A stretch of 64,000 nt of DNA, from contig JAHFUM010000001.1 in assembly GCA_023265135.1 (NCBI GenBank), positions 122,574-186,573 of the forward strand, read 5' to 3'. Positions 1-64,000 of this stretch are shown here, piece by piece. The notes below the pieces were generated by a model. It was not told the origin of the DNA and searched no databases. It was given only the letters and a program-made list of their open reading frames with translations. The stretch's first letter is position 1; every line of letters starts with the position of its first letter. Source of the DNA: Nitrosarchaeum sp. (lineage in GTDB: Archaea > Thermoproteota > Nitrososphaeria > Nitrososphaerales > Nitrosopumilaceae). The translations under genes and the position numbers were made by a program.

Positions 1-192
1 TATACAAAGGCAATTAGCAATCCTGAAATCAGAAATGACAGATTCTTAACAATTATTCAGACTCTAGTAATTTGGATTAATGCAAAGAATTTAGGAGTCT
101 CTTGTGGAGATAAAATCCCAGAATCAATTCAAACATACATAGACATAATGAAAACACATTTCGATATTGATTTTGAATACCTTTTAAAATAA
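1..192 (+). CDS. C-terminal end of a hypothetical protein (partial)
   Basis: An open frame enters from the left edge and stops with TAA at 190-192, giving the last 63 residues of a protein. The piece is mostly helical in character, with a single Cys, and ends in DFEYLLK. No family motif is visible, so no function is assigned. It runs in the same direction as the next gene, 42 bases away, and the two may be cotranscribed. The start lies outside the window. Confidence 0.55.
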   Translation, partial: YTKAISNPEIRNDRFLTIIQTLVIWINAKNLGVSCGDKIPESIQTYIDIMKTHFDIDFEYLLK

Positions 193-234
193 TTTTTATG
201 TAATCCTTTTATTTTATGTTAATTATATACAAGC

Positions 235-582
235 ATGGTAGGTAGAATAAACATCAATGTATCTGCTGTAGATTATGATAAAACAAGCAAGGCAATAATA
301 CATCAACTCTCTCTTTTAGAAGAGATGGTTCATAGTCAAGAGGATTTTGTAATTACAGATTCAGAATTTACTTTTGGATGGCATTTTTTTGTTGTAAGCG
401 TTAACAAAACATTGGTAGAAAAGCTAGTTGATCAAATGGGGCCAGATTTTGACAGATTGAAAGGAAAAGGTATTGAAAAAAAATTTCTCACGTGGCTTAC
501 AAATAATTTAGAGAGTAAAATTCCTCGATTCAAATTGGCTATTAAAGAAGAGATGGAATCAAGTAAGTACGGTATTTTTTAA
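235..582 (+). CDS. Hypothetical protein, 115 aa
   Basis: Small soluble protein with no signal peptide or membrane segment. The N-terminal half looks like alternating strand and helix (VSAVDYDKTSKAIIHQLSLL), followed by an aromatic patch (FTFGWHFFVVSV) and a Lys-rich helical tail. I do not recognise a family. The ATG at 235 follows a short AT-rich leader, and codon use matches the neighbours. The stop is 11 bases from the 3' end of the convergent tRNA-His. Probably a lineage-restricted archaeal gene; function unknown. Confidence 0.7.
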   Translation: MVGRININVSAVDYDKTSKAIIHQLSLLEEMVHSQEDFVITDSEFTFGWHFFVVSVNKTLVEKLVDQMGPDFDRLKGKGIEKKFLTWLTNNLESKIPRFKLAIKEEMESSKYGIF

Positions 583-593
583 AAAATTATGTA

Positions 594-666
594 GGCCCTC
601 GAGGGTAATCGAAACCCTGTCCGGGGATCCACAGTCCCCTATACTAGCCACTGTACTACGAGGGCC
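594..666 (-). tRNA. tRNA-His (GTG)
   Basis: On the minus strand the sequence folds into a full cloverleaf. The anticodon loop CTGTGGA sits on a GGGGA/TCCCC stem, giving anticodon GTG. The T arm is AGGGT-TTCGATT-ACCCT. An extra 5' G faces C73, the G-1:C73 pair that is the identity mark of histidine tRNA. No CCA is encoded. Confidence 0.95.
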
Positions 667-763
667 ACAAGAATAAAAAATTGTTTATCCTGTAATAATC
701 TTTGATTTTAACACGATGAAAATTAGCCTGTAGATTTATTATTAACCAGTGCAAATTATAGTC

Positions 764-844
764 ATGAGATTTTGGTGGGTAGCTATGGGAATAACAATCG
801 CAATCACATGGATTGGGGCTAATTACTTGATTCCATGGAAATAA
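764..844 (+). CDS. Single-span membrane mini-protein, 26 aa
   Basis: An ATG frame of 26 codons encodes a peptide that is nearly all one hydrophobic, Trp-containing helix (starts MRFWWVAMG, ends LIPWK), long enough to cross the membrane once. A TATA-like AT run (TTTATTATTAA) lies about 25 bases before the ATG, the expected spacing for a leaderless archaeal transcript. Function unknown. The length is short, so chance occurrence is possible, but the composition and the promoter spacing favour a real small gene. Confidence 0.45.
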   Translation: MRFWWVAMGITIAITWIGANYLIPWK

Positions 845-933
845 TCTAGAATTTAAGACATCAGATTTTGGATTAGATAATTCATCAGAGAATTAATTCA
901 GTTTATCGATCGCTTTAAATTTGTTGAATCAGG

Positions 934-1971
934 TTGTCATTCAACTTGAAGAGAGAATTTATTACTAATCGACTGCATGCAGGAAAAAAACCTACGGGAG
1001 TGTCGGTAGAAAGAAAGATAGAAACAGTTCAAGGTAAAAAATTTTCATGGATTGACTTACAAAGTCCAGATAGAAGTGATGTTGAAAAAATAGCTGAAAA
1101 ATATCATTTTAACTCATTAAACATTGAAGATTGTATGACTAAATATGAGCTTCCAAAATTAGACAGTTATGATGATCATTTCTTTGTCATATTACATTTC
1201 CCTCCACTATTACAACAACATGGAATTTCAAGAAATAGTCAGATTTCCATATTCATAGGTAGAGATTTTTTAGTAACTGTTCATCAAGGGGATTTAAAAC
1301 CATTAGTAGATTTGGTAAATATTTGTAAAAATGATTTAGATCAAAATAGAAAAGAAAGATTACTTGGAAAATCACCAGGACATTTGCTTCATGAAATAAT
1401 AGATATTCTAGTAGATGATCTATTACACATATCAAGAAAAGTGATTGCTAATTTAGATGATCTGGAGGATGAAGTATTTGATGAAACAAAATCAGTTGCA
1501 AGAAATATTGCACTACTCAGAAGAGAAATCAACATTATGAGAAGAATAGCAAACCCGTTAAAAAAATTCGTATTAGAAATTGCTAAAAATATTAAAAAAT
1601 TTTCAGATGAAGATGATCTTTCATTATATTTTGACGATGTGATTGATCATATAGACAAAGTAATTGAAACTCTAGAAGAATCTAGAGAAACAATGGAAAT
1701 TTTTAAGGATACGGATTTCATGCTCAGTACGGAAAAAACAAACAAAGTACTTGCAGTATTGACAATAATCTTTACATTTTCCATTCCAGGAACAGTTATT
1801 GCAGCATTTTATGGAATGAATGTAAATTTACCTGGTGGGATTGTAGATAGTGATAATATTCCAACGTTTTTAGGGCCATACACATCTTTCATAACAATAA
1901 TTTTGGCAGCATTAATACCAGTTATCATTATGTTTGTTTATTTTAAAAAACTTGGTTGGATTAACAATTAA
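934..1971 (+). CDS. corA: CorA-family Mg2+/divalent metal transporter
   Basis: 345 residues, normal for CorA. A long charged cytoplasmic domain (about residues 1-270, with the extended helices typical of the funnel) is followed by two C-terminal membrane spans. The signature GMN tripeptide is at residues 294-296 in the loop between them (AAFYGMNVNLP), and the protein ends in a short basic tail. CorA works as a pentameric channel for Mg2+ and sometimes Co2+ or Ni2+ in the cytoplasmic membrane. The start is TTG at 934. The gene is monocistronic and converges on the next minus-strand gene. Confidence 0.93.
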   Translation: MSFNLKREFITNRLHAGKKPTGVSVERKIETVQGKKFSWIDLQSPDRSDVEKIAEKYHFNSLNIEDCMTKYELPKLDSYDDHFFVILHFPPLLQQHGISRNSQISIFIGRDFLVTVHQGDLKPLVDLVNICKNDLDQNRKERLLGKSPGHLLHEIIDILVDDLLHISRKVIANLDDLEDEVFDETKSVARNIALLRREINIMRRIANPLKKFVLEIAKNIKKFSDEDDLSLYFDDVIDHIDKVIETLEESRETMEIFKDTDFMLSTEKTNKVLAVLTIIFTFSIPGTVIAAFYGMNVNLPGGIVDSDNIPTFLGPYTSFITIILAALIPVIIMFVYFKKLGWINN

Positions 1972-1979
1972 AAAATTAT

Positions 1980-2792
1980 TTAATTCAGTAATTTTTCATG
2001 TAGACTAATTTTTACTTTAGTTAAAGAGAGTTTCAGATTATCAGGTATTACAACCAGTAATCCTGAATTTTTTCCCACATTATTACAAATACCACTAAAA
2101 CTATTATGATTTATTGCAAAACACCCCTCTTGAGTATAAAATGTAAAAGAACGATCTTCAAGATAATTGTCTAATTCAATTTCAGACGGTATAAAATATA
2201 CATCAAAAGCGGTATTTTTATCATTTATTGAAACTGCAAATTCATATGAAGTTAAATCGTTTGATGTACAAATAGGTATGAATTGAGCATATCCTTGCTT
2301 TATGATTTCATTTTGTTTGTCTAAAGTATATTTTTCATTTAAAATATTCGGATAAATCGATACATAAGGATCATTATTTAATTGAGTTCCTTGGATCAAT
2401 TCAATATTATTACGAATACTATCAATTATGTATCGATAAAGATGGGGTTTCCAACTAGATTCACAATTACTAAATTCATGTTTTAATTCAACGAATGATT
2501 TTTGTTTTTGATACTGTAGTTGATTTGAGTTGTAATCAGTAAATAATGTAGAATCAGATAAATCAAATGCTTTAACATTAGATTTAGTATTTGGATTTGA
2601 CCATACATTTGTTATATCATAAATAATATTTCCAGGGTAACTGCTCCATTCGGGTTGAAGATGAATGTAGATAGAATATTTATTAATGTCCTGATCATAT
2701 GGGGAACCAAATATTAAATGACCAAAAAGAGCATTAGACAAAATTAGAAGGATTGCAATAAAAGGAATGATAAAATATAATTTAGTGTTCAT
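1980..2792 (-). CDS. Hypothetical membrane-anchored or exported protein, 270 aa
   Basis: Residues 5-28 form one strongly hydrophobic segment (FIIPFIAILLILSNALFGHLIF) after a short basic start, so the protein is probably anchored by its N-terminus or exported. The remaining 240 residues are polar and Asn/Tyr-rich, with four Cys (SNCESS, PICTS, EGCFA, GICNN) that could pair as disulfides outside the cell. No enzyme motif is visible. The gene stands alone, convergent with corA. Function unknown, possibly a surface protein. Confidence 0.7.
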   Translation of the reverse strand: MNTKLYFIIPFIAILLILSNALFGHLIFGSPYDQDINKYSIYIHLQPEWSSYPGNIIYDITNVWSNPNTKSNVKAFDLSDSTLFTDYNSNQLQYQKQKSFVELKHEFSNCESSWKPHLYRYIIDSIRNNIELIQGTQLNNDPYVSIYPNILNEKYTLDKQNEIIKQGYAQFIPICTSNDLTSYEFAVSINDKNTAFDVYFIPSEIELDNYLEDRSFTFYTQEGCFAINHNSFSGICNNVGKNSGLLVVIPDNLKLSLTKVKISLHEKLLN

Positions 2793-2953
2793 AAAGTATA
2801 GCCAAGCACAATTTCTAAAATTATTATAAAAATATGACTAATTTTTGATTGCATAAATATAATAATGATCTTACATGACATTTAAAATATCTCAAATACA
2901 ATTTTTCATGGCATAATGAGCTTAAATAAATATAAGATGTGATAACCTCAATT

Positions 2954-3226
2954 ATGGTAAAAATTAGAATTAGAACAGGTAGAGGAACTGGCACGAGAGA
3001 AATTGATGACGGTGGAAAAGATTGGGCTGGAGATGCATATCAAAAAGTGCAGGAAGAAAAGAAAAAACAAGCAGCAAATAGAATGATCCATACAGGTAGA
3101 GGAACTGGTGCAAAAAGATTAGGAGATTTGCCAGATGTAAAACCAAGACCTTCGACTGAAGGAATGACAAGAATTACAGGTAGAGGAACGGGCTCAAGAA
3201 AGAGTACAAACAAAGGATCGTCATAA
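2954..3226 (+). CDS. Small basic protein with three TGRGTG repeats, 90 aa
   Basis: The protein carries three copies of a short motif, TGRGTG followed by a basic residue pair (near residues 8, 48 and 75). The linkers are Lys/Glu-rich and low in complexity. Gly-Arg repeats of this kind often bind nucleic acid, but no known family is recognised. A GTG at 2939 would add five residues. ATG at 2954 is preferred because the TATA-like box (TTAAATAAATA, near 2928) lies about 26 bases before it. Function is inferred only from composition. Confidence 0.65.
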   Translation: MVKIRIRTGRGTGTREIDDGGKDWAGDAYQKVQEEKKKQAANRMIHTGRGTGAKRLGDLPDVKPRPSTEGMTRITGRGTGSRKSTNKGSS

Positions 3227-3332
3227 AAACCTTAATTTTCATTTTCAAGTATTATTCTAGTTTGTACTGGTCAAAAAAAAGAGAAAACTTGTTAAAAATC
3301 ATATTTAATTATCATCATAGTTTTGAAGTAAT

Positions 3333-3758
3333 ATGAGAAAAATTAAAAACATATTGGTTCCACTTGATGGTTCAAAATCATCTCTAAAGGGATTGAAATT
3401 GGCATCAGATATAGCAAAACAATTAGATGCAAAAATTACAGCCATACATGTTATTAGATATTCGTTAGGATTTCAATTTCCAGTTTCATCTGAAATTAAG
3501 TTGAGTCATATCAAAGAAGCTGAGACAATAATAACAGAAGCTCAAAAAATTATAAGAAAAAACAAAGTTTCATTTACAGGAAAAATCCTAAAAGGAGAAA
3601 ATATCGGTAAAACAATTACCAAATTTTCAAAAACTATGAAATTTGATCTCATCATTATAGGTTCAAGAGGACCTGATCCTGGTTCTGAAGTATTTCTTGG
3701 AAGTGTTGCAAATTATTTATTACATAAATCAAAGATGCCAATTACAATAGTAAAATAA
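3333..3758 (+). CDS. Universal stress protein (UspA family)
   Basis: 141 residues, a single Usp domain. The N-terminus has the typical strand-loop NILVPLDGSKSS. The C-terminus has the ATP-binding pattern G-x2-G-x9-G-S (GSRGPDPGSEVFLGS) followed by the closing strand MPITIVK. Usp proteins of this type bind ATP, dimerise and modulate stress responses; the client here is unknown. The gene is monocistronic, with an AT-rich box about 25 bases before the ATG. Confidence 0.93.
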   Translation: MRKIKNILVPLDGSKSSLKGLKLASDIAKQLDAKITAIHVIRYSLGFQFPVSSEIKLSHIKEAETIITEAQKIIRKNKVSFTGKILKGENIGKTITKFSKTMKFDLIIIGSRGPDPGSEVFLGSVANYLLHKSKMPITIVK

Positions 3759-3797
3759 TTTATCATAAAATAATCATAAAAGCAAGATATGTCAATT

Positions 3798-4463
3798 TTA
3801 AATTTGCATATTAGGATTTCGTGCTTTTAGTTTTTCCCAATCAGATAGAAAATTTTCTAGTCCGATATCAGTCAAAGGATGTTGAATCATTTTATCTAAA
3901 ACTGCAGGAGGTAAAGTTACAACATCTGCTCCAATTTTTGCTGCATCAACAACATGTATTGGATGACGAATACTTGCAACAAGGATCTTTGTCCCAAAGT
4001 CATAATTAGAAAATATTTGCTTAATTTCTTTAATCAAATGCATTCCATCTTGACCAATATCATCTAATCGGCCAATAAACGGGCTGACATATTTTGCGCC
4101 TGATTTTGCTGCAAGTAATGCTTGATTTGGAGAAAAAACCAATGTAACATTTACAGGTATTCCTTCCGAGGAAAGATGTTTGCATGCTTTCAAACCATCA
4201 GATGTCATAGGAACTTTCACAACGACATTTTTACCATATTGATGTAGACGTTTTCCTTCTTCAATCATTCCAGAGTATTTGCTACTTAGAACTTCCAAAC
4301 TAACATCGCCTTTGATGATTTTTGTGATTTCTTTCATGATGTCTTTTGGGTTTCCACCTTCTTTAGACATCAAAGATGGATTTGTTGTAATACCATCCAA
4401 CAAGCCCATATCGTTAAATTTTCGGATTGCTTCGAGATTTGCAGTATCAAGAAAAATTTTCAT
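3798..4463 (-). CDS. tal: Transaldolase, TalC/FSA-like short form
   Basis: 221 residues, matching the short TIM-barrel transaldolase / fructose-6-phosphate aldolase family. Visible landmarks are the N-terminal MKIFLDTANLEAI, GITTNPSLM, the Schiff-base lysine in VVVKVPMTSDG and the phosphate-binding end VASIRHP. It should exchange three-carbon units between sedoheptulose-7-P, glyceraldehyde-3-P and fructose-6-P. It is last in a minus-strand operon after the two transketolase halves, overlapping the previous gene by 4 bp, which fits a non-oxidative pentose phosphate pathway. Confidence 0.92.
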   Translation of the reverse strand: MKIFLDTANLEAIRKFNDMGLLDGITTNPSLMSKEGGNPKDIMKEITKIIKGDVSLEVLSSKYSGMIEEGKRLHQYGKNVVVKVPMTSDGLKACKHLSSEGIPVNVTLVFSPNQALLAAKSGAKYVSPFIGRLDDIGQDGMHLIKEIKQIFSNYDFGTKILVASIRHPIHVVDAAKIGADVVTLPPAVLDKMIQHPLTDIGLENFLSDWEKLKARNPNMQI

Positions 4464-5434
4464 AATTTTCTACTCCTTATCTCCTTAACTTGTTTTATCA
4501 TATTAAAAGATGTTATTCCATGTTTTTCTAAAAGCAGTGAAATTTCATTATCTCTAGCAGATTCGCCAAACATATCCTGAGCACCTATTCGTTTTATTGG
4601 GACTGGGTATCTCTCAGAAACAGATTCTGCAACTGCAGATCCCATGCCTCCTAAGATATTGTGCTCCTCACAAGTGATTATACATCCAGTTTCCCTTGCT
4701 GCTTTTTCCAAGAGTTCAGCATCAATAGGCTTTATAGAAAACATATCCAATACTCTGCAAGAAATTCCTTCTTGTTGTAATGATTCAGCTGCTTCAAGAG
4801 CCATTCTAACTGTGATACCACATGCAACTATAGTGCAATCAGAGCCATCGCGAACTGTAATTCCTTTACCAATTTGGAAGTCTTGTGATTCAGAATGAAC
4901 GACAGGTGTATTGGATCTTGTCATTCTCATGTAGAATGGACCATATTCATTTGCCATTAATCTAGTTAATTTTGAAACTGCAAAAGTATCAGCAGGTATG
5001 AAGACACGAAAATTTGGAATTGCTCGCATAATTGCAATATCTTCAATTTGTTGATGAGAACCACCATCAGGTCCAACAGACAATCCACCATGTGATACAA
5101 CTAATTTTACATTTAGTCCTTTTTTGTTTGCAGGAGAAGGGTATGCAATTCCATTTCGTATTTGATCTACTGCACGTCCAGGTAGAAATATTGCATAAGT
5201 GCTAGCAAATGATATTTTTCCAGAAGATGCAAGACCTGCAGATAGAGAAACTAAATTTGCTTCTGCTATTCCTACATTAAAAAATCTATTAGGAAACACC
5301 TTACCAAATCCAGATGTTTTAAGAGAATCAGTTGTATCAGCACCTAAAACTACTATGTTTGGATTTTCCCTTCCAAGTTCAATTAGAATTTTGGAGTATT
5401 CTGAACGCATGTCAGTCATTATTGGTGGATTCAA
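4460..5434 (-). CDS. Transketolase, C-terminal subunit
   Basis: 324 residues covering the pyrimidine-binding and C-terminal domains of transketolase; archaea commonly split the enzyme. Seen are VLGADTTDSLKTSGF near residue 30, the GIAEANLVSLSAGLA region with the Glu that activates thiamine diphosphate, SHGGLSVGPDGGSHQ, and a C-terminal domain starting near residue 190. It must pair with the N-terminal half encoded just upstream, which it overlaps by 4 bp. Together they move two-carbon ketol units between sugar phosphates. Confidence 0.93.
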   Translation of the reverse strand: MNPPIMTDMRSEYSKILIELGRENPNIVVLGADTTDSLKTSGFGKVFPNRFFNVGIAEANLVSLSAGLASSGKISFASTYAIFLPGRAVDQIRNGIAYPSPANKKGLNVKLVVSHGGLSVGPDGGSHQQIEDIAIMRAIPNFRVFIPADTFAVSKLTRLMANEYGPFYMRMTRSNTPVVHSESQDFQIGKGITVRDGSDCTIVACGITVRMALEAAESLQQEGISCRVLDMFSIKPIDAELLEKAARETGCIITCEEHNILGGMGSAVAESVSERYPVPIKRIGAQDMFGESARDNEISLLLEKHGITSFNMIKQVKEIRSRKL

Positions 5435-7098
5435 AGATAACCTGCCTCTTCAGCTATTTTCTTAATTTGTTCTTGTTTTTCGCCAACAACATGTAATCCA
5501 ATCCATTTCTTAACAAGTTCAGAACCGCCCAATTCATTTGCTTTATCAAGTAAGATTTTTCGTTTTGTTTTGAGAATTTGATTCCTGAAATCTCTTATAG
5601 CACTACGTACATCTTGTTTTCCAATAATTGCGCTACCACCTACAAAAGATCTTGCGCCATCTATAAAACAGGATCCAATATTATCAAGAGTTACACCACC
5701 ATCAGCTTCAATGAAGCCTGAAAACTTGTGCTCATTTAGGATAGTATTCAATCTATTCATTTTTCCATGTGTTTCTTCAATATACTTTTGACCTGACTTT
5801 CCAGGTACAACAGACATTACAATGAGTTGATCAATTGCAGGTATAAATTTGTAAGACCATTCAGGAAGTTCAGTATCAGGATTAATTGCTAGACCTACGC
5901 CGATTTGATTTTGCTTTAAGAAATCATGTATTTCACCAAAGCTTGATTCATCACAAACTTCAACATGAACTGTAATTATGTCACTCCCTGCCTCAACATA
6001 ATCTCTAACATGTTTTACTGGGTCGTTAATCATCAAATGAGAATCAAATGGAATTATTGTTAAAGAACGTAATTCTTTAATTTTTATATGATCAAAAGTT
6101 TTTGTTGAAACAAATTGCCCATCCATTACATCGAGATGAATATAGTCGGCTCTTCCAGTTACACATCGTTTTACTTCATTTTCAAGATTTGTCATATCAC
6201 CTGCAATTATTGAAGGTGCAATCATAAACTGTGAATCTAGTTCCAAATTAATTATTGGAAATACGTCAGAATCAGGAGCTTTTCCATGCCATTGTGGATT
6301 ATCTTCCATATGTTCAACACCTTTCCCTTTAATGGTTCTAGCAATAATTATTGAGGGTATGCCTTTTATTGAATTTGCCTTAGTAATTGCAGCGTCAATT
6401 TGTTCAATTCTGTGCCCATCTATTTCAATTACATTCCAACCAAATGACCTCCATTTATCACCAGTTTTCCATCTGGATGCATCTTTCCACATTTCAGAAA
6501 TATCATCACCATCTAACTTTTTATCTAAAGGCATGATTTTTTCAGTGTAAGAATCTTGTTGGATAAAATTTCTATCCAAGAAAGCCGTAAGATTGTCTAC
6601 TTGGTATTTTGCAGCAGTCATTGCAGCTTCCCATACTTGTCCTTCATCAGATTCACCGTCACCCATTATAGTATAGACATGGTGATTCTTTCCATCAATT
6701 TTTGCAGCAAGTGCAACACCTATAGAATAAGATAATCCGGTTCCCAAAGAACCACCACAGAATTCAACTCCAGGGCATTTTAAATCAGGATGTCCCTGCA
6801 ATTTACTACCAAATTTTCTTAAAGTATCAAGTTCAGATTCAGGAAAATAACCAGCAATAGCCATATTTGAAAACAATCCAGGCGCGGCGTGTCCCTTGGA
6901 TAAGATCAGTCTATCTCTATCATCCCATTCTGGATTTTTTGAATCATATCTCAAGTGTTTATAAAATAAACATCCTAAAAGTTCAGCCATTGAAAAAGAA
7001 CCTCCAGGGTGACCAGATCCAGCATTGTTTGTTGCTTTAATCACTAATTTACGAGCTCGTAGAACATTTTTCTTGATTTGATAATAATTAAGTCCCAT
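5431..7098 (-). CDS. Fusion: transketolase N-terminal subunit + ribulose-phosphate 3-epimerase
   Basis: 555 residues, about twice a stand-alone transketolase N half. Residues 1-276 are the thiamine-diphosphate domain: GSGHPGG (27-33), LSKGHAAPG, the GDGESDEGQVWEA cofactor motif (146-158) and HGKAP (271-275). Residues about 290-508 are a complete epimerase barrel: APSIIAGD (294-301), HLDVMDG with Asp323, DSHLM with His354, MSVVPGKSGQ and EADGG with Asp466. A 47-residue helical tail follows, of unknown role. No frameshift or internal stop separates the parts. It is first in the operon, overlapping the transketolase C half by 4 bp. Confidence 0.92.
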   Translation of the reverse strand: MGLNYYQIKKNVLRARKLVIKATNNAGSGHPGGSFSMAELLGCLFYKHLRYDSKNPEWDDRDRLILSKGHAAPGLFSNMAIAGYFPESELDTLRKFGSKLQGHPDLKCPGVEFCGGSLGTGLSYSIGVALAAKIDGKNHHVYTIMGDGESDEGQVWEAAMTAAKYQVDNLTAFLDRNFIQQDSYTEKIMPLDKKLDGDDISEMWKDASRWKTGDKWRSFGWNVIEIDGHRIEQIDAAITKANSIKGIPSIIIARTIKGKGVEHMEDNPQWHGKAPDSDVFPIINLELDSQFMIAPSIIAGDMTNLENEVKRCVTGRADYIHLDVMDGQFVSTKTFDHIKIKELRSLTIIPFDSHLMINDPVKHVRDYVEAGSDIITVHVEVCDESSFGEIHDFLKQNQIGVGLAINPDTELPEWSYKFIPAIDQLIVMSVVPGKSGQKYIEETHGKMNRLNTILNEHKFSGFIEADGGVTLDNIGSCFIDGARSFVGGSAIIGKQDVRSAIRDFRNQILKTKRKILLDKANELGGSELVKKWIGLHVVGEKQEQIKKIAEEAGYL

Positions 7099-7191
7099 TT
7101 CCCAATTACGTTCCTTACAAATTTAATAAAAATCTACTTCTAAAATTTTAATCTAATAGTTACTAGGATACATTATGAACATCAAGAGAAA

Positions 7192-7395
7192 ATGACGATA
7201 GTTTATGATAATCAATGTTTTTTGTGTGTGAAATTTGCAAAAATAATTGAATTTCTTACAATAGATAATTGAACGATGAACGAACATTATTCAAATTTTG
7301 ATGTAAAACTAAGAAAAGCAATGCCAAGAGAATTAGCATTAGAAATGTTTTGGTCAATATATGAAGAAACAGCATAAGGTGAAAGATCTACACTT
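7192..7395 (+). pseudogene. Decayed DCC-type (DUF393) thiol-disulfide oxidoreductase-like gene
   Basis: One reading frame can be followed from ATG 7192 across a TGA at 7270 and a TAA at 7375. The first piece (starts MTIVYDNQCFLCVKFA) has the YDxxCxxC pattern of the DCC family. The second (residues from MNEHYSNFD to MFWSIYEETA) continues in the same frame. After the TAA, the residues GERSTL resemble the G-R-S-A-L region that usually follows in this family. Further stops come quickly. This reads as a relic with at least two nonsense changes rather than two mini-genes. Family assignment is by recalled motif only. Confidence 0.45.
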
Positions 7396-7578
7396 TAGTG
7401 CTACTAAAAGTAGTGATTACAATAAATGAATGAAACTTTAATAAAAATAAAGTATGAAACATGATCAGAAATCTAAAACTGTAAAATATGTTTTTATAAG
7501 ATCTGCAAATCCATTCTCAGATAGTAAAAAACAGATCTCTAGTAAATCTAAATAGAACTTAAAACTTAGATTTTCATA

Positions 7579-9057
7579 ATGATGAAAATAAGAGTAGAAA
7601 ATCCAAATAATTTAAAAAAGAAAACAGCAATGCTTTGTGGATTTGTCTTAGAAAATTCAGATAAAATATTAGGATTGGAAAACATGAATTCTAGAATAAT
7701 CCCATCAATAAAACAATCAATAAATGATATGGGAGGAGAATTTGGTAAAATATCTGTCATTCCAACTATAGGTACATCAGCACAAAGAATACTCTTAGCA
7801 GGACTAGGTAAAAGAGAGAAACTTACTAATGACACCATAAGATTTGTTTCCGGAAAAATAGCTCAGAAGGCTAGAGAGTTAAAACTAAAAGAATTTTCCA
7901 TAATAGTACCTCCAACTTCTCTAATTGAACCTATTTCATCAGTATCTCAGATAGTAGAAGGATGTAAAATGTCTCTGTATAAATTTGAAAAATATAAAAC
8001 TAAAATAGAAAATAATATTCCAAATCTTACAATTTTAGTTGCTAAATCAGAAAAAATTTCAAAAGCAATAAGAATTGCAGAAATTATTTCTGATGGAGTT
8101 GTATACACAAAGAGTATTGCCAATCTACCTCCAAACGAATGCATACCTACAACATTAGCAAATTTTGCAAGAATAGTATCAAAAAAGAATAATATGAAAT
8201 GCATCATAATTTCAAAAAGTGATCTCAATAAGAAAGGATTCGGAGGAATTATTGCAGTAGGACAAGGAAGTAAAAATGAACCAAAACTGATAATTTTAGA
8301 ACATAATCATGGTTCTAGAAATGAAAAACCAATTGTATTAGTTGGTAAAGCAGTAACTTTTGACACAGGTGGTATTTCGCTAAAACCTGGTGAAAAAATG
8401 GATGAAATGAAATTTGATAAATGTGGAGGATGTACAGTTATGGGAATAATGAAAGTGGTTTCAGAATTAAAATTACCAGTCAACGTTGTAGGAATTATTC
8501 CATCAGTTGAAAATATGCCAGGTGGAGAATCGTATAGACCTGGAGATATAATAAAATTATACTGTGGAAAAACTGCAGAAATATTAAATACAGATGCAGA
8601 GGGTAGATTGATTTTAGCAGATGCATTATCGTATGGAGAAAAACAATATTCACCAAAAGTAATTATTGATTTTGCAACATTGACTGGAGCATGCATAATT
8701 GCATTAGGTACTAACATAGCAGGAATGGTTTCAAATAATGATAAGTTAGTACAAACGATCATTAAATCATCAAAAAGAACAACAGAGGAGGTTTGGGAGC
8801 TTCCACTAAATGATGACTATATAGATATGATAAAATCAGATGTTGCAGATATGAAAAATGTTGGAATTGGAAGAGCAGCAGGCACCATTACTGCTGCAGC
8901 ATTTTTAAGAAACGCAATTAAAAATACGCCTTGGGTTCATATTGATATTGCAGGTGTTGCATGGACACAAACTGGTACAAAAGAAAAGCCTTACAATCCT
9001 AAAGGTGCTACAGGTTTTGGAGTAAGATTGATTCTAGATTACTTACAAAATATATAA
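7579..9057 (+). CDS. pepA: Leucyl aminopeptidase, M17 family
   Basis: 492 residues, normal for the family: an N-terminal macro-like domain (about 1-165) and a C-terminal di-metal peptidase domain. The catalytic segment VGKAVTFDTGGISLKPG holds the Lys and Asp metal ligands, and the NTDAEGRL signature carries the remaining acidic ligands and the Arg that binds bicarbonate. It should act as a hexameric cytoplasmic enzyme removing N-terminal residues from peptides. Two adjacent ATG codons (7579, 7582) are possible starts. The gene stands alone downstream of the DCC relic. Confidence 0.95.
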   Translation: MMKIRVENPNNLKKKTAMLCGFVLENSDKILGLENMNSRIIPSIKQSINDMGGEFGKISVIPTIGTSAQRILLAGLGKREKLTNDTIRFVSGKIAQKARELKLKEFSIIVPPTSLIEPISSVSQIVEGCKMSLYKFEKYKTKIENNIPNLTILVAKSEKISKAIRIAEIISDGVVYTKSIANLPPNECIPTTLANFARIVSKKNNMKCIIISKSDLNKKGFGGIIAVGQGSKNEPKLIILEHNHGSRNEKPIVLVGKAVTFDTGGISLKPGEKMDEMKFDKCGGCTVMGIMKVVSELKLPVNVVGIIPSVENMPGGESYRPGDIIKLYCGKTAEILNTDAEGRLILADALSYGEKQYSPKVIIDFATLTGACIIALGTNIAGMVSNNDKLVQTIIKSSKRTTEEVWELPLNDDYIDMIKSDVADMKNVGIGRAAGTITAAAFLRNAIKNTPWVHIDIAGVAWTQTGTKEKPYNPKGATGFGVRLILDYLQNI

Positions 9058-9137
9058 ATTCAAAACTAGGAATTGGATCAATATCATTATTGAAAATTAG
9101 TTTCTATGTTATTATATAAAAATATCATCAAAATACC

Positions 9138-9266
9138 ATGATAAAAAAGAATTCTTGTGATTGTAATGATGTGCATCATACAGGTCATGATTATACACAC
9201 TACAAACACATAGACAATCAATGCATACATCCAGATGGACACATACATAAAATTGGAGAAAAGTAA
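9138..9266 (+). CDS. His/Cys-rich mini-protein, 42 aa, likely metal-binding
   Basis: Below the usual ORF cut-off. The 42 residues hold eight His and three Cys (CDC, then HH-x2-H, DYTHYKH, CIHPDGHIH), a density that suggests binding of Cu, Zn or Ni. No known family is recognised. A strong TATA-like run (TTATTATATAAAAAT) is centred about 23 bases before the ATG, fitting a leaderless transcript. The stop codon shares one base with the ATG of the next gene, so the two form a transcription unit. Function as metal chaperone or store is inference. Confidence 0.6.
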   Translation: MIKKNSCDCNDVHHTGHDYTHYKHIDNQCIHPDGHIHKIGEK

Positions 9267-9454
9267 TGACTGTTGAAAATGCAATAATGAGATTAAGTGA
9301 TCTTATAATGGAGCGTGAACAACTCTCAGAACTAATTCAAAAGGAATTGAAATATAATGTAACAGAGAGTACTAAAACAAGTGTGATTGCAACTGTTGAT
9401 TTTTTAAAGGACGAAATAGCAACTCTCAAAGATATTTTAAAAGAATTGGATTAG
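9266..9454 (+). CDS. Small helical (coiled-coil) protein, 62 aa
   Basis: The sequence is almost entirely helix-forming and charged (MTVENAIMRLSDLIMEREQL, and a second helix near FLKDEIATLKDILKEL), consistent with a short two-helix hairpin or coiled coil. No Cys and no membrane segment. Its ATG overlaps the stop of the His-rich mini-protein by one base, so the two are probably translated from one mRNA and may act together. Its last bases overlap the convergent zinc-finger gene. Function unknown. Confidence 0.6.
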   Translation: MTVENAIMRLSDLIMEREQLSELIQKELKYNVTESTKTSVIATVDFLKDEIATLKDILKELD

Positions 9455-9609
9455 TACCCTCTACTGTTTCTATCCGGTTTATCGATATTTGGATTTCTAA
9501 AACCATGTTTATCCATCATGTGATTTAGAAATCGAATATCATCTGTAAATTGTTGTCCACATACAACACAATGAGGCATTGAAATCATAGTACCAATCAT
9601 AAATTCCAT
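9451..9609 (-). CDS. C2H2-type zinc-finger mini-protein, 52 aa
   Basis: Below the usual ORF cut-off. A 52-residue frame contains one clear C2H2 finger: C-x2-C (CVVC), Phe and Leu at the core positions (QQFTDDIRFLNH), then H-x4-H (HMMDKH). A basic, Pro-rich tail follows. Small C2H2 proteins are common in archaea and usually bind DNA or partner proteins. The ATG lies 33 bases downstream of the 5S rRNA 3' end on the same strand, so the 5S promoter could supply transcription. Residue 5 is another ATG-like start option (MIGTM). Confidence 0.65.
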   Translation of the reverse strand: MEFMIGTMISMPHCVVCGQQFTDDIRFLNHMMDKHGFRNPNIDKPDRNSRGY

Positions 9610-9641
9610 ATTAAAAGATGATTGTAGAGAGAATAGAAAAT

Positions 9642-9754
9642 GCCAGCACTGTTGCTTCCCAAGAGCTCTCGCATCTTAGTAGCACAACAGCGACATTAGG
9701 TTTGACTTCCAAGTTCGGAATGGGGTTGGGTCGCACCCTAACGCTATGGCCGGC
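9642..9754 (-). rRNA. 5S ribosomal RNA
   Basis: The minus strand reads as an archaeal 5S rRNA. The 5' GCCGGC pairs with the 3' GCTGGC to form helix I. The conserved internal stretch around CCATTCCGAACTTGGAAGT (loop B/C region) is present, followed by the helix IV-V part. Ends are set by helix I and may be off by a few bases. No 16S, 23S or tRNA gene adjoins it, in line with the unlinked 5S of Nitrososphaerota. Confidence 0.93.
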
Positions 9755-9848
9755 TTGAACAAGGTTGGTAGATTCTTATCTATTAAGGTAACGCCTTATT
9801 TTAGATATTTCAAAAGAGGTATAAAGCAAGGAATAACCGAATTACGAC

Positions 9849-11636
9849 ATGACTCACAGAGTTGCAGTACTGGACAAGGACCTTTGCCAACCAAAAAAAT
9901 GTGGTTTGGAGTGCATAAAATATTGCCCAGTTAATAAGTCAGGGACTGATTGTATCGTTCTTAACGAAGAAACAAAAAAAGCCCAGATAGATGAAGATGT
10001 TTGTAATGGGTGTGGCATATGTGTCAAAGTATGTCCCTTTGAAGCAATCACTATTGTCAATTTACCATCTGAATTAGCATCAGACAAAATTCATCAATAT
10101 GGTCCAAATTCATTTAGGTTATACAAATTACCTACACCAAGAAAAGGAGAAGTGGTAGGATTACTAGGTAGAAACGGAATGGGAAAAAGTACTGTAGTAA
10201 ACATTCTTTCTGGTAATTTGAAACCAAATTTGGGAAGATATGAAAATCCTCCAGAATGGGATGAGATTTTAAAGTATTATGGTGGAACAGAATTAAAATC
10301 TCATTTTGATAAAATAAAAAATAAGCAACTTCGTGCATCAATTAAACCACAACAAGTACATCATATTGCTCAAGCATTTGATGGCACTGGAAAAGAATTG
10401 ATTGAAAAATATGATGAACGAGGAATATCAAGAGAATTAATTAAAGAATTAGGATTAGAAAATTCGATGGAACAAAATCTAAAAGAACTTAGTGGTGGAG
10501 AACTTCAAAGATTAGCCATAGCATCTGTTGCATCAAGAGATACGGAATTTTACTTTTTTGATGAACCGTCATCATACAATGATGTTTTTCAGAGAAAAAG
10601 TGTAGCAAGAGTAATTCAAAGTTTAGCTAAAATTGGAAAGAGTGTAATGGTTGTTGAACATGATTTAACATTGCTTGATTTTCTTAGCGATTACATTGAA
10701 GTACTTTATGGTGAACCTGCAGCATATGGAATTGTTTCTAGTGTATTATCAACTAAAATTGGAATTAATGTATTTCTTGATGGTTATCTGCCAACTGAAA
10801 ATGTCAGATTCAGAGATAAGAAATTTTCTTTTGATGTATCTTCTTCATCCACTGATGAATTTCAAGAAGGAAGTGAAATTTTGTCATATCCAAAACTTGA
10901 GAAAAAATATGCCTCATTTTCAGTTACTGTTGAGCCAGGTAGAGTAAGAAAAGGCGAAGTGTTAGGAATAATGGGCGCAAATGCACTAGGGAAAACAACA
11001 TTGATGAAGATGATTGCAGGAGTAGAAAAACCAGATTTTGGAGAAATTGATCAAAAAATAAAAATTGCATATAAACCACAATATCTTCAAAACGATATTG
11101 ATGCTGAAGTTGTCACTTTATTAGACAAGGCAAATAGTGGTGCAATTGAAGGAAGTCAGGAAGAAGAACAGATACTAGATCCATTGAAAATTAAAAAACT
11201 GTATAATAAATCAGTAAAAAATCTGTCAGGAGGGGAATTACAAAAAGTTTCAGTGGCGGCATGTCTTTTACAAAAAGTAGATCTTTATGCACTAGATGAA
11301 CCATCTGCATTTTTAGATGTAGAAGACAGAATAACCATTGCAAAATTCTTACAAAAATTTGTTCGATCATTTGGAAAAACAGCTATTGTGATAGATCATG
11401 ACATACAGCTAATGGATCTTGTTTCTGACTCGATGATAATTTTTGAAGGTGTATCGGGATTATCAGGACATGCTACATCTCCAATGCCAAAAGCAGATGC
11501 GATGAATAGATTTCTGAAATCATTAGATATGTCATTTAGAAGAGATGAAAAAAGTTTGAGACCAAGAGTAAACAAATTAGAAAGTAGATTAGACAAAGAG
11601 CAAAAAATTTCAGGAAATTTCTATTACAAAAATTGA
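9849..11636 (+). CDS. ABCE1 / Rli1 ribosome-recycling ATPase
   Basis: 595 residues with the full ABCE1 plan. The N-terminal iron-sulfur domain carries eight Cys (CQPKKCGLECIKYCP and CNGCGICVKVCPFEAI). Two ABC ATPase domains follow, with Walker A GRNGMGKST and GANALGKTT, signatures LSGGELQRL and LSGGELQKV, and Walker B ending FFDEPSS and ALDEPSA. In archaea it works with aPelota or aRF1 to split ribosomes after termination or stalling. It overlaps the downstream methyltransferase by 4 bp if that starts at TTG, so the two are one operon. Confidence 0.97.
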   Translation: MTHRVAVLDKDLCQPKKCGLECIKYCPVNKSGTDCIVLNEETKKAQIDEDVCNGCGICVKVCPFEAITIVNLPSELASDKIHQYGPNSFRLYKLPTPRKGEVVGLLGRNGMGKSTVVNILSGNLKPNLGRYENPPEWDEILKYYGGTELKSHFDKIKNKQLRASIKPQQVHHIAQAFDGTGKELIEKYDERGISRELIKELGLENSMEQNLKELSGGELQRLAIASVASRDTEFYFFDEPSSYNDVFQRKSVARVIQSLAKIGKSVMVVEHDLTLLDFLSDYIEVLYGEPAAYGIVSSVLSTKIGINVFLDGYLPTENVRFRDKKFSFDVSSSSTDEFQEGSEILSYPKLEKKYASFSVTVEPGRVRKGEVLGIMGANALGKTTLMKMIAGVEKPDFGEIDQKIKIAYKPQYLQNDIDAEVVTLLDKANSGAIEGSQEEEQILDPLKIKKLYNKSVKNLSGGELQKVSVAACLLQKVDLYALDEPSAFLDVEDRITIAKFLQKFVRSFGKTAIVIDHDIQLMDLVSDSMIIFEGVSGLSGHATSPMPKADAMNRFLKSLDMSFRRDEKSLRPRVNKLESRLDKEQKISGNFYYKN

Positions 11637-12469
11637 CTCGAATGTTAAAAAGATCATTGGAAAATATACTTACTTCACAAGAAAGCCAAGAACTAATTTC
11701 ATCTTTTGATCAGATTGGAGATATAATTATAGTTAGAATTCCTGATTCGTTACTAGCAAAGAAGAAACTCATTGGTGAAACTCTTCTAAACGAAGTCAAA
11801 ATTGCAAAAAGTGTTTTTTATCAAGCTTCTCCGGTTGAAGGTGATTTTCGTACCAGAAATTTAGAGATCTTAGCAGGTGAAGATAAGACAGAAACAGAAT
11901 ACAGAGAATTTGGATGTAGATTTACAGTGGATGTTGAAAATGCATTTTTTTCACCTAGATTATCTACTGAAAGAGAAAGAATTGCCAATTTAGTTCAAGA
12001 TGGAGAGATAGTAGTGAATATGTTTGCTGGCGTAGGCATGTTTTCTATTATGATTGCAAAGAAGAAGAAGTGTACGGTGTACAGCATAGATATCAATCCA
12101 GTTGCGACAAAACTATGTGAAAAAAATATCATTTCAAATAAGCTTAAAGGAAGTGTTATTTCCATAAATGGGGATGCGTCACAAGTAATTCAAGAAAAGT
12201 TACAAAACAAATCAGATAGAACTTTAATGCTTCTTCCTGAAAGATCAGACGAATTCTTAAAGTCTGCAATTAATGCAACAAAAAATGGAGGAATAATTCA
12301 CTATTATTCTCACATTCATGCAGATAAAAAATCAAATGCAGGAAAACTTTCTGAAGAACATTTCCTACAAGTAACTCCAATAGGATCAGAAATTTTAGGA
12401 TCAAAAATAGTTAGAGCAGTAGGCCCCAGATACTATCAAACAGTAATAGATGTTAAGATTTCAAAATAA
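11633..12469 (+). CDS. trm5: tRNA (guanine37-N1)-methyltransferase, Trm5 family
   Basis: 278 residues. The C-terminal Rossmann domain has the SAM-binding motif VVNMFAGVGMFSIMIAKK, the acidic follow-up YSIDINPVA, and LLPERSDEFL in place of the usual NPP-type motif region. The upstream segment FFSPRLSTERERIA is typical of Trm5. It should make m1G37 next to the anticodon, preventing frameshifts. Length suits a short archaeal Trm5 (Trm5b/c-like) with a reduced N-terminal domain. The start may be TTG 11633, overlapping ABCE1, or ATG 11642. Both genes serve translation. Confidence 0.88.
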   Translation: MTRMLKRSLENILTSQESQELISSFDQIGDIIIVRIPDSLLAKKKLIGETLLNEVKIAKSVFYQASPVEGDFRTRNLEILAGEDKTETEYREFGCRFTVDVENAFFSPRLSTERERIANLVQDGEIVVNMFAGVGMFSIMIAKKKKCTVYSIDINPVATKLCEKNIISNKLKGSVISINGDASQVIQEKLQNKSDRTLMLLPERSDEFLKSAINATKNGGIIHYYSHIHADKKSNAGKLSEEHFLQVTPIGSEILGSKIVRAVGPRYYQTVIDVKISK

Positions 12470-12470
12470 A

Positions 12471-12698
12471 TTAATCATCTGATGAAATTGATGCAGGTGA
12501 AGGTTTTGTTGTTGCCATTACATAGCCAATCCAAGCTACTACACCAAGTATTCCTCCCGCAATCATCAAAATAGATAATTGTAATACAATAGGACTCCAT
12601 TCAGACAGCATAAGCAAATATGCATAAAGAAAGAATGCTGTAATACATAGTACAAAAATTGTAATTCCCATTCCTTTTCGTTTATCCATTGAGCTCAA
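12471..12698 (-). CDS. Hypothetical two-span membrane protein, 75 aa
   Basis: After a basic start (MSSMDKRKG) the protein has two hydrophobic spans, about residues 10-31 (ITIFVLCITAFFLYAYLLML) and 38-63 (LQLSILMIAGGILGVVAWIG), then a short acidic tail ending SSDD. No residue pattern identifies a function. It converges on trm5 with one base between the stops. The GNAT gene starts 5' of it on the same strand, so the two could be cotranscribed. Confidence 0.7.
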   Translation of the reverse strand: MSSMDKRKGMGITIFVLCITAFFLYAYLLMLSEWSPIVLQLSILMIAGGILGVVAWIGYVMATTKPSPASISSDD

Positions 12699-12727
12699 TT
12701 TTGTTGTGAGTTATTTATTGGTTTAAA

Positions 12728-13225
12728 CTAGTTTAATTCAATTGCCATGAGATAAGCATCTTCGCCGTCACGATAATACGCATTGAGTTTTTGTCTAATA
12801 ACAAAACCTAGTTTTTCATACAATCTAACAGCGTCATTGTTACTACATCGTACCTCGAGATAGAACTCGTCACATTTTTTTAGTTTAACACCATTTACAG
12901 ATTCTTCAACTAGTGCTTTACCAATTCCTTTTTTTCTATATTCATCAAGAACTGCAATAGATACTACGTGGCCTTTTTTTACAAATCCTAATTTTTTGAA
13001 ATTAGAAAAGCCATATTCAGTTTTGCACATTATGTAACCTACGTGTTTTCCCCCAATTTCTGCAACAATAAATGCTTCTGGAATTTCTGCAAGTAGACTC
13101 TCATAGAAATAATCAGAATAGTGTTCAGGAAGTGTTTTTAGATTAATTTCCATAACAGGAATAAGATCGCTTGGTTCAGCACGACGTATGTTACAGTCAC
13201 CCAATTGTCTAAGAATTACTTGCAT
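12728..13225 (-). CDS. GNAT-family N-acetyltransferase, RimI-like
   Basis: 165 residues with one GNAT fold. The acetyl-CoA motif A is VSIAVLDEYRKKGIGKALVE, with the R/Q-x-x-G-x-G/A core RKKGIG. The C-terminal block has NDAVRLYEKLGF and AYLMAIEL as in RimI and NatA enzymes. Archaeal members acetylate N-terminal amines of many proteins, including Alba and ribosomal proteins in Sulfolobus. Target here is unproven. ATG 13225 is preceded by AT-rich sequence that also serves the divergent protease gene. Confidence 0.85.
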   Translation of the reverse strand: MQVILRQLGDCNIRRAEPSDLIPVMEINLKTLPEHYSDYFYESLLAEIPEAFIVAEIGGKHVGYIMCKTEYGFSNFKKLGFVKKGHVVSIAVLDEYRKKGIGKALVEESVNGVKLKKCDEFYLEVRCSNNDAVRLYEKLGFVIRQKLNAYYRDGEDAYLMAIELN

Positions 13226-13276
13226 TACTAGTATATTTTATTATCAATATTTAATTTTAAACCACAAACCATTTAA

Positions 13277-14407
13277 TTGAAAGGAATAGTCGTAAACAGA
13301 ATGAGTGACCCTACTCAAGAAGACGCAATTTCCTTAGTAAATTCATTGTTTGAAGTAAGTCAATTTAACAGAGGAATGTACTCTTTGGAGTTTAGGATTA
13401 ATGATCAGAATTTTAAATCAAAATTTGAGGATTTGGCAAGAAAATTAGAAAATATGAACTATGTTTGTAAGATTGAACAAATGGAAGACGGAAAATATAT
13501 CATTATTCAAAAATTTGCTCCAAAAAAACAAAGGAAGTGGTTAAACGGATCTTGGACTCCACGAATTTTGTTTGCAGTTGTTGTCATTTTTGTAATGATT
13601 GACGGATATTATCGCACTACAGGGACAAATTCTATCATAGATATTGGTGAGCCATTAAAAATGGCAGGAATCTATACACTTTCACTTTTAGGAATTTTAG
13701 GAATTCATGAATTAGGTCATCTAATTGCAGCTAAGATTCACAAATTAAAGACAACATGGCCATTTTTCATACCAGGATTACCAGTTATTGGGATTCCAAC
13801 TTTTGGCGCATTTATCCAATCACGTGGATTAACAATTAATCGAGAGATATTATTTGATGTAGCAATAGCAGGACCAATTGCAGGATTAATAATTGCAGTT
13901 ATTGTTTCAATGTATGGTGCGTACTCTGCACCAATATTACAAGAAGATGTTGCTAAGGGACTTTTTGCAGATTCAAAATTAATGGAATGGAATCAAGGAG
14001 AGCCATTATTAATGACAGCAAGTTTATCGTTGTTTGGAAAGGGAGGAGTAGGTCATGAAGTGATAATGACGCCAGTTTTATTTGCAGCTTGGATTGGATT
14101 TTTGATTACATTTTTGAATTTATTACCAGCTTGGCAATTAGATGGAGGTCACATGGCAAGAACTCTACTTGGTGCTAAACGACACAAGTATGCAACAATT
14201 GGAAGTATGGCGATTCTTGTTTTGCTAAATTATTGGTTAATGGCAATGTTAATTCTAGTTATGAGTTCAAGAAATCCTAGTGCAATGCCACTTGATGATG
14301 TTTCTCCATTATCAAAAAATAGGAAGATTGCATATATGGGGGTAATAGGATTAGCCGTTTTGTGTGCTCCAATACCAACAAATTTTTTATCTAATTTTTT
14401 ACCTTAG
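13277..14407 (+). CDS. Site-2 protease-like membrane metallopeptidase, M50 family
   Basis: Up to 376 residues with about seven hydrophobic segments after a soluble N-terminal domain of about 90 residues. The zinc-binding HELGH is near residue 144, and the third-ligand motif NLLPAWQLDGGHMAR is near residue 281, both inside membrane segments. M50 enzymes cut substrates within the membrane, often releasing transcription factors; the client here is unknown. The start is either TTG 13277 or ATG 13301. The ATG removes eight residues and gives a more typical N-terminus. The gene converges on the LarA-like gene, overlapping by 9 bp. Confidence 0.9.
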   Translation: MKGIVVNRMSDPTQEDAISLVNSLFEVSQFNRGMYSLEFRINDQNFKSKFEDLARKLENMNYVCKIEQMEDGKYIIIQKFAPKKQRKWLNGSWTPRILFAVVVIFVMIDGYYRTTGTNSIIDIGEPLKMAGIYTLSLLGILGIHELGHLIAAKIHKLKTTWPFFIPGLPVIGIPTFGAFIQSRGLTINREILFDVAIAGPIAGLIIAVIVSMYGAYSAPILQEDVAKGLFADSKLMEWNQGEPLLMTASLSLFGKGGVGHEVIMTPVLFAAWIGFLITFLNLLPAWQLDGGHMARTLLGAKRHKYATIGSMAILVLLNYWLMAMLILVMSSRNPSAMPLDDVSPLSKNRKIAYMGVIGLAVLCAPIPTNFLSNFLP

Positions 14408-15481
14408 TAAAATTCTTGCCCCATCCATTACAACTGTAATTTTTTGTCTAATGCCTTGTGTTTTCAGGATATAATCTAAAGACGGTTTTATTCCAGATAG
14501 GGAAATCATGTTTAATTTTTTTAAATAGTATTCTGGAAGAATTGAAACTAATCCAATTTGAAAATTCTTTTGTATTTCTGATAAAAATAGTAGATCCTCC
14601 ATTCCAGAAATGTATTTAGTTGGATTTCGAAGTTGATCAAGACTTAATCGACCCTCAACGTATTGTTGAAGTGCATCAGAGCCTAAACCCGATTTGCATT
14701 CTGCTATCAAAATAGATAAGCCTCCATTTTGTATTGCATTTGTACAATTCCAAAGAGAAGAAAGAGATTTTCCCAGATTATCATTACTTGAATCTTTTCC
14801 AGTACTGATTATCATTGACTTGTGATGACCAATATCTCTGATTGCAAATGATTCTAGAGTCTTTGTGGATGAAACTGTTTCAGAAGGATGACCTATTGTA
14901 AAATCAACAATTCCTTGGGAATTTGCTACAATTTCAATAGATTTAATTTCAAAATTATCAGCAAATTTTTTTGCTTCATCAAAACTTTCTGTCAATTGTC
15001 CAGGTACAGGAAGATTACTTTTTCTTTTTGCATATGCAGAAAGCATTGATTCCTGACCAAACTTTTTGATCAGTCGGGTAGAAATGGTCTCATATCCAAA
15101 CAAACCATCAAATTCCATCTCTCCAATAAAAACAAGATTAGAATTAGAAAGATCAACATTATCAAATTCGTTAATTGAGCTTCCTTCGGGAAGGCCAGAT
15201 TTTACACGATTCATTATTTTTTTTTCAGCCAAAATTTTGGGGAATGGTAATGATTTTTGCTCACATACAGTAAATAATGACGAGATGATTTTTTGAATAG
15301 ATTTAGAGTTATGTAAAACTACAAGTTCCATGGGTTTTGTCAAGTCAATAGTACTCAGTTTTTCAATGATCGTTGTATCTTCCATGATTTTACCATCAGA
15401 ATCAATTTTTTGTTCTAAATTCTCTGCTCTAATATCTAGAACGACATCAGTAATACCGTAATTTAACCAGATTTCAGGCAT
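14399..15481 (-). CDS. LarA-like (DUF2088 family) protein, divergent
   Basis: About 360 residues, shorter than lactate racemase (about 420). The C-terminal half matches the LarA plan: GHPSETV, then GGLSILIAECKSGLG, then LVSILPEYYLKKL, ending in VVMDGARIL. The middle has FDGLFGYETI where LarA has a PGIAG-x-ETI segment. The preceding positions that hold the nickel-pincer lysine and histidine in LarA are not conserved by eye, so racemase activity is doubtful. ATG 15481 (MPEIWLNYG) is the likelier start; an upstream ATG at 15499 adds six residues. Divergent from pyrE. Confidence 0.6.
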   Translation of the reverse strand: MPEIWLNYGITDVVLDIRAENLEQKIDSDGKIMEDTTIIEKLSTIDLTKPMELVVLHNSKSIQKIISSLFTVCEQKSLPFPKILAEKKIMNRVKSGLPEGSSINEFDNVDLSNSNLVFIGEMEFDGLFGYETISTRLIKKFGQESMLSAYAKRKSNLPVPGQLTESFDEAKKFADNFEIKSIEIVANSQGIVDFTIGHPSETVSSTKTLESFAIRDIGHHKSMIISTGKDSSNDNLGKSLSSLWNCTNAIQNGGLSILIAECKSGLGSDALQQYVEGRLSLDQLRNPTKYISGMEDLLFLSEIQKNFQIGLVSILPEYYLKKLNMISLSGIKPSLDYILKTQGIRQKITVVMDGARILLR

Positions 15482-15531
15482 GATTAATACACAATACAAA
15501 CCAAAATAAATCCAGTGTAGTTAATTTAGAT

Positions 15532-16137
15532 ATGGAATTTGTAAAAGAGTTTGCAACCTTTTTGCACCAAAAGCAGATAATAAAATTTGGAGATTTTACA
15601 CTTGCCAGTGGTAAAAAAAGTTCATACTATATTGATTTGAGATTAGTTCCTAGTTATCCTCATCAATTCAGAACCATGATAAAATATCTACAAAACGAAA
15701 TTGGAGAAGACATAGGATTGGATAGTTTTGATTCTTTAGTATCTGTTCCTACAGGTGGTTTGATTATTGCCTCAGCATTAGCAATTGAAACAGTGAAGCC
15801 ATTGATCTATGTAAGAAGTAAACCAAAAGAATATGGAACTTCAAAATCAGTTGAAGGAAAAATTCATGAGGAAATGAGAGTAGTAATGATAGACGATGTT
15901 GCAACTACTGGAGGTTCAGTTGTAAATGCTATAAAATCATTAAAAGATGAAAACATTACAATAGAAGATGCATATGTAATCGTAAATAGAATGGAGGGTG
16001 CAGATGAAGCGCTCAAAGAATTAGGAGTTAAATTACATTCGATTGTCAATATAATGCAAATCACACAAGCATTATATGAACAAAAACTTGTTGATGACAG
16101 TATTTTAGAGAAAGTAAGAGAACAAATTGCTAAGTAA
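15532..16137 (+). CDS. pyrE: Orotate phosphoribosyltransferase
   Basis: 201 residues. Type I phosphoribosyltransferase fold with the PRPP-binding loop VVMIDDVATTGGSV, the conserved start region FGDFTLASGKKSSYYID, and SVPTGGLIIA. It converts orotate and PRPP to OMP in pyrimidine synthesis. Length and motif order are standard. No other pyr gene is adjacent. The ATG lies about 30 bases from the divergent LarA-like gene, and the stop is just before the inverted repeat that encloses the sRNA candidate. Confidence 0.95.
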   Translation: MEFVKEFATFLHQKQIIKFGDFTLASGKKSSYYIDLRLVPSYPHQFRTMIKYLQNEIGEDIGLDSFDSLVSVPTGGLIIASALAIETVKPLIYVRSKPKEYGTSKSVEGKIHEEMRVVMIDDVATTGGSVVNAIKSLKDENITIEDAYVIVNRMEGADEALKELGVKLHSIVNIMQITQALYEQKLVDDSILEKVREQIAK

Positions 16138-16145
16138 TTTTAGGC

Positions 16146-16224
16146 AGCTCAGACAAATGCCTTTCAATCATCTTTCAGATATAACTCTGATTCTTCATTG
16201 CAGCCAGTAAATTTTGTCTGAGCT
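16146..16224 (-). ncRNA. Candidate C/D box guide sRNA
   Basis: Read on the minus strand, the segment has C-like box ATGAAGA (16198-16192), 13 bases, D' box CTGA (16178-16175), three bases, C'-like box ATGATTG (16171-16165), 12 bases, and D box CTGA (16152-16149). This is the canonical archaeal C-D'-C'-D spacing. The ends form a perfect 12-bp inverted repeat (AGCTCAGACAAA and TTTGTCTGAGCT). It lies 25 bases downstream of tRNA-Ile2 on the same strand and may share its transcript. C and C' each deviate from RTGATGA, and the terminal pairing covers the D box. Confidence 0.45.
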
Positions 16225-16249
16225 TATTTTAAAACTAATGGAAATAATA

Positions 16250-16323
16250 TGGGCCCAAAGGGCTTCGATCCCTTGACTCCCCGGTTATGAGCCGGGTACT
16301 CTACCAAGCTGAGTTATGGGCCC
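16250..16323 (-). tRNA. tRNA with CAT anticodon, probably tRNA-Ile2
   Basis: Minus-strand cloverleaf with acceptor GGGCCCA/TGGGCCC, discriminator A and anticodon loop CTCATAA on a CCCGG/CCGGG stem. The GGGCCC acceptor and CCCGG anticodon stem match the archaeal Ile2 tRNA, whose C34 is modified to agmatidine to read AUA. Elongator Met is the alternative; initiator is unlikely because it lacks the three G:C pairs pattern AGC-start. The T loop is ATCGAAG rather than TTCGAAT. Confidence 0.85.
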
Positions 16324-16364
16324 TAAGCAGATGGATTTTATCTTCGGTATAAAATGTTATGAGT

Positions 16365-16997
16365 TCAACAATATGCTTCAAAACAACCATCAAGTAATAG
16401 ATTTTGTGCCGAGATGGATTTGTCTGCAATTCTGATCAAGTTATCTGAATCAGTAGATGTTTTCTCAAGAATATTTCTCCAAGATGCAGAATGACGAATA
16501 TCAGCTTCTGTATGAAGTTTAAAGTATTCAGTAGCTTCTTCATTATACATTCTATAGAATTCTTTCAAACCATCAAGTTTTGTTTGACTGATTTTAGGAA
16601 TTTCTTTTTCAAAAGCATACATTGCACATGCTCCACCGTCATAAGTATTCATTAATTCAGATAATTCTGAGACAGATTTACTGGTCTTTTCTAATCCATC
16701 ATAATGAATTAATTCATACTCAGAAACGCCTAGTTCTCCTGCAAATCTAATCCATGATTTTATGTGATTAAATTCCTCTTGTTGGTTATCAATCAATTCA
16801 CTAATTACAGAATTAGGAGCTTTTTCTATAATAGGAGTCATAAATGATGGAACAGCCTTAACAAGTTGAAAATATTCTTTAGAATATCCAATTAGAGAAT
16901 CAAGAGTTAATTTTCCGTCAGACCATTTCTGATAGAATGGGTGTTTTAGTAAACTTCTTTCTTCAATCATTTCATCAATTCGTTTTATTAGATTCAT
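16365..16997 (-). CDS. CADD/TenA-family (heme-oxygenase-like) protein, candidate p-aminobenzoate synthase
   Basis: 210 residues of the all-helical TenA/PqqC/CADD fold. HPFYQKWSDGKLT near residue 19, NHIKSW near 77, and the helix LHTEADIRH at 161-169 match Chlamydia CADD as I recall it. Tyr22, Glu130, Lys140, His162, Asp166 and His169 fall at the spacing of CADD Tyr27, Glu142, Lys152, His174, Asp178 and His181. His78 also fits, while the first Glu ligand is Asn71 here, with Glu74/75 nearby. CADD-type proteins make p-aminobenzoate from their own tyrosine. Plain TenA thiaminase activity is the alternative. Confidence 0.75.
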   Translation of the reverse strand: MNLIKRIDEMIEERSLLKHPFYQKWSDGKLTLDSLIGYSKEYFQLVKAVPSFMTPIIEKAPNSVISELIDNQQEEFNHIKSWIRFAGELGVSEYELIHYDGLEKTSKSVSELSELMNTYDGGACAMYAFEKEIPKISQTKLDGLKEFYRMYNEEATEYFKLHTEADIRHSASWRNILEKTSTDSDNLIRIADKSISAQNLLLDGCFEAYC

Positions 16998-17076
16998 ATC
17001 ACTTCTCCCAATTTACCAATAAAAAATCTTTGTGGTTTACAAAAGATTTTATGGACAAATTACCCAATTTTGTTGG

Positions 17077-17170
17077 GTTCCAGTGGTGTAGACCGGTCAA
17101 GCATACTGCCCTTTCAAGGCAGTGATCCCGGGTTCAAAATCTAACGATGAAAATCCCGGCTGGAGCACCA
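17077..17170 (+). tRNA. tRNA-Glu (TTC) with a T-loop intron
   Basis: Acceptor GTTCCAG/CTGGAGC, anticodon loop CTTTCAA on CTGCC/GGCAG giving TTC, and an encoded ACCA end. The T stem CCGGG/CCCGG (17128-17132, 17155-17159) encloses 22 bases instead of 7, so about 15 bases between 17137 and 17153 look like a non-canonical intron. TTCA and TGAA inside it can pair to form a bulge-helix-bulge-like splice site. Exact intron ends are ambiguous because of repeated A residues. Confidence 0.9.
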
Positions 17171-17214
17171 AGATTTAATTACTAATGATAAAGTTTTTTG
17201 AATAGGTCTATATC

Positions 17215-18066
17215 TTGGACAGGAAAAATATCGAGATTAATCCTTTACTTGAAACATATGGTAAGTACATTGATAAAATCAACCATGCGTTAGATAGAGA
17301 ATTATCACTGTATTCAGAATCAGAATTCATTGAACCGTTGAAATATTCGTTAGAGGGTGGAAAACGAATTAGACCGATAATCTTAGTTTTGGCTGCTGAA
17401 AGTGTAGGAAAAATTGATGACAATACATTAGCGGCATCATGTGCTGTTGAGTTCTTACATATGGAGTCGATCATACATGATGATATCATAGATAATGAAA
17501 CAATGAGGAGACAAAAAGAGCCATTCCATATCAAATATGGATACAATACAAGTGTACTTACAGGAGATTTTGTTTTAGGATTAATTCTTGCAATTTCTTC
17601 AAGATTAGACAATGCGCGAATTACAAAAGATTTGGCTACAACGGCAATGTTGATGAGTGAAGGAGAAATGATAGAAAGTAGATTAGAAAGCAGTGAAGAT
17701 GTTACTTTTGATGATTATCTGAAAGTGATTGAATATAAAACTGCCACTGCATTTGAAGTGGCAGCAAGAATAGGTTCAATTATTGCAAACGGTAGTGAAG
17801 AAGAAATAGAAGCACTAACAGAATATGGAAAAAACATAGGAATTGCATATCAAATAAGAGATGATTTACTAGACTGGAAAAATGAAGATAAGTTATTTAA
17901 TTTATTGATCAAGAAAAGTTCTGATCCAAGAGATGTTTTTAATAAAATGGAGGAACTTTTAAAAAAATATTCTGACAAAGCTAGAACAAGCTTAAGAAAA
18001 ATTTCAGATAATGATGCAAAAATAAATTTGGATAATCTAATAAAATTTACAACATTTAAGGCATAA
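17215..18066 (+). CDS. Polyprenyl diphosphate synthase (GGPP/FPP synthase type)
   Basis: 283 residues with the all-helical trans-prenyltransferase fold. The first aspartate-rich motif is DDIID followed by NETMRR, the second is DDLLDW, and LEGGKRIRP carries the substrate-binding Lys and Arg. The residues before the first motif set chain length; product length cannot be read safely by eye, but archaea need geranylgeranyl diphosphate for ether lipids. Start is TTG 17215, 45 bases after tRNA-Glu. The 3' end overlaps convergent nuoN by 11 bp. Confidence 0.9.
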   Translation: MDRKNIEINPLLETYGKYIDKINHALDRELSLYSESEFIEPLKYSLEGGKRIRPIILVLAAESVGKIDDNTLAASCAVEFLHMESIIHDDIIDNETMRRQKEPFHIKYGYNTSVLTGDFVLGLILAISSRLDNARITKDLATTAMLMSEGEMIESRLESSEDVTFDDYLKVIEYKTATAFEVAARIGSIIANGSEEEIEALTEYGKNIGIAYQIRDDLLDWKNEDKLFNLLIKKSSDPRDVFNKMEELLKKYSDKARTSLRKISDNDAKINLDNLIKFTTFKA

Positions 18067-19540
18067 TACCTAAGCTAAGTGTCGGAGCAGCAAATTGAAC
18101 AAATTTAATAATTGGATCTGGGTAGACACCAAATCCTACCAAGAAGATTATTGAAAATATCATGATTGCAATGATAGACTTTGGTTCAGATACTCTTTTT
18201 TCAGTTTCTCCTTCAAAGTACATTTTTCTTGTGAGCCAACCATAGTAAGCTAATGATAGAGCACTGTTTAGAACTCCAGCAATTGCAAGCCAAGGTGCCC
18301 ACCATATAGTTGAACCAGCATCCAAAGCACCGCCAAATAACATTATTTTACTCCAAAATCCAGCAAGTGGTGGTACACCAGCCAAAGCAAATAATGAAAT
18401 CACTAATCCAAGCGATGTAATAGGCATTCGTCTACCAAGTCCTTTGAGTTTATCGATGTTAGTTACTGCAAGTGTAGTCACTATACCTGTAACAGCTATG
18501 AATGCAGCACCTTTCATTACTGCATGATTCAATATTTGATAAAGGGAACCTTGTAAACCAAGATGACTGAATGGAGCTACTGCAAGTCCAATCAAAATAT
18601 ACCCTGCATGAGCAATACTAGAATATGCTAACATTCTTGCAAGATTCTTTTGCATGATTGCTGCAATGTTACCAATCGTCATTGTCATAACTGCAATTAC
18701 ACCAAGAGCTAAAGTCCAATCAAGATTAAGTACAACCATTCCAAGAACAATTATTCTAATTGTTGCTGCAAATCCTGCTTTCTTTGTTCCAGCTGAAAGT
18801 AAAGTAGTAATTGTTGGAGGTGAACCTTCATAAGTATCAGGCAACCATTGATGAAAAGGTACTAACCCCATCTTAAATCCAAATCCAGCAATAAACATTC
18901 CAACAGATAGCAATGCTAATGGCAATAACGAAGAATCAAGAGTAGCATAGCCATGAATAACTTCACCGATATTTGTTGAACCGGTTAATCCATAAGATAA
19001 TGAAATTCCATAAACAATAATTGCAGATGATAGTGCACCAAACAAGAAATACTTGAGTGCAGCTTCGTTTGAGCTTGGATTCTTTTTCATAAATCCTACA
19101 AGAACATATGTTGGAATGCTCATGAGTTCCCACGCAACAAATAGCATTACCAAGTCAGTAGAGTATGCTATTAACACCATACCAATAGTTGAAAGTAGTA
19201 TTAAGGAATAGTAAACCGCAGGATAATTCTTTTTTCTCATGTAGTTAAAGGAACCAACGGTAGTGAAGATTGCAACAATTAGCATAGCTATTGCAAAGAA
19301 TCCACCAAATGCATCATCTACAAGTACATCTTCAGAAAATAAAGCAGATGGAAGAATTTTATCACTGATAAATTGATAGGCAACATATCCAATGGATACA
19401 ATCAATGCAGAAAATGCAATAACTGCATAAAATGAGTTTGAACCTTTTTCTTTTCTGGCAATGCTGATTATAGGCAACAAAACTCCAACTGTGCCAAGAA
19501 TTGCAATTATCACCAATGGAGTTGAACTGATTTCTAGCAT
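18056..19540 (-). CDS. nuoN: Complex I subunit NuoN (proton-pumping antiporter-like)
   Basis: 494 residues with about 14 membrane spans. The antiporter-family core is visible: AWELMSIPTYVLVGF with the essential Glu, FKMGLVPFHQWLPDTY with the broken-helix Lys/His, and MLAYSSIAHAGYILIG. NuoN is one of three antiporter-like pumps in the membrane arm. It is last in the 11-gene nuo operon, 13 bases after nuoL. The 3' end overlaps the convergent prenyl synthase gene. Confidence 0.94.
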   Translation of the reverse strand: MLEISSTPLVIIAILGTVGVLLPIISIARKEKGSNSFYAVIAFSALIVSIGYVAYQFISDKILPSALFSEDVLVDDAFGGFFAIAMLIVAIFTTVGSFNYMRKKNYPAVYYSLILLSTIGMVLIAYSTDLVMLFVAWELMSIPTYVLVGFMKKNPSSNEAALKYFLFGALSSAIIVYGISLSYGLTGSTNIGEVIHGYATLDSSLLPLALLSVGMFIAGFGFKMGLVPFHQWLPDTYEGSPPTITTLLSAGTKKAGFAATIRIIVLGMVVLNLDWTLALGVIAVMTMTIGNIAAIMQKNLARMLAYSSIAHAGYILIGLAVAPFSHLGLQGSLYQILNHAVMKGAAFIAVTGIVTTLAVTNIDKLKGLGRRMPITSLGLVISLFALAGVPPLAGFWSKIMLFGGALDAGSTIWWAPWLAIAGVLNSALSLAYYGWLTRKMYFEGETEKRVSEPKSIIAIMIFSIIFLVGFGVYPDPIIKFVQFAAPTLSLGIMP

Positions 19541-19553
19541 CTCATCTTATCTC

Positions 19554-21629
19554 CTATATCAACAATATTAGGACTACAAATAGTAATCCTGCTCCAAATA
19601 CGAATAGGTAAGATTGGGTTACACCGGTTTGAGTTCCTTGAATAACTCTAGCACTCCAACCAACTGCTTTTTGTACTCCATCATTCATTCCATATTCAAT
19701 AGCGGTCTTTTCAAAGTATCTGAATACTCCTCTTGAAAGCCATAATGGGGCTACAACAAAGCACCAATATACAATTGCATTAAGGTAAAATCTATTTAGA
19801 ATAACTTTATGAATACCAGAAAAGAAAATATTCGAATTTACGAATTTAACAGGATCAGCCCACCTGCCAATATAGAACACATATCCTAATCCGGTTCCAA
19901 CTGCAAAAGCAGATAATGATGCGATAAGTGCAACCGGATTAATTCCATCTAAGAATCCAGGTAGTATTGAGTTTTCAATTTCATGTACAGAATGGATTCC
20001 AAATGTTCCTTCAAGATAATTTGTAAATAATTCATGGAGTCCGCCTTCAAACGACAATCCAATTAGACCAATAGCAATTGTAAGCACCGCAAGAATTCCA
20101 TATGGTACCCACATAGATAGTGGTGCTTCATGAATATGATGTCCTTCTTCTTCCATTTTTTGAATATGTTTACTCTTTGAACCAAAGAAGACCAACCCCA
20201 GCATTCTAGTTGTATAAAATGCAGTAATCACGGCAGTTAATACAGCAATTGCAAATATCGGTATAGCCCAGGGATGTCCTGAAGTGTAAATCGCACCAAA
20301 GATAGAATCCTTACTCCAAAAACCAGTTGTGATAAATGGAGCACCCATTAATCCAAGACCTGCTGCCCACATAAACGCGTAAGTCTTTTTCATGTTTTTG
20401 CGTAATCCACCCATATCAGTCATGAATCTTGAACCTACGACATGTAACAATGAACCAGCAGCCATGAATAATGATGCCTTAAACATCGCATGTGAAATTA
20501 GATGAAAGAAACCAGCAGTATACCCATTAACAAATTGTTGTGATAATCCAGCAATACCAAGTACCATCATCATATAACCAATCTGAGAGCCAGTAGAGTA
20601 TGCAAGTACTTTTTTAATTTCAGAATTAACCATACCTTGAAGTCCTAAAAGAAGGGCAGTAGTTGCACCAACTAGAAGAATTATTTCAAAAAACTGATCT
20701 GCCAAAATTCCAGCAGCACTTAAAGCAAAAACTAACGGTGCAAGTCTCATAACTAGGAAAACACCCGCCTTTACCATTGTTGCAGCATGTATCAAAGCAG
20801 ATACTGCAGTTGGACCAGTCATTGCCTCTAAGAGCCATTCATTCAGTGGGAATTGTGCCGATTTACCAACTGCACCACCAAATAATAAAATGAATGCAGG
20901 TACCAAAAGACCTTGCGAAGACATTGTTGTTGCCCAAGTTGCATCATGCAATAATTCTCTAAATCCAAATGTTCCAGCAAATAAGAATATCAAAAGCATA
21001 CCTGCAATCATCATCACATCACCAACTTTTGTCATGATGAAAGCTTTCATACCTGCATGAGTTGGAGAGTAATAATCTAAAAGACCAAGGACAGTTCGTC
21101 CTTCAGTTCCAACATGATCTTTCTTTTTATCACGATACCAAAAGCTAATTAATGCATATGATGCAAGTCCTACACCTTCCCAACCAAAGAATACTTGTAA
21201 TAAATTATCAGATAATACAATTAGTTGCATTGAACCGATAAAGAACATCATCCAGAACCAAAATCGTGTAATTGATTTATCACCTTTCATGTATCCTGTA
21301 CTGTAAATCATAATGAGAAATGAAATCCATCCAACTACATTTGCCATGATTACCGAAAGTGGATCAGCTAGTACACCTGCTTTCAGACTAATAGAATGAA
21401 TCCAAGATATTTGATCATGAACTTCATGTGCTTCTAATGCCATTGGTAGTAAAGATGCTGCAGAAAGTGCGCTCATTAAAGCAAAACCGACTGCCACATA
21501 TCCGGTTGCATGTTTAGAGAATTTTCCAATTCCTGGTATTATCAAAGCAGCAACAAATGGTAATATCCAAATTAACCAGGCACTAGCTGCACCTACTTCA
21601 AATGTAAAGCCTAACATTTCAGTTGCCAT
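19554..21629 (-). CDS. nuoL: Complex I subunit NuoL
   Basis: 691 residues, the longest antiporter-like subunit, consistent with NuoL and its C-terminal lateral helix. Visible are GWEGVGLASYALISFWYRDK with the pumping Glu, AQFPLNEWLLEAMTGPTAVS, SALIHAATMVKAGVFL, and LAYSTGSQIGYMM. The C-terminal 150 residues hold the extra amphipathic part and a final span. It sits at the tip of the membrane arm and couples quinone reduction to ion pumping. Gene lies 3 bases downstream of nuoM. Confidence 0.95.
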   Translation of the reverse strand: MATEMLGFTFEVGAASAWLIWILPFVAALIIPGIGKFSKHATGYVAVGFALMSALSAASLLPMALEAHEVHDQISWIHSISLKAGVLADPLSVIMANVVGWISFLIMIYSTGYMKGDKSITRFWFWMMFFIGSMQLIVLSDNLLQVFFGWEGVGLASYALISFWYRDKKKDHVGTEGRTVLGLLDYYSPTHAGMKAFIMTKVGDVMMIAGMLLIFLFAGTFGFRELLHDATWATTMSSQGLLVPAFILLFGGAVGKSAQFPLNEWLLEAMTGPTAVSALIHAATMVKAGVFLVMRLAPLVFALSAAGILADQFFEIILLVGATTALLLGLQGMVNSEIKKVLAYSTGSQIGYMMMVLGIAGLSQQFVNGYTAGFFHLISHAMFKASLFMAAGSLLHVVGSRFMTDMGGLRKNMKKTYAFMWAAGLGLMGAPFITTGFWSKDSIFGAIYTSGHPWAIPIFAIAVLTAVITAFYTTRMLGLVFFGSKSKHIQKMEEEGHHIHEAPLSMWVPYGILAVLTIAIGLIGLSFEGGLHELFTNYLEGTFGIHSVHEIENSILPGFLDGINPVALIASLSAFAVGTGLGYVFYIGRWADPVKFVNSNIFFSGIHKVILNRFYLNAIVYWCFVVAPLWLSRGVFRYFEKTAIEYGMNDGVQKAVGWSARVIQGTQTGVTQSYLFVFGAGLLFVVLILLI

Positions 21630-21632
21630 AAA

Positions 21633-23186
21633 CTAAACCCCCAGTACTCCACTCATGTATGGAATTATTTGATTAAAGAATATGTCAGGATAAATTCCTA
21701 GAACGATTGTAAATCCTGCAAGAACCATCATAGGTGCAGTCATATACCAACTTCCTTCTTTAACATGTTCAAGGTGCTGTGGAAGTTTTCCAAAGAACAC
21801 ACGTTTTAGCATCCAAAGAATGTAAGACATTGTTAATACGGTTGCAACAAGACCTAAACCAAATGTTACTGCTCTTACTGTTGAACCATCTTTGATAGCA
21901 GTTTCTAATGCTCCGTAAAATAGAGTCCATTCACCCATAAAGCCGCTAGTTGGTGGTACTCCCATTATTGTCAATGCGCCAATCACTGCACATACAGCAG
22001 TTATTGGCATCTTACCAGCTAATCCACCAAGTTGAGAAATATTTCTAGTACCAACTTTAACAATTAAAATTCCAGCCATCATGAAGAGGATGCCTTTACC
22101 AAGTGCATGAGTGATATACATCATCTCAGCACCAGATAATCCAAGGACAGACATTGAACCTATTCCAAATAGAATGTAACCCATTTGACTTATACTGGAA
22201 TATGCTAGTAATCGTTTGATATCGTCTTGCATTAATGCCATTGCTCCACCATAAATCATTGTAACAAGACCCCAAATGTGGAACCAAATTGAAAGATCAG
22301 CAAATGTATGTGGTAAAAATTCTACAATTAATCGGAAAATACCATAAGCACCAATACCGATCATTGCTGGTGATAGTAATGCGCTAATTGGAGTTGGTGC
22401 AGCACCGTGAACCCATGGAAGCCATATGTGGAACATGAATACAGCGAGTTTTACTCCAAGTCCAATTGAAATTGCAATAGCTGAAAGCATTAGAATATCA
22501 TGTGGAATTTCGGATTCTTTGATATCTGCAAAGTTAAAACTTCCAATTGTGAGACCAATCATTAAAAATCCTAGTAGTAAAACAACTGCTCCTGCGTGAG
22601 TCCACAACAAAAACATTAAACCAATTTTTCTTCTTGGACCTGCACCCCAAAGTGCAACCAAAAAGAAACCTGGAATCAACATTATCTCAAAGAATACATA
22701 AAATTCAATTAGGTTTGTAGATAGAACAGTACCAAGCATTCCCATTGCGAATACAAGATAAAGTGCAAAGTAAAGTCCAGATTTAGCATTAACATAGTTT
22801 GAAAGAGAAGATGATTCAATTATTGTTGAATGACCATTAGAGGATACGACTTCGTGTCGTTCTTCCTCATACTGTTCATGAAATCTGTGGATCATGTAAG
22901 GTTTTGAATAAAGTACCAAAATTGTACTTAGGACGTAAATGATAATAGCGAATGGTGATGCTAATCCATCTAACAGGAAACCAAACTCACCAAATTGTGC
23001 TGTCCATGGATAATGTTCTGCAGTAGTACCACTAAGGGCAGATAGGATCACTAATACAGTAACATATAGCAGTAATCCAAAAGTGAACCACATTGCAGGT
23101 GTAGGGCCTATTTTTCTTCCAATTATGTAAGCAATAGGAGATAATAACAAAGGTAAGATAACTGCCTGCAAAAGTGCATATTCCAT
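21633..23186 (-). CDS. nuoM: Complex I subunit NuoM
   Basis: 517 residues, about 14 spans. NuoM marks include FEIMLIPGFFLVALWG with the essential Glu, FMFHIWLPWVHGAAPTPIS, and LLAYSSISQMGYILFG. A polar insertion near residues 100-130 (HEQYEEERHEVVSSNGHST) between two spans is larger than in bacterial NuoM and may be a lineage feature. Start ATG shares one base with the nuoK stop. Confidence 0.95.
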   Translation of the reverse strand: MEYALLQAVILPLLLSPIAYIIGRKIGPTPAMWFTFGLLLYVTVLVILSALSGTTAEHYPWTAQFGEFGFLLDGLASPFAIIIYVLSTILVLYSKPYMIHRFHEQYEEERHEVVSSNGHSTIIESSSLSNYVNAKSGLYFALYLVFAMGMLGTVLSTNLIEFYVFFEIMLIPGFFLVALWGAGPRRKIGLMFLLWTHAGAVVLLLGFLMIGLTIGSFNFADIKESEIPHDILMLSAIAISIGLGVKLAVFMFHIWLPWVHGAAPTPISALLSPAMIGIGAYGIFRLIVEFLPHTFADLSIWFHIWGLVTMIYGGAMALMQDDIKRLLAYSSISQMGYILFGIGSMSVLGLSGAEMMYITHALGKGILFMMAGILIVKVGTRNISQLGGLAGKMPITAVCAVIGALTIMGVPPTSGFMGEWTLFYGALETAIKDGSTVRAVTFGLGLVATVLTMSYILWMLKRVFFGKLPQHLEHVKEGSWYMTAPMMVLAGFTIVLGIYPDIFFNQIIPYMSGVLGV

Positions 23187-23491
23187 TATCCTTTCAAACT
23201 CCTAAAGTCTGCGATGTCTATATTCTGATACATGCGATATGCTACAATAATTAATGAAAGACCAACTCCAACCTCTGCTGCAGCAATTGCAATTGAAAAT
23301 AATGCCAATGTTTGACCGCCACTATGTGGTAAGAAACGTCCAAATGCAACCAAGTTAAGATTTGCAGCGTTGATAATTATTTCAATTGCAAATAACATTC
23401 TAATAGCATTTCTCTTTACAGATAAACCATAGATACCAATGCCCAAAAGGGCGACGGACACTAAAACAAAATCAATCAGTTCGTTGTTCAT
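23186..23491 (-). CDS. nuoK: Complex I subunit NuoK
   Basis: 101 residues with three membrane spans, standard for NuoK. The sequence has RNAIRMLFAIEIIINAANLN with the conserved intramembrane Glu, and a second Glu in AAAEVGVGLSLIIVAYR. These acids link the quinone site to the pumps. It overlaps nuoJ by 20 bp and nuoM by one base, showing tight translational coupling. Confidence 0.94.
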   Translation of the reverse strand: MNNELIDFVLVSVALLGIGIYGLSVKRNAIRMLFAIEIIINAANLNLVAFGRFLPHSGGQTLALFSIAIAAAEVGVGLSLIIVAYRMYQNIDIADFRSLKG

Positions 23492-23984
23492 TCTCTACAT
23501 CCTCTCTTCTTGCCAAAACTAGTGCGCCAGTAATTGAACCCGTCAAGATAAGTGCCATTAAAATCAAAGCTGGCCAATAATATGTCAGAAAGTCTGCACC
23601 AATATTTCTAAAGTCAACTGCAGGTTTATCGGTAGTTATTGTTTTGATGCCAGAATCCATTATTACTGAACCTAGCGCAACCATAAAAACTAGCATCAGT
23701 GCAATGCCGACAAATTTTCTTCGTTTATCCTCAACTTTCTTGAATATGAGTTCTCTTTTTACTAACATGACGGTAAACAAAATTAGAACTGCGATAGAAC
23801 CTACATAAACTGCTAACTGGAACATTGCAACAAAGGGTGAATCCAAAAGTAAAAAGAATCCAGCAATTCCACCAAGAGTTCCCATCAAGGCAATCGATCC
23901 ATAAATTAAAGATCTTAATTCTAAAGCAGCTATTGCAGAACCAATTGTAATTACAGATAACGCAAGAAATACAGCTTCAGCCAT
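23472..23984 (-). CDS. nuoJ: Complex I subunit NuoJ
   Basis: 170 residues with five predicted spans. The mid-protein segment FQLAVYVGSIAVLILFTVML is the typical NuoJ pi-bulge helix. NuoJ forms part of the flexible link between the quinone site and the antiporter subunits. It overlaps nuoI by 8 bp and nuoK by 20 bp. Sequence conservation of this subunit is low, so the call relies also on its place in the operon. Confidence 0.92.
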   Translation of the reverse strand: MAEAVFLALSVITIGSAIAALELRSLIYGSIALMGTLGGIAGFFLLLDSPFVAMFQLAVYVGSIAVLILFTVMLVKRELIFKKVEDKRRKFVGIALMLVFMVALGSVIMDSGIKTITTDKPAVDFRNIGADFLTYYWPALILMALILTGSITGALVLARREDVENEQRTD

Positions 23985-24474
23985 GAGTTGCCCCTCGATC
24001 AGTAATTTTTATTTCAACGTCTTGTGAAACAAATGGTTTTACTTGAAGTTGGGCTGGTGTGTAAATCAAACCCTCCTTGCTAAATGAAGAAAGCTCATAG
24101 TCATTTGTCATATACAATGCATAAAATGGACATGCGTCAACACATAATCCACAAAATACACATTTACCGTAATCAATTTGTGGCATGATGGCTTTTTTAT
24201 TATGTTTGTATTCTTCTGGAACTTTTACCATTGCAATTGCTTCGGCTATTCCTTCACATGCGATGGAACATAACTGACATCCAGTACATTTGTCATGGAA
24301 TAACATATGACGTCCTTTAGAACCTGCAATTCCAACACCTGTGGACGGATCAAATTGGTAGCCATCACCAACAAACTTTAGTTTCTCTTCAGGATATCGT
24401 AATGTAAATCGTTTAATAGCTAAATGTTTAATTCCAGAGTTTAATGCCTTGATAATTCCAGTAGCTGTATTCAT
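23977..24474 (-). CDS. nuoI: Complex I subunit NuoI (two [4Fe-4S] clusters)
   Basis: 165 residues. Two ferredoxin motifs bind clusters N6a and N6b: CTGCQLCSIAC and CVFCGLCVDACPF. The first lacks the usual Pro after the fourth Cys (it is followed by Glu), a small departure. The N-terminal 50 residues include KRFTLRYPEEKL, as in other NuoI. It passes electrons toward NuoB in the peripheral arm. With no NuoEFG genes here, NuoI is the likely entry side for electrons. It overlaps nuoH by one base. Confidence 0.94.
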   Translation of the reverse strand: MNTATGIIKALNSGIKHLAIKRFTLRYPEEKLKFVGDGYQFDPSTGVGIAGSKGRHMLFHDKCTGCQLCSIACEGIAEAIAMVKVPEEYKHNKKAIMPQIDYGKCVFCGLCVDACPFYALYMTNDYELSSFSKEGLIYTPAQLQVKPFVSQDVEIKITDRGATHG

Positions 24475-25772
24475 TACAATATTCCTCCAGGCCCCAAGAC
24501 TCCAGCGTACAACAAACCGAGTGCTATAAAGATGTTAACGAATGCAAGTCCAATTAATTTGTACCAACCAAGACTCAACAACATGTCAATTCGAATTCTT
24601 GGGAAAACTCCTCTTGGCAATAGAATGAAAAAGATCACCCCAACTGTCTTTAATACAAACCATAGAACACCGTTTAACATCTCTTGTGAAAATATAGGTA
24701 GCCCAGGAATTTTTGCATGTATTGGACCCATAACTATTCCATCTTTGATAATCTCTTCAGGAAAAGGAGGCCAAATCATTGGTCCAGTCCAACCACCTAG
24801 GAATAAAACAACAAACAATGCTGCAAATGCATAAAGTTTCAAGTATGTTCCTAACTGAACAAGACCGTAAATCATTCCAGAAAATTCAGTTAACCAACCA
24901 GCAACAATTTCACTTTCTGCTTCTGGTAAATCAAATGGGATTCTTTCTAATTCGGCCAATATTGTAATAAAGAAAATAATTGCGCCTATCGGCAAAAATA
25001 TAATCCATGGAAAATGGGTTTGACTAGCAACTATTTCAGAAAGATTTAGAGTTCCTGTAAGAATTACTACTCCTAACAATGAAAGAATTAACGGAATTTC
25101 AAATGACACCATTTGATGTAACGCCCTAATTCCACCAATGAATGGGAATTTACTATTTGAAGACCATGCAGAAAGAATAGTTATGATTGGAAAGAAACCA
25201 ATAATTGCAAATACGGCAAGTAAGCCAACATCCACATCTGCAACTACCCAACCAGGGGCAACAGGAATTAATGCAACAAATGCTGCTGCTGTTGCAACAA
25301 ATATTACAGGAGCAGCCCAAAAGATGGGTTTGTCAGCTTTTGCAGGAATAATAATTTCTTTTGAGATTAGCTTTAGCCCATCTCCCATTAGTTGTAGGAT
25401 TCCTTCAATTTTTCCACAGTAAAAAGGACCCACTCTAAGTTGTAGTTTTGCCAGCATTTTTCTTTCTATAAATATTGTTCCAGCTGCAAGTAATGCTGCA
25501 AATCCAAATCCAGGAAAAGCAGCAATTTTAAACAAATCAGTAGTCATGAAGGCTTTCAAAATTGGAAGTGTTCTAGAAGGATCTGCCAACCAAGTTAATG
25601 CAAGAAATGGTGTAAGTAATTCACCATTAATTACTGGCATTTCAATATAGAATAAAACGAGCATAACTGCCGGGATACCAATTAATGTAAAAATCAGCAG
25701 TATCCAAAATGCATTATCTAGAATAGACTTGACAAATTCGCTAAACTTGAAGTTTGGTGCAATAACAGACAT
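24474..25772 (-). CDS. nuoH: Complex I subunit NuoH
   Basis: 432 residues, longer than E. coli NuoH (about 325) through N- and C-terminal extensions; eight or more spans. The family signatures are ERKMLAKLQLRVGPFYCGK, ELERIPFDLPEAESEIVAG and the quinone-site charges between. It anchors the peripheral arm and forms the quinone entry channel. The N-terminal 70 residues add about two hydrophobic stretches before the ERK motif. One base separates it from nuoD. Confidence 0.94.
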   Translation of the reverse strand: MSVIAPNFKFSEFVKSILDNAFWILLIFTLIGIPAVMLVLFYIEMPVINGELLTPFLALTWLADPSRTLPILKAFMTTDLFKIAAFPGFGFAALLAAGTIFIERKMLAKLQLRVGPFYCGKIEGILQLMGDGLKLISKEIIIPAKADKPIFWAAPVIFVATAAAFVALIPVAPGWVVADVDVGLLAVFAIIGFFPIITILSAWSSNSKFPFIGGIRALHQMVSFEIPLILSLLGVVILTGTLNLSEIVASQTHFPWIIFLPIGAIIFFITILAELERIPFDLPEAESEIVAGWLTEFSGMIYGLVQLGTYLKLYAFAALFVVLFLGGWTGPMIWPPFPEEIIKDGIVMGPIHAKIPGLPIFSQEMLNGVLWFVLKTVGVIFFILLPRGVFPRIRIDMLLSLGWYKLIGLAFVNIFIALGLLYAGVLGPGGIL

Positions 25773-26909
25773 TTATCTATCTGCCTCCACTGGCCAATAA
25801 TTAAGGCTCCAATATACTGCGGGCATATTTCCAAGTTTTTCTCCTTTGAGAAGATATGGTAATGCTATCAAATTTCTAAATGAACCAACACTTAGTTTTA
25901 CTCTATAAGGTTCAGGTTTTGCATCAGAGACAATATAGCAACCTAATGAACCTCTACCTGATTCTACACGTTTGTATACTGAATCAAATCCTTTTCCTTT
26001 TGGATTTGGTTTTAGTTTTACTCTAACAGAACCAGACTTTGGCATTTTTTGCAATGCTTGTCTAATTATGTTACAGCTTTCCATCATATCGAGCCATGGA
26101 ATTTTAGATCTTGCATAAGAATCTCCCTCCTTCATCACATTACTGTGAACATCTAACTCTTCATAGACATCATAAGGTTCCTTTTTTCTGAGATCATAAT
26201 CAACTCCACTGGCTCGAAGAACAGAACCGGTTGTACCTAATCTAATTGCATCTTCACGTGATAAAACACCAGTGTTTTCAGTTCTAGCAATTAAAATTGG
26301 ATTATCATAGAAAACTGCTGCATATTCTTTAATTCGTTTTTCAAAATAGTTAACTTGCCTTAAACAAACATCTTCAAAGTTTGGAGGCAGATCATTTCTT
26401 ACACCACCTGGTACAAAATGAGCATGAGTAACTCTGGCTCCTGTCATTTTTTCTAGTAAATCAATTAATAATTCACGATCACCTGCTGGCCACATAAACA
26501 TTGTAGAGTGACCTAAGAATATTCCATAGATTGCAAGCCAATACATTGTATAAACACATCTGTTCAATTCAGATGCAATAACTCGAATGTATTTGGCTCG
26601 TTCTGGTACTTCAAGACCAAGTATTTCTTCAACCCCTAAAACATACGGATACAAAATATTACAAGAATCATGAATTACAGGTCTTTCTAAATGTGGGATA
26701 TTTGTGATATAGTTTCTATATTCAGCCATTTTTTCTTCACCGCGATGAACATAACCAGGATCAGGATCACATGCGACAATAAAGTCACCATCAATTTGGA
26801 CAATAATTCTCATATGACCAGAACCAGGATGTTGTGGTCCAACATTGAGAGTCATGATCCTCTCGTCTACTTTCTGAAGTGCTAGTCCTGGCGGTAATTC
26901 TTTATTCAT
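25773..26909 (-). CDS. nuoD: Complex I subunit NuoD (49-kDa type)
   Basis: 378 residues. Start region NVGPQHPGSGHMRI contains the conserved quinone-site HPGSGH; YVHRGEEKMAEYRNY and GTTGSVLRASGVDYDLRK are also family signatures. It forms the quinone cavity together with NuoB, derived from the hydrogenase large subunit but without metal-binding Cys. It is separate from NuoC here, 2 bases downstream of it. Confidence 0.95.
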   Translation of the reverse strand: MNKELPPGLALQKVDERIMTLNVGPQHPGSGHMRIIVQIDGDFIVACDPDPGYVHRGEEKMAEYRNYITNIPHLERPVIHDSCNILYPYVLGVEEILGLEVPERAKYIRVIASELNRCVYTMYWLAIYGIFLGHSTMFMWPAGDRELLIDLLEKMTGARVTHAHFVPGGVRNDLPPNFEDVCLRQVNYFEKRIKEYAAVFYDNPILIARTENTGVLSREDAIRLGTTGSVLRASGVDYDLRKKEPYDVYEELDVHSNVMKEGDSYARSKIPWLDMMESCNIIRQALQKMPKSGSVRVKLKPNPKGKGFDSVYKRVESGRGSLGCYIVSDAKPEPYRVKLSVGSFRNLIALPYLLKGEKLGNMPAVYWSLNYWPVEADR

Positions 26910-26911
26910 CG

Positions 26912-27496
26912 CTATCTTCCTTTAATTGCAAAGTCCTTTCTTAGTGGTGGTAAATCTGCCCAATCTTCTGGCAAAAGTAATCTTCGATTATCAGGATGAC
27001 CTTGAAAATAAACTCCAAACATTTCAAAAATCTCTCTTTCATGAAATTCTACACTGTAAAATATTTCTCTAAGACTAGGAAGTCGTGTAGCATCGTTTCC
27101 TGGAATAGGATTTTCTTCTCTTTGAGCTGTTGTTGCCAATGCAAGAATTTGTCTTGATAGTGAAGGATCAGTATAGGAACCCAAATGATAAACAACTTCA
27201 ATTTCCTTGTCCTGAGGATAATCTACGCCTGATACAGATTCAGCATGATCAAAATTTAGAACATCTCTCAGAAATTCAGCTACTTCTTTAACGTCATCTC
27301 TGCCAACATTAATTCTAACTCTGTCAGGTTTTACAAATGCTACTTTAATTCTAGTGCCAAATTTTTCAACAATTTTATCTGCAAGTTCTTTTTCAAATTT
27401 TGGTAATTCAATTTCTTTTCCTGGACTTATATTAGCAGATGTAGGTTCTGCATCAGATACTGTTTCAATTTGTTCATTATTAGAATCAGAACTCAT
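26912..27496 (-). CDS. nuoC: Complex I subunit NuoC (30-kDa type)
   Basis: 194 residues. The first 35 are acidic and low in complexity, then comes the NuoC fold with HAESVSGVDYPQDKEIEVVYH, FYSVEFHEREIFEMFGVYFQGHPDNRRLLLPEDW, the family signature (split here by position near residues 145-180). It supports NuoD and NuoB in the peripheral arm. Its ATG shares a base with the nuoB stop. Confidence 0.94.
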   Translation of the reverse strand: MSSDSNNEQIETVSDAEPTSANISPGKEIELPKFEKELADKIVEKFGTRIKVAFVKPDRVRINVGRDDVKEVAEFLRDVLNFDHAESVSGVDYPQDKEIEVVYHLGSYTDPSLSRQILALATTAQREENPIPGNDATRLPSLREIFYSVEFHEREIFEMFGVYFQGHPDNRRLLLPEDWADLPPLRKDFAIKGR

Positions 27497-28020
27497 TATA
27501 CATACTTCCTAGCCTTCATTCTCTTGATTTTTTCTTGTAATAACATACATCCTTGAATAAGAGTTTCAGGTCTAGGAGGACAGCCTGGAACATAAACATC
27601 TACAGGTAAAACCCCGTCAATACCTGGAAGTACATTGTATGAATCAAAATACAATCCACCAGTAATTGCACAAGCACCCATTGCAATAACATATTTTGGC
27701 TCTGGCATTTGATCATAAACTAAACGAAGACGTGGTGCCATTTTTCTTGTGATAGTTCCCTGAACTACAATCAGATCACATTGTCTAAGTGAACCAAATG
27801 CCTCAATGATACCAAATCTTTCAACATCATATCTTGGACTAGATGCAGCGCCAAATTCTACACTACAACATGCAGTTTCAATATGAACAGGCCAAAGAGA
27901 CCAAATTCTACCCCAGTTGATTGCATATCCTAATGGCTTATCAATTGCTTTTTCTAAAATATCACCTAACTTTCCAACAAATACATTTGCATTCTGTGGT
28001 GTTATCAGGTCTTTTAGCAA
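27496..28020 (-). CDS. nuoB: Complex I subunit NuoB (cluster N2)
   Basis: 174 residues. Cluster N2 ligands are visible as ETACCSVEFGA, then VQGTITRKMAPRL, IAMGACAITGG and VPGCPPRPETLI. It is the last cluster before quinone. Length and motif order are standard. It follows nuoA after 40 bases, the largest gap in the operon, which contains an AT-rich stretch that could hold a second promoter. Confidence 0.96.
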   Translation of the reverse strand: MLKDLITPQNANVFVGKLGDILEKAIDKPLGYAINWGRIWSLWPVHIETACCSVEFGAASSPRYDVERFGIIEAFGSLRQCDLIVVQGTITRKMAPRLRLVYDQMPEPKYVIAMGACAITGGLYFDSYNVLPGIDGVLPVDVYVPGCPPRPETLIQGCMLLQEKIKRMKARKYV

Positions 28021-28060
28021 TCTAATCCCTCATTTTCATAATTTGAATTTGTATAAAAAA

Positions 28061-28435
28061 CTACCATATGTCTCTTCTCCCTGATTGATGTAATGCAAAA
28101 GCCATTGCAGCAAACATAATTGCTAAGAAACCAATAATTGGCAAAGTTGCAGATTTTGGAAGTTCTAAAAGTGCACTTCCCCATGCATACAAGAAAATTG
28201 CCATAACATCAAAAACAACAAACATCAAAATGTAAGCATAATACTGCATCATAAAGTGAGTTCGTCCTTCACCAGATGGAACTTGTCCACATTCCATTGG
28301 CAAAAATTTAACGGGATTACTTCTTTTTCTAGGAGATATCATTCTAGAAATTAAAAGTGCAGGTGCCATAGCTACTACCGCAAATCCAAACATTAACACT
28401 ACGGTACTATAATTGCCCGCTAATTCCCCGACCAA
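28061..28435 (-). CDS. nuoA: Complex I subunit NuoA
   Basis: 124 residues with three spans. The central loop KFLPMECGQVPSGEGRTHFM carries the conserved Glu-Cys-Gly near the quinone site, and the second span has FVVFDVMAIFLYAWG with the conserved Asp. First gene of the nuo operon; the promoter should lie in the 109-base gap shared with the divergent peroxiredoxin gene, where a TATA-like TTTTAATTTAAA run is seen. Confidence 0.95.
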   Translation of the reverse strand: MVGELAGNYSTVVLMFGFAVVAMAPALLISRMISPRKRSNPVKFLPMECGQVPSGEGRTHFMMQYYAYILMFVVFDVMAIFLYAWGSALLELPKSATLPIIGFLAIMFAAMAFALHQSGRRDIW

Positions 28436-28544
28436 TTTAGCTTTGAACCCAAGTTTTTGTATAAAAAGGTATGCACTTTTTTAATTTAAATTTTAGAAAA
28501 ACAGTTTCGTAAAGTACTAAATAGGATAACTACTAAATGCGATC

Positions 28545-29009
28545 ATGTCATTAAATGTTGGAGATATTGCTCCTAATTTTGAACTGCCAGACATAGATCT
28601 TAAAATGAGGACTTTGGATGAATTTAAGGGTAAAAAAATCATATTATCGTTCTTTGTGGCTGCAAGTTCTCCAGTTTGTGAAAATGAATTGTGTAAGTTT
28701 AGAGATTCTTGGAGTGAATTATCAAATCTTGGTGCTCAGGTAGTTGCAATAAGTAATGATGGACCATTTGCGAACAAAGCATTTGTACAAAAACATAACT
28801 TCAATTTTCCAGTTCTAGCAGATTACAACAGTAAAACAATTCGAGATTACGATGTTTTGATGCCACATCTACTACATATCAAAGATTACAATGCTGCAAA
28901 ACGTTCTGTGTTCATAATAATGGAAGATGGAAAAATCGGATATAGGTGGGTATCAGAGAATCCATTAATAGAACCTGATTATGAAGAAATTAAAAAATTC
29001 TTAAAATAG
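28545..29009 (+). CDS. Peroxiredoxin (AhpC/TSA, Bcp/AhpE-like)
   Basis: 154 residues, a thioredoxin-fold peroxidase. The peroxidatic Cys lies in AASSPVCENELCKF near residue 46, in the place of the P-x3-T/S-x2-C motif, and a second Cys follows five residues later. Other marks are GDIAPNFELPD at the start and SVFIIMEDGKIGYRWVSE at the end. It should reduce hydrogen peroxide and organic peroxides in the cytoplasm. It is divergent from the nuo operon, giving a natural link between respiration and oxidant defence, though shared control is inference. Confidence 0.88.
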   Translation: MSLNVGDIAPNFELPDIDLKMRTLDEFKGKKIILSFFVAASSPVCENELCKFRDSWSELSNLGAQVVAISNDGPFANKAFVQKHNFNFPVLADYNSKTIRDYDVLMPHLLHIKDYNAAKRSVFIIMEDGKIGYRWVSENPLIEPDYEEIKKFLK

Positions 29010-29022
29010 CGAAAATAATTTT

Positions 29023-29535
29023 TTATTCAATTTCTGCAACTATATCGTTTTTAGCTACGGTTCCGCCAACTTTAATTTTGATAGATTTAATCAAACCATT
29101 CTTATGAGATTTAACAGATACTTGCATTTTCATAGATTCTAGAGTACAAATTACATCTCCTTGTTTTACAGAGTCACCTTCTTGAACAGCAATAGAAACA
29201 ACTTTACCAGGAATTTGACTTTTTAATGTTATCTGAGCATCAGAAGAACTTGCACCACCAGAATTTTTGAAAACAATTTTATCGAAATCAGTATACATGT
29301 TTAGTGTAATTGGTAAATTATCAATGATGAGATTCATTTGGTTTGTTGAATTTTCAAGATATTTTGCTCTGTGATATTTTTGGTCCAGAACAAATTCAAT
29401 TCCTTTTGAATCCATTTTTAAGATTCTTATTTGATGTTTAACTGAATTGATTTTAATAACATATTCATTGTTACCAAGATTTTCAGTGATCTCTCCATCA
29501 AATGTTTTTTCGATATCTTTTATTCTATAATCCAT
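29023..29535 (-). CDS. Biotin carboxyl carrier protein of acyl-CoA carboxylase
   Basis: 170 residues. The C-terminal biotinyl domain (about 98-170) has the biotin site ESMKM, with the acceptor Lys136, and the mirror-image hairpin ends IPGKVVSI and AKNDIVAEIE. The N-terminal part is a beta-rich linker domain as in propionyl-CoA carboxylase carriers. It carries CO2 on biotin between the two enzymes encoded just upstream. Third gene of the operon, 6 bases after accC; convergent with the peroxiredoxin gene. Confidence 0.92.
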   Translation of the reverse strand: MDYRIKDIEKTFDGEITENLGNNEYVIKINSVKHQIRILKMDSKGIEFVLDQKYHRAKYLENSTNQMNLIIDNLPITLNMYTDFDKIVFKNSGGASSSDAQITLKSQIPGKVVSIAVQEGDSVKQGDVICTLESMKMQVSVKSHKNGLIKSIKIKVGGTVAKNDIVAEIE

Positions 29536-29541
29536 GTATCG

Positions 29542-31038
29542 TCAACCTAATTTATTTTTCCAAGCAGAGTTAGTAGATGTAGAATTTTGAATTCTACTCT
29601 TAAAATATTCAGAATAAATAATAGCAGCTGCTAGAGCAGCCTCACTTTTTTCAATTTTTTCGGTTTTCAGATCTTCTTTTAATCTATCGATGATGTTATG
29701 TCGATTTAGAAAATCTGTAGAAAGATTGCCATTTTTGTATTCATCAGTATTCAAGATAGTTTTGTAAAGTGGTATTGAGGTCTCAACACCTTGAATATAA
29801 AAATCGTTTAATGCATTAAGCATTCTGGTTCTTGACTCCTCAAATGTTTGACCCCAGGTACAAAGTTTGGCCATTAAAGAATCATAAAATGGGGATACTG
29901 TACAACCAGAATAGAGATAGGTATCACATCTAACACTAGGTCCAGATGGAATGACTACATCAGGTACAGGACCGGTAGAAGGAGCAAAATCCAAGAATGT
30001 ATCTTCTGCATTTATTCTGCATTCAATTGCATAACCATTCATTTTGAGATCTTTTTGTTTGAATGGAAGTGGTTCTCCATTTGCGATATCTATTTGAAGT
30101 TTAACAAGATCTAATCCGGATACAAGTTCAGTAATTGGATGTTCTACTTGCAATCTAGCATTGATTTCTATAAAATAGAATTCGCCATTATCTGCCCTAA
30201 GAAATTCTGCAGTGCCGAGATTAGTATAATCGACTGCCTTAGATGCTTTAACAACCAATTCACCAATTCTATCTCTTGTTTCTTGATCAACTATAGGCGA
30301 AGGTGTTTGTTCAATAAGTTTTTGATTACGTCTTTGAATCGAACATTCTCTTTCAAATATATGCACAGCGTTACCATGTTTGTCTCTTGCCATTTGATAT
30401 TCAATGTGTCTAGTTTTTTGAAGAAATTTTTCAACAATTATTGCAGATTTGCCAACTGCAGAAATTGATTCACTTGTAACTGTTTCAAAACCTTCTCGTA
30501 ATTCTTTATCATTATTTACTAATCTAATTCCACGACCACCACCACCAAAAACAGATTTTAGTAGTACGGGATATGAAATATCGTTTGCAATTTTTAATGC
30601 CTCCTCAACATCTTTTACAAGACCAGGGCTTCCTGGCACAGTTGGAACTTTGGCTTTTAACATTGCAGATTTACATTGCATCTTATCACCACAAAGATCC
30701 ATAGATGCTGCAGACGGGCCAATGAAATTTATTTTATTTTTTTCACATTTACTTGCAAAATCAGAATTTTCTGAAAGAAAACCGTAACCAGGATGTATAG
30801 CATCTGCACCAGAGGATAATATGGTTTCAATAATTTTTTCTTGATTCAAATAAGATTTTGCAGGGGCAGCTTCACCAATATGATATGCTTCTGTAGCTTG
30901 TTTAACATGTAAAGAATTGTAATCCTCATCAGAATATACTGCTACAGTTTTGATTCCAAGTGCTTTGCATGTCTTAATTACACGTAAAGCAATTTCGCCT
31001 CTATTTGCGATAAGAACTTTCTCAATCATATTAATCAC
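29542..31038 (-). CDS. accC: Biotin carboxylase subunit of acetyl/propionyl-CoA carboxylase
   Basis: 498 residues. ATP-grasp biotin carboxylase with IANRGEIALRVI at the start, the glycine-rich ATP loop KSVFGGGGRGIRLV, and the catalytic block FIEINARLQVEHPITE. A C-terminal extension of about 45 residues follows the usual end. It carboxylates biotin using ATP and bicarbonate. In Nitrososphaerota the complex fixes bicarbonate onto acetyl-CoA and propionyl-CoA in the 3HP/4HB cycle. The start may be GTG 31038, overlapping the previous gene by 4 bp, or ATG 31029. Confidence 0.95.
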   Translation of the reverse strand: MINMIEKVLIANRGEIALRVIKTCKALGIKTVAVYSDEDYNSLHVKQATEAYHIGEAAPAKSYLNQEKIIETILSSGADAIHPGYGFLSENSDFASKCEKNKINFIGPSAASMDLCGDKMQCKSAMLKAKVPTVPGSPGLVKDVEEALKIANDISYPVLLKSVFGGGGRGIRLVNNDKELREGFETVTSESISAVGKSAIIVEKFLQKTRHIEYQMARDKHGNAVHIFERECSIQRRNQKLIEQTPSPIVDQETRDRIGELVVKASKAVDYTNLGTAEFLRADNGEFYFIEINARLQVEHPITELVSGLDLVKLQIDIANGEPLPFKQKDLKMNGYAIECRINAEDTFLDFAPSTGPVPDVVIPSGPSVRCDTYLYSGCTVSPFYDSLMAKLCTWGQTFEESRTRMLNALNDFYIQGVETSIPLYKTILNTDEYKNGNLSTDFLNRHNIIDRLKEDLKTEKIEKSEAALAAAIIYSEYFKSRIQNSTSTNSAWKNKLG

Positions 31039-32582
31039 AAATTGATGTTTCCATGTTTTCTTGGAAGTTGTTTTTCTCTTTTGTTTGCAAGCATTTCTAA
31101 AGCTTTGATCAACATAGGCCTTGTTTCAGCTGGATCAATTACATTATCGATAGTACCATGAGATGCTGCAACGTAAGGATTTTCAAATTTTTCTGAGAAT
31201 TCATTTATTAGTTGTTTTTTGAGAGCTTCTGGATCATCTGCGCCAGATAATTCCTTTCTATACATAATTTTTACAGCTGCTTCAGCACCTAATACAGCGC
31301 ATCGTGCAGTTGGCCATGCATAATTTATGTCAGTTCTCAGATTTTTACTTCCCATGGCTATGTATGCACCACCGTATGCTTTTCCTATGACAATTGTAAT
31401 TCTAGGAACAGTTGCTTCACAATAAGCATAGAGAAGTTTGCTACCATGTCTAATGATACCATTATGCTCTTGATTAGAACCTGGCATGTAACCAGGAGTG
31501 TCTACAAATGTAATAATTGGAATATTGAACGCATCACAAAACCTAATGAATCTAGCTGCTTTATTGGATGAGTCAATATCAAGTGCACCAGCAAGATGCA
31601 ATGGTTGGTTAGCAACGATACCAACTACTTTACCATTCAATCTACTAAAACCAACGACAATATTTGGTGCGAATAATTCATGAACCTCAAAAAATTCATG
31701 ATCATCAACAACAGAAAGAATAATTTCTTTCATGTCATATGGCTGTAACGGATTATCAGGAATAATATTGATGATATTATGATCAAGTCTGTTTGGATCG
31801 TCATCAGTTTTTATTTTTGGTGGTTCTTCGGTATTATTTTGGGGAAGAAATGAGATTAATTTTTTAATATAATCCATACATTCGTATTCATTCTTTGCAA
31901 CAAAATGTGCAACCCCACTTTTTATTCCATGTGTCATTGCTCCACCCAAGTCATCAAATGAAATTTCTTCTCCCAAAACAGTCTTCACTACATCAGGTCC
32001 AGTTACAAACATGGTTCCTACTTTGTCAACCATTATAACAAAATCAGTCATTGCGGGTGAATATACAGAACCACCAGCCGACGGGCCAATACTTGCAGTT
32101 ATTTGTGGAATAACACCAGAAGCTAATTGATTGTGATAAAAAATATCGGCGAATCCATCAAGACTCATAATTCCTTCTTGAATTCTTGCTCCTCCTGAAT
32201 CCATTATTCCAATGATTGGACAACCTGTCTTAACTGCATGATCCATTAATTTTGTAATTTTTTTAGCTCCCATTTGACTTAGTGTACCACCAAGTACAGT
32301 AAAATCATAAGCAAAGACAAAAATTTGTCTGCCATTTACTGTTCCATAACCACCAACAACACCATCAGTAAAGAATTTCTTCTTCTGCATATCATATTCA
32401 TGATAATGATGAGTTGTAAGTGGATCAATTTCAGTAAAAGTACCTGCATCTAATAAAAGATCGATTCTCTCTCGAGCTGTTAATTTACCTTTATCATGTT
32501 GATCTTTGATTTTATCTTGCCCTCCTCCTTGTAATGAAATTTTATTTCTCTTAGAATATCCCTCAATTTTTTCGAAGTGCAT
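31035..32582 (-). CDS. pccB: Carboxyltransferase subunit of acetyl/propionyl-CoA carboxylase
   Basis: 515 residues with two crotonase-like halves. Oxyanion-hole segments are DSGGARIQEG and SIGPSAGGSVYSPA in the N half and FVDTPGYMPG, GKAYGGAYIAMG in the C half. It moves the carboxyl group from biotin to acetyl- or propionyl-CoA. It is the first gene of the three-gene operon. Length and both halves are standard for archaeal bifunctional carboxylases. The key early carbon-fixation step makes this operon central to autotrophy. Confidence 0.95.
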   Translation of the reverse strand: MHFEKIEGYSKRNKISLQGGGQDKIKDQHDKGKLTARERIDLLLDAGTFTEIDPLTTHHYHEYDMQKKKFFTDGVVGGYGTVNGRQIFVFAYDFTVLGGTLSQMGAKKITKLMDHAVKTGCPIIGIMDSGGARIQEGIMSLDGFADIFYHNQLASGVIPQITASIGPSAGGSVYSPAMTDFVIMVDKVGTMFVTGPDVVKTVLGEEISFDDLGGAMTHGIKSGVAHFVAKNEYECMDYIKKLISFLPQNNTEEPPKIKTDDDPNRLDHNIINIIPDNPLQPYDMKEIILSVVDDHEFFEVHELFAPNIVVGFSRLNGKVVGIVANQPLHLAGALDIDSSNKAARFIRFCDAFNIPIITFVDTPGYMPGSNQEHNGIIRHGSKLLYAYCEATVPRITIVIGKAYGGAYIAMGSKNLRTDINYAWPTARCAVLGAEAAVKIMYRKELSGADDPEALKKQLINEFSEKFENPYVAASHGTIDNVIDPAETRPMLIKALEMLANKREKQLPRKHGNINL

Positions 32583-32708
32583 CAGATATTGTAGAAAAGA
32601 AATCTTCCTATATTAATTTAGTTTGATTTTTTTAGAATTTATTAGAATACATATTGATAATTTTTAAGACATTCCTTCAGATCGGATGATTTTGAATCAG
32701 TCATTAAT

Positions 32709-33026
32709 TTATGAATTCAAATTCAAGAGTGGAAAATTCTTTTTTACAGACTTTTGATAAGAATTAAAAGAATTTTTCTCTTCACTGCATTTTTTGCATA
32801 TACATAACTGAGATACCCTTTGAATGTCACAGGTATCTTGAAATTCACATTGTGAGCATCCAGCTGAGCTTCTACATATAATGCACTGAAGCTCATTTAT
32901 TTGGGCACATTTTTCATGTTTTACCCCTAATCCTTTTGCCCATAATCCAATTTCATTTACTTCAATTTTTTCATTACAAATGACACAAGTACCAGGAAAT
33001 TTCATAGGAATTTTTCTCCAGCTCAT
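32709..33026 (-). CDS. Cys-rich putative zinc protein, 105 aa
   Basis: Thirteen Cys in 105 residues: CVIC near residue 14, a lone Cys in HEKC, then CIIC, CSQC, CDI and CICKKC. The spacing suggests two or more zinc ribbons. The N-terminal block KFPGTCVICNEKIEVNE with WAKGLGVKH resembles small zinc domains found on DNA-processing enzymes. It overlaps the RFC-L stop by 4 bp, so it is translated with the clamp loader and may act in replication or repair; that is inference from context. No known name. Confidence 0.75.
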   Translation of the reverse strand: MSWRKIPMKFPGTCVICNEKIEVNEIGLWAKGLGVKHEKCAQINELQCIICRSSAGCSQCEFQDTCDIQRVSQLCICKKCSEEKNSFNSYQKSVKKNFPLLNLNS

Positions 33027-34189
33027 AGAATTGATTCTATCTCCTTTTCAAGAATATCATCAAAAGTATCTAATTCCAATTTTAATTTTTTATTTTTTAT
33101 ACAAAATAACATATATGGAAAACAGATGGTAACGAATACACTGGATGATAGATGTAAATTCTTTGCCATGATAGAAGATAATGATTTAATTTTTTTTCCA
33201 TCCCATCTAATACGATTTAAAAGTGGCCATGAAAGATTGTATTGAGCGTATCTTATTCGTTCATCGTTTTTATATAATCTAATCAGAATTTCATTAAGAT
33301 AACGAAGTAATCTCCAATTTTGAGTTTTCATAATTTTTCCATAAAGCATATCAGCTTCAGAAACAACTTCTAAAAGTTTTGCAAGTGAATCGTTATCTAA
33401 ATTACTGGAAATAATACTAGAGTAAAATGCATCTATTTTTAATTTTGGATCAATTTGCATAGAATACAAAACGCTTCTAGCTTCATCAATCGAATTTGCT
33501 TTAAAAAACGCATTAATACCATCTTCCACATTTATGTTTTCAAATGATTTTTCAGTTTGAGGATTAAATCCAGTAACAAGAGATTGTGTCAGATTAATCA
33601 TTGAACGAATATCGCCTCGTGACCTATCAATTACTTTTATCATAGAACCTGAACTTAGTTCCACATTTTCTTTTTTCAAAATATTTTCAAGATATATTTT
33701 CAAAAGGCGAGGAGGAATTGGCTTAAAAAATATAGTTTTAACAACTTTTTTGATACTTTTCATTTTATCTGATGTATCGGAATTTGCAGCAAGTATGATG
33801 GGCACAGTGGGTTCCTTTAAGATTTCAATTAGTGCTTCTGCACCACCGTAATCCCCCCTACCATGAATCCCATCAACTTCATCAATGAAAATCATAGGAA
33901 TTCCAAATATGCTGATATTACCTAATACAGGTGAGAGAATTTCGTTAATTCGAGATTTACTTCTCACATCACTTGCATTCAATCCAATCATATCATATCT
34001 GAATTGTTTTGCAGAAATATATGCAATGGTAGTTTTTCCTATTCCAGGAGGACCAACTAATAAAAGCGGTTTTGTACCTTTTTTCCATTTTGTAAACCAT
34101 TCAATGATTGAAGATCTGGATTCTTCATTACCAATCATGTCAGAAATATTCTGAGGTCTATATTTTTCAGACCACATCAATTTAATCAC
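33023..34189 (-). CDS. rfcL: Replication factor C large subunit
   Basis: 388 residues. AAA+ clamp loader with WSEKYRPQNISDMIGNEE, Walker A GPPGIGKTT, Walker B FIDEVDGIHG, and sensor-type RGDIRSMIN. With RFC-S (58639-59613) it loads the PCNA ring onto primer-template DNA. It is shorter than many archaeal RFC-L (about 480), lacking much of the C-terminal charged extension. It overlaps the unknown gene upstream by 4 bp and the Cys-rich gene downstream by 4 bp. Confidence 0.92.
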   Translation of the reverse strand: MIKLMWSEKYRPQNISDMIGNEESRSSIIEWFTKWKKGTKPLLLVGPPGIGKTTIAYISAKQFRYDMIGLNASDVRSKSRINEILSPVLGNISIFGIPMIFIDEVDGIHGRGDYGGAEALIEILKEPTVPIILAANSDTSDKMKSIKKVVKTIFFKPIPPRLLKIYLENILKKENVELSSGSMIKVIDRSRGDIRSMINLTQSLVTGFNPQTEKSFENINVEDGINAFFKANSIDEARSVLYSMQIDPKLKIDAFYSSIISSNLDNDSLAKLLEVVSEADMLYGKIMKTQNWRLLRYLNEILIRLYKNDERIRYAQYNLSWPLLNRIRWDGKKIKSLSSIMAKNLHLSSSVFVTICFPYMLFCIKNKKLKLELDTFDDILEKEIESIL

Positions 34190-35301
34190 TTAGGGAGTTT
34201 GGATTCAAACTCTGACCATTTGTTTGCTTTTTGTAATTGATTGTACCAATATTGATTATAATGTTCAACAGTTAGAAACAAAAATTCCAAAAATTCTGTA
34301 TGTGAAAATCCTTCAGGTAATAATTTAAGTGCTAAACGAGCATCTTGAAGATACAAATTACTTTTTTCTAATGTTATTTCAAATCCTTTTTTAACATCAT
34401 TTGATAATAAGCTGTAATACAACGGCCAAGATGGAATTTTTACAAATCCATTTTTAATAGAATCTTCAATTTCGTTTCCACATCCAACACCTTCTGCAGC
34501 TCTTGCCATTCCCAGATAGAAAATTTCTCCAAGAGGTCTTTCTGCTAGAGCCATATTTCTTCCAGCTGTTCCCATTACAGATCGATATTTTTTGTAAGAC
34601 AAGTTCATTTCTTCTTCGGTAATCTTAGTAGGTTTTGATTTTAATTTTTCATCAAGATATTGACCTATTCTAGCATCTTTGAATCCTTCTTCAAATTCTT
34701 TTAGAACTTCATCACCACCTTTAGAAATTTTATCTCGAGCTAATTTCAAAATATATGGATTCATTAGTTTGTAATCGTCTAGATATTCTAAATCTTCGTC
34801 CTTGTCTACAATTCTATCCATTGGTTCACTGAGATCAATTGCTAAAATATGACCTTCAACAATATCTTGTCTTAATTGAGGATTTTTTTTTCCAGTATAA
34901 TTTGAGGCTCCGTCAAATAACGCATTAAATACAGGAAAAGTCATTTTGACAAAATTTGAATTTAAAATACGAAACACCCTATCTTTAATTACATCTAGGC
35001 TTTCTAATTTTGATTTTATATTATTGATTTCAGAGGCTTGAAGAATGATTTCAGTGGAGCCTACTTCATTTCCAAATGCTTGTTGTGTAGAGTTTGGAGA
35101 AAGATCAGATTTAATTTCATGCAGGAGATCTCTTGCAAATCTATCTGCAAAGTTTGGAAATTCGTTTTCTGTTTCTTCTTTGTATTGAGTAAATAACTTG
35201 TAACCTTTTGATTTGAATAATCCTTGTTTCATAATTTGTTTTCCAGGTTTTGTACTCATCAAAGATTCTTTGCTTACAACAGATTGATCTTTTCCACTCA
35301 C
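34186..35301 (-). CDS. Conserved-looking protein of unknown function joined to rfcL, 371 aa
   Basis: Soluble, largely helical, acidic and Lys-rich. No Walker, nuclease or zinc motif is seen. Notable stretches are PQLRQDIVEGHILAIDLSEP near residue 142, GRNMALAERPLGEIFYLGMA near 246 and an aromatic C-terminus (HYNQYWYNQL). I do not recognise a family. It is first in a three-gene operon with rfcL and the Cys-rich protein, with 4-bp overlaps, which ties its expression to the clamp loader. A replication or repair accessory role is inference. Confidence 0.8.
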   Translation of the reverse strand: MSGKDQSVVSKESLMSTKPGKQIMKQGLFKSKGYKLFTQYKEETENEFPNFADRFARDLLHEIKSDLSPNSTQQAFGNEVGSTEIILQASEINNIKSKLESLDVIKDRVFRILNSNFVKMTFPVFNALFDGASNYTGKKNPQLRQDIVEGHILAIDLSEPMDRIVDKDEDLEYLDDYKLMNPYILKLARDKISKGGDEVLKEFEEGFKDARIGQYLDEKLKSKPTKITEEEMNLSYKKYRSVMGTAGRNMALAERPLGEIFYLGMARAAEGVGCGNEIEDSIKNGFVKIPSWPLYYSLLSNDVKKGFEITLEKSNLYLQDARLALKLLPEGFSHTEFLEFLFLTVEHYNQYWYNQLQKANKWSEFESKLPK

Positions 35302-35371
35302 ATATGATGATCTGCTTTATTGTTATTTATGCTTTCAAAATTAGAAATTTCTTTCACTTAAATTACGAAGA

Positions 35372-36187
35372 ATGAAAAAGAAAGTAATGGAAGTTATTGA
35401 AATTCTTCGTGAGATTTCAAAACGGATTTATGAAAATGTAAAAGATTTGGCAGGAACGGAAGATGCCGCAGGAGATTTTGGAAGAGGTGCGGGTGGTGAT
35501 ATTTCACGTAATATTGACATTGTTGCTGAAAAAACAGTATTAGATTATCTTAAAGAAATTAATTTTGATTGTATTGTTTTGGGAGAAGAATGTGGAAGAG
35601 TAGAATTGTCTAAAAATCCAAAAGGCTTTGTCATTATGGATGCAATTGATGGTTCTGCAAATGCTGTGAGAGGAGTTCCATTTTTTTGTAGTTCATTAGC
35701 ATTTGCAATTGAAGAAAGATTAAGTTCTATTACAGACGGAGTAATAACAAATCTATCAAATGGGGATATGTATTGGGCAACAAAAGGCAAGGGAGCATTT
35801 TTGAATGGAGTAAAGATAAAAGTTCATGATAAAGAACCAATTTACAAAATTATTGGAATAAACACATCAGGTGCCTCAACTAAATTAATGGCACGATTAC
35901 AACCATTGTTTGAACAACATAACCACATAAGGCATTTTGGTGCAAACGCATTAGAAATGGCCTTGTTTGCAAGAGGGTTATTAGATATTTTCATAGATTT
36001 AAGAGATAAAATCAGGATTCAAGATATAGCTGCAGGATATATCATAGTAAAGGAAGCAGGTGGGTTACTATTAGATGCAAATTTGAATCCTCTTGATGCA
36101 GATCTGAGTTACAAAACAAGGATATCGTTCATTGCGGCAGCAAATCAAAAAATCATAGATGAAGTTATTTCACAAATAAAAAAATAA
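35372..36187 (+). CDS. Inositol monophosphatase / archaeal FBPase-family sugar phosphatase
   Basis: 271 residues of the Li-sensitive phosphatase family. Metal-binding motifs are VLGEECGRVE with the first Glu, and MDAIDGSANAVRGVPFF (D-x-I-D-G-S) near residue 89; the C-terminal Asp is in RIQDIAAGYII. It removes phosphate from inositol-1-P or fructose-1,6-bisphosphate; inositol lipids are plausible targets. Divergent from the rfcL operon, 70 bases apart. Confidence 0.88.
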   Translation: MKKKVMEVIEILREISKRIYENVKDLAGTEDAAGDFGRGAGGDISRNIDIVAEKTVLDYLKEINFDCIVLGEECGRVELSKNPKGFVIMDAIDGSANAVRGVPFFCSSLAFAIEERLSSITDGVITNLSNGDMYWATKGKGAFLNGVKIKVHDKEPIYKIIGINTSGASTKLMARLQPLFEQHNHIRHFGANALEMALFARGLLDIFIDLRDKIRIQDIAAGYIIVKEAGGLLLDANLNPLDADLSYKTRISFIAAANQKIIDEVISQIKK

Positions 36188-36288
36188 AGTTTATTCATAA
36201 GATAATCATGAATCAGGACATATCATAAAATTTTATTGAAAAAATCAGATTTCAAACTAAATGTAGAGTGTAATAATAGGATTTTTAT

Positions 36289-37128
36289 CTATCCGTATGA
36301 TTCATACTTGATTTCATAACTTCCATCTTTACGTTTTTCTTCTTTTGTAACAAATCCTTTTGGTCCCAAGTATTCAATAACTCCATCAATTGTACCTTGA
36401 TATCCACAAATGTAGACTTTAGTATTTGCAGGAGTAATTTCTTCGCCAACCATTTCTTCTAAGGGGGAAACACCATTTTTGTTTGGTTTAAAGAATGATT
36501 CTACTCTGCCTACATGTCCTGCCCAAGATCGGTTAAAGAATTCTTTTGGTCTACTAATAGCTGCCCTGTATCTAAAATGCCATTGATCTTTTCCTCTTTC
36601 AATACTCTCAAGTTCCAAATTTGTCAATAATTCTTTGTAACTAAGTTCATCAACATAACTTGCACCATGAAAAACAATGATCTCTCTTTTATCCCCTGTA
36701 TCATGTAGATGTTTAGCAAAAGCTATGAATGGTGCAAGACCTGTTCCACCTCCAACGCAAACTATTCTTCGATTATCAGGTTTGCCGTTTGGTAATTTAT
36801 CATCAATTGTTAAAGCGTTACCTGTAGGATCTCCCAAATATACTTCATCACCAACATTTGTATAAAATAATTCAGATGTAACACGACCAGGTAAAGGCTT
36901 CCTTACCCATCTAATTACAAATTCAAAATAATCTCGGTTTTCAGGATGAGATGCAATTGAATATGCTCTTCGAACTATCTTTTGTTCAGAAGGTATTGGT
37001 AGCCCTATAGTTAGAAATTGACCTGTTGTATATTTTGGCATGCCATTATTTGGGACTAAACGAATAACAACAAGATCCTCTTTCAGTAAATGCATATAAG
37101 TAATTTTTGCCTTTTGCTCTATTACCAT
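36289..37128 (-). CDS. FNR-like FAD/NAD(P)-binding oxidoreductase, copy 1
   Basis: 279 residues of the ferredoxin-NADP reductase superfamily. The FAD site is RRAYSIASHPENRDYFE (R-x-Y-S motif), the pyridine-nucleotide site is VGGGTGLAPFIAFAKH, and the C-terminal CGYQGTIDGVIEYL matches the nicotinamide-side motif. It ends in ESYG like its paralogue at 47876-48721, from which it differs mainly in a DPTGNALTI/KPTGRALLI type loop. It likely passes electrons between NAD(P)H and a ferredoxin, perhaps the dicluster ferredoxins in this window; partner unproven. Confidence 0.88.
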   Translation of the reverse strand: MVIEQKAKITYMHLLKEDLVVIRLVPNNGMPKYTTGQFLTIGLPIPSEQKIVRRAYSIASHPENRDYFEFVIRWVRKPLPGRVTSELFYTNVGDEVYLGDPTGNALTIDDKLPNGKPDNRRIVCVGGGTGLAPFIAFAKHLHDTGDKREIIVFHGASYVDELSYKELLTNLELESIERGKDQWHFRYRAAISRPKEFFNRSWAGHVGRVESFFKPNKNGVSPLEEMVGEEITPANTKVYICGYQGTIDGVIEYLGPKGFVTKEEKRKDGSYEIKYESYG

Positions 37129-37369
37129 ATAGAGTAATTTTTGTTACTTTGGATAAATATATTTCTGTCAAATTTCAATTTTAATATCCTTTAGACAAAT
37201 TAGGATCAGATTTACATATAAAAATAAAAAACTAGGTCAATAATTTGGAGAAAAGATGCTCTTAGAAGAATAGCATGTTCCTATTAATAGTTGGAAAAAT
37301 GAGTTTTTTCACATTTCTTGCGCTAATAATTATCTTTTAATATTTATACTCAAAGATTTCATGATAATC

Positions 37370-37531
37370 ATGGCCAAACTAAAATGCAGTGACTATGGTT
37401 TTGAGTGTGAGTTTATAGCTGAGGGCGAAATAGAGAAAGTAATAGAAGAATTTGCAAAACACACTGATGAAGTACATGGTATAGATTACTCAAAAGAAGC
37501 TTTAATGCAATTCATCCTTAGAAAGAAATAA
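37370..37531 (+). CDS. DUF1059 family mini-protein, 53 aa
   Basis: Below the usual ORF cut-off. The start MAKLKCSDYGFECEF and the later KHTDEVHG match the DUF1059 pattern: two Cys early, then an H-x5/6-H near the middle, probably one metal site. A TATA-like TTTAATATTTATA lies about 27 bases before the ATG. These small proteins are widespread with no assigned function. Convergent with hemA; the gap is 38 bases. Confidence 0.75.
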   Translation: MAKLKCSDYGFECEFIAEGEIEKVIEEFAKHTDEVHGIDYSKEALMQFILRKK

Positions 37532-37569
37532 AATTTTTTGATTTCGTATTTCATTATTAAATAAAAAAA

Positions 37570-38646
37570 TTAAATGTAAATTCGTTTCATTGTTTCTACA
37601 AGAATTGGAACCTCTTTATCAATTATTTTTTCTACAGCTGGTACTATACCGGTCCTAGCTTTTACATTTTCTTCATATATCTCAGAAATTTGATCTCTAA
37701 ACAATAATTTGATTCCGGGTAGTGTAGTTATTCCCTCATCAACTGTTCTAGGTTCTGATAAATCTAAAATCAATGTACCTTTCTTTTTTTCTTCCATAAC
37801 CAATCTTATTCTGTCAAAAGTAATCAAGAAATAATCAGACGTAGTTGCAACAAAGATAATATCGTATTTATCTAATCCAGATAAAACTTCATCAAATGCA
37901 AGTGGTTTTCCACCCAATATTTTAGAAAATCCAGTTGAGCGTTCAATAGTTTTACTTGTGACGTCAAACACAAATCCTTTTTTATTAAGAGTTTTAGCAA
38001 CCATTGCTGCAGGTTCACCTGTGCCAATTAATAAAATACGTTTCTTAGCATCTAAACCTGCTTTTTCATCTACAATTTTAACAGCAACATCTCCAAGAGA
38101 AATTACATCTTTACTTATTCCAGTTGTGTCTCTAACACGAGTTGCAATTCTAATTACGCTTTCAAATAGTTTATTCAAAACTAAACCCGAAACATTAATC
38201 TGTTTTGCTTGTGAAAGAGATGCTTTAATCTCATTCAATATCTCTTCTTTTCCTACAACGAGTGAATCCAAACCACATGCTAATTTTAAAAGATTAAGAT
38301 AAACGTCTGTACTTTTGTAAACCTCTAGAGTTTGATCAAAATGATCAATATCAATTTGTTCTAGTTCTGATAAAGATTGCCAAGTTTCTTTCATTTGATT
38401 TAAAATAAGAGATTTTCCTTCAGTTCTTCTTCCATCTGGAATATCTCCTGTTTCCAGATTACTCACCGTAAATATTTCAATTCTACTAGCAGTCTGAATT
38501 ATTATACACTCGGCAACACCTGGAATTTTCTTAAAAGTCTCACATGCAACTTTAAGATCTTTGAACCTAAATCTCGACAAGGTGTGAAGCGGTATATTTT
38601 TGAATGTGACTCTTGCATTAATGACATCAAATTTTATTTCGCTCAT
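37570..38646 (-). CDS. hemA: Glutamyl-tRNA reductase-like protein with altered catalytic residues
   Basis: 358 residues with the HemA plan: N-terminal catalytic domain, NADPH domain (ILLIGTGEPAAMVAKTL near 203) and C-terminal dimer helices (VDEGITTLPGIKLL). GluTR normally has the nucleophile in S/T-C-N-R; here the site reads TASR (52-55), so the Cys is Ala53. The conserved His of HLFRVASGLDS is Asn118 (NLLKLACGLDS) and the G-E after it is G-K133. The nearest Cys is 47. Either another nucleophile is used or the protein is not a working GluTR. Annotated by homology. Confidence 0.8.
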   Translation of the reverse strand: MSEIKFDVINARVTFKNIPLHTLSRFRFKDLKVACETFKKIPGVAECIIIQTASRIEIFTVSNLETGDIPDGRRTEGKSLILNQMKETWQSLSELEQIDIDHFDQTLEVYKSTDVYLNLLKLACGLDSLVVGKEEILNEIKASLSQAKQINVSGLVLNKLFESVIRIATRVRDTTGISKDVISLGDVAVKIVDEKAGLDAKKRILLIGTGEPAAMVAKTLNKKGFVFDVTSKTIERSTGFSKILGGKPLAFDEVLSGLDKYDIIFVATTSDYFLITFDRIRLVMEEKKKGTLILDLSEPRTVDEGITTLPGIKLLFRDQISEIYEENVKARTGIVPAVEKIIDKEVPILVETMKRIYI

Positions 38647-38654
38647 ATCATCAT

Positions 38655-39332
38655 TTACTCTTTAAGTTTATTCCTTCCACCTTTTGCAGTACGAAAAACA
38701 TTCATTCCAATGAAATAATTTTCGTAAAGAGATTCTAAATATTCAAGTTCTTGTTGTGTTGAAACTATGTCATTTTTAGATGCATGAGGATCATTTTTTA
38801 GATTCTTTAGTTTTTGTTTAGTTTCTTCTAAAAATTTTCCTACTCCAGATTCATAGTTAGACATACCACCAAATTCTGGACTCATTACATGTTGAGGAAT
38901 ATATTTTGGAGTGTTATCAGTTGGGATCTCCGCTTTTCTCGTGAGCTCGTCTTGTTCTTCTGATGTAAGAATAGGTCTTGGAAACCTATCTTTTTTGGCT
39001 AGGAAAAATTCGGGTTCGTCCATTTCTCTTCTAAATATTTCCTCACCTTTTCGCTGATTAGTAAATGGTGAGGGTTTACTTGCAGCCACTTTGACTTCTG
39101 CAGCTATTGCTTTGTATTCTGCCTCTGCTGCCGCTTCTGCTGCTGCTTTAGCAGCTGCGGCTTTTGCTAATGCTGCTTCTACTTCAGCTTCTGCTTGAGC
39201 TACTGCTGCTGCAGCTTTTACCGCTGCTTCTATTTTTTCTGATGCGACTTTTGTTACATCATTTGGTGTAGATTCTGATGTTGAAACTTCAGGTGTTGTT
39301 TCTGCTTTAGATTCCTTACTTTCTTCAGACAT
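38655..39332 (-). CDS. Ala/Glu-rich coiled-coil protein, 225 aa
   Basis: Residues 1-30 are acidic and Ser/Thr-rich; 30-85 are an Ala-Glu-Lys coiled coil (VAQAEAEVEAALAKAAAAKA and so on); the rest is a more conserved-looking domain with EIFRREMDEPEFFLAKKDR, SPEFGGMSNYE, and a second helix pair. The end is basic. Eight bases upstream of hemA, so in one transcript. A scaffold or DNA-associated role is possible, but no family is recognised. Confidence 0.75.
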   Translation of the reverse strand: MSEESKESKAETTPEVSTSESTPNDVTKVASEKIEAAVKAAAAVAQAEAEVEAALAKAAAAKAAAEAAAEAEYKAIAAEVKVAASKPSPFTNQRKGEEIFRREMDEPEFFLAKKDRFPRPILTSEEQDELTRKAEIPTDNTPKYIPQHVMSPEFGGMSNYESGVGKFLEETKQKLKNLKNDPHASKNDIVSTQQELEYLESLYENYFIGMNVFRTAKGGRNKLKE

Positions 39333-39537
39333 CAGAATTTACTAAAATTCCCTGAATTTTAATATTCTTGTAAGAGAAACTTAAAAAGATTAACTTTCAA
39401 GAGCCAAACTTACCATAATTCAGAATATTTGTATATAGAGGCAGGTATAATTGTCAATTCTTAATATTATTCAAAATAAAAGCGATTTAAATCGATCAGA
39501 AGATAAAATTGTAGTAATAATCAGATAAGATAAAAGG

Positions 39538-39612
39538 CGCCCTTGGCGGGATTTGAACACGCGTCTCAACCGTGACAGGGTCGAATTCTAGACCGGACTA
39601 TACTACAAGGGC
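39538..39612 (-). tRNA. tRNA-Asp (GTC)
   Basis: Minus-strand cloverleaf: acceptor GCCCTTG/CAAGGGC, discriminator G, anticodon loop CTGTCAC on CGACC/GGTTG giving GTC. The T stem GCGTG/CCCGC holds one T-C mismatch next to the loop-side pair, an odd feature in a T arm. No CCA encoded. Confidence 0.93.
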
Positions 39613-39709
39613 ATGAATTGTTTCAAACAAATTGCTAGATTAAAAGTTTCTGTAAGAGTAAAAAAATTTTGTAAAAGACTAAATTATACACGTCAAGCAT
39701 TTTTGTCAG

Positions 39710-39783
39710 GGGTCTATGGCGCAGCCAGGTAGCGCACCGGACTTTTAATCCGGTTGTCGTGGGTCCGAATCCCACTAGACCCG
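39710..39783 (+). tRNA. tRNA-Lys (TTT)
   Basis: Acceptor GGGTCTA/TAGACCC, discriminator G, anticodon loop CTTTTAA on CCGGA/TCCGG giving TTT, T arm GTGGG-TCCGAAT-CCCAC. No intron. Convergent with argH, which ends 3 bases away. Confidence 0.95.
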
Positions 39784-39786
39784 CTC

Positions 39787-41247
39787 CTATTTTATCACTT
39801 CAATAATTTTGTTGGATAGATTATCTAATGTATTTGAGATATCGTTATCTCTTTTTGTTACACTGATTCTATAGTTGTTAATTTTTTTCATGCGATCTTC
39901 AATCATTCTCTTCTGTTCATCATATCCAGAAGAACCAAAAGATTTTCTTTCTTTTAGAGAGGAAGTAATTGTAGTAGATTGAATAATTTTCATTATTAGA
40001 TCTGGATTAATTTTTGTCTCTTGAGCGATTTTTGAAATTTCTTTCATGCTGAGTTTATTCAATGATTTGTTTGAATGATGTGCTATCTGTACTAAAGCTC
40101 CCGAAATTTTATGAGTTGTCCTAAACGGTATCCCATTCTGAACTAACTTTTCTGCAATATCAAGTGCAATAAGATAACTAGATTCAGCTGCCTTTTTCAT
40201 TTTCTTTTCATTGATATTTAATGTTAGAAGAATTGATTTTAAAATAACTAATGCACTAATTGAAATTTTAGATGTTGACCAGATAGATGATTTGATTTGT
40301 TGTAGATCACGTCCATATCCTGAAGCTAGGCCTTTGATTGTACTTAAAATTGCAGTAAGATTTCCAATCACTTCTGAAGTTTTTCCTCTAGTTAATTCTA
40401 AGATGTCAGGGTTTTTCTTTTGTGGCATTACGCTTGATGGAGATGTAAATTCGTCAGCTAATTCTATAAAGGAAAATTCAGTTGTAGACCAAATCACAAA
40501 ATCTTCTGAAATTCTGCTGAGATTAGTCATCAGAATTGCTATCATTGCAACATATTCCGCAACAAAATCACGTGTACTTGTTGCATCGAGAGAATTCTCA
40601 ATTACACCATCAAATCCCAACATTTTTGCAGTACTATGTCGATCAATTGGAATACTAGTTCCACCGACAGGTCCTGCTCCTAAAGGACTTTGATTAACAT
40701 GATTAAAGGTGGTATAAAGACGATCAAAGTCTCTAAACAATACATCTGCCTGAGCTAATAGATAATGTGAAAACAAGCCTACCTGAGCTTGTTGTAAATG
40801 AGTATAAAGTGGCATTATTGTTTTTTGATGATTTTTTGCCAGAGATACAAGTGCTTCAATTGTATCTAGTAAACAATTACATATAATATTAATATCATCA
40901 CGAATCTTCATTCGAATATCTAAAGCAACCTGATCATTTCGTGATCTTGCAGTGTGCATTTTTCCGCCACTTATCATACCTGCTTTTTTGATTACAAGAG
41001 TTTCAATTAATTCATGAATATCTTCTGCTCCAGAAAAGACTTCGAATTTTTCATTTTTCAAAGATTCTAATGCAGAAAGAATTTTTTTTGCATCATTTTT
41101 TGTAATGATCTGGTTTTCATATAACATAAGAGCATGAGCTTGACTTCCAAGAATATCATAAAGTGCTATTTGAGAATCATCATTTATTGATGAAACATAA
41201 TCTAAAGTAATATCACTCAAATCAGTACCAAGACGTGAACGATACAT
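39787..41247 (-). CDS. argH: Argininosuccinate lyase
   Basis: 486 residues of the fumarase/aspartase superfamily. The signature loop SSVMPQKKNPD (near residue 280) contains the catalytic Ser, with TARSRNDQVALD and THLQQAQ upstream. It splits argininosuccinate into arginine and fumarate. The C-terminus is about 25 residues longer than in E. coli. No argG is adjacent. Divergent from the DUF59 gene. Confidence 0.95.
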   Translation of the reverse strand: MYRSRLGTDLSDITLDYVSSINDDSQIALYDILGSQAHALMLYENQIITKNDAKKILSALESLKNEKFEVFSGAEDIHELIETLVIKKAGMISGGKMHTARSRNDQVALDIRMKIRDDINIICNCLLDTIEALVSLAKNHQKTIMPLYTHLQQAQVGLFSHYLLAQADVLFRDFDRLYTTFNHVNQSPLGAGPVGGTSIPIDRHSTAKMLGFDGVIENSLDATSTRDFVAEYVAMIAILMTNLSRISEDFVIWSTTEFSFIELADEFTSPSSVMPQKKNPDILELTRGKTSEVIGNLTAILSTIKGLASGYGRDLQQIKSSIWSTSKISISALVILKSILLTLNINEKKMKKAAESSYLIALDIAEKLVQNGIPFRTTHKISGALVQIAHHSNKSLNKLSMKEISKIAQETKINPDLIMKIIQSTTITSSLKERKSFGSSGYDEQKRMIEDRMKKINNYRISVTKRDNDISNTLDNLSNKIIEVIK

Positions 41248-41296
41248 TACTTATGGTTCTAGAATAGTTATATATAGCATCGACGCTTTTTTCGAC

Positions 41297-41632
41297 ATGA
41301 GTCTAGATATCAAACAACTTAGAGTAAAAATTTTTGATGAGTTATCAAAAATTGTAGATCCTGAAATCAATACGTCGATTACGGATTTAGAATTAATTGA
41401 TGAAGTTGATATCAATAACAATAATGTCAAAGTAGATTTGCATTTAACTAGCCCATTTTGTCCTGCAGTTTTTGGATTTAAGATTTGTCAAGATATTCAT
41501 GATAATCTTTTGAAAGTAAATGGAATCGATGATGTTAAAGTAAATGTCTCAAATCATTTTATGGCAGAACAAATTAACAACCAGGTAAATAATAGCCCTA
41601 ATTCTAAAAAAAAATTAGCTTCTAAATCCTAG
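41297..41632 (+). CDS. MIP18/DUF59-family iron-sulfur assembly factor
   Basis: 111 residues with the DUF59 core: DELSKIVDPEINTSITDLEL, then HLTSPFCPAVFGF with the conserved Cys (usually P-x-C), then VNGIDDVKVNV. Family members (SufT, MIP18) help mature Fe-S proteins. The 3' end overlaps the succinate dehydrogenase Fe-S subunit gene by 18 bp in the opposite direction. The neighbour itself needs three clusters, so the context fits. Confidence 0.85.
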   Translation: MSLDIKQLRVKIFDELSKIVDPEINTSITDLELIDEVDINNNNVKVDLHLTSPFCPAVFGFKICQDIHDNLLKVNGIDDVKVNVSNHFMAEQINNQVNNSPNSKKKLASKS

Positions 41633-42373
41633 CATATACCCTCGAAGTAACTGAATTCCCATGGCGGGATCTACTCCTTTTGGGCATACTTGACTACAAG
41701 AACCTGCAAAATGACATCTCCAAATACCGTGAGAGTCATCAATAATTTTGAGTCTATTGTCTTTTCCTTTGTCTCTACTATCAGCAACATATCGATATGC
41801 TTGAGCTAATGCTTGAGGTCCCACAAATGAGGAATCAGTGGCCATTGTAGGACATGCCGAATTACACAGTCCGCATTTTATGCAATTAGAGAATTGAATG
41901 TATTGTTCTAATTCTTCTGGAGATTGAAGGAATTCTTTTGTGTCTTTAGTAATCTCATTATCATCATGAATAAGATATGGTTTTATTTTATGATGCGTGT
42001 CAAACAGTCGTTCAAATTTAACTGCCAGATCACGAATAATTGGAAAGTTGTTCATAGGTTCTACTGTTATAATATTTGAATTCAATTCACTAATTTTTGT
42101 AAAACACGCAAGTCTTGGTTTACCATTGATAATCATTCCACATGAGCCACATGTAGCTTGTCTACAAGAATAACGAACTGCAACAGAATGATCAAAATAT
42201 TTCTTTACTTCAAGAATTGCTTCTAATACAGTAGTCCATTTTTCATATTGGATTTGAAATTCCATGAATGTTTTGGCACTATCATGTTCAGGATTATATC
42301 TTGCAATACGAAGAGTAATTAATTGGAATGAAGATAATGGTGAATTTTCTGCTAGACCAGATGTTAGTGCCAT
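41615..42373 (-). CDS. sdhB: Succinate dehydrogenase iron-sulfur subunit
   Basis: 252 residues. Plant-type [2Fe-2S] site CRQATCGSCGMIINGKPRLAC, [4Fe-4S] site CIKCGLCNSACPT, and [3Fe-4S] type site CHFAGSCSQVCPKG, in that order. It moves electrons from the flavoprotein to quinone. Last gene of the sdhA-C-D-B operon, next to sdhD with no gap. Confidence 0.95.
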   Translation of the reverse strand: MALTSGLAENSPLSSFQLITLRIARYNPEHDSAKTFMEFQIQYEKWTTVLEAILEVKKYFDHSVAVRYSCRQATCGSCGMIINGKPRLACFTKISELNSNIITVEPMNNFPIIRDLAVKFERLFDTHHKIKPYLIHDDNEITKDTKEFLQSPEELEQYIQFSNCIKCGLCNSACPTMATDSSFVGPQALAQAYRYVADSRDKGKDNRLKIIDDSHGIWRCHFAGSCSQVCPKGVDPAMGIQLLRGYMLGFRS

Positions 42374-42730
42374 TTACATCATCCCTGTATTTACCATTAT
42401 TATTGTTCTCGAACCATATACAATTAATGCAATTATAGCTACAATACAACCATAGGATACTGCTTTTTCATATGCTCTACCTTGTTTTAATTCAAGCAAA
42501 ATAACTCTTAATCCATTAAAGCCGTGAATAGATAATAAAATTAGGATTATTTCAAGCATGCCAGCATAAGGAAGGAATTTGTAGTTTGTAATTACACTAT
42601 CATATTGAAGAGATTCTGCAAATCCTTGCGTAAGACGCATCAAGATATGAACTGCTACAAGAGCTACGGCTGCTAATGCAGTTCCATAATGAATTTTCAT
42701 AATAATGCTTTCTCTCATTTTATTCACCAA
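42374..42730 (-). CDS. sdhD: Succinate dehydrogenase membrane anchor subunit (SdhD-like)
   Basis: 118 residues with three spans. HILMRLTQGF and HGFNGLRVILLEL (the H-x-x-N-G-x-R motif) are typical anchor and haem/quinone-site features. It overlaps sdhC by 11 bp. Assigned by position and the HGFNG motif; haem binding is not proven. Confidence 0.85.
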   Translation of the reverse strand: MVNKMRESIIMKIHYGTALAAVALVAVHILMRLTQGFAESLQYDSVITNYKFLPYAGMLEIILILLSIHGFNGLRVILLELKQGRAYEKAVSYGCIVAIIALIVYGSRTIIMVNTGMM

Positions 42731-43154
42731 ACATTACTGTCAGTCCATACATCATTGCAATTGCAGCAAGTATTATTGCAGAATAGATACCGATTTTGTG
42801 CCGAATATTTTGGGATGCGGGAGTATATGGATAATCAGGTCTTGCGGGTTTTCCTACTCCAATTCCACCATGTCCAAGCATAACTCTAATTCCATTTACA
42901 GTATGAAAAACACACATTGCAATCACTATTGCCAGAATAGCATGACCTGCATTAGTTTGTGTTAATTCAAGAAATTCATTCCATCCAACTTGACCTTTTA
43001 AAATTGTACTAGTTTCGTAAATATGACCTATGAAATACGCCAATAATCCCAATCCGCTCAACCGCATTAACAAATATGCAACTCTTTCAACACCGTATCT
43101 TCGAGGATTAATCATTCCTCCAATGCCCTCTTTGTGTTCATCTTGGTTTGTCAT
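42720..43154 (-). CDS. sdhC: Succinate dehydrogenase cytochrome b subunit (SdhC-like)
   Basis: 144 residues, three spans after a polar N-terminus (residues 1-25). The motif FHTVNGIRVMLGH gives a His candidate for haem b. It anchors SdhAB and contributes the quinone site. Start ATG shares a base with the sdhA stop. Confidence 0.87.
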   Translation of the reverse strand: MTNQDEHKEGIGGMINPRRYGVERVAYLLMRLSGLGLLAYFIGHIYETSTILKGQVGWNEFLELTQTNAGHAILAIVIAMCVFHTVNGIRVMLGHGGIGVGKPARPDYPYTPASQNIRHKIGIYSAIILAAIAMMYGLTVMFGE

Positions 43155-44866
43155 TAGTATTTCCTCTCCACAGGTTGATATTTTGTGATTGTTACTGGAT
43201 GTTTTTTCATTATTGGTTCTTTTGGATCATAGTATGCTAAAGTATGATGTAAAAAGTTTGCATCATCACGTTTTGGATAATCAGTTCTTGCATGTGCACC
43301 TCTAGATTCTTTTCTATTAATAGCTCCAATCAAAACTATTTCTGCAACTCTAAACATGGAATCAAGCTCCATTACATTTGAAAAGTTAGTATTGTACTCT
43401 TTTGCTTTATCATCAACATGTTTCCAGGTTAGTTCTTTCAATTGACGAATTTTTTTCAATCCTTCAACCATATTTTTTTCATTTCTAAAAACATATGCCT
43501 TATCATTCATGGTATCAGTTAGTTCTTGTTTAATTTCATATGGATTAGCATCTCCATTGCCTCTAAAAATTCCGTCATAGATTCTTTTTTCCTCAGAAGC
43601 AACTAAATGATGAGGCCATGGAGTTGATGGGATACCTTTTTCAATATAGTCAACTGCTAAACTGCCAGTGATTTTTCCCCAAACTAGACATTCAGAAGTA
43701 GAATTTGCACCAAGTCGATTCGAACCATGTACACTGTTACAAGCTACTTCACCAGCAGCCCAAACACCCTGTAGTTCAGTAGCTCCGTCAATATTAGTAT
43801 GAATCCCACCCATCATGTAATGGCATACAGGTCTAACGTCAAGAACATCTGTTGCTGGATCCAATCCAGAAAATTTAATAGATATTTCTCTAATGCCTCC
43901 TAATTTCTCTTTAATTTTTTCATCACCAATATGTCTCAAATCAAGTTTCATACAATCAACACCTGTTTCATGTTTGAATCCACGACCTTCATTCATTTCT
44001 GTCATCATAGATCTTGAAACAATATCACGTGGAGCTAATTCCATTTTTTCAGCAGCATATTTTTTCATAAACCTTTCACCTTTGTTATTTAGAAGATAGC
44101 CTCCTTCTCCTCTTGCACCTTCAGTAATCAATATTCCAGAAGGTAAAATTCCAGTTGGATGAAATTGTACAAACTCCATATCTTTTAGTGCCATACCTGC
44201 ACGTAATGCCATATCCAAACCATCTGGAGTTGAAGATAATGCATAAGTTGAAAAACTATACAATCTTCCTGCACCGCCAGTTGCAATAATCAAAGCTTTT
44301 GCTTTTATGGAGTAAAAATTACCTGAAGAAAGTTCGATTGCAGTAATTCCCATAAATCGTCTTCCATCGTGAATAATTGATGTTGCAAACCATTCATTGA
44401 GATATTCTATGTTATCATATTTTTGGCAAGTATCATACAAAGTTTGCATTTCAAAGAAACCTACTTTATCAGATGCATAAGTTGCTCTTGGAAAACTATA
44501 ACCGCCAAAATTTCTTTGCCCTATTCTTCCATCTTTTCTTCTAGACCAAGGCATTCCCCAATGATCCAATTGGTAAATTTCTTTCGGCATCTCTAGACAA
44601 AGTCTTTCAGCAACATTTTGATCAGCAAGAAAATCACTTCCTTTTACAGTATCATAGATATGAGATTCAATAGTATCACCTTCATCTTCAAAAAGAACAG
44701 CTGCGGTTCCACCTTCTGCAGACACAGAATGCGAACGCATGACTTGGAGTTTTGAAACTATTCCAATCTTGATTTTTGGACTTTTCCTAGCAGCCTCAAT
44801 TGCGGCTCTTAGACCTGCTAATCCTGAACCACATATTATCAAATCAAATTCGATAGATTCGACCAT
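43154..44866 (-). CDS. sdhA: Succinate dehydrogenase flavoprotein subunit
   Basis: 570 residues. FAD-binding [14 protein letters not shown], the histidyl-FAD region [14 protein letters not shown], the catalytic [10 protein letters not shown] and [10 protein letters not shown], and [11 protein letters not shown]. It oxidises succinate to fumarate for the respiratory chain; operation in reverse (fumarate reduction) in carbon fixation cannot be excluded. First in the operon, divergent from a PadR regulator 42 bases away. Confidence 0.96.
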
Positions 44867-44959
44867 TTATCAGATTGACTACCTAGAAAGCGGGTTAAAT
44901 ATGTAGTAATGGAGGCTAAATTAAAAAAATATTATATATCACTAGTGATATTTCTAATT

Positions 44960-45469
44960 ATGATTTCTGAATGGTTTCAAAGAGTTGGAAGTTCAGTTCC
45001 AAGAGGATTTTCAAGATATTTTATTTTAGAATTATTAAAAAAGAAAGCACATACTGGAAAAGAAATCATAGATTATGCATTTGATCAAAGTAATGGTGTA
45101 TGGAAACCCTCACCTGGTTTGATTTACCCATTATTAGGAAGACTGCTTGATGAAGAGTTAATTGAAGAAACTAAAGATGGAAAATATCAACTTACAAAAA
45201 AAGGGATAGAAACTGCAGAAGATGTTGATAAAATTAATGATATTGTAAGAAAACAATTAGATGTTCTTTTCAGATTAGGAAATGTAGGAAGATTCGTTGC
45301 TATGGATTTGTTAGAAAAGATGTCTACAATAGGTTCAATTCTTAACTCTAATTTTGCTAATATGACAAACGAAGAAACTCAGAGATATAGAAAATTCTTA
45401 GAGTCAGAATTAAAGAAAATAGAAGAAAACAAAATAAGTAAAAAAGGAAAAGAAATCAAAATAGAATAA
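44960..45469 (+). CDS. PadR-family transcriptional regulator
   Basis: About 169 residues from ATG 44960. Winged-helix N-terminus: PRGFSRYFILELLKKKAHTGKEIIDYAF, then SPGLIYPLLGRLLDEELIEE, the recognition helix and wing. A C-terminal helix pair (about 100-165) gives the dimer. An upstream ATG at 44909 adds 17 hydrophobic residues that look like translated promoter sequence, so it is not preferred. Its position opposite sdhA makes it a candidate regulator of sdh; a palindromic site is not obvious. Confidence 0.85.
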   Translation: MISEWFQRVGSSVPRGFSRYFILELLKKKAHTGKEIIDYAFDQSNGVWKPSPGLIYPLLGRLLDEELIEETKDGKYQLTKKGIETAEDVDKINDIVRKQLDVLFRLGNVGRFVAMDLLEKMSTIGSILNSNFANMTNEETQRYRKFLESELKKIEENKISKKGKEIKIE

Positions 45470-45841
45470 ATCTTTTGTTAAAAATAAAAACTAATCATCA
45501 AGTTTGAACTAAAAGGATAAATGATTAAACTAGACATAATAGGAGTTGAGTATTTTTGATTATATGATCTTAGGTGCATAAATCTGATTTTGAAATTATA
45601 ATGAATCATTAATAAAGAAATTATTTTTGATGGAGGAATCATTTGTTTCTTTAAATGATTTCTTTATTAACAAGACGATATATTTTGAAAACGTTCAATT
45701 TTCATTGTTTAATAATTCCCTATTAATTCAATAGATAAATAAGTGTAAAATAGCCTAAATAAAGAATGTAGTCATTATTAGGATTATTGATGTATTTTAG
45801 ATGTTTTAAAATAATAAATAATTCAATGTAAAAGTAAAATC
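45470..45841. other. 372-base non-coding gap with a nested inverted repeat
   Basis: No frame of more than a few tens of codons and no tRNA. It holds the paired repeat TTAATAAAGAAAT at 45609-45621 and its exact complement at 45658-45670, plus a second 8-bp pair AATCATTT (45637-45644) with AAATGATT (45653-45660). The two hairpins share the right arm, so they exclude each other. Confidence 0.6.
45609..45670. repeat. 13-bp inverted repeat with a competing inner hairpin
   Basis: Left arm TTAATAAAGAAAT (45609-45621), right arm 45658-45670, perfect complement, 36-base loop. The competing inner hairpin has 8 bp and an 8-base loop. It lies 172 bases upstream of the isocitrate-lyase-family gene and 140 bases after the PadR gene. 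It could be a terminator-like element or the remains of a mobile end; no direct repeats flank it by eye. Confidence 0.4.
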
Positions 45842-46705
45842 ATGAAAAATTTAAGAAGCATGTTAAAGGCAAACAAACCTCTTGTTATTCCAGGAGTTTA
45901 TGATGCAATAGGAGCAAAAATTGCAGAAAAAGTAGGATTTGAGGCTATGTTTCAAACAGGATATGGAACTTCGGCGACATTATTTGGAATGCCAGATTAT
46001 GGGTTTATTGGAGCAACAGAAACTCTTGATAATGCAAGAAGAATTTGTCGTACAGTTTCAGTACCTGTCATAGTTGATTCAGATACAGGTTATGGTAATG
46101 CGTTAAGCGTTTGGAAATTAGTAAAAGAGTTAGAATCGGCTGGAGCTTCTGGAATTTTTCTAGAAGATCAAAAATGGCCAAAAAGATGTGGTCATATGCA
46201 AGGAAAAGAAATCATTACACAAGAAGAATACACTGAGAAATTAGGTGCTGCAGTAGATGCGAGACAAAGTAAAGATTTCATAATTGTTGCAAGAACAGAT
46301 GCAAGGGCAACAGAAGGATTAGAAGCTGCAATAGAAAGAGGGTTACAAAATAAAAAAACAGGTGCAGATGCCATATTTATTGAAGCACCAAGATCATTAG
46401 AAGAGATGAAAATAATTGGAAAAGAAATTAAAGCTCCGCTTGTTGCAAATATGATTGAAGGAGGTACAACTCCAATTAGCTCAGCAGAAACACTGCATAA
46501 ATTAGGATTTAAAATAATCCTATATCCACTTTCAGTGTTATTTGCCAATACTTTTGCAACTATGAATATTTTAAAAGAATTAAAGAAGACAGGAACGACT
46601 GTAAAGTTTAAACAAAAAGTTGTGAATTTTGATCAATTCAATGATTTGGTTGAACTGCCTAAATTCCAAAAATTAGAAAAGAAGTATAGATTTTTAAAAA
46701 GATAA
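45842..46705 (+). CDS. Isocitrate lyase / PEP mutase superfamily enzyme (methylisocitrate lyase-like)
   Basis: 287 residues, a TIM barrel of the family. Start LVIPGVYDAIGAKIAEKVGF, metal-binding DSDTGYGN, the active-site loop EDQKWPKRCGHMQGK with the K-R-C-G-H signature (catalytic Cys), and VARTDARA. The family holds methylisocitrate lyase, oxaloacetate decarboxylase and PEP mutase; the CGH motif favours a C-C lyase. Substrate is not fixed by sequence alone. Monocistronic, with the long gap upstream. Confidence 0.88.
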   Translation: MKNLRSMLKANKPLVIPGVYDAIGAKIAEKVGFEAMFQTGYGTSATLFGMPDYGFIGATETLDNARRICRTVSVPVIVDSDTGYGNALSVWKLVKELESAGASGIFLEDQKWPKRCGHMQGKEIITQEEYTEKLGAAVDARQSKDFIIVARTDARATEGLEAAIERGLQNKKTGADAIFIEAPRSLEEMKIIGKEIKAPLVANMIEGGTTPISSAETLHKLGFKIILYPLSVLFANTFATMNILKELKKTGTTVKFKQKVVNFDQFNDLVELPKFQKLEKKYRFLKR

Positions 46706-46734
46706 CAAAATAAAAAATTTCAAGTAAAGTACAG

Positions 46735-47022
46735 CTATGAACTGTTTCTCTTTACTTCAATATCTATTGTTGAAACGTTTCTGGTTCTACCGTCTTGTGA
46801 CTCTAATGATTCGGAGCCTATTTTGATTTCTCCAATAGAGTATCCAGCATTTTCTGTTTTTCTTGCAATGATTTGAGCTACATCTACAGCACGACCTATG
46901 CTTAGACCTCTAGCTTTGATGTAGACGGAGGGTAAGTTTGCCAATTGAATTAGCGTTGATGTTACATATGCCATCAATGGTTTCTTACCAATGAATATGG
47001 TGTTTCTAGATTCGTTTGACAT
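46735..47022 (-). CDS. albA: Chromatin protein Alba
   Basis: 95 residues. IFIGKKPLMAYVTSTL contains the DNA-contacting Lys pair (one is acetylated in Sulfolobus Alba), and ARGLSIGRAVDVAQIIARK is the second signature. The beta hairpin near TRNVSTIDIEVKR reaches the minor groove. Dimers coat DNA and RNA. In Nitrososphaerota it works together with archaeal histones. Convergent with the lyase gene. Confidence 0.95.
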   Translation of the reverse strand: MSNESRNTIFIGKKPLMAYVTSTLIQLANLPSVYIKARGLSIGRAVDVAQIIARKTENAGYSIGEIKIGSESLESQDGRTRNVSTIDIEVKRNSS

Positions 47023-47117
47023 GAGAAATTCGGTATTTAACGATAATTTAAAGCTAAAAGAGATTTTTTGATTCTAGAGAAAACTTTATGAAAATAATGA
47101 ACCATTATTAACTAGAT

Positions 47118-47708
47118 TTGGTGTTTTTAATGAATAACTTGAAGAATATTAAAGAAATTTTAGATTTAGGGACTCCTGAAGAAAAAATCAAAATTTTAGA
47201 GTCTCTTTCTTCTACAAATGACATGGAAATCATACAAAAAATAATTTCAAAATTAGATGATGATGACATTCAAGTAAGAGGAGAAGCGTTTACCTCATTA
47301 GTATTAAATAAAAATAAGATTTTGGATTTATTGATAAGCAGTTTAGACTCTCAAAACAAAAATATCAGAGGATACATATCTTTAGTGTTATCAAATAGAA
47401 ATGACTCGGATTCAATACCAGATATTATCAAGTTGACATGTGATCAAAGTTCAATGGTAAGAGCTTGTGCATTAGGAGCATTGGGTCATCTCAAAGCAAA
47501 AGAAGCAAAAAAAGTAATTCATAATTGCTTGTTTGATTCTAATTTGGAAGTTAGAAAAAGTGCCATACAAGCAACAATTGATCTTGGAGATTCATTATCA
47601 GAAGATGAAATTAAAGAAATGTCTAAGGAAAAAGATTCTGAGCTAGATAGACTTCTGGATAATTTAAAGAGAGAGGTGGACCGAAAGGGATTTGAACCCT
47701 CGATCTGA
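47118..47708 (+). CDS. HEAT-repeat protein, 3' end antisense to tRNA-Ala
   Basis: Up to 196 residues (GTG 47121 or ATG 47130 are likelier starts than TTG 47118). About four HEAT-like helix pairs: DDIQVRGEAFTSLVL, NKNIRGYISLVLSNR, SMVRACALGALGHLKA, NLEVRKSAIQATIDLG. Such scaffolds bind other proteins. The last residues before the stop (DRKGFEPSI) are read across the 3' half of tRNA-Ala on the other strand. No earlier in-frame stop exists. The overlap is 32 bases. Confidence 0.8.
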   Translation: MVFLMNNLKNIKEILDLGTPEEKIKILESLSSTNDMEIIQKIISKLDDDDIQVRGEAFTSLVLNKNKILDLLISSLDSQNKNIRGYISLVLSNRNDSDSIPDIIKLTCDQSSMVRACALGALGHLKAKEAKKVIHNCLFDSNLEVRKSAIQATIDLGDSLSEDEIKEMSKEKDSELDRLLDNLKREVDRKGFEPSI

Positions 47709-47750
47709 TGCATGCCATGCACCCATCCTACCAGACTAGACGATCGGCCC
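47677..47750 (-). tRNA. tRNA-Ala (GGC)
   Basis: Minus-strand cloverleaf with acceptor GGGCCGA/TCGGTCC, discriminator A, anticodon loop ATGGCAT on GGTGC/GCATC, giving GGC. The 3' half overlaps the end of the HEAT-repeat gene on the other strand. The G3:T70 wobble pair of alanine tRNA is present. No CCA encoded. Confidence 0.93.
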
Positions 47751-47875
47751 AATAATCAGTAAACTGATCTAATAACGTTTTTCAAATTGGTTATTAACGT
47801 TTAGCGGTTAAAGAAAAAACGTATGTATGAGATTAACACAAGATATTTAACCATAATTAGGATGGATGTAACGTT

Positions 47876-48721
47876 ATGGTAGTAGATAACAAAGCAACCA
47901 TCACATATGTTCAGTTGCTTAAAGAAGATCTTGTGATTATTAGATTAGTACCAAAAGATGGTCCAGTTCCAGAATATCAAGCTGGCCAATTTATTACATT
48001 GGGATTACCAAATCCTACTGAAGGTGGAAAAATTGTTAGAAGAGCGTATTCAATTGCATCCCACCCAGAAAATAGAAAATATATTGAGCTTGTAATTAGA
48101 TGGGTAAGAAAACCTCTCCCAGGTAGACTTACTACGCAGATATTTAATGCAAAAGAAGGTGATGAGATTTTATGGTTAAAACCCACAGGTAGAGCACTTT
48201 TAATAAATGAGACACTTCCAAATGGAGAAAAAGATAACAGACGAATTGTTTGTATTGGAGGAGGAACTGGTCTTGCACCATTTGTAAGTTATGCACAACA
48301 TCTACATGATACAGGAGATAAACGAGAAATTATTGTTCTTCACGGTGCAAGTTATGTTGATGAACTTAGTTACAAAGAACTACTTACAGAGTTGGAAAAT
48401 GAAAGTGTAGCAAGAGGAAAGGAACAATGGAATTTCAAATACAGGGCTTCTATTAGTAGACCACAAGAATGGTTTAACAGATCTTGGGCAGGTCAGCTTG
48501 GAAGAGTTGAAACATTTCTTAGACCAAGAGATAATGAAATCTCACCATTAGAAGAATTGATTGGGGATAAAATCACTATGGAAAACACGATGTTTTATGT
48601 TTGTGGCTGGCAAGGAACAATTGATGGAGTAATGGATTTCTTAAAACCAAAAGGTTTCGCCACAGAACATGATAAACGTTCAGATGGAAGCTTTGAAGTA
48701 AAGTACGAATCATACGGATAA
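47876..48721 (+). CDS. FNR-like FAD/NAD(P)-binding oxidoreductase, copy 2
   Basis: 281 residues, colinear with copy 1 at 36289-37128. Motifs match: RRAYSIASHPENRKYIE, RWVRKPLPGRLTT, IGGGTGLAPFVSYAQH, CGWQGTIDGVMDFL, and the same ESYG end. Compared with copy 1 the FAD-side loop and the C-terminal third differ. Two copies suggest different partners or growth conditions. Likely an NAD(P)H:ferredoxin-type reductase; flavodoxin-like or other acceptors are possible. Confidence 0.88.
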   Translation: MVVDNKATITYVQLLKEDLVIIRLVPKDGPVPEYQAGQFITLGLPNPTEGGKIVRRAYSIASHPENRKYIELVIRWVRKPLPGRLTTQIFNAKEGDEILWLKPTGRALLINETLPNGEKDNRRIVCIGGGTGLAPFVSYAQHLHDTGDKREIIVLHGASYVDELSYKELLTELENESVARGKEQWNFKYRASISRPQEWFNRSWAGQLGRVETFLRPRDNEISPLEELIGDKITMENTMFYVCGWQGTIDGVMDFLKPKGFATEHDKRSDGSFEVKYESYG

Positions 48722-48764
48722 TCAAATTTTAAAGAAATAAAATCTCCAAATAATTCTTACATGT

Positions 48765-48838
48765 GGGGATGTAGGTTAGCTTGGTATACTGCCAGCCTCG
48801 GGTGTTGGAGATCATGGGTTCAAATCCCATCGTCCCCA
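48765..48838 (+). tRNA. tRNA-Pro (CGG)
   Basis: Acceptor GGGGATG/CGTCCCC, discriminator A, anticodon loop CTCGGGT on CCAGC/GTTGG giving CGG, T arm ATGGG-TTCAAAT-CCCAT. No intron, no CCA. Confidence 0.94.
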
Positions 48839-48887
48839 TTTTAAGAAAGTCAATCATTGAAATATGACATTTTTTTAGTAAGTATAG

Positions 48888-49490
48888 TTGATAACTGCTC
48901 TATATCTAGCACATCTAAATCCGGTAACCAATGCACATATAGAAATAATTAATGAATTAAAAAAAAATGCAGACTCTGTAAAAGTTATGCCTGTTGTTTT
49001 TAAATCAGGTCAAAAGGAAATTAACAGTAAAAGCTTTCCATTTAGTTTTGAGATTAGGAAAAAAATGATTACATCGATTTATGGAAATTCCATTTTAGTT
49101 ACAGATGACTATACGTTTTATGCTCCTTTTAAAAAATACATGCCGCCATTATTATCACCTAAATCTTGGAATTTACGAAAACAAATACTGAGAGGAGTAC
49201 AAGGAGATTTCTTTTCATATACAGGTGATAAGGCAGAAGGATACATGCTCAAAATATACAGATTAAAACCCAAAGTAGGACTAAGAAAGTCACTATCGGC
49301 AACATCTGTAAAAGAAAGTCTCTATGATTCTGCATTGGGAAAAGAATCGAATTGGAAAAATAATGTTCCAGAAAATATTGGAAGAATTATCGAAGAAAAC
49401 TGGGATATAGTTAAGAAATTTTCAGATTCTGAAGATGAAACAACCCGTATTTTGGGGATGAAGTTTCCAAAAGAGGGTTGGTCAGAGTAA
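48888..49490 (+). CDS. Nucleotidyltransferase of the cytidylyltransferase-like superfamily
   Basis: 200 residues. The start LYLAHLNPVTNAHIEII is an altered HxGH-type motif (T-N-A-H), and LSATSVKESL near residue 145 matches the second motif ISSTxVR. The fold binds ATP and a mononucleotide or pantetheine/FMN-like substrate. NMN adenylyltransferase is the nearest archaeal relative by length, but the changed HxGH core makes the reaction uncertain. Start TTG 48888; 50 bases after tRNA-Pro. Confidence 0.7.
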   Translation: MITALYLAHLNPVTNAHIEIINELKKNADSVKVMPVVFKSGQKEINSKSFPFSFEIRKKMITSIYGNSILVTDDYTFYAPFKKYMPPLLSPKSWNLRKQILRGVQGDFFSYTGDKAEGYMLKIYRLKPKVGLRKSLSATSVKESLYDSALGKESNWKNNVPENIGRIIEENWDIVKKFSDSEDETTRILGMKFPKEGWSE

Positions 49491-49581
49491 AATTGTCATT
49501 AAACATCCATTTTAGAATAATATAGATCAAGAGTTCAAAAATAAGGATTAAAATATAAAAAATAAAACAAGCTTCAAATGA

Positions 49582-49647
49582 TTATTTCTTTTTTGAAGCC
49601 TTTTTGGTTGTTGTTTTTTTAGCTGCTGCTTTTTTCTTTGCTGCCAT
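49582..49647 (-). CDS. Lys/Ala-rich mini-protein, 21 aa
   Basis: Far below the usual ORF cut-off. A 21-residue frame starts MAAKKKAAAKK and ends ASKKK: eleven Lys with Ala and Thr, like the tail of histone H1 or bacterial Lys-rich nucleoid proteins. The gene's last bases are inside a hairpin (GCTTCAAA with TTTGAAGC) that covers the stop codon and can act in termination. Nucleic-acid binding is inferred from composition. Confidence 0.5.
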   Translation of the reverse strand: MAAKKKAAAKKTTTKKASKKK

Positions 49648-49997
49648 AACTAAAATGATAATTTACTTGAATTTCTACAGGTGAAATTAAAAAAATTACA
49701 CAAAATGGGTGATGTTCGGAATACAATTTTAAAACATTTTGAAAAAGAAAAAACGATCTTGGATCTAAATTAGATACATGTTTTCAGCAGTTTTTTCTTA
49801 AAGATCATTATTTTTAAATTAATGAAATCATCAAAATCTAAATTCATATGAAAAAGAGAATAATTCAAAAACGTCTTTAGACTTTAGTGATTTTGTTAAG
49901 CACAATAATAAGAATAATCAGTAAATTGAAGATTTATGATAAGGCATTAAAAAAAGTCCCCGAATAGATTAATTACTGATATGATGAAGATTTTTTT
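49648..49997. other. 350-base non-coding gap
   Basis: AT-rich DNA between the Lys-rich mini-gene and ilvE. No convincing gene, tRNA or strong inverted repeat. A 22-codon frame at 49705-49773 is present but has no supporting signal. The last 100 bases hold AT-rich stretches that may contain the ilvE promoter. Confidence 0.5.
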
Positions 49998-50915
49998 GTG
50001 GGACTACCTCTTTCAAAATATGTTTGGTTTGATGGAAAATTTGTAAAATCAGATAAAGCCAAGGTTCCAATCACAACTCATGCAATTCATTATGGAACAT
50101 CGGTTTTTGAAGGAATACGTGCATATTGGAATGGGAAAAATCTTTTTGCTTTTAGATTGGAGGAACATATTAAAAGATTTAGGAGATCAGGACAATTCTA
50201 TAACATTTCGCTTAATTTTTCAGATAAAATTATCAATGATGCGATAATTGGAATTTGTAAAAAAAATAAAATAAAAAAATCTTGTTATATTAGACCTTTT
50301 TATTTTGTGGGTGATTACGGAATAAATCTACATGTGACAGAAAAAGCTCCTACAAATGTTGTAATTTTTACATTCCCATTAGGTGATTTATTTGACAAAA
50401 ATGGAATTACTGCAGGTGTTACATCATGGAGAAAGTTTTCAGATTTGTCAACACCTCCTCAAGCAAAGATGGGTGGAAATTATCTTAATTCAATCATAGC
50501 AACACAAGAAGCAAAAAGAAATGGATTTGATGAAGCAATTTTATTAGATCATAATGGAAATGTAAGTGAAGCTCCAGGCGAGAACATTTTCATTGTAAGA
50601 GAGGGTAAATTAATTACGCCGGCGTTATCATCTTCAGCGTTGAATGGAATTACACGTGATGCAGTTATAAAAATTGCAAAAGATCTTAACATATACGTGA
50701 CAGAAACACAAATTGCAAGAAGTGAATTGACTATTTCGGATGAGATTTTTCTTACTGGCACTGCAGCTGAAATTACACCGATAATTTCTATAGATGGGAA
50801 GAAAATTAGAGATGGCAAACCGGGAGATATTACAAAAAAAATGATGGATGCTTATACAGACATAGTAATGAACAAAAATAGTGACTATTCACATTGGTTA
50901 ACTGCGGTGTATTAG
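49998..50915 (+). CDS. ilvE: Branched-chain amino-acid aminotransferase
   Basis: 305 residues, class IV PLP enzyme. HAIHYGTSVFEGIRAY at the start, YIRPFYFVGDYG, KMGGNYLNSIIATQEAKR with the PLP-binding region, DHNGNVSEAPGENIF and FLTGTAAEITPI. It transaminates Val, Leu and Ile. Start GTG 49998. It directly abuts the Gfo/Idh gene by one base, so it is in the same operon as the sugar-related genes, though its own role is amino-acid metabolism. Confidence 0.94.
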   Translation: MGLPLSKYVWFDGKFVKSDKAKVPITTHAIHYGTSVFEGIRAYWNGKNLFAFRLEEHIKRFRRSGQFYNISLNFSDKIINDAIIGICKKNKIKKSCYIRPFYFVGDYGINLHVTEKAPTNVVIFTFPLGDLFDKNGITAGVTSWRKFSDLSTPPQAKMGGNYLNSIIATQEAKRNGFDEAILLDHNGNVSEAPGENIFIVREGKLITPALSSSALNGITRDAVIKIAKDLNIYVTETQIARSELTISDEIFLTGTAAEITPIISIDGKKIRDGKPGDITKKMMDAYTDIVMNKNSDYSHWLTAVY

Positions 50916-51851
50916 ATGAAAATTGTTCAAATTGGTATTGGTGGGTGGGGCAAAAATCATACAAGAATACTATCACAATTAGGTGTACTTTCTGCAGTTT
51001 GTGATGCTAACGCTGAAAGAAGTAAGGAATATGGAGAAAAATACGCAGTGAATCATTATAGTTCATTGGATGATTTGATTAAGTTTGAGAAATTTGATGG
51101 AGCTTTTATTGTAACACCGACCTTTACTCATACAGAAATAGCTACAAAATTGCTCGAAGCAAAAAAACATGTTTTTGTAGAAAAACCAATGACATACAAA
51201 TCAGAAGATGGTCAGAAAATTGTAGAATTAGCAGAAAAAAATAAAGTGATCTTAACATGTGGATACATCGAACGTTTTAATCCTGCAGTAGATATTGTGA
51301 AAAAATTTGTTAAAGAAAAAAAGTTTGGAGAATTGGTAATGCTTGAATTTCATAGAGAAAATAGAATGCCTCTGCACATAAAAGATGTTGGAATTATTTA
51401 TGATACTTCTGTACACGATATAGATACTGCAAATTGGTTGTTTGATGATACGCCACAGGTAGTTTTTGCAAGATCAGGTAGAATAAATCACGAACATGAG
51501 GATTTTGCAAGTATAATGCTAGGATACAAAAATGATAAAGTGGCAATTATTTCATCAAATTGGATTACACCAAAGAAGGTCAGAACATTTACTGCAGTAT
51601 GTATTGATGCAATAATTACGTCTGATTTTATTTCACAGGAAGTTAAAGTAGAAAAAAAGGAAGAAACTGAAATTCCACGTAATGAAAAACAAGAGCCTTT
51701 GTTGTTAGAGATTCAAAGTTTTTTGGGAGCTTTGGAAGGAAAAAATGAAGTAGTTGTAAAATCACAACAAGCAGTTAATGTAACTAAGATAGCAGAAGCG
51801 GCACTTTTATCTAGTCAAAAAGGAATTCCAGTTTATCTGGATTTAAAATGA
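50916..51851 (+). CDS. Gfo/Idh/MocA-family NAD-dependent oxidoreductase
   Basis: 311 residues. Rossmann start VQIGIGGWGKNHTRIL, the family's EKPMTYKSEDG (catalytic Lys) and CGYIERFNPAVD, DTSVHDIDTANWL with the active-site His. The closest well-known relatives by pattern are UDP-GlcNAc(A) 3-dehydrogenases (WlbA/WbpB). Followed by a sugar acetyltransferase-type gene, which supports that call. Stop overlaps the next ATG by 4 bp. Confidence 0.85.
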   Translation: MKIVQIGIGGWGKNHTRILSQLGVLSAVCDANAERSKEYGEKYAVNHYSSLDDLIKFEKFDGAFIVTPTFTHTEIATKLLEAKKHVFVEKPMTYKSEDGQKIVELAEKNKVILTCGYIERFNPAVDIVKKFVKEKKFGELVMLEFHRENRMPLHIKDVGIIYDTSVHDIDTANWLFDDTPQVVFARSGRINHEHEDFASIMLGYKNDKVAIISSNWITPKKVRTFTAVCIDAIITSDFISQEVKVEKKEETEIPRNEKQEPLLLEIQSFLGALEGKNEVVVKSQQAVNVTKIAEAALLSSQKGIPVYLDLK

Positions 51852-52117
51852 ACAAAACAATGATTGATATTTTGGCATGTCCTATAGATAAAAATTATCC
51901 TTTGGAATTATATGAAATTAAAGAAAAAAATAATGTTGTCTCAGAAGGAGTATTGTTTTGTTCCAAGTGCTCTAGATTTTATCCCATAATTGAAGAAATA
52001 CCAATTATGTTACCAGATGAATTAAGAAATAAGGTTCAAGAGATGGAATTTCTAAAAAACAACAAGAAAGACTTGCCAGAAAAAATTACCACAATGGCAA
52101 ATCCATGGCATTTATGA
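51848..52117 (+). CDS. Trm112-like zinc protein, 89 aa
   Basis: MIDILACPIDKNYPLELYEI with CPIDK, and VLFCSKCSRFYPIIEEIPIMLPDE: the Trm112 pattern, with Cys at two pairs. Trm112 activates and stabilises several methyltransferases acting on RNA and release factors in archaea. It lies between two sugar-enzyme genes, overlapping the first by 4 bp and the next by 13 bp if that starts at 52105. Confidence 0.88.
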   Translation: MNKTMIDILACPIDKNYPLELYEIKEKNNVVSEGVLFCSKCSRFYPIIEEIPIMLPDELRNKVQEMEFLKNNKKDLPEKITTMANPWHL

Positions 52118-52122
52118 TAAAG

Positions 52123-52599
52123 ATGGTGACTAACTTCATTTCAGAAAAAGCAAAAATTGGCAAGAATGTCAAGGTTTGGCATTTCACTTACATTGGAGAT
52201 AATGTAGAAATTGGTGATAATGTAAAGATTGGTTCACTAGTCCATATTGATTACGATGTAAAAATCGGAGAGAATACAAAGATAGAGGGAAAAGCATACA
52301 TCCCACCACTTTCAAGAATTGGAAAAAATGTGTTCATAGGACCTGCTGCAGTACTAACAAATGATCCGTATCCAATGTGCAATAAAATGATTGGTGTTAC
52401 AATAAAAGATAATGCGATAATTGGAGCACGTGCTGTTATTAAAGCAGGAGTAACCATTGGAAAAAATAGTGTTGTTGCAATGGGTGCAGTAGTAACTAGA
52501 GACGTTCCAGAAGACTCGGTAGTAATTGGATCTCCTGCTACAATTAGATATACGCGTAAAGAGTATGATAAAAAACAGAGACAGTGGATTGAAAGTTAG
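52123..52599 (+). CDS. Hexapeptide-repeat acyltransferase (WlbB/WbpD-like sugar N-acetyltransferase)
   Basis: 158 residues from ATG 52123; an ATG at 52105 would add six. Left-handed beta-helix repeats run through residues 1-140 (IGKNVKVWHFTYIGDNVEIG and similar). The form FISEKAKIGKNVKVWHF closely resembles UDP-3-amino-GlcNAcA N-acetyltransferases. The end carries a charged helix. With the Gfo/Idh gene it suggests a 3-acetamido sugar made for surface glycans. A missing DegT-type aminotransferase in this window leaves the pathway incomplete. Confidence 0.82.
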   Translation: MVTNFISEKAKIGKNVKVWHFTYIGDNVEIGDNVKIGSLVHIDYDVKIGENTKIEGKAYIPPLSRIGKNVFIGPAAVLTNDPYPMCNKMIGVTIKDNAIIGARAVIKAGVTIGKNSVVAMGAVVTRDVPEDSVVIGSPATIRYTRKEYDKKQRQWIES

Positions 52600-52826
52600 G
52601 ATTTTATCTCTTTTTTAAATACCCAATTTTTTAATTTAGATAAAACCAAAATCCAGATTATTACAAAAATTATTGCAATAATTGCTTTGAGTATTGAAGT
52701 AAATAATAAATTAAAATCACCTGAACCAGAAATAGAAAAAGGACCCACGATTTTAACGAGAATTCCCCCCCCAACAATTATCAAAACCCACATGGTAAAC
52801 AGAAATCCATAAAGTCCTATCTTCAA
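52596..52826 (-). CDS. Hypothetical two-span membrane protein, 76 aa
   Basis: Two hydrophobic segments: about residues 4-25 (LYGFLFTMWVLIIVGGGILV) and 45-65 (SILKAIIAIIFVIIWILVL), then a short Lys-rich tail. It is last in the minus-strand replication/glycosylation operon and overlaps the GPT gene by 4 bp. Function unknown. Confidence 0.7.
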   Translation of the reverse strand: MKIGLYGFLFTMWVLIIVGGGILVKIVGPFSISGSGDFNLLFTSILKAIIAIIFVIIWILVLSKLKNWVFKKEIKS

Positions 52827-53815
52827 ATTGACATCCTCATCATAAATGCAGTAATTATTGCCAGTATTCCAGAAAAAATTGCTAGTTTGAATATTGCGTA
52901 TCCGACTTGTTTTTCAGATAATGGTCCTGCAGCAAGAATTAATCTCACCAGAGTAATTGGTGCAGTTTTATCGTTAGTTGCTTTTAGTTTGAAATCTTCA
53001 GTGTGTTCCACAGGTTTTCCTTTAATTTGTCTATGTTCTACTATTTGCTTCATGCTTGAGAGAAACAAAAATGAGTTGATTATAGCAGGCAAAAGTGCAA
53101 CAGCTGCAATAATTTCCACATGACCCACAATAGCAATTACACCATACATCGCACCCAAAGTCAAAGCACCAGAATCTCCAGGAAATATCTTGCTTGGAAT
53201 TTTATGATACTTGTAAAATGCCAATGAAACAAATCCAAGTGGTAAACTAATTATTACCATTTCATAGTTTTGTAAAATAAACAATACAATACTTAATGAG
53301 AAACTTGCAATAATCATAAAACCACTTGCCACTCCATTTAGTACATCAATAGAGTTAATGGTGTTACCTGTAATTGGAATCATGAAAACTATTAGTCCCA
53401 GATAAAGAATAGGTATTTGGACTGTGCCAAATAATGGAAATGATAAATTAGAATCATATGTTCCAAGGAGAATTATTGGTATCGAGGCAATTACTAAAGC
53501 AATTGGTTTAAACCATCCACCCATAACTTTTCTATCATCTACATATCCAATTACAAATGCAATAAAACTAGTAATTATTATTACGAGAATTTCATTTGTA
53601 TGGAAAAATTCATACAAAACAAGTTCAGATACAATAATTCCAGAAATAATTGAAGGTCCGCCAGGTCTTACTACCATTATATGATCTATTTTGTTCATGT
53701 CTTTGACTGCAAGATTTCTTTTTTGCAAAAATTTGATTAGAGGTGGAGTGGAAACATATACTGTAAAAAATGCAATAATGCATGATACTATTGCAGGTAT
53801 TATCAATTCGGTCAA
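52823..53815 (-). CDS. GlcNAc-1-phosphate transferase (DPAGT1/MraY family, polyprenyl-phosphate acceptor)
   Basis: 330 residues, ten or more spans. Family motifs are NTINSIDVLNGVASG and PGDSGALTLGAMYG with catalytic Asp and Asn, and the loop VVRPGGPSIISG near residue 50. It transfers GlcNAc-1-P or a related sugar to dolichyl phosphate, starting N-glycan assembly (AglH role in methanogens). It sits one base after the Hel308 stop, in an operon with MCM and GINS. Confidence 0.88.
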   Translation of the reverse strand: MTELIIPAIVSCIIAFFTVYVSTPPLIKFLQKRNLAVKDMNKIDHIMVVRPGGPSIISGIIVSELVLYEFFHTNEILVIIITSFIAFVIGYVDDRKVMGGWFKPIALVIASIPIILLGTYDSNLSFPLFGTVQIPILYLGLIVFMIPITGNTINSIDVLNGVASGFMIIASFSLSIVLFILQNYEMVIISLPLGFVSLAFYKYHKIPSKIFPGDSGALTLGAMYGVIAIVGHVEIIAAVALLPAIINSFLFLSSMKQIVEHRQIKGKPVEHTEDFKLKATNDKTAPITLVRLILAAGPLSEKQVGYAIFKLAIFSGILAIITAFMMRMSI

Positions 53816-55942
53816 TTATCTAACCTTACGTAACTCTGACTTTATGTTATCTGCGATGGTTGAACCAATTTTATCTATTTCTGCTAATTTATTTACAGGA
53901 ATCTTTGCTAAATCATCAAGAGTTTTTATTTCATGTTTGTAGAGTGATCTTGCCCTTATTCGTCCAATTCCCTTTACTTTAACTAAATCCAATAATTCTT
54001 CCCTAATACCATACACAATTCTTCTTCGTAGACTCTCTAATTCATCAAGTAAATCCACACGTTCAACATGTTTTGAAATTTCTCTAAGACAGTAAGATAA
54101 CCAATCTGCAGTCTCAACCATTCTATGTATGTCTCCAGACTCGATTCCAAGGCTATCAGAAAGGACCAATTCAGAAGATTCGGTAATCCAAGACTGCAAA
54201 GCTAGTAAACTTCTAGAGCAGTCATATTCAGATATTGGTGCTAAAAGCTCAGAAGAATGGTTCTCTATCATCAAACTTGCAGTTTCATAGTCTTTTTGTC
54301 TTAGGGAAAATTTAGGAAAAAACTCCTCACAATTTGAAATCAAGTGTAAAAATCCGAAAGTATGTATCCTCTCTTTTGATACATTTTCAATGGAATCTCT
54401 AAAGTAAGTTGCTGTTAGTGGATCGATGTAAAGCATAGAGGTCTTTTTTCCAAATTCTGTTGCAGCATATCTTTCACCTTTTTTAATAATTAAAAATGCG
54501 TTTGTAAGGAATCGCAATGAAATATCAATTGCAAATTTTATTGTTGCTTTTCGTGATTGTAATCCGCCTAATGTGTGCAAAAAGAAATCCAGAATCTCAT
54601 CTTTTTTAATTCCAGGATTTGTTACAATTACACTTAACACATGAGTTCTCAATGATTTATCATCTGTAATTTTTGATATGATTGGTTCAGGTTCTCCATG
54701 AACATAGTACTCCATAAGATCCTCACTGTTTCCATTTCCAACAATAATGGATTCTCCGTAATTATCATATTGTGGTCTTCCTGCTCTACCGCATAGTTGT
54801 TTATACTCCAAAACGCTGATTGGTCTATTTCCACCAACTTTTGCATTGTATCTGTTGATGTTGGATATTACAACTCTTCTTGCAGGAAGATTTACACCAG
54901 CAGCTAAAGTTGGGGTAGAAGACAATAATTTGATCGTTCCTTTGCGAAATTCAGTCTCTATTGTTTGCCTACAATTCTGATTTAGTCCAGCATGATGAAA
55001 TGCAACACCTTTTTTTATCAATATTGCAAGAGTCTTTACTAATTCAGTATGTTCATTGTCGGATAGAATTTTTTTTGAAATTTTTTCTAGGTCTTCTGAT
55101 TCCTTTTTTTCTAGAAATTGTGAGATGATGTCAGCTGCCTTTGTTGCAAGTGCTTTTGAACGAGTTCTAGTTTCTGCAAAAACTAAGGATTGGCCACCAT
55201 TTTTCACTGATTGAACGCCCAAGTCAACAGGAATTCCACAAATGCTAGGCTCAATTTGAAATTTGTTGCCATTATTCATAATTACTTCACCACCGTCATA
55301 CACACCTTCAGAAAGTGGAACCGGTCGCCAGTTATTTTTTACAAGTGTACAATCAAGCCAATTTGCGATATCATTAGCATTTGTTATTGTGGCACTAAGA
55401 CCTACAATTTGCGGTGTAGGTGCTAATAGTTTTAGTTTTGTTAAGATCATCTCCAATGTAGGCCCCCTGCTTTCATCACCAATAAGATGAATTTCATCGG
55501 CGATTACTAACCCGATATCATCAATCCATTCTGCTCCATGTCTAATTATAGAATCCATTTTTTCATTTGTTAAAACAAGCACGTTGTTTTTTTCAAGATT
55601 TTTTTCAATATTTTCAAAATCACCAGTAGAAATAGATACCTTGATTTTTTTCCCCAATTCAACTTTTTCCAGTTTTTTAAATTCGGTAAATTTTTCAGCA
55701 GCTAATGCCCTCAGAGGACTAAGGTAGATTACCTTACCATTGTTTTTTGAAAGATAATTAATTATTGCAAGTATTGCTGTAAGGGTTTTTCCACTTGCAG
55801 TAGGTGCAGAAACTAGTATACTTTTTCCATCAAGCAAACCAGCATCAATGCAATCAACTTGAGGAGGATATAATTTAGAAAATCCTTCAGACAATAGAAA
55901 ATCAATTGCAGTTTTAGGAAGTTTTAGTTTTTCTATTTTCAT
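53816..55942 (-). CDS. hel308: Hel308-type DNA helicase (SKI2-like, SF2)
   Basis: 708 residues. Walker A APTASGKT, DEIH box (ADEIHLIGD), motif III SATITNANDIANWL, motif VI QLCGRAGRP; ratchet and winged-helix parts follow, with a C-terminal helix-hairpin-helix VKVKGIGRIRARSLYK. Hel308 unwinds lagging-strand DNA at stalled forks. It overlaps MCM by 4 bp and directly precedes the GPT gene. Confidence 0.93.
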   Translation of the reverse strand: MKIEKLKLPKTAIDFLLSEGFSKLYPPQVDCIDAGLLDGKSILVSAPTASGKTLTAILAIINYLSKNNGKVIYLSPLRALAAEKFTEFKKLEKVELGKKIKVSISTGDFENIEKNLEKNNVLVLTNEKMDSIIRHGAEWIDDIGLVIADEIHLIGDESRGPTLEMILTKLKLLAPTPQIVGLSATITNANDIANWLDCTLVKNNWRPVPLSEGVYDGGEVIMNNGNKFQIEPSICGIPVDLGVQSVKNGGQSLVFAETRTRSKALATKAADIISQFLEKKESEDLEKISKKILSDNEHTELVKTLAILIKKGVAFHHAGLNQNCRQTIETEFRKGTIKLLSSTPTLAAGVNLPARRVVISNINRYNAKVGGNRPISVLEYKQLCGRAGRPQYDNYGESIIVGNGNSEDLMEYYVHGEPEPIISKITDDKSLRTHVLSVIVTNPGIKKDEILDFFLHTLGGLQSRKATIKFAIDISLRFLTNAFLIIKKGERYAATEFGKKTSMLYIDPLTATYFRDSIENVSKERIHTFGFLHLISNCEEFFPKFSLRQKDYETASLMIENHSSELLAPISEYDCSRSLLALQSWITESSELVLSDSLGIESGDIHRMVETADWLSYCLREISKHVERVDLLDELESLRRRIVYGIREELLDLVKVKGIGRIRARSLYKHEIKTLDDLAKIPVNKLAEIDKIGSTIADNIKSELRKVR

Positions 55943-58026
55943 ACTCGGTTATAATGACCGGGTTTTGATTCATAAATAGATGCTTCGCGAAGCATTCTTC
56001 TTACATAGTTTCGTGCTTCTTCCTCAGTGAACTTTTCTGTTTTTTCTAGTTCTTTTACAAATGCTCTTTCTTCCACTGCAACTTTATTGTCACCTTCCAT
56101 TGATTTTAGAATATCCATGAATAATTGCATCTTTGATACTTCACTTCTAGGTCTTCCTTGTAAAACTCCGAGGTCTACTTTGCCGGTATTAACATCTACA
56201 CCTGCATCTTGAAGCATGCTTTGAATTAGAAATATTGCTCGTTCTGCATCTTCTTCTTCTACTTTGTCTTTCATGAGTAATCTTGCTCGAGCAGTTGAAA
56301 GTCGAATAATACCTTCCAACTGCCTAGGGGTGACAGTTATCATTTCTTCAGACTCTACATTTCTCATTTGGAGATAGTATTCCAGAATCTTTTCTTCTGC
56401 TTCTTTTGTCAAATCAGGACTAGATCTTTTAGCATATGAAAGATATTTTGTTAAAGTATCCACGTCAATTACAGAACGTTTGTCTGTTCCCTGAGGTGTG
56501 TGTAATTCAATTATGTGTCTTGCAATTTTTTCATCTTTTTCTCTTCCTGGAATATCGCGTACTACAAAAATCAAGTCAAATCTGGTCAATAATGGAATTG
56601 GTAAGTTTACATTTTCTGTGATGTTTTTGAATGGATCATATTTTCCATACATAGGGTTTGCAGCTGCTAAGATTGATGTTCGTGCATTTAGTGTAGCAAC
56701 AATACCACCTTTTGCAATGCTTGCAGATTGCTGCTCCATTACTTCGTGCAATGCACTTCTGTCTTCGGGTTTCATTTTGTCAAACTCATCAATACATACA
56801 AGACCCTGATCACCAAGAACAACAGCACCTGCCTCTAACATCATAATTCCTGTTTTATCACGAACTACGGCTGCTGTAAGACCTGCTGCAGTTGAACCTC
56901 TACCTGATGTATATAATCCTCTTGGCGCTATTCTTGCACAAAATTTTAACATCTCACTTTTTGCTGTACCAGGATCACCAACAAGAAATACATTGATGTC
57001 ACCTCTAATCTTACTACCATCCCCAAGTAATCTTTGTGTTGAACCAACAATCAATAACAAAATAGCTTCTTTGATTAGAGATTGTCCTTGAATGTGAGGT
57101 GCAAAAGAATCAATGAGTCTCTGATAAACGTTAGGACTTTGAGAGAGAGTTTTGATCATTTTTTCATCTTCTGGAGAGACTTCTTCTCGTTCTATTTTTC
57201 GGGAAGTTTTAGAACCTCTTCCTCCTAAAAACTCAATATTATTTCCTTCAATTCGTAATCGATATAATCCACTGTGTCCTCTAGTGATTCCAGCAATAGA
57301 TTCTTGCTCTACTCTTACTATTCCTGTGAGAATTATTCTATCTCCTGGCCTTGCATTATCTACTAGATCCTGTCTAATTGTTACATCAATGTAGTGAGGT
57401 AATTGCCCTGGTGGAAGATCTTCAGGAAGCTCTTGCAATCTAAGAATTTGAAAGTCTATGAATTTGCTAGCTTCAGGTTTTAATTCAAAATCTCTGTGCT
57501 TGCAACTTGGATTATCACATACTACTGGAATTTTTACATCCATTCCCTTTAGCTGAATTACTTTTGTTTGATGCTCATCAGGACATACAAATACAAGTTC
57601 TTTTGCTAGTGGTTTTACTTCTGATGCTCTAACTACCATACCCGAAACGCTTGTAATATTTCCAATGGTTTCAGCATTGATTTGTCTTAGACTTCTTTGA
57701 AGAGGATAATTTACAAGCCTTACCCGAACTTCATCTTTAATTTTTTCAGCATAATCAGGGAATCTTGTTTGAAGTGCTTCTTTGATTGCCCTTGAAAATG
57801 CAGTTAAAATTCTATCCGGATCTGTTGAGAAAATAATTTCAATTTCGGGTTCTATTACAAGATCATTATAATCAACAATGATGAATTTTGCATTCTTTGG
57901 CATCATTTCATCTATTTGTTCTACATACTTGTAACTGCCAGATTTATCTTTGAATCGAGTTAGAAAATCTTTTACTTTATCAGACAATGCAGATTCAGTA
58001 AAAGTACTAGTTTGAACTTTGCTCAC
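55939..58026 (-). CDS. mcm: MCM replicative helicase
   Basis: 695 residues. N-terminal zinc site FVCPDEHQTKV with CDNPSCKHRDF (C-x3-H and C-x4-C), Walker A GDPGTAKSEM, Walker B VCIDEFDKM, arginine-finger LLTRFDLIF, and a winged helix at the end. It is the hexameric 3'-5' helicase of the replication fork. It overlaps GINS by 20 bp and Hel308 by 4 bp. A single MCM is usual in this phylum. Confidence 0.96.
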   Translation of the reverse strand: MSKVQTSTFTESALSDKVKDFLTRFKDKSGSYKYVEQIDEMMPKNAKFIIVDYNDLVIEPEIEIIFSTDPDRILTAFSRAIKEALQTRFPDYAEKIKDEVRVRLVNYPLQRSLRQINAETIGNITSVSGMVVRASEVKPLAKELVFVCPDEHQTKVIQLKGMDVKIPVVCDNPSCKHRDFELKPEASKFIDFQILRLQELPEDLPPGQLPHYIDVTIRQDLVDNARPGDRIILTGIVRVEQESIAGITRGHSGLYRLRIEGNNIEFLGGRGSKTSRKIEREEVSPEDEKMIKTLSQSPNVYQRLIDSFAPHIQGQSLIKEAILLLIVGSTQRLLGDGSKIRGDINVFLVGDPGTAKSEMLKFCARIAPRGLYTSGRGSTAAGLTAAVVRDKTGIMMLEAGAVVLGDQGLVCIDEFDKMKPEDRSALHEVMEQQSASIAKGGIVATLNARTSILAAANPMYGKYDPFKNITENVNLPIPLLTRFDLIFVVRDIPGREKDEKIARHIIELHTPQGTDKRSVIDVDTLTKYLSYAKRSSPDLTKEAEEKILEYYLQMRNVESEEMITVTPRQLEGIIRLSTARARLLMKDKVEEEDAERAIFLIQSMLQDAGVDVNTGKVDLGVLQGRPRSEVSKMQLFMDILKSMEGDNKVAVEERAFVKELEKTEKFTEEEARNYVRRMLREASIYESKPGHYNRV

Positions 58027-58540
58027 TTAGATCTCCTCTGATTTGTTTTTCAAATTCTATACTATTATCGTGGATTGTTTTAAAGAAAATTTTTTCTTCA
58101 ACTGTTAATTTGCCATATAATTCAGAATTAAGTTTTGTAGAATCTGCAAGCTTTACAAGTTTTCCTCTTCTCATCCTAAATAACTCCAACATGATGCTTT
58201 CTACATGATTAAAGTCATCACGATTCAAATTTTTTATTGATTCTTTTAGTTTGATGTAAAAATGAGGATCTAGTGTAGACATTTGGTATTCACCAACCAT
58301 TTTTTCCTTTGATAATGCTTGTTTAAGCTCTGTAATCATATCTGGAGTTTCAAGTGTTGCAAGTTTATGCTGGGATAGAATTTTTCCTATCCATTGAGGC
58401 AGATTCAAAACCTCGCCTTGGGTGCCAATGATTTTAACGCCTGCTACATTGAATTTAATATCATGATTTATTGTAACTTTAGCGTCTTTTAGGCCATATC
58501 CAATGGAATGTAGTTTTTCTATCTTTTCAATTTCCATCAT
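58007..58540 (-). CDS. GINS complex subunit, Gins23-like
   Basis: 177 residues. The order is B domain first (VLNLPQWIGKILSQHKLATLE near 45) and helical A domain second (ending LELFRMRRGKLVKLA), as in Gins23; Gins51 has A before B. GINS bridges MCM and other replisome parts. It heads the MCM-Hel308-GPT operon and is divergent from RFC-S, with a 98-base promoter gap. The subunit type rests on domain order seen by eye. Confidence 0.8.
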   Translation of the reverse strand: MMEIEKIEKLHSIGYGLKDAKVTINHDIKFNVAGVKIIGTQGEVLNLPQWIGKILSQHKLATLETPDMITELKQALSKEKMVGEYQMSTLDPHFYIKLKESIKNLNRDDFNHVESIMLELFRMRRGKLVKLADSTKLNSELYGKLTVEEKIFFKTIHDNSIEFEKQIRGDLSEQSSN

Positions 58541-58638
58541 GAGATCACTACTCCTCCATAAGATCCTGATGTAATGGATCGATCAATTCTGTTCACTATT
58601 TTGTTAGATCAATTGATCCTATTAATTTCGATTTATTA

Positions 58639-59613
58639 GTGGGAAATAGACCAGAAGATCACATGTTATCAACAGGCATGTGGGTGGAAAAATATCGCCC
58701 ATCCAAGCTTTCAGAGATTGTAAATCAAACAGAAATTATTGGTAGCCTAGAGGCTTTGATAAAAGACCCAACTGATATGCCACATCTAATGTTTTCTGGC
58801 TCTGCGGGTGTCGGTAAGACAACTACTGCTTTGTGTATAGCTAGACAGATTCTAGGAGAAAATTCCAAAGATTACACTCTTGAGCTAAATGCATCAGATG
58901 AAAGAGGCATAGGCATGGTTAGAGAAAAAGTAAAGAAATTTTCAAGATATGCAGGAATGGTGGATGTTCCATTTAAGATAATTATTTTAGATGAGGCAGA
59001 TGAGATGACTTCTGATGCACAAACTGCCCTTAGACGAATTATAGAAGATACTGCAAAATATTGTAGATTCATACTAATTGCAAATAACATCTCAAAAATT
59101 ATTGAGCCTATTCAAAGCAGATGTGCTACCTTCAAGTTCACATCCATTCCTGAAGAAGATATGATTAATCATCTAGAAAATATATCTAAAAAAGAGAAAG
59201 TAAAAGTTGATAGAAAAGGGCTGAAGGCAATTTATGATTATTCTGAAGGGGATCTTAGACATGCCATTAATCTGATGCAGGCAACTGCAAGTATAGGAGA
59301 TATTTCAGAAGATAATGTAAAGGCATCTGCAGGACTGACAAAAACTAGTGATGTTGATAATGTTCTAAAAATGGCATTGTCTGGAAAAATAATAGATGCC
59401 AGAGAAAAAATGATTGAGTTAATCAAAGTTTATGGAATGTCAGAATCAGATTTTCTAAAGTATCTAAATTATGCAGTGTTCAAAACAAAACATGAAAGAT
59501 TATCAGAGATTTTAGAAGTGATTGCAAAATATGATTATAGAATTTTAGTTGGTGCAAATCCTGAAATTCAGTTATCAGCCCTATTAGCAGAATTAGGTAA
59601 ATTAGAAAAGTAA
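58639..59613 (+). CDS. rfcS: Replication factor C small subunit
   Basis: 324 residues. VEKYRPSKLSEIVNQTEI, Walker A GSAGVGKTT, Walker B LDEADEMTSDAQ, SRC motif IQSRCATFKF. Four copies with one RFC-L form the clamp loader. Start GTG 58639 (an ATG lies at 58663). The 3' end is three bases from tRNA-Ser on the other strand. Divergent from the GINS-MCM operon, so all fork genes are co-located. Confidence 0.96.
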   Translation: MGNRPEDHMLSTGMWVEKYRPSKLSEIVNQTEIIGSLEALIKDPTDMPHLMFSGSAGVGKTTTALCIARQILGENSKDYTLELNASDERGIGMVREKVKKFSRYAGMVDVPFKIIILDEADEMTSDAQTALRRIIEDTAKYCRFILIANNISKIIEPIQSRCATFKFTSIPEEDMINHLENISKKEKVKVDRKGLKAIYDYSEGDLRHAINLMQATASIGDISEDNVKASAGLTKTSDVDNVLKMALSGKIIDAREKMIELIKVYGMSESDFLKYLNYAVFKTKHERLSEILEVIAKYDYRILVGANPEIQLSALLAELGKLEK

Positions 59614-59616
59614 AAA

Positions 59617-59700
59617 CGCAGAGAGAGGGATTTGAACCCCCGGGTGCTTGCGCACACAGGCTCTCAAGGCCCGCGCCCTACCGAGCTAGGCGACCTCTGC
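59617..59700 (-). tRNA. tRNA-Ser (TGA), class II
   Basis: 84 bases with a long variable arm (GTGC-GCAA-GCAC). Acceptor GCAGAGG/TCTCTGC, discriminator G, anticodon loop CTTGAGA on CGGGC/GCCTG giving TGA. The T arm is GGGGG-TTCAAAT-CCCTC. The long arm and G73 are serine identity features in archaea. Confidence 0.92.
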
Positions 59701-59785
59701 AAAAATTGATGGATAACAGTGATTAAAATTTGTTGAGGATGAACATACTGAATTTTAGAAAAATAAGAAAAAGGAAAGTAATTCT

Positions 59786-60328
59786 TTAATCGTGTGCGTG
59801 GGGATTACCACTACCAGTCATTTTGACAAATGTACCGGCTGCTTTCTCATGCCATTCCAAGTTTGCTTGTTCAATTCGAATAGCTCCTGTAGGACATATT
59901 TCTTGGCAAGCCATGCAAATGGTACAATCATGTTCTCGAATTGGTTGTGATTTATCAGTGAGATCTAATCGTTCATTTTGTTCAGTTTTTCCAGTTCCTG
60001 CAAAAACTTTACCAATTACATCTTTAGCTGGAATGTCTTGTTCGGTTCTGTACCACTGGAATGTTTGAACTGGACATACACTCATGCATGAGCCAGCTGC
60101 AATACAAGAATCCCAATCAACTGCGACAGTTGTACCATGAATACCGAGAGGAACCTGTTCTTCTCCTCTGGCTTCATATGCTGCCTTTACATCCTCATTT
60201 GAGAATGCTGCACCTTCTGAATTTCCTTTGCCCCAAATCCAGTGAAAATTTGTACCATCACCATGGCTGGTTTTTCCTACTGGTTTTTCGTTGTGACAAA
60301 AATCTTCTGGTATTACTAAATCGACCAT
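59786..60328 (-). CDS. Zinc-type dicluster ferredoxin, copy 1
   Basis: 180 residues. Two 4Fe-4S motifs: CIAAGSCMSVCPVQ and CTICMACQEICPTG. The sequence [16 protein letters not shown] and FQWYRT, then the linker, match the Sulfolobus zinc ferredoxin pattern. The N-terminal extension has His at 12 (FCHN), in TSHGD and in NFHWIWG, so a zinc site is plausible. It carries low-potential electrons, perhaps to complex I. Paralogue at 60480-61001. Leaderless promoter; see the operator feature. Confidence 0.88.
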   Translation of the reverse strand: MVDLVIPEDFCHNEKPVGKTSHGDGTNFHWIWGKGNSEGAAFSNEDVKAAYEARGEEQVPLGIHGTTVAVDWDSCIAAGSCMSVCPVQTFQWYRTEQDIPAKDVIGKVFAGTGKTEQNERLDLTDKSQPIREHDCTICMACQEICPTGAIRIEQANLEWHEKAAGTFVKMTGSGNPHAHD

Positions 60329-60344
60329 AAACGAATACTATCGG

Positions 60345-60382
60345 AATATTATTTAAAGCTAGACAAAATTAGTTGTAACTAA
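60345..60382 (-). promoter_or_regulatory. Ferredoxin-1 promoter: TATA box plus 14-bp palindrome
   Basis: On the minus strand, TTTAAATAATATT lies at 60357-60345, centred about 24 bases before the ATG at 60328. Just upstream is TTAGTT-AC-AACTAA (60369-60382), a 6-2-6 palindrome. The same arrangement precedes the second ferredoxin, so this is a probable operator. Confidence 0.65.
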
Positions 60383-60479
60383 TTTAGAATTGATCTCAAT
60401 TCACAGTCATGTTTTAGGTAGAAGTATGGTTATAATTTATAAAAGAAAATAATTTGAATTATTAAATTAGGAATAATTA

Positions 60480-61056
<577 letters not shown>

Positions 61057-61139
61057 ATGTAACTACAATAAAAGATCTATGCTTGGATTAAATTTGAAAT
61101 TTCCTTACGTTCATATCGTTTAAAGTTCAATTACAACGA

Positions 61140-61805
61140 ATGGACATTATCAAATTTGATGTTTACAGAGGACCAAACATTGGAATTTACATAAATACAA
61201 ATGATGACTTTGTTTTGCTTCCTATGGGTTTTGCCCAAACTAAAGCAGAAAAACTTGCAGAATATCTAAAGACTCAAGTTGTATATTCTTCAGTTGCAAA
61301 TACTCGTCTTTTAGGAGCATTAATGGTAATGAATAACAAAGGAATTTTGCTTCCAAAAACTGCGTATATGGATGAATATGATTTTCTAAAAAAAGAAACT
61401 AAAATGGAGATTGGGGTATTGGATTCAAAGTATACAGCATTGGGAAATGTAATTTGTGCAAATGATAAAGGAGCTATTGTATCACCATGGCTATCAAAAG
61501 AAGACTGTAAGACAATAGAGCAAGTATTAGGAGTAGAAGTTTTACAGAAAAGAATTGCAGGATTTAATCAAACAGGAGCAGTAATGGTCGCAAACAATTC
61601 AGGGGCTGCAATACATCCAGAAGCTGATGAAGAAGACATGAAGATATTTGCAAATATAATGGGTGTAAAAATAGAGCCTACAACCATTAATAATGGAATC
61701 CCGTATGTCATGTCTGGAATTTTAGTAAATAATCATACAGTAGTAGTTGGATCCATGACAAGTGGTCCTGAAATTATGATGCTAACTAGAGCTTTTCTAA
61801 ATTAA
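61140..61805 (+). CDS. eif6: Translation initiation factor aIF6
   Basis: 221 residues with five repeats of the pentein-like fold (GPNIGIYINTNDDFVLLP and similar). The sequence GNVICANDKGAIVSPWLS is the family's middle-repeat signature. aIF6 binds the large ribosomal subunit and blocks premature joining. ATG 61140 is divergent from ferredoxin 2, sharing the 138-base gap. 3' end overlaps HisS by 20 bp. Confidence 0.95.
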   Translation: MDIIKFDVYRGPNIGIYINTNDDFVLLPMGFAQTKAEKLAEYLKTQVVYSSVANTRLLGALMVMNNKGILLPKTAYMDEYDFLKKETKMEIGVLDSKYTALGNVICANDKGAIVSPWLSKEDCKTIEQVLGVEVLQKRIAGFNQTGAVMVANNSGAAIHPEADEEDMKIFANIMGVKIEPTTINNGIPYVMSGILVNNHTVVVGSMTSGPEIMMLTRAFLN

Positions 61806-63066
61806 GAACGGAATTTGGATCATCCGTAAGCTTTTCAATCTCAATTTCTGATTCAGTTCCATCCTGCATATTTCTTAATACGACTTTACTTTGTTCTAGT
61901 TCTTTTGGAGCTACTATAATACAATATTTTGATTCAGATGCTTGTACAATTTGTTTTTTTAGATTTTTTCCAGATAGATCAACATCGGTTGGAATGTTGT
62001 TTAGTCTAAGTAAGGATGCAATGCTCATTGCAACTTTTTGCATCTCTTCATTAATGTACAAAACTGAAACTCTAGATTGTTTTGGTTCTGCTATTATTCC
62101 TTGTTCTTGCATTGTAAGAATAATTCTCTCTACTCCACCTGCAACACCTGAAGCTCCAATATCTTCCCGTCCAAATGCTTTTGTTAGAGAATCATATCTC
62201 CCTCCACCAGCTAAAGCGCCAAGAGTTGAATTTTTGTCAAATATTTCAAATACAATTCCGGAGTAGTAATCCAGTCCCCTAACTATACCAAAATTTATGC
62301 GTGTATTTACAACACCTCTGTTTTCTAGTGAGTCTACTAGTTGTTTTATCTCATTCCATGATTGTAATTCTGATGTATCAAGTTTTGATTCGACTTCAGG
62401 TATAGTTCCTTTGACTTGTGAAAACTCTAGAATTTTTTCTAGTTTTACCATATCATATCTGTCTTTAAATTCATTTAGAATTTCTTGCTTTGATTTTTTT
62501 TGTATCTTGTCAATTGCTCTTAACATATCGCCAACAAGTTTTGGATCTTTTGAGTCAAATGTTTTGTTGATAAAAGATTCAACTAGATTTCGGTGGTTGA
62601 TGTCTATTGTGATATCTTTGAGTAGTAAGGAATCAAATAGTCTGGATGTGAATTCAATAATTTCAGCTTCTGATTCTAGTCCTGGTTTTCCATAAATCTC
62701 TATATCCCACTGGTGAAAGTAGCGATATCGCCCCTTTTGTGGTTCGTCGTATCTAAACACTCCGCCAAATGCTGAGATTTTTGCAGGTAGTCTAATTGAT
62801 TTTTGTCCAGTTGCATATCTTGTCAACCCCATAGTAAAATCAAATCGTAGTGCTACTTCTCTATCTCCTTTGTCTTTGAAATAATAGATTTCATCTCTAA
62901 TTGCAGATCCTGACTTTGTTTCTAATACCGATAAGAGCTCAATAGGAGATGGATCCATAAATGAAAATCCATATAGATTTGATAATTTTTTAAAATGACT
63001 TCTAATGTGTTCGATGTTTGCGTTTTCTTTATCTTCAAAATCTTTCATTCCACGTGGCAATTCCAA
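61786..63066 (-). CDS. hisS: Histidyl-tRNA synthetase
   Basis: 426 residues, class II synthetase. Motif 2 region FRYDEPQKGRYRYFHQWDIEIYG, histidine-binding RGLDYYSGIVFEIF, motif 3 GGGRYDSL and GVAGGVERII, and a C-terminal anticodon domain from about 330. It charges tRNA-His, which is also in this window (594-666). The last 20 bases overlap aIF6 on the other strand. Confidence 0.95.
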   Translation of the reverse strand: MELPRGMKDFEDKENANIEHIRSHFKKLSNLYGFSFMDPSPIELLSVLETKSGSAIRDEIYYFKDKGDREVALRFDFTMGLTRYATGQKSIRLPAKISAFGGVFRYDEPQKGRYRYFHQWDIEIYGKPGLESEAEIIEFTSRLFDSLLLKDITIDINHRNLVESFINKTFDSKDPKLVGDMLRAIDKIQKKSKQEILNEFKDRYDMVKLEKILEFSQVKGTIPEVESKLDTSELQSWNEIKQLVDSLENRGVVNTRINFGIVRGLDYYSGIVFEIFDKNSTLGALAGGGRYDSLTKAFGREDIGASGVAGGVERIILTMQEQGIIAEPKQSRVSVLYINEEMQKVAMSIASLLRLNNIPTDVDLSGKNLKKQIVQASESKYCIIVAPKELEQSKVVLRNMQDGTESEIEIEKLTDDPNSVLNLEKL

Positions 63067-63230
63067 TATGATTTCGTTGTTAATGGTATGAATTTAGATA
63101 TTTCTGTAATAACTATGCCAAACTATGTCATTTTTTGAAAATTGATTTAGATTATATCTTTTTTATGAGGTAATTCTATTCCCACGTCATTTTCCAATAT
63201 ACAAAATTTGTATGGTTAGTAGATGATCTC

Positions 63231-63263
63231 AAATAAACATAGGATGTGACAAGTTACTTATGA
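63231..63263 (+). other. Promoter-like copy matching the region before the TGRGTG gene
   Basis: The 22 bases AAATAAACATAGGATGTGACAA match 19 of 22 in AAATAAATATAAGATGTGATAA (2924-2945). An ATG follows at nearly the same distance (29 against 30 bases), but its frame stops after two codons. It looks like the relic of a duplicated promoter, with the gene lost. Confidence 0.35.
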
Positions 63264-63385
63264 TTTAATAGAACGGATCAATATATTCATAATAAGATTA
63301 TAAATTCACCAAAACTTATTTTGTAATATTTTAAAAGTAGAAAATATCTAATGCTTTATATTATAATATTAATTTCATAGCTGTT

Positions 63386-63446
63386 ACATAAGGAAGATAT
63401 CATTTCAATTAATCGCAAATTCCTTGACGAGTCATCTTCCTTATGT
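63386..63446. repeat. 13-bp perfect inverted repeat, 35-base loop
   Basis: Arms ACATAAGGAAGAT (63386-63398) and its exact complement at 63434-63446. Two more wobble pairs can extend the outside. The arm is not AT-only, unlike background, so chance is less likely. Possible small structured RNA or element end; no C/D boxes are seen on either strand. Confidence 0.4.
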
Positions 63447-63561
63447 GGAACTTTATAATGAAATGGAATACATGAAGTTGTATGACTTGTTCTAATTAGT
63501 AAAGACTAGAATAGATCAAAGACCATCTAAATTAATAATTAGCAAGATTTCAAAAGTATAG

Positions 63562-63978
63562 TTGAGTTACAAGTTTTTAGAACATGCAACAGATGCATTC
63601 ATTGAAGTGACTGCAAAAGATCTCAAAGAGGCATTTTTGGTCACCGCTAATGCAGTGATTAATCTTACACTAGAACAAGACAAAGTAGAAGAAAGGGATC
63701 AAAAAGAGATTGTTGCACAAGGAAAAGATCTTAGATATTTATTATTTAGTTGGATAGAAGAGGTAACTTTTGTCTTAATCACAGAAGGTTTTGCAATAAA
63801 AAGAATAGAACTAGAAATTCAAGAAAACAAAGGCTACAAAATAATTGCCAAAGCGTATGGCGAACCGCTTGATTTTTTAAAACATAATTTCAAAGTGGAG
63901 ATCAAAGCTCCCACATTTTATGAGATGAAAATTGAGCAAAATAATGGAGTGTTTATGAGATTTTTACTTGATCTATGA
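63562..63978 (+). CDS. Archease
   Basis: 138 residues. The start YKFLEHATDAFIEVTAKDLKEAF fits the archease (DUF101) family, with the conserved EHxxD metal-site residues, then LLFSWIEEVTFVL and a C-terminal strand pair ending FMRFLLDL. Archease stimulates the RtcB RNA ligase used in tRNA splicing, which this window's tRNA-Glu intron would need. RtcB is not in the window. Start is TTG 63562, with the TATA box about 27 bases upstream. Confidence 0.92.
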   Translation: MSYKFLEHATDAFIEVTAKDLKEAFLVTANAVINLTLEQDKVEERDQKEIVAQGKDLRYLLFSWIEEVTFVLITEGFAIKRIELEIQENKGYKIIAKAYGEPLDFLKHNFKVEIKAPTFYEMKIEQNNGVFMRFLLDL

Positions 63979-64000
63979 ATTTGGTGAAATTTTATTATCA

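Follow-up and report, generated by a model that had tools for sequence, protein, structure and literature searches.

The HemA2 locus and its surroundings

The window analyzed here, i.e., the whole stretch of 64,000 nucleotides from a near-complete genome of Nitrosarchaeum sp. (1.82 Mb in 25 contigs), harbors a gene for a protein resembling glutamyl-tRNA reductase (GluTR, HemA) and designated HemA2 below. It is preceded by the gene of a protein termed P225, and flavoprotein and carboxylase genes are encoded nearby:

29023..29535, minus strand: presumed accB (biotin carrier), the third gene of the carboxylase operon, assigned by position and with no NCBIfam match
29542..31038, minus strand: accC, biotin carboxylase subunit
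31035..32582, minus strand: pccB, carboxyltransferase subunit of acetyl/propionyl-CoA carboxylase, the ancestral neighbor of the P95 domain
36289..37128, minus strand: FNR-like NAD(P)H flavoprotein adjoining HemA2, the copy that tracks HemA2
37570..38646, minus strand: HemA2, a GluTR-fold paralogue of 358 aa; ATG-started ORF, without the catalytic Cys and the C-terminal dimerization domain
38248..38250, minus strand: HemA2 codon 133 (Lys), where canonical HemA has an invariant Glu (Glu99 in M. kandleri)
38293..38295, minus strand: HemA2 codon 118 (Asn), replacing the active-site His (His84 in M. kandleri)
38413..38457, minus strand: HemA2-specific insertion, residues 64–78 (the NLETGDIPDGRRTEG region), with near-invariant D71 and R73 and partly low pLDDT
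38488..38490, minus strand: HemA2 codon 53 (Ala), where GluTR has its catalytic Cys (position 48 in M. kandleri)
38655..39332, minus strand: P225, a protein of an undescribed family, ending 8 nt upstream of HemA2
38658..38951, minus strand: P95 domain of P225, the only P95 gene in the window genome
39006..39038, minus strand: P225 motif IFRREMDEPEF, found solely in HemA2-bearing genomes
47876..48721, plus strand: second FNR-like paralogue

Complex I genes (24474–28435; NuoB and NuoD were recognized, and their neighbors are presumably NuoA, C, and H) lie beside the carboxylase operon, an arrangement conserved in much of the family. A small cysteine-rich protein without a known Pfam family is encoded at 32709–33026, flanked by a gene resembling the replication factor C large subunit and by the P95/carboxylase locus; its position is conserved across ammonia oxidizers.

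A GluTR fold with an eroded active site

HemA2 was compared with the GluTR (HemA/GtrR) references PF05201 and TIGR01035 and with the structures 1GPJ, 5CHE, 5YJL, and 4N7R. Like GluTR, it comprises the N-terminal and the Rossmann domains, with 25% identity to 1GPJ (Foldseek) and ca. 48% to the HemA of its own genome. The Pfam domains GlutR_N (2e-28) and Shikimate_DH (7.6e-19) were both matched, and the score against NCBIfam TIGR01035 (195.8 bits) falls under the equivalog cut-off of 209.55. The NADPH domain, described as intact in the first-pass annotation, is so in the AF2 model (pLDDT 90), and the top matches of this model in the PDB (Foldseek) were all GluTRs, with none better.

At the same time, HemA2 departs from GluTR in the absence of the catalytic Cys, the variability of the His, the replacement of the Glu by Lys, an extra loop bearing D71 and R73, the missing dimerization domain, and the possession of a partner gene, P225. 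The sites were numbered by alignment to the GluTR of M. kandleri (1GPJ, positions 48, 84, and 99), the deposited chain of which has Ser at position 48, presumably representing an engineered mutant. The nucleophile motif of the window protein reads Q-T-A53-S54-R55 (QTASR) instead of QTCNR, and G132-K133 stands in place of G-E. Residues were counted in 100 aligned HemA2 sequences, 98 of which cover position 53, and in 24 copies of canonical HemA (HemA1), all of which possess the Cys, the His, and the Glu. Position 53 of HemA2 is occupied by Ala in 71 sequences, Ser in 23, Thr in two, and Gln and Gly in one each, and by Cys in none of the 98; position 133 holds Lys (86), Trp (6), Arg (3), Asn (3), Thr (1), or Ser (1), so that the Glu is absent. 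Hence, the missing catalytic Cys noted in the first-pass annotation and the absence of the Glu extend to the entire clade, whereas the His, replaced by Asn118 in the window protein, is variable rather than lost among its relatives (His in 57 of 100, Asn in 34, Arg in six, Pro in two, Ser in one). Neither of the refuting conditions given in that annotation was borne out, no relative in this clade having Cys53. Overall, the old active-site positions 53, 118, 133, and 134 drift freely among HemA2. In E. coli HemA, the substitution E114K, at the equivalent of K133, presumably inactivates the enzyme.

Other parts of the protein are conserved. Arg55 is kept in all 98 sequences, Ser128 is kept in 98 of 100, and the G-x-G of the NADPH domain is retained; the NADPH-loop Arg at position 232, present in 24 of 24 HemA1, is represented in HemA2 by Arg (60), Lys (29), Met (10), or Gln (1). 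Several residues became newly fixed, i.e., D71 and R73 of the inserted loop as well as H102, D104, Q105, D271, and F316. The loop itself is conserved though pLDDT drops below 50 at residues 66–71 and 76–78 of the AF2 model; from this conservation despite low model confidence we infer that residues 64–78 may represent a partner-binding segment. The C-terminal dimerization domain has no Pfam match in HemA2, the chain of which stops at residue 358. Past position 356, 89 of 100 HemA2 carry 0–2 residues, two carry nine, and nine carry 58–67, vs. 80–89 in HemA1; the partial remnants of the domain found in some HemA2 therefore indicate its stepwise loss.

The dN/dS ratio is 0.08–0.13 for HemA2 and, across identical pairs of genomes, 0.04–0.11 for HemA1; HemA2 is thus under purifying selection, evolving slightly faster than HemA1. 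A sequencing error or a decaying pseudogene is ruled out by these values, by the open reading frames, and by the 98 Cys-less relatives. The named relatives with 83–92% identity to the window protein belong mostly to Nitrosarchaeum.

Canonical HemA in the same genome and the origin of HemA2

The window genome also possesses a normal full-length hemA (340.6 bits against TIGR01035; Cys, His, and Glu present), clustered with a fused ahbA-ahbB, a precorrin-2 dehydrogenase-like gene, and hemB; hemL, hemC, and hemD lie on this contig as well, ca. 20 kb from the cluster. Heme synthesis is therefore independent of HemA2, and the possibility that HemA2 stands in for a missing hemA is ruled out. Heme is still needed, as supposed in the first-pass annotation, but it is supplied by the other copy; the same set of genes supports the alternative given there, in which HemA2 is a paralogue serving another role. 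One family genome (G067), 95% complete, yielded neither kind of hemA.

HemA2, with presence called for each genome from match scores, was detected in 61 of 96 near-complete Nitrosopumilaceae genomes, being absent from 35; it was not found in any other family sampled among 300 genomes of the phylum. In a tree with outgroups from four families, HemA2 forms a single clade (support 100/100), which branches together with the normal HemA1 from genome G128 (100/99) and is nested within the HemA1 of Nitrosopumilaceae. The monophyly of HemA1 excluding HemA2 was rejected by the AU test (p = 3.9e-7). This nested position together with the AU rejection indicates that HemA2 was born by duplication inside Nitrosopumilaceae. 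Its occurrence is patchy, requiring at least five gain or loss events when mapped on the HemA1 tree, suggesting horizontal transfer as well as loss. The HemA1 sequences closest to HemA2 are those of G128 (L167, L211) and related g19 genomes; this points to the G128/g19 lineage as the source of the duplication, possibly followed by later transfer across the family. A phage or other mobile origin was rejected, no viral relative having been found.

No paper describing the Cys-less HemA paralogue was found in the literature covered, and a 2010 survey of archaeal heme genes gave a single copy for N. maritimus, which under the rule set out there is the clustered one. HemA2 thus seems to be undescribed, and it has probably acquired a new job unrelated to heme.

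The partner protein P225 and its P95 domain

P225 is encoded immediately upstream of HemA2 in all 79 named loci with enough sequence, at a distance of 3–20 nt, and the pairing persists where the neighborhoods are rearranged (L061, L062). The protein has no relative in Pfam or NCBIfam; the PDB and Pfam searches yielded only coiled-coil or helical matches of low significance. Its layout as predicted by AF2, confident for the helices only (pTM 0.33), comprises a long N-terminal helix, a linker, and a C-terminal helical hairpin, the latter representing the P95 domain.

P225 is homologous to P95, from which it differs by an N-terminal extension. P95 stands alone, as a protein of 67–200 aa, in HemA2-less Nitrosopumilaceae genomes and in the families f2, f3, and f8. 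The domain was found in f1, f2, f3, and f8 and was absent from the other members of the class sampled, a distribution corresponding to that of ammonia oxidizers, given the lineage identity that we infer for these families. The conserved motifs of P95 are S-x-YE and NYNxGMNxFRRAxGGR, and its shortest form has 67–76 aa (L189–L195). The motif IFRREMGEPEF of P225 was detected in 57 of 61 near-complete genomes with HemA2 vs. 0 of 35 without it; three of the four exceptions carry variant codons or residues of the motif, the fourth being G159. Some of the HemA2-less genomes encode P95 with long N-terminal tails, yet without this motif.

In all seven loci from outside the family, as well as in the HemA2-less loci of the family examined, P95 is located directly upstream of pccB-accC-accB. 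Three further loci (L064, L164, L165) display the order P225-HemA2-FNR-pccB, with P225 in the usual place of P95 and HemA2 after it. P95, previously undescribed, is itself a candidate subunit of the carboxylase. It resembles the acyl-CoA carboxylase epsilon subunits of actinobacteria (PF13822; AccE, PccE) in its small size and in the adjacency of its gene to that of the carboxyltransferase; the epsilon subunits govern the assembly as well as the activity of their enzyme, and their genes likewise adjoin the carboxyltransferase gene (PMC13118682). Still, P95 differs from them in sequence, in the predicted helical hairpin, in its restriction to ammonia-oxidizing archaea, and in gene order (upstream of the carboxyltransferase gene vs. 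downstream for the epsilon gene), and PF13822 matched neither P225 nor any of 19 P95 domains. The likeness is one of analogy, not of membership.

Against the link with the carboxylase, P225 has left pccB in the genus of the window while staying with HemA2, the pair having moved several kilobases from the carboxylase genes. It can thus be supposed that HemA2, P225, and the FNR-like protein form a module independent of the carboxylase, the ancestry of P225 being of historical significance only. The pair resides away from pccB in several other genera as well, and part of genus g17 keeps a native P95 beside pccB with P225-HemA2 elsewhere (L157/L062, L162/L163). However, P225 is the last P95 gene in genomes such as that of the window (G000) and must there also do the work of P95, which makes complete independence unlikely, although it is the strongest of the competing explanations.

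The FNR-like flavoprotein

The FNR-like protein encoded next to HemA2 resembles ferredoxin-NADP reductase in possessing both the PF00970 and PF00175 domains, but it scores far under all the NCBIfam equivalog cut-offs. At least two copies of the FNR gene were found in 23 of 26 genomes with HemA2 vs. 0 of 18 genomes without it, which have none or one each. One copy is ca. 0.9 kb or less from HemA2 in 29 of the 30 genomes measured (median gap of 403 bp); its orientation relative to HemA2 varies between genomes, which counts against the explanation favored below. There are three phylogenetically independent contrasts, all concordant (sign test, p = 0.25), so the data are less independent than the Fisher p-values suggest. 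The associations of HemA2 with P225 and the FNR-like protein are strong as linkage, although they reflect few independent events.

Possible functions of HemA2

HemA2 is not a Cys-type GluTR; it is a conserved protein under selection, tied to P225 and correlated with a second FNR-like protein. Since the catalytic residues and the dimerization domain were lost and the fold, the Rossmann domain, and the loop were kept next to an adjacent partner gene, it can be regarded as a pseudoenzyme that has acquired a new function in binding. As P225 is akin to a protein of the carboxylase operon, the most plausible target is the acetyl/propionyl-CoA carboxylase of the CO2-fixing cycle. The best explanation as a whole, held tentatively and at slightly less than even chances, is that HemA2 is a dead GluTR recruited as a partner of P225 and linked with the carboxylase, where it would probably serve as an NADPH-binding regulatory or scaffold subunit. 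Of these elements, the first-pass annotation anticipated the paralogue; P225, the link with the carboxylase operon, and the duplicated FNR were missing from it.

Since inactive paralogues are frequent regulators of their relatives, HemA2 could instead regulate tetrapyrrole synthesis as a dead decoy, binding Glu-tRNA, HemL, or heme and throttling the active HemA. The retained GluTR fold, Arg55, Ser128, and Arg331 would suit this role; the latter corresponds to Arg300 of M. kandleri, which binds citrate, a possible mimic of tRNA. However, HemA2 is located outside the hem cluster in every genome examined and is tied to P225, homologous to a carboxylase-linked protein, and to a carboxylase-derived locus; most HemA2 lack the domain that forms the V-shaped dimer, making a heterodimer with HemA1 by that route unlikely. 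A decoy function appears, therefore, quite improbable. Non-catalytic proteins acting around GluTR are exemplified by the plant GluTR-binding protein and FLU; HemA2 is, unlike these regulators, the dead GluTR fold itself, its partner is a different protein, and no homology was found.

It is even less probable that HemA2 works as an NAD(P)H-dependent reductase on a ready thioester, such as an acyl-CoA (e.g., the malonyl-CoA produced by the carboxylase), with no need of a catalytic Cys. GluTR operates by a thioester mechanism (PMC7242693, PMC6399207), and its chemistry is itself a thioester reduction (PMC7242693); moreover, the 2018 model of N. maritimus counted the reductases for malonyl-CoA, acryloyl-CoA, succinyl-CoA, and succinic semialdehyde among the unidentified enzymes of the cycle (PMC6038301). 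The newly fixed H102, D104, Q105, D271, and F316, the Rossmann domain, and the adjoining FNR and carboxylase-derived genes could be read in the same way. Against it speak the free drift of the old active site and the distribution of HemA2: the 35 family genomes missing it, like the other families of ammonia oxidizers, are all presumed to use the same cycle, which argues against an essential role as malonyl-CoA or other acyl-CoA reductase. As many Nitrosopumilaceae keep the carboxylase without HemA2, the latter is not essential to the CO2-fixing cycle, a point that counts against the favored explanation.

Finally, a glutamyl-tRNA reductase still active via another nucleophile, as the first-pass annotation alternatively proposed, or via direct hydride transfer is highly improbable despite the preserved fold, Arg55, and NADPH domain: no other residue has become fixed at the nucleophile site, the His and the Glu have disappeared as well, the dimerization domain is missing, the genome encodes a complete canonical HemA, and Cys47 is ruled out as a substitute, occurring equally in canonical HemA (22 of 24) and missing from two HemA2.

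Returning to the recruitment of HemA2 by P225, the following chain of events can be proposed. A normal HemA of Nitrosopumilaceae would have lost its nucleophilic Cys and, in most cases, the dimerization domain and become the obligate partner of P225, the extra segment of which may bind the new loop of HemA2. The retained Rossmann domain would bind NADP(H), and the pair of HemA2 and P225, aided by the duplicated FNR, would adjust or organize the carboxylase according to the NADPH/NADP+ state. Physical binding of HemA2 to P225 is likely, and contact of the pair with the carboxylase is nearly, but not quite, an even possibility. NADPH sensing by HemA2 seems rather doubtful. The presence of Met instead of the NADPH-loop Arg in about a tenth of HemA2 counts against the favored explanation. 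The combined idea of HemA2 acting via P225 as an NADPH-responsive carboxylase subunit, which would constitute a novel redox control of archaeal carbon fixation in Nitrosopumilaceae, is speculative and, on balance, unlikely.

Implications

HemA2 occurs in many marine and freshwater ammonia-oxidizing archaea alongside the normal HemA. The family-model label “glutamyl-tRNA reductase” covers two proteins in many Nitrosopumilaceae, one of them a conserved pseudoenzyme with a fixed partner, and the gene is a warning against scoring it as hemA in pathway annotation. P95, situated at the head of the carboxylase operon and restricted to ammonia oxidizers in the sample, looks like an unrecognized carboxylase component. 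The family ranks with the most abundant archaea and contributes substantially to dark carbon fixation; HemA2-P225 together with P95 offers a testable lead on the assembly or regulation of archaeal CO2 fixation.
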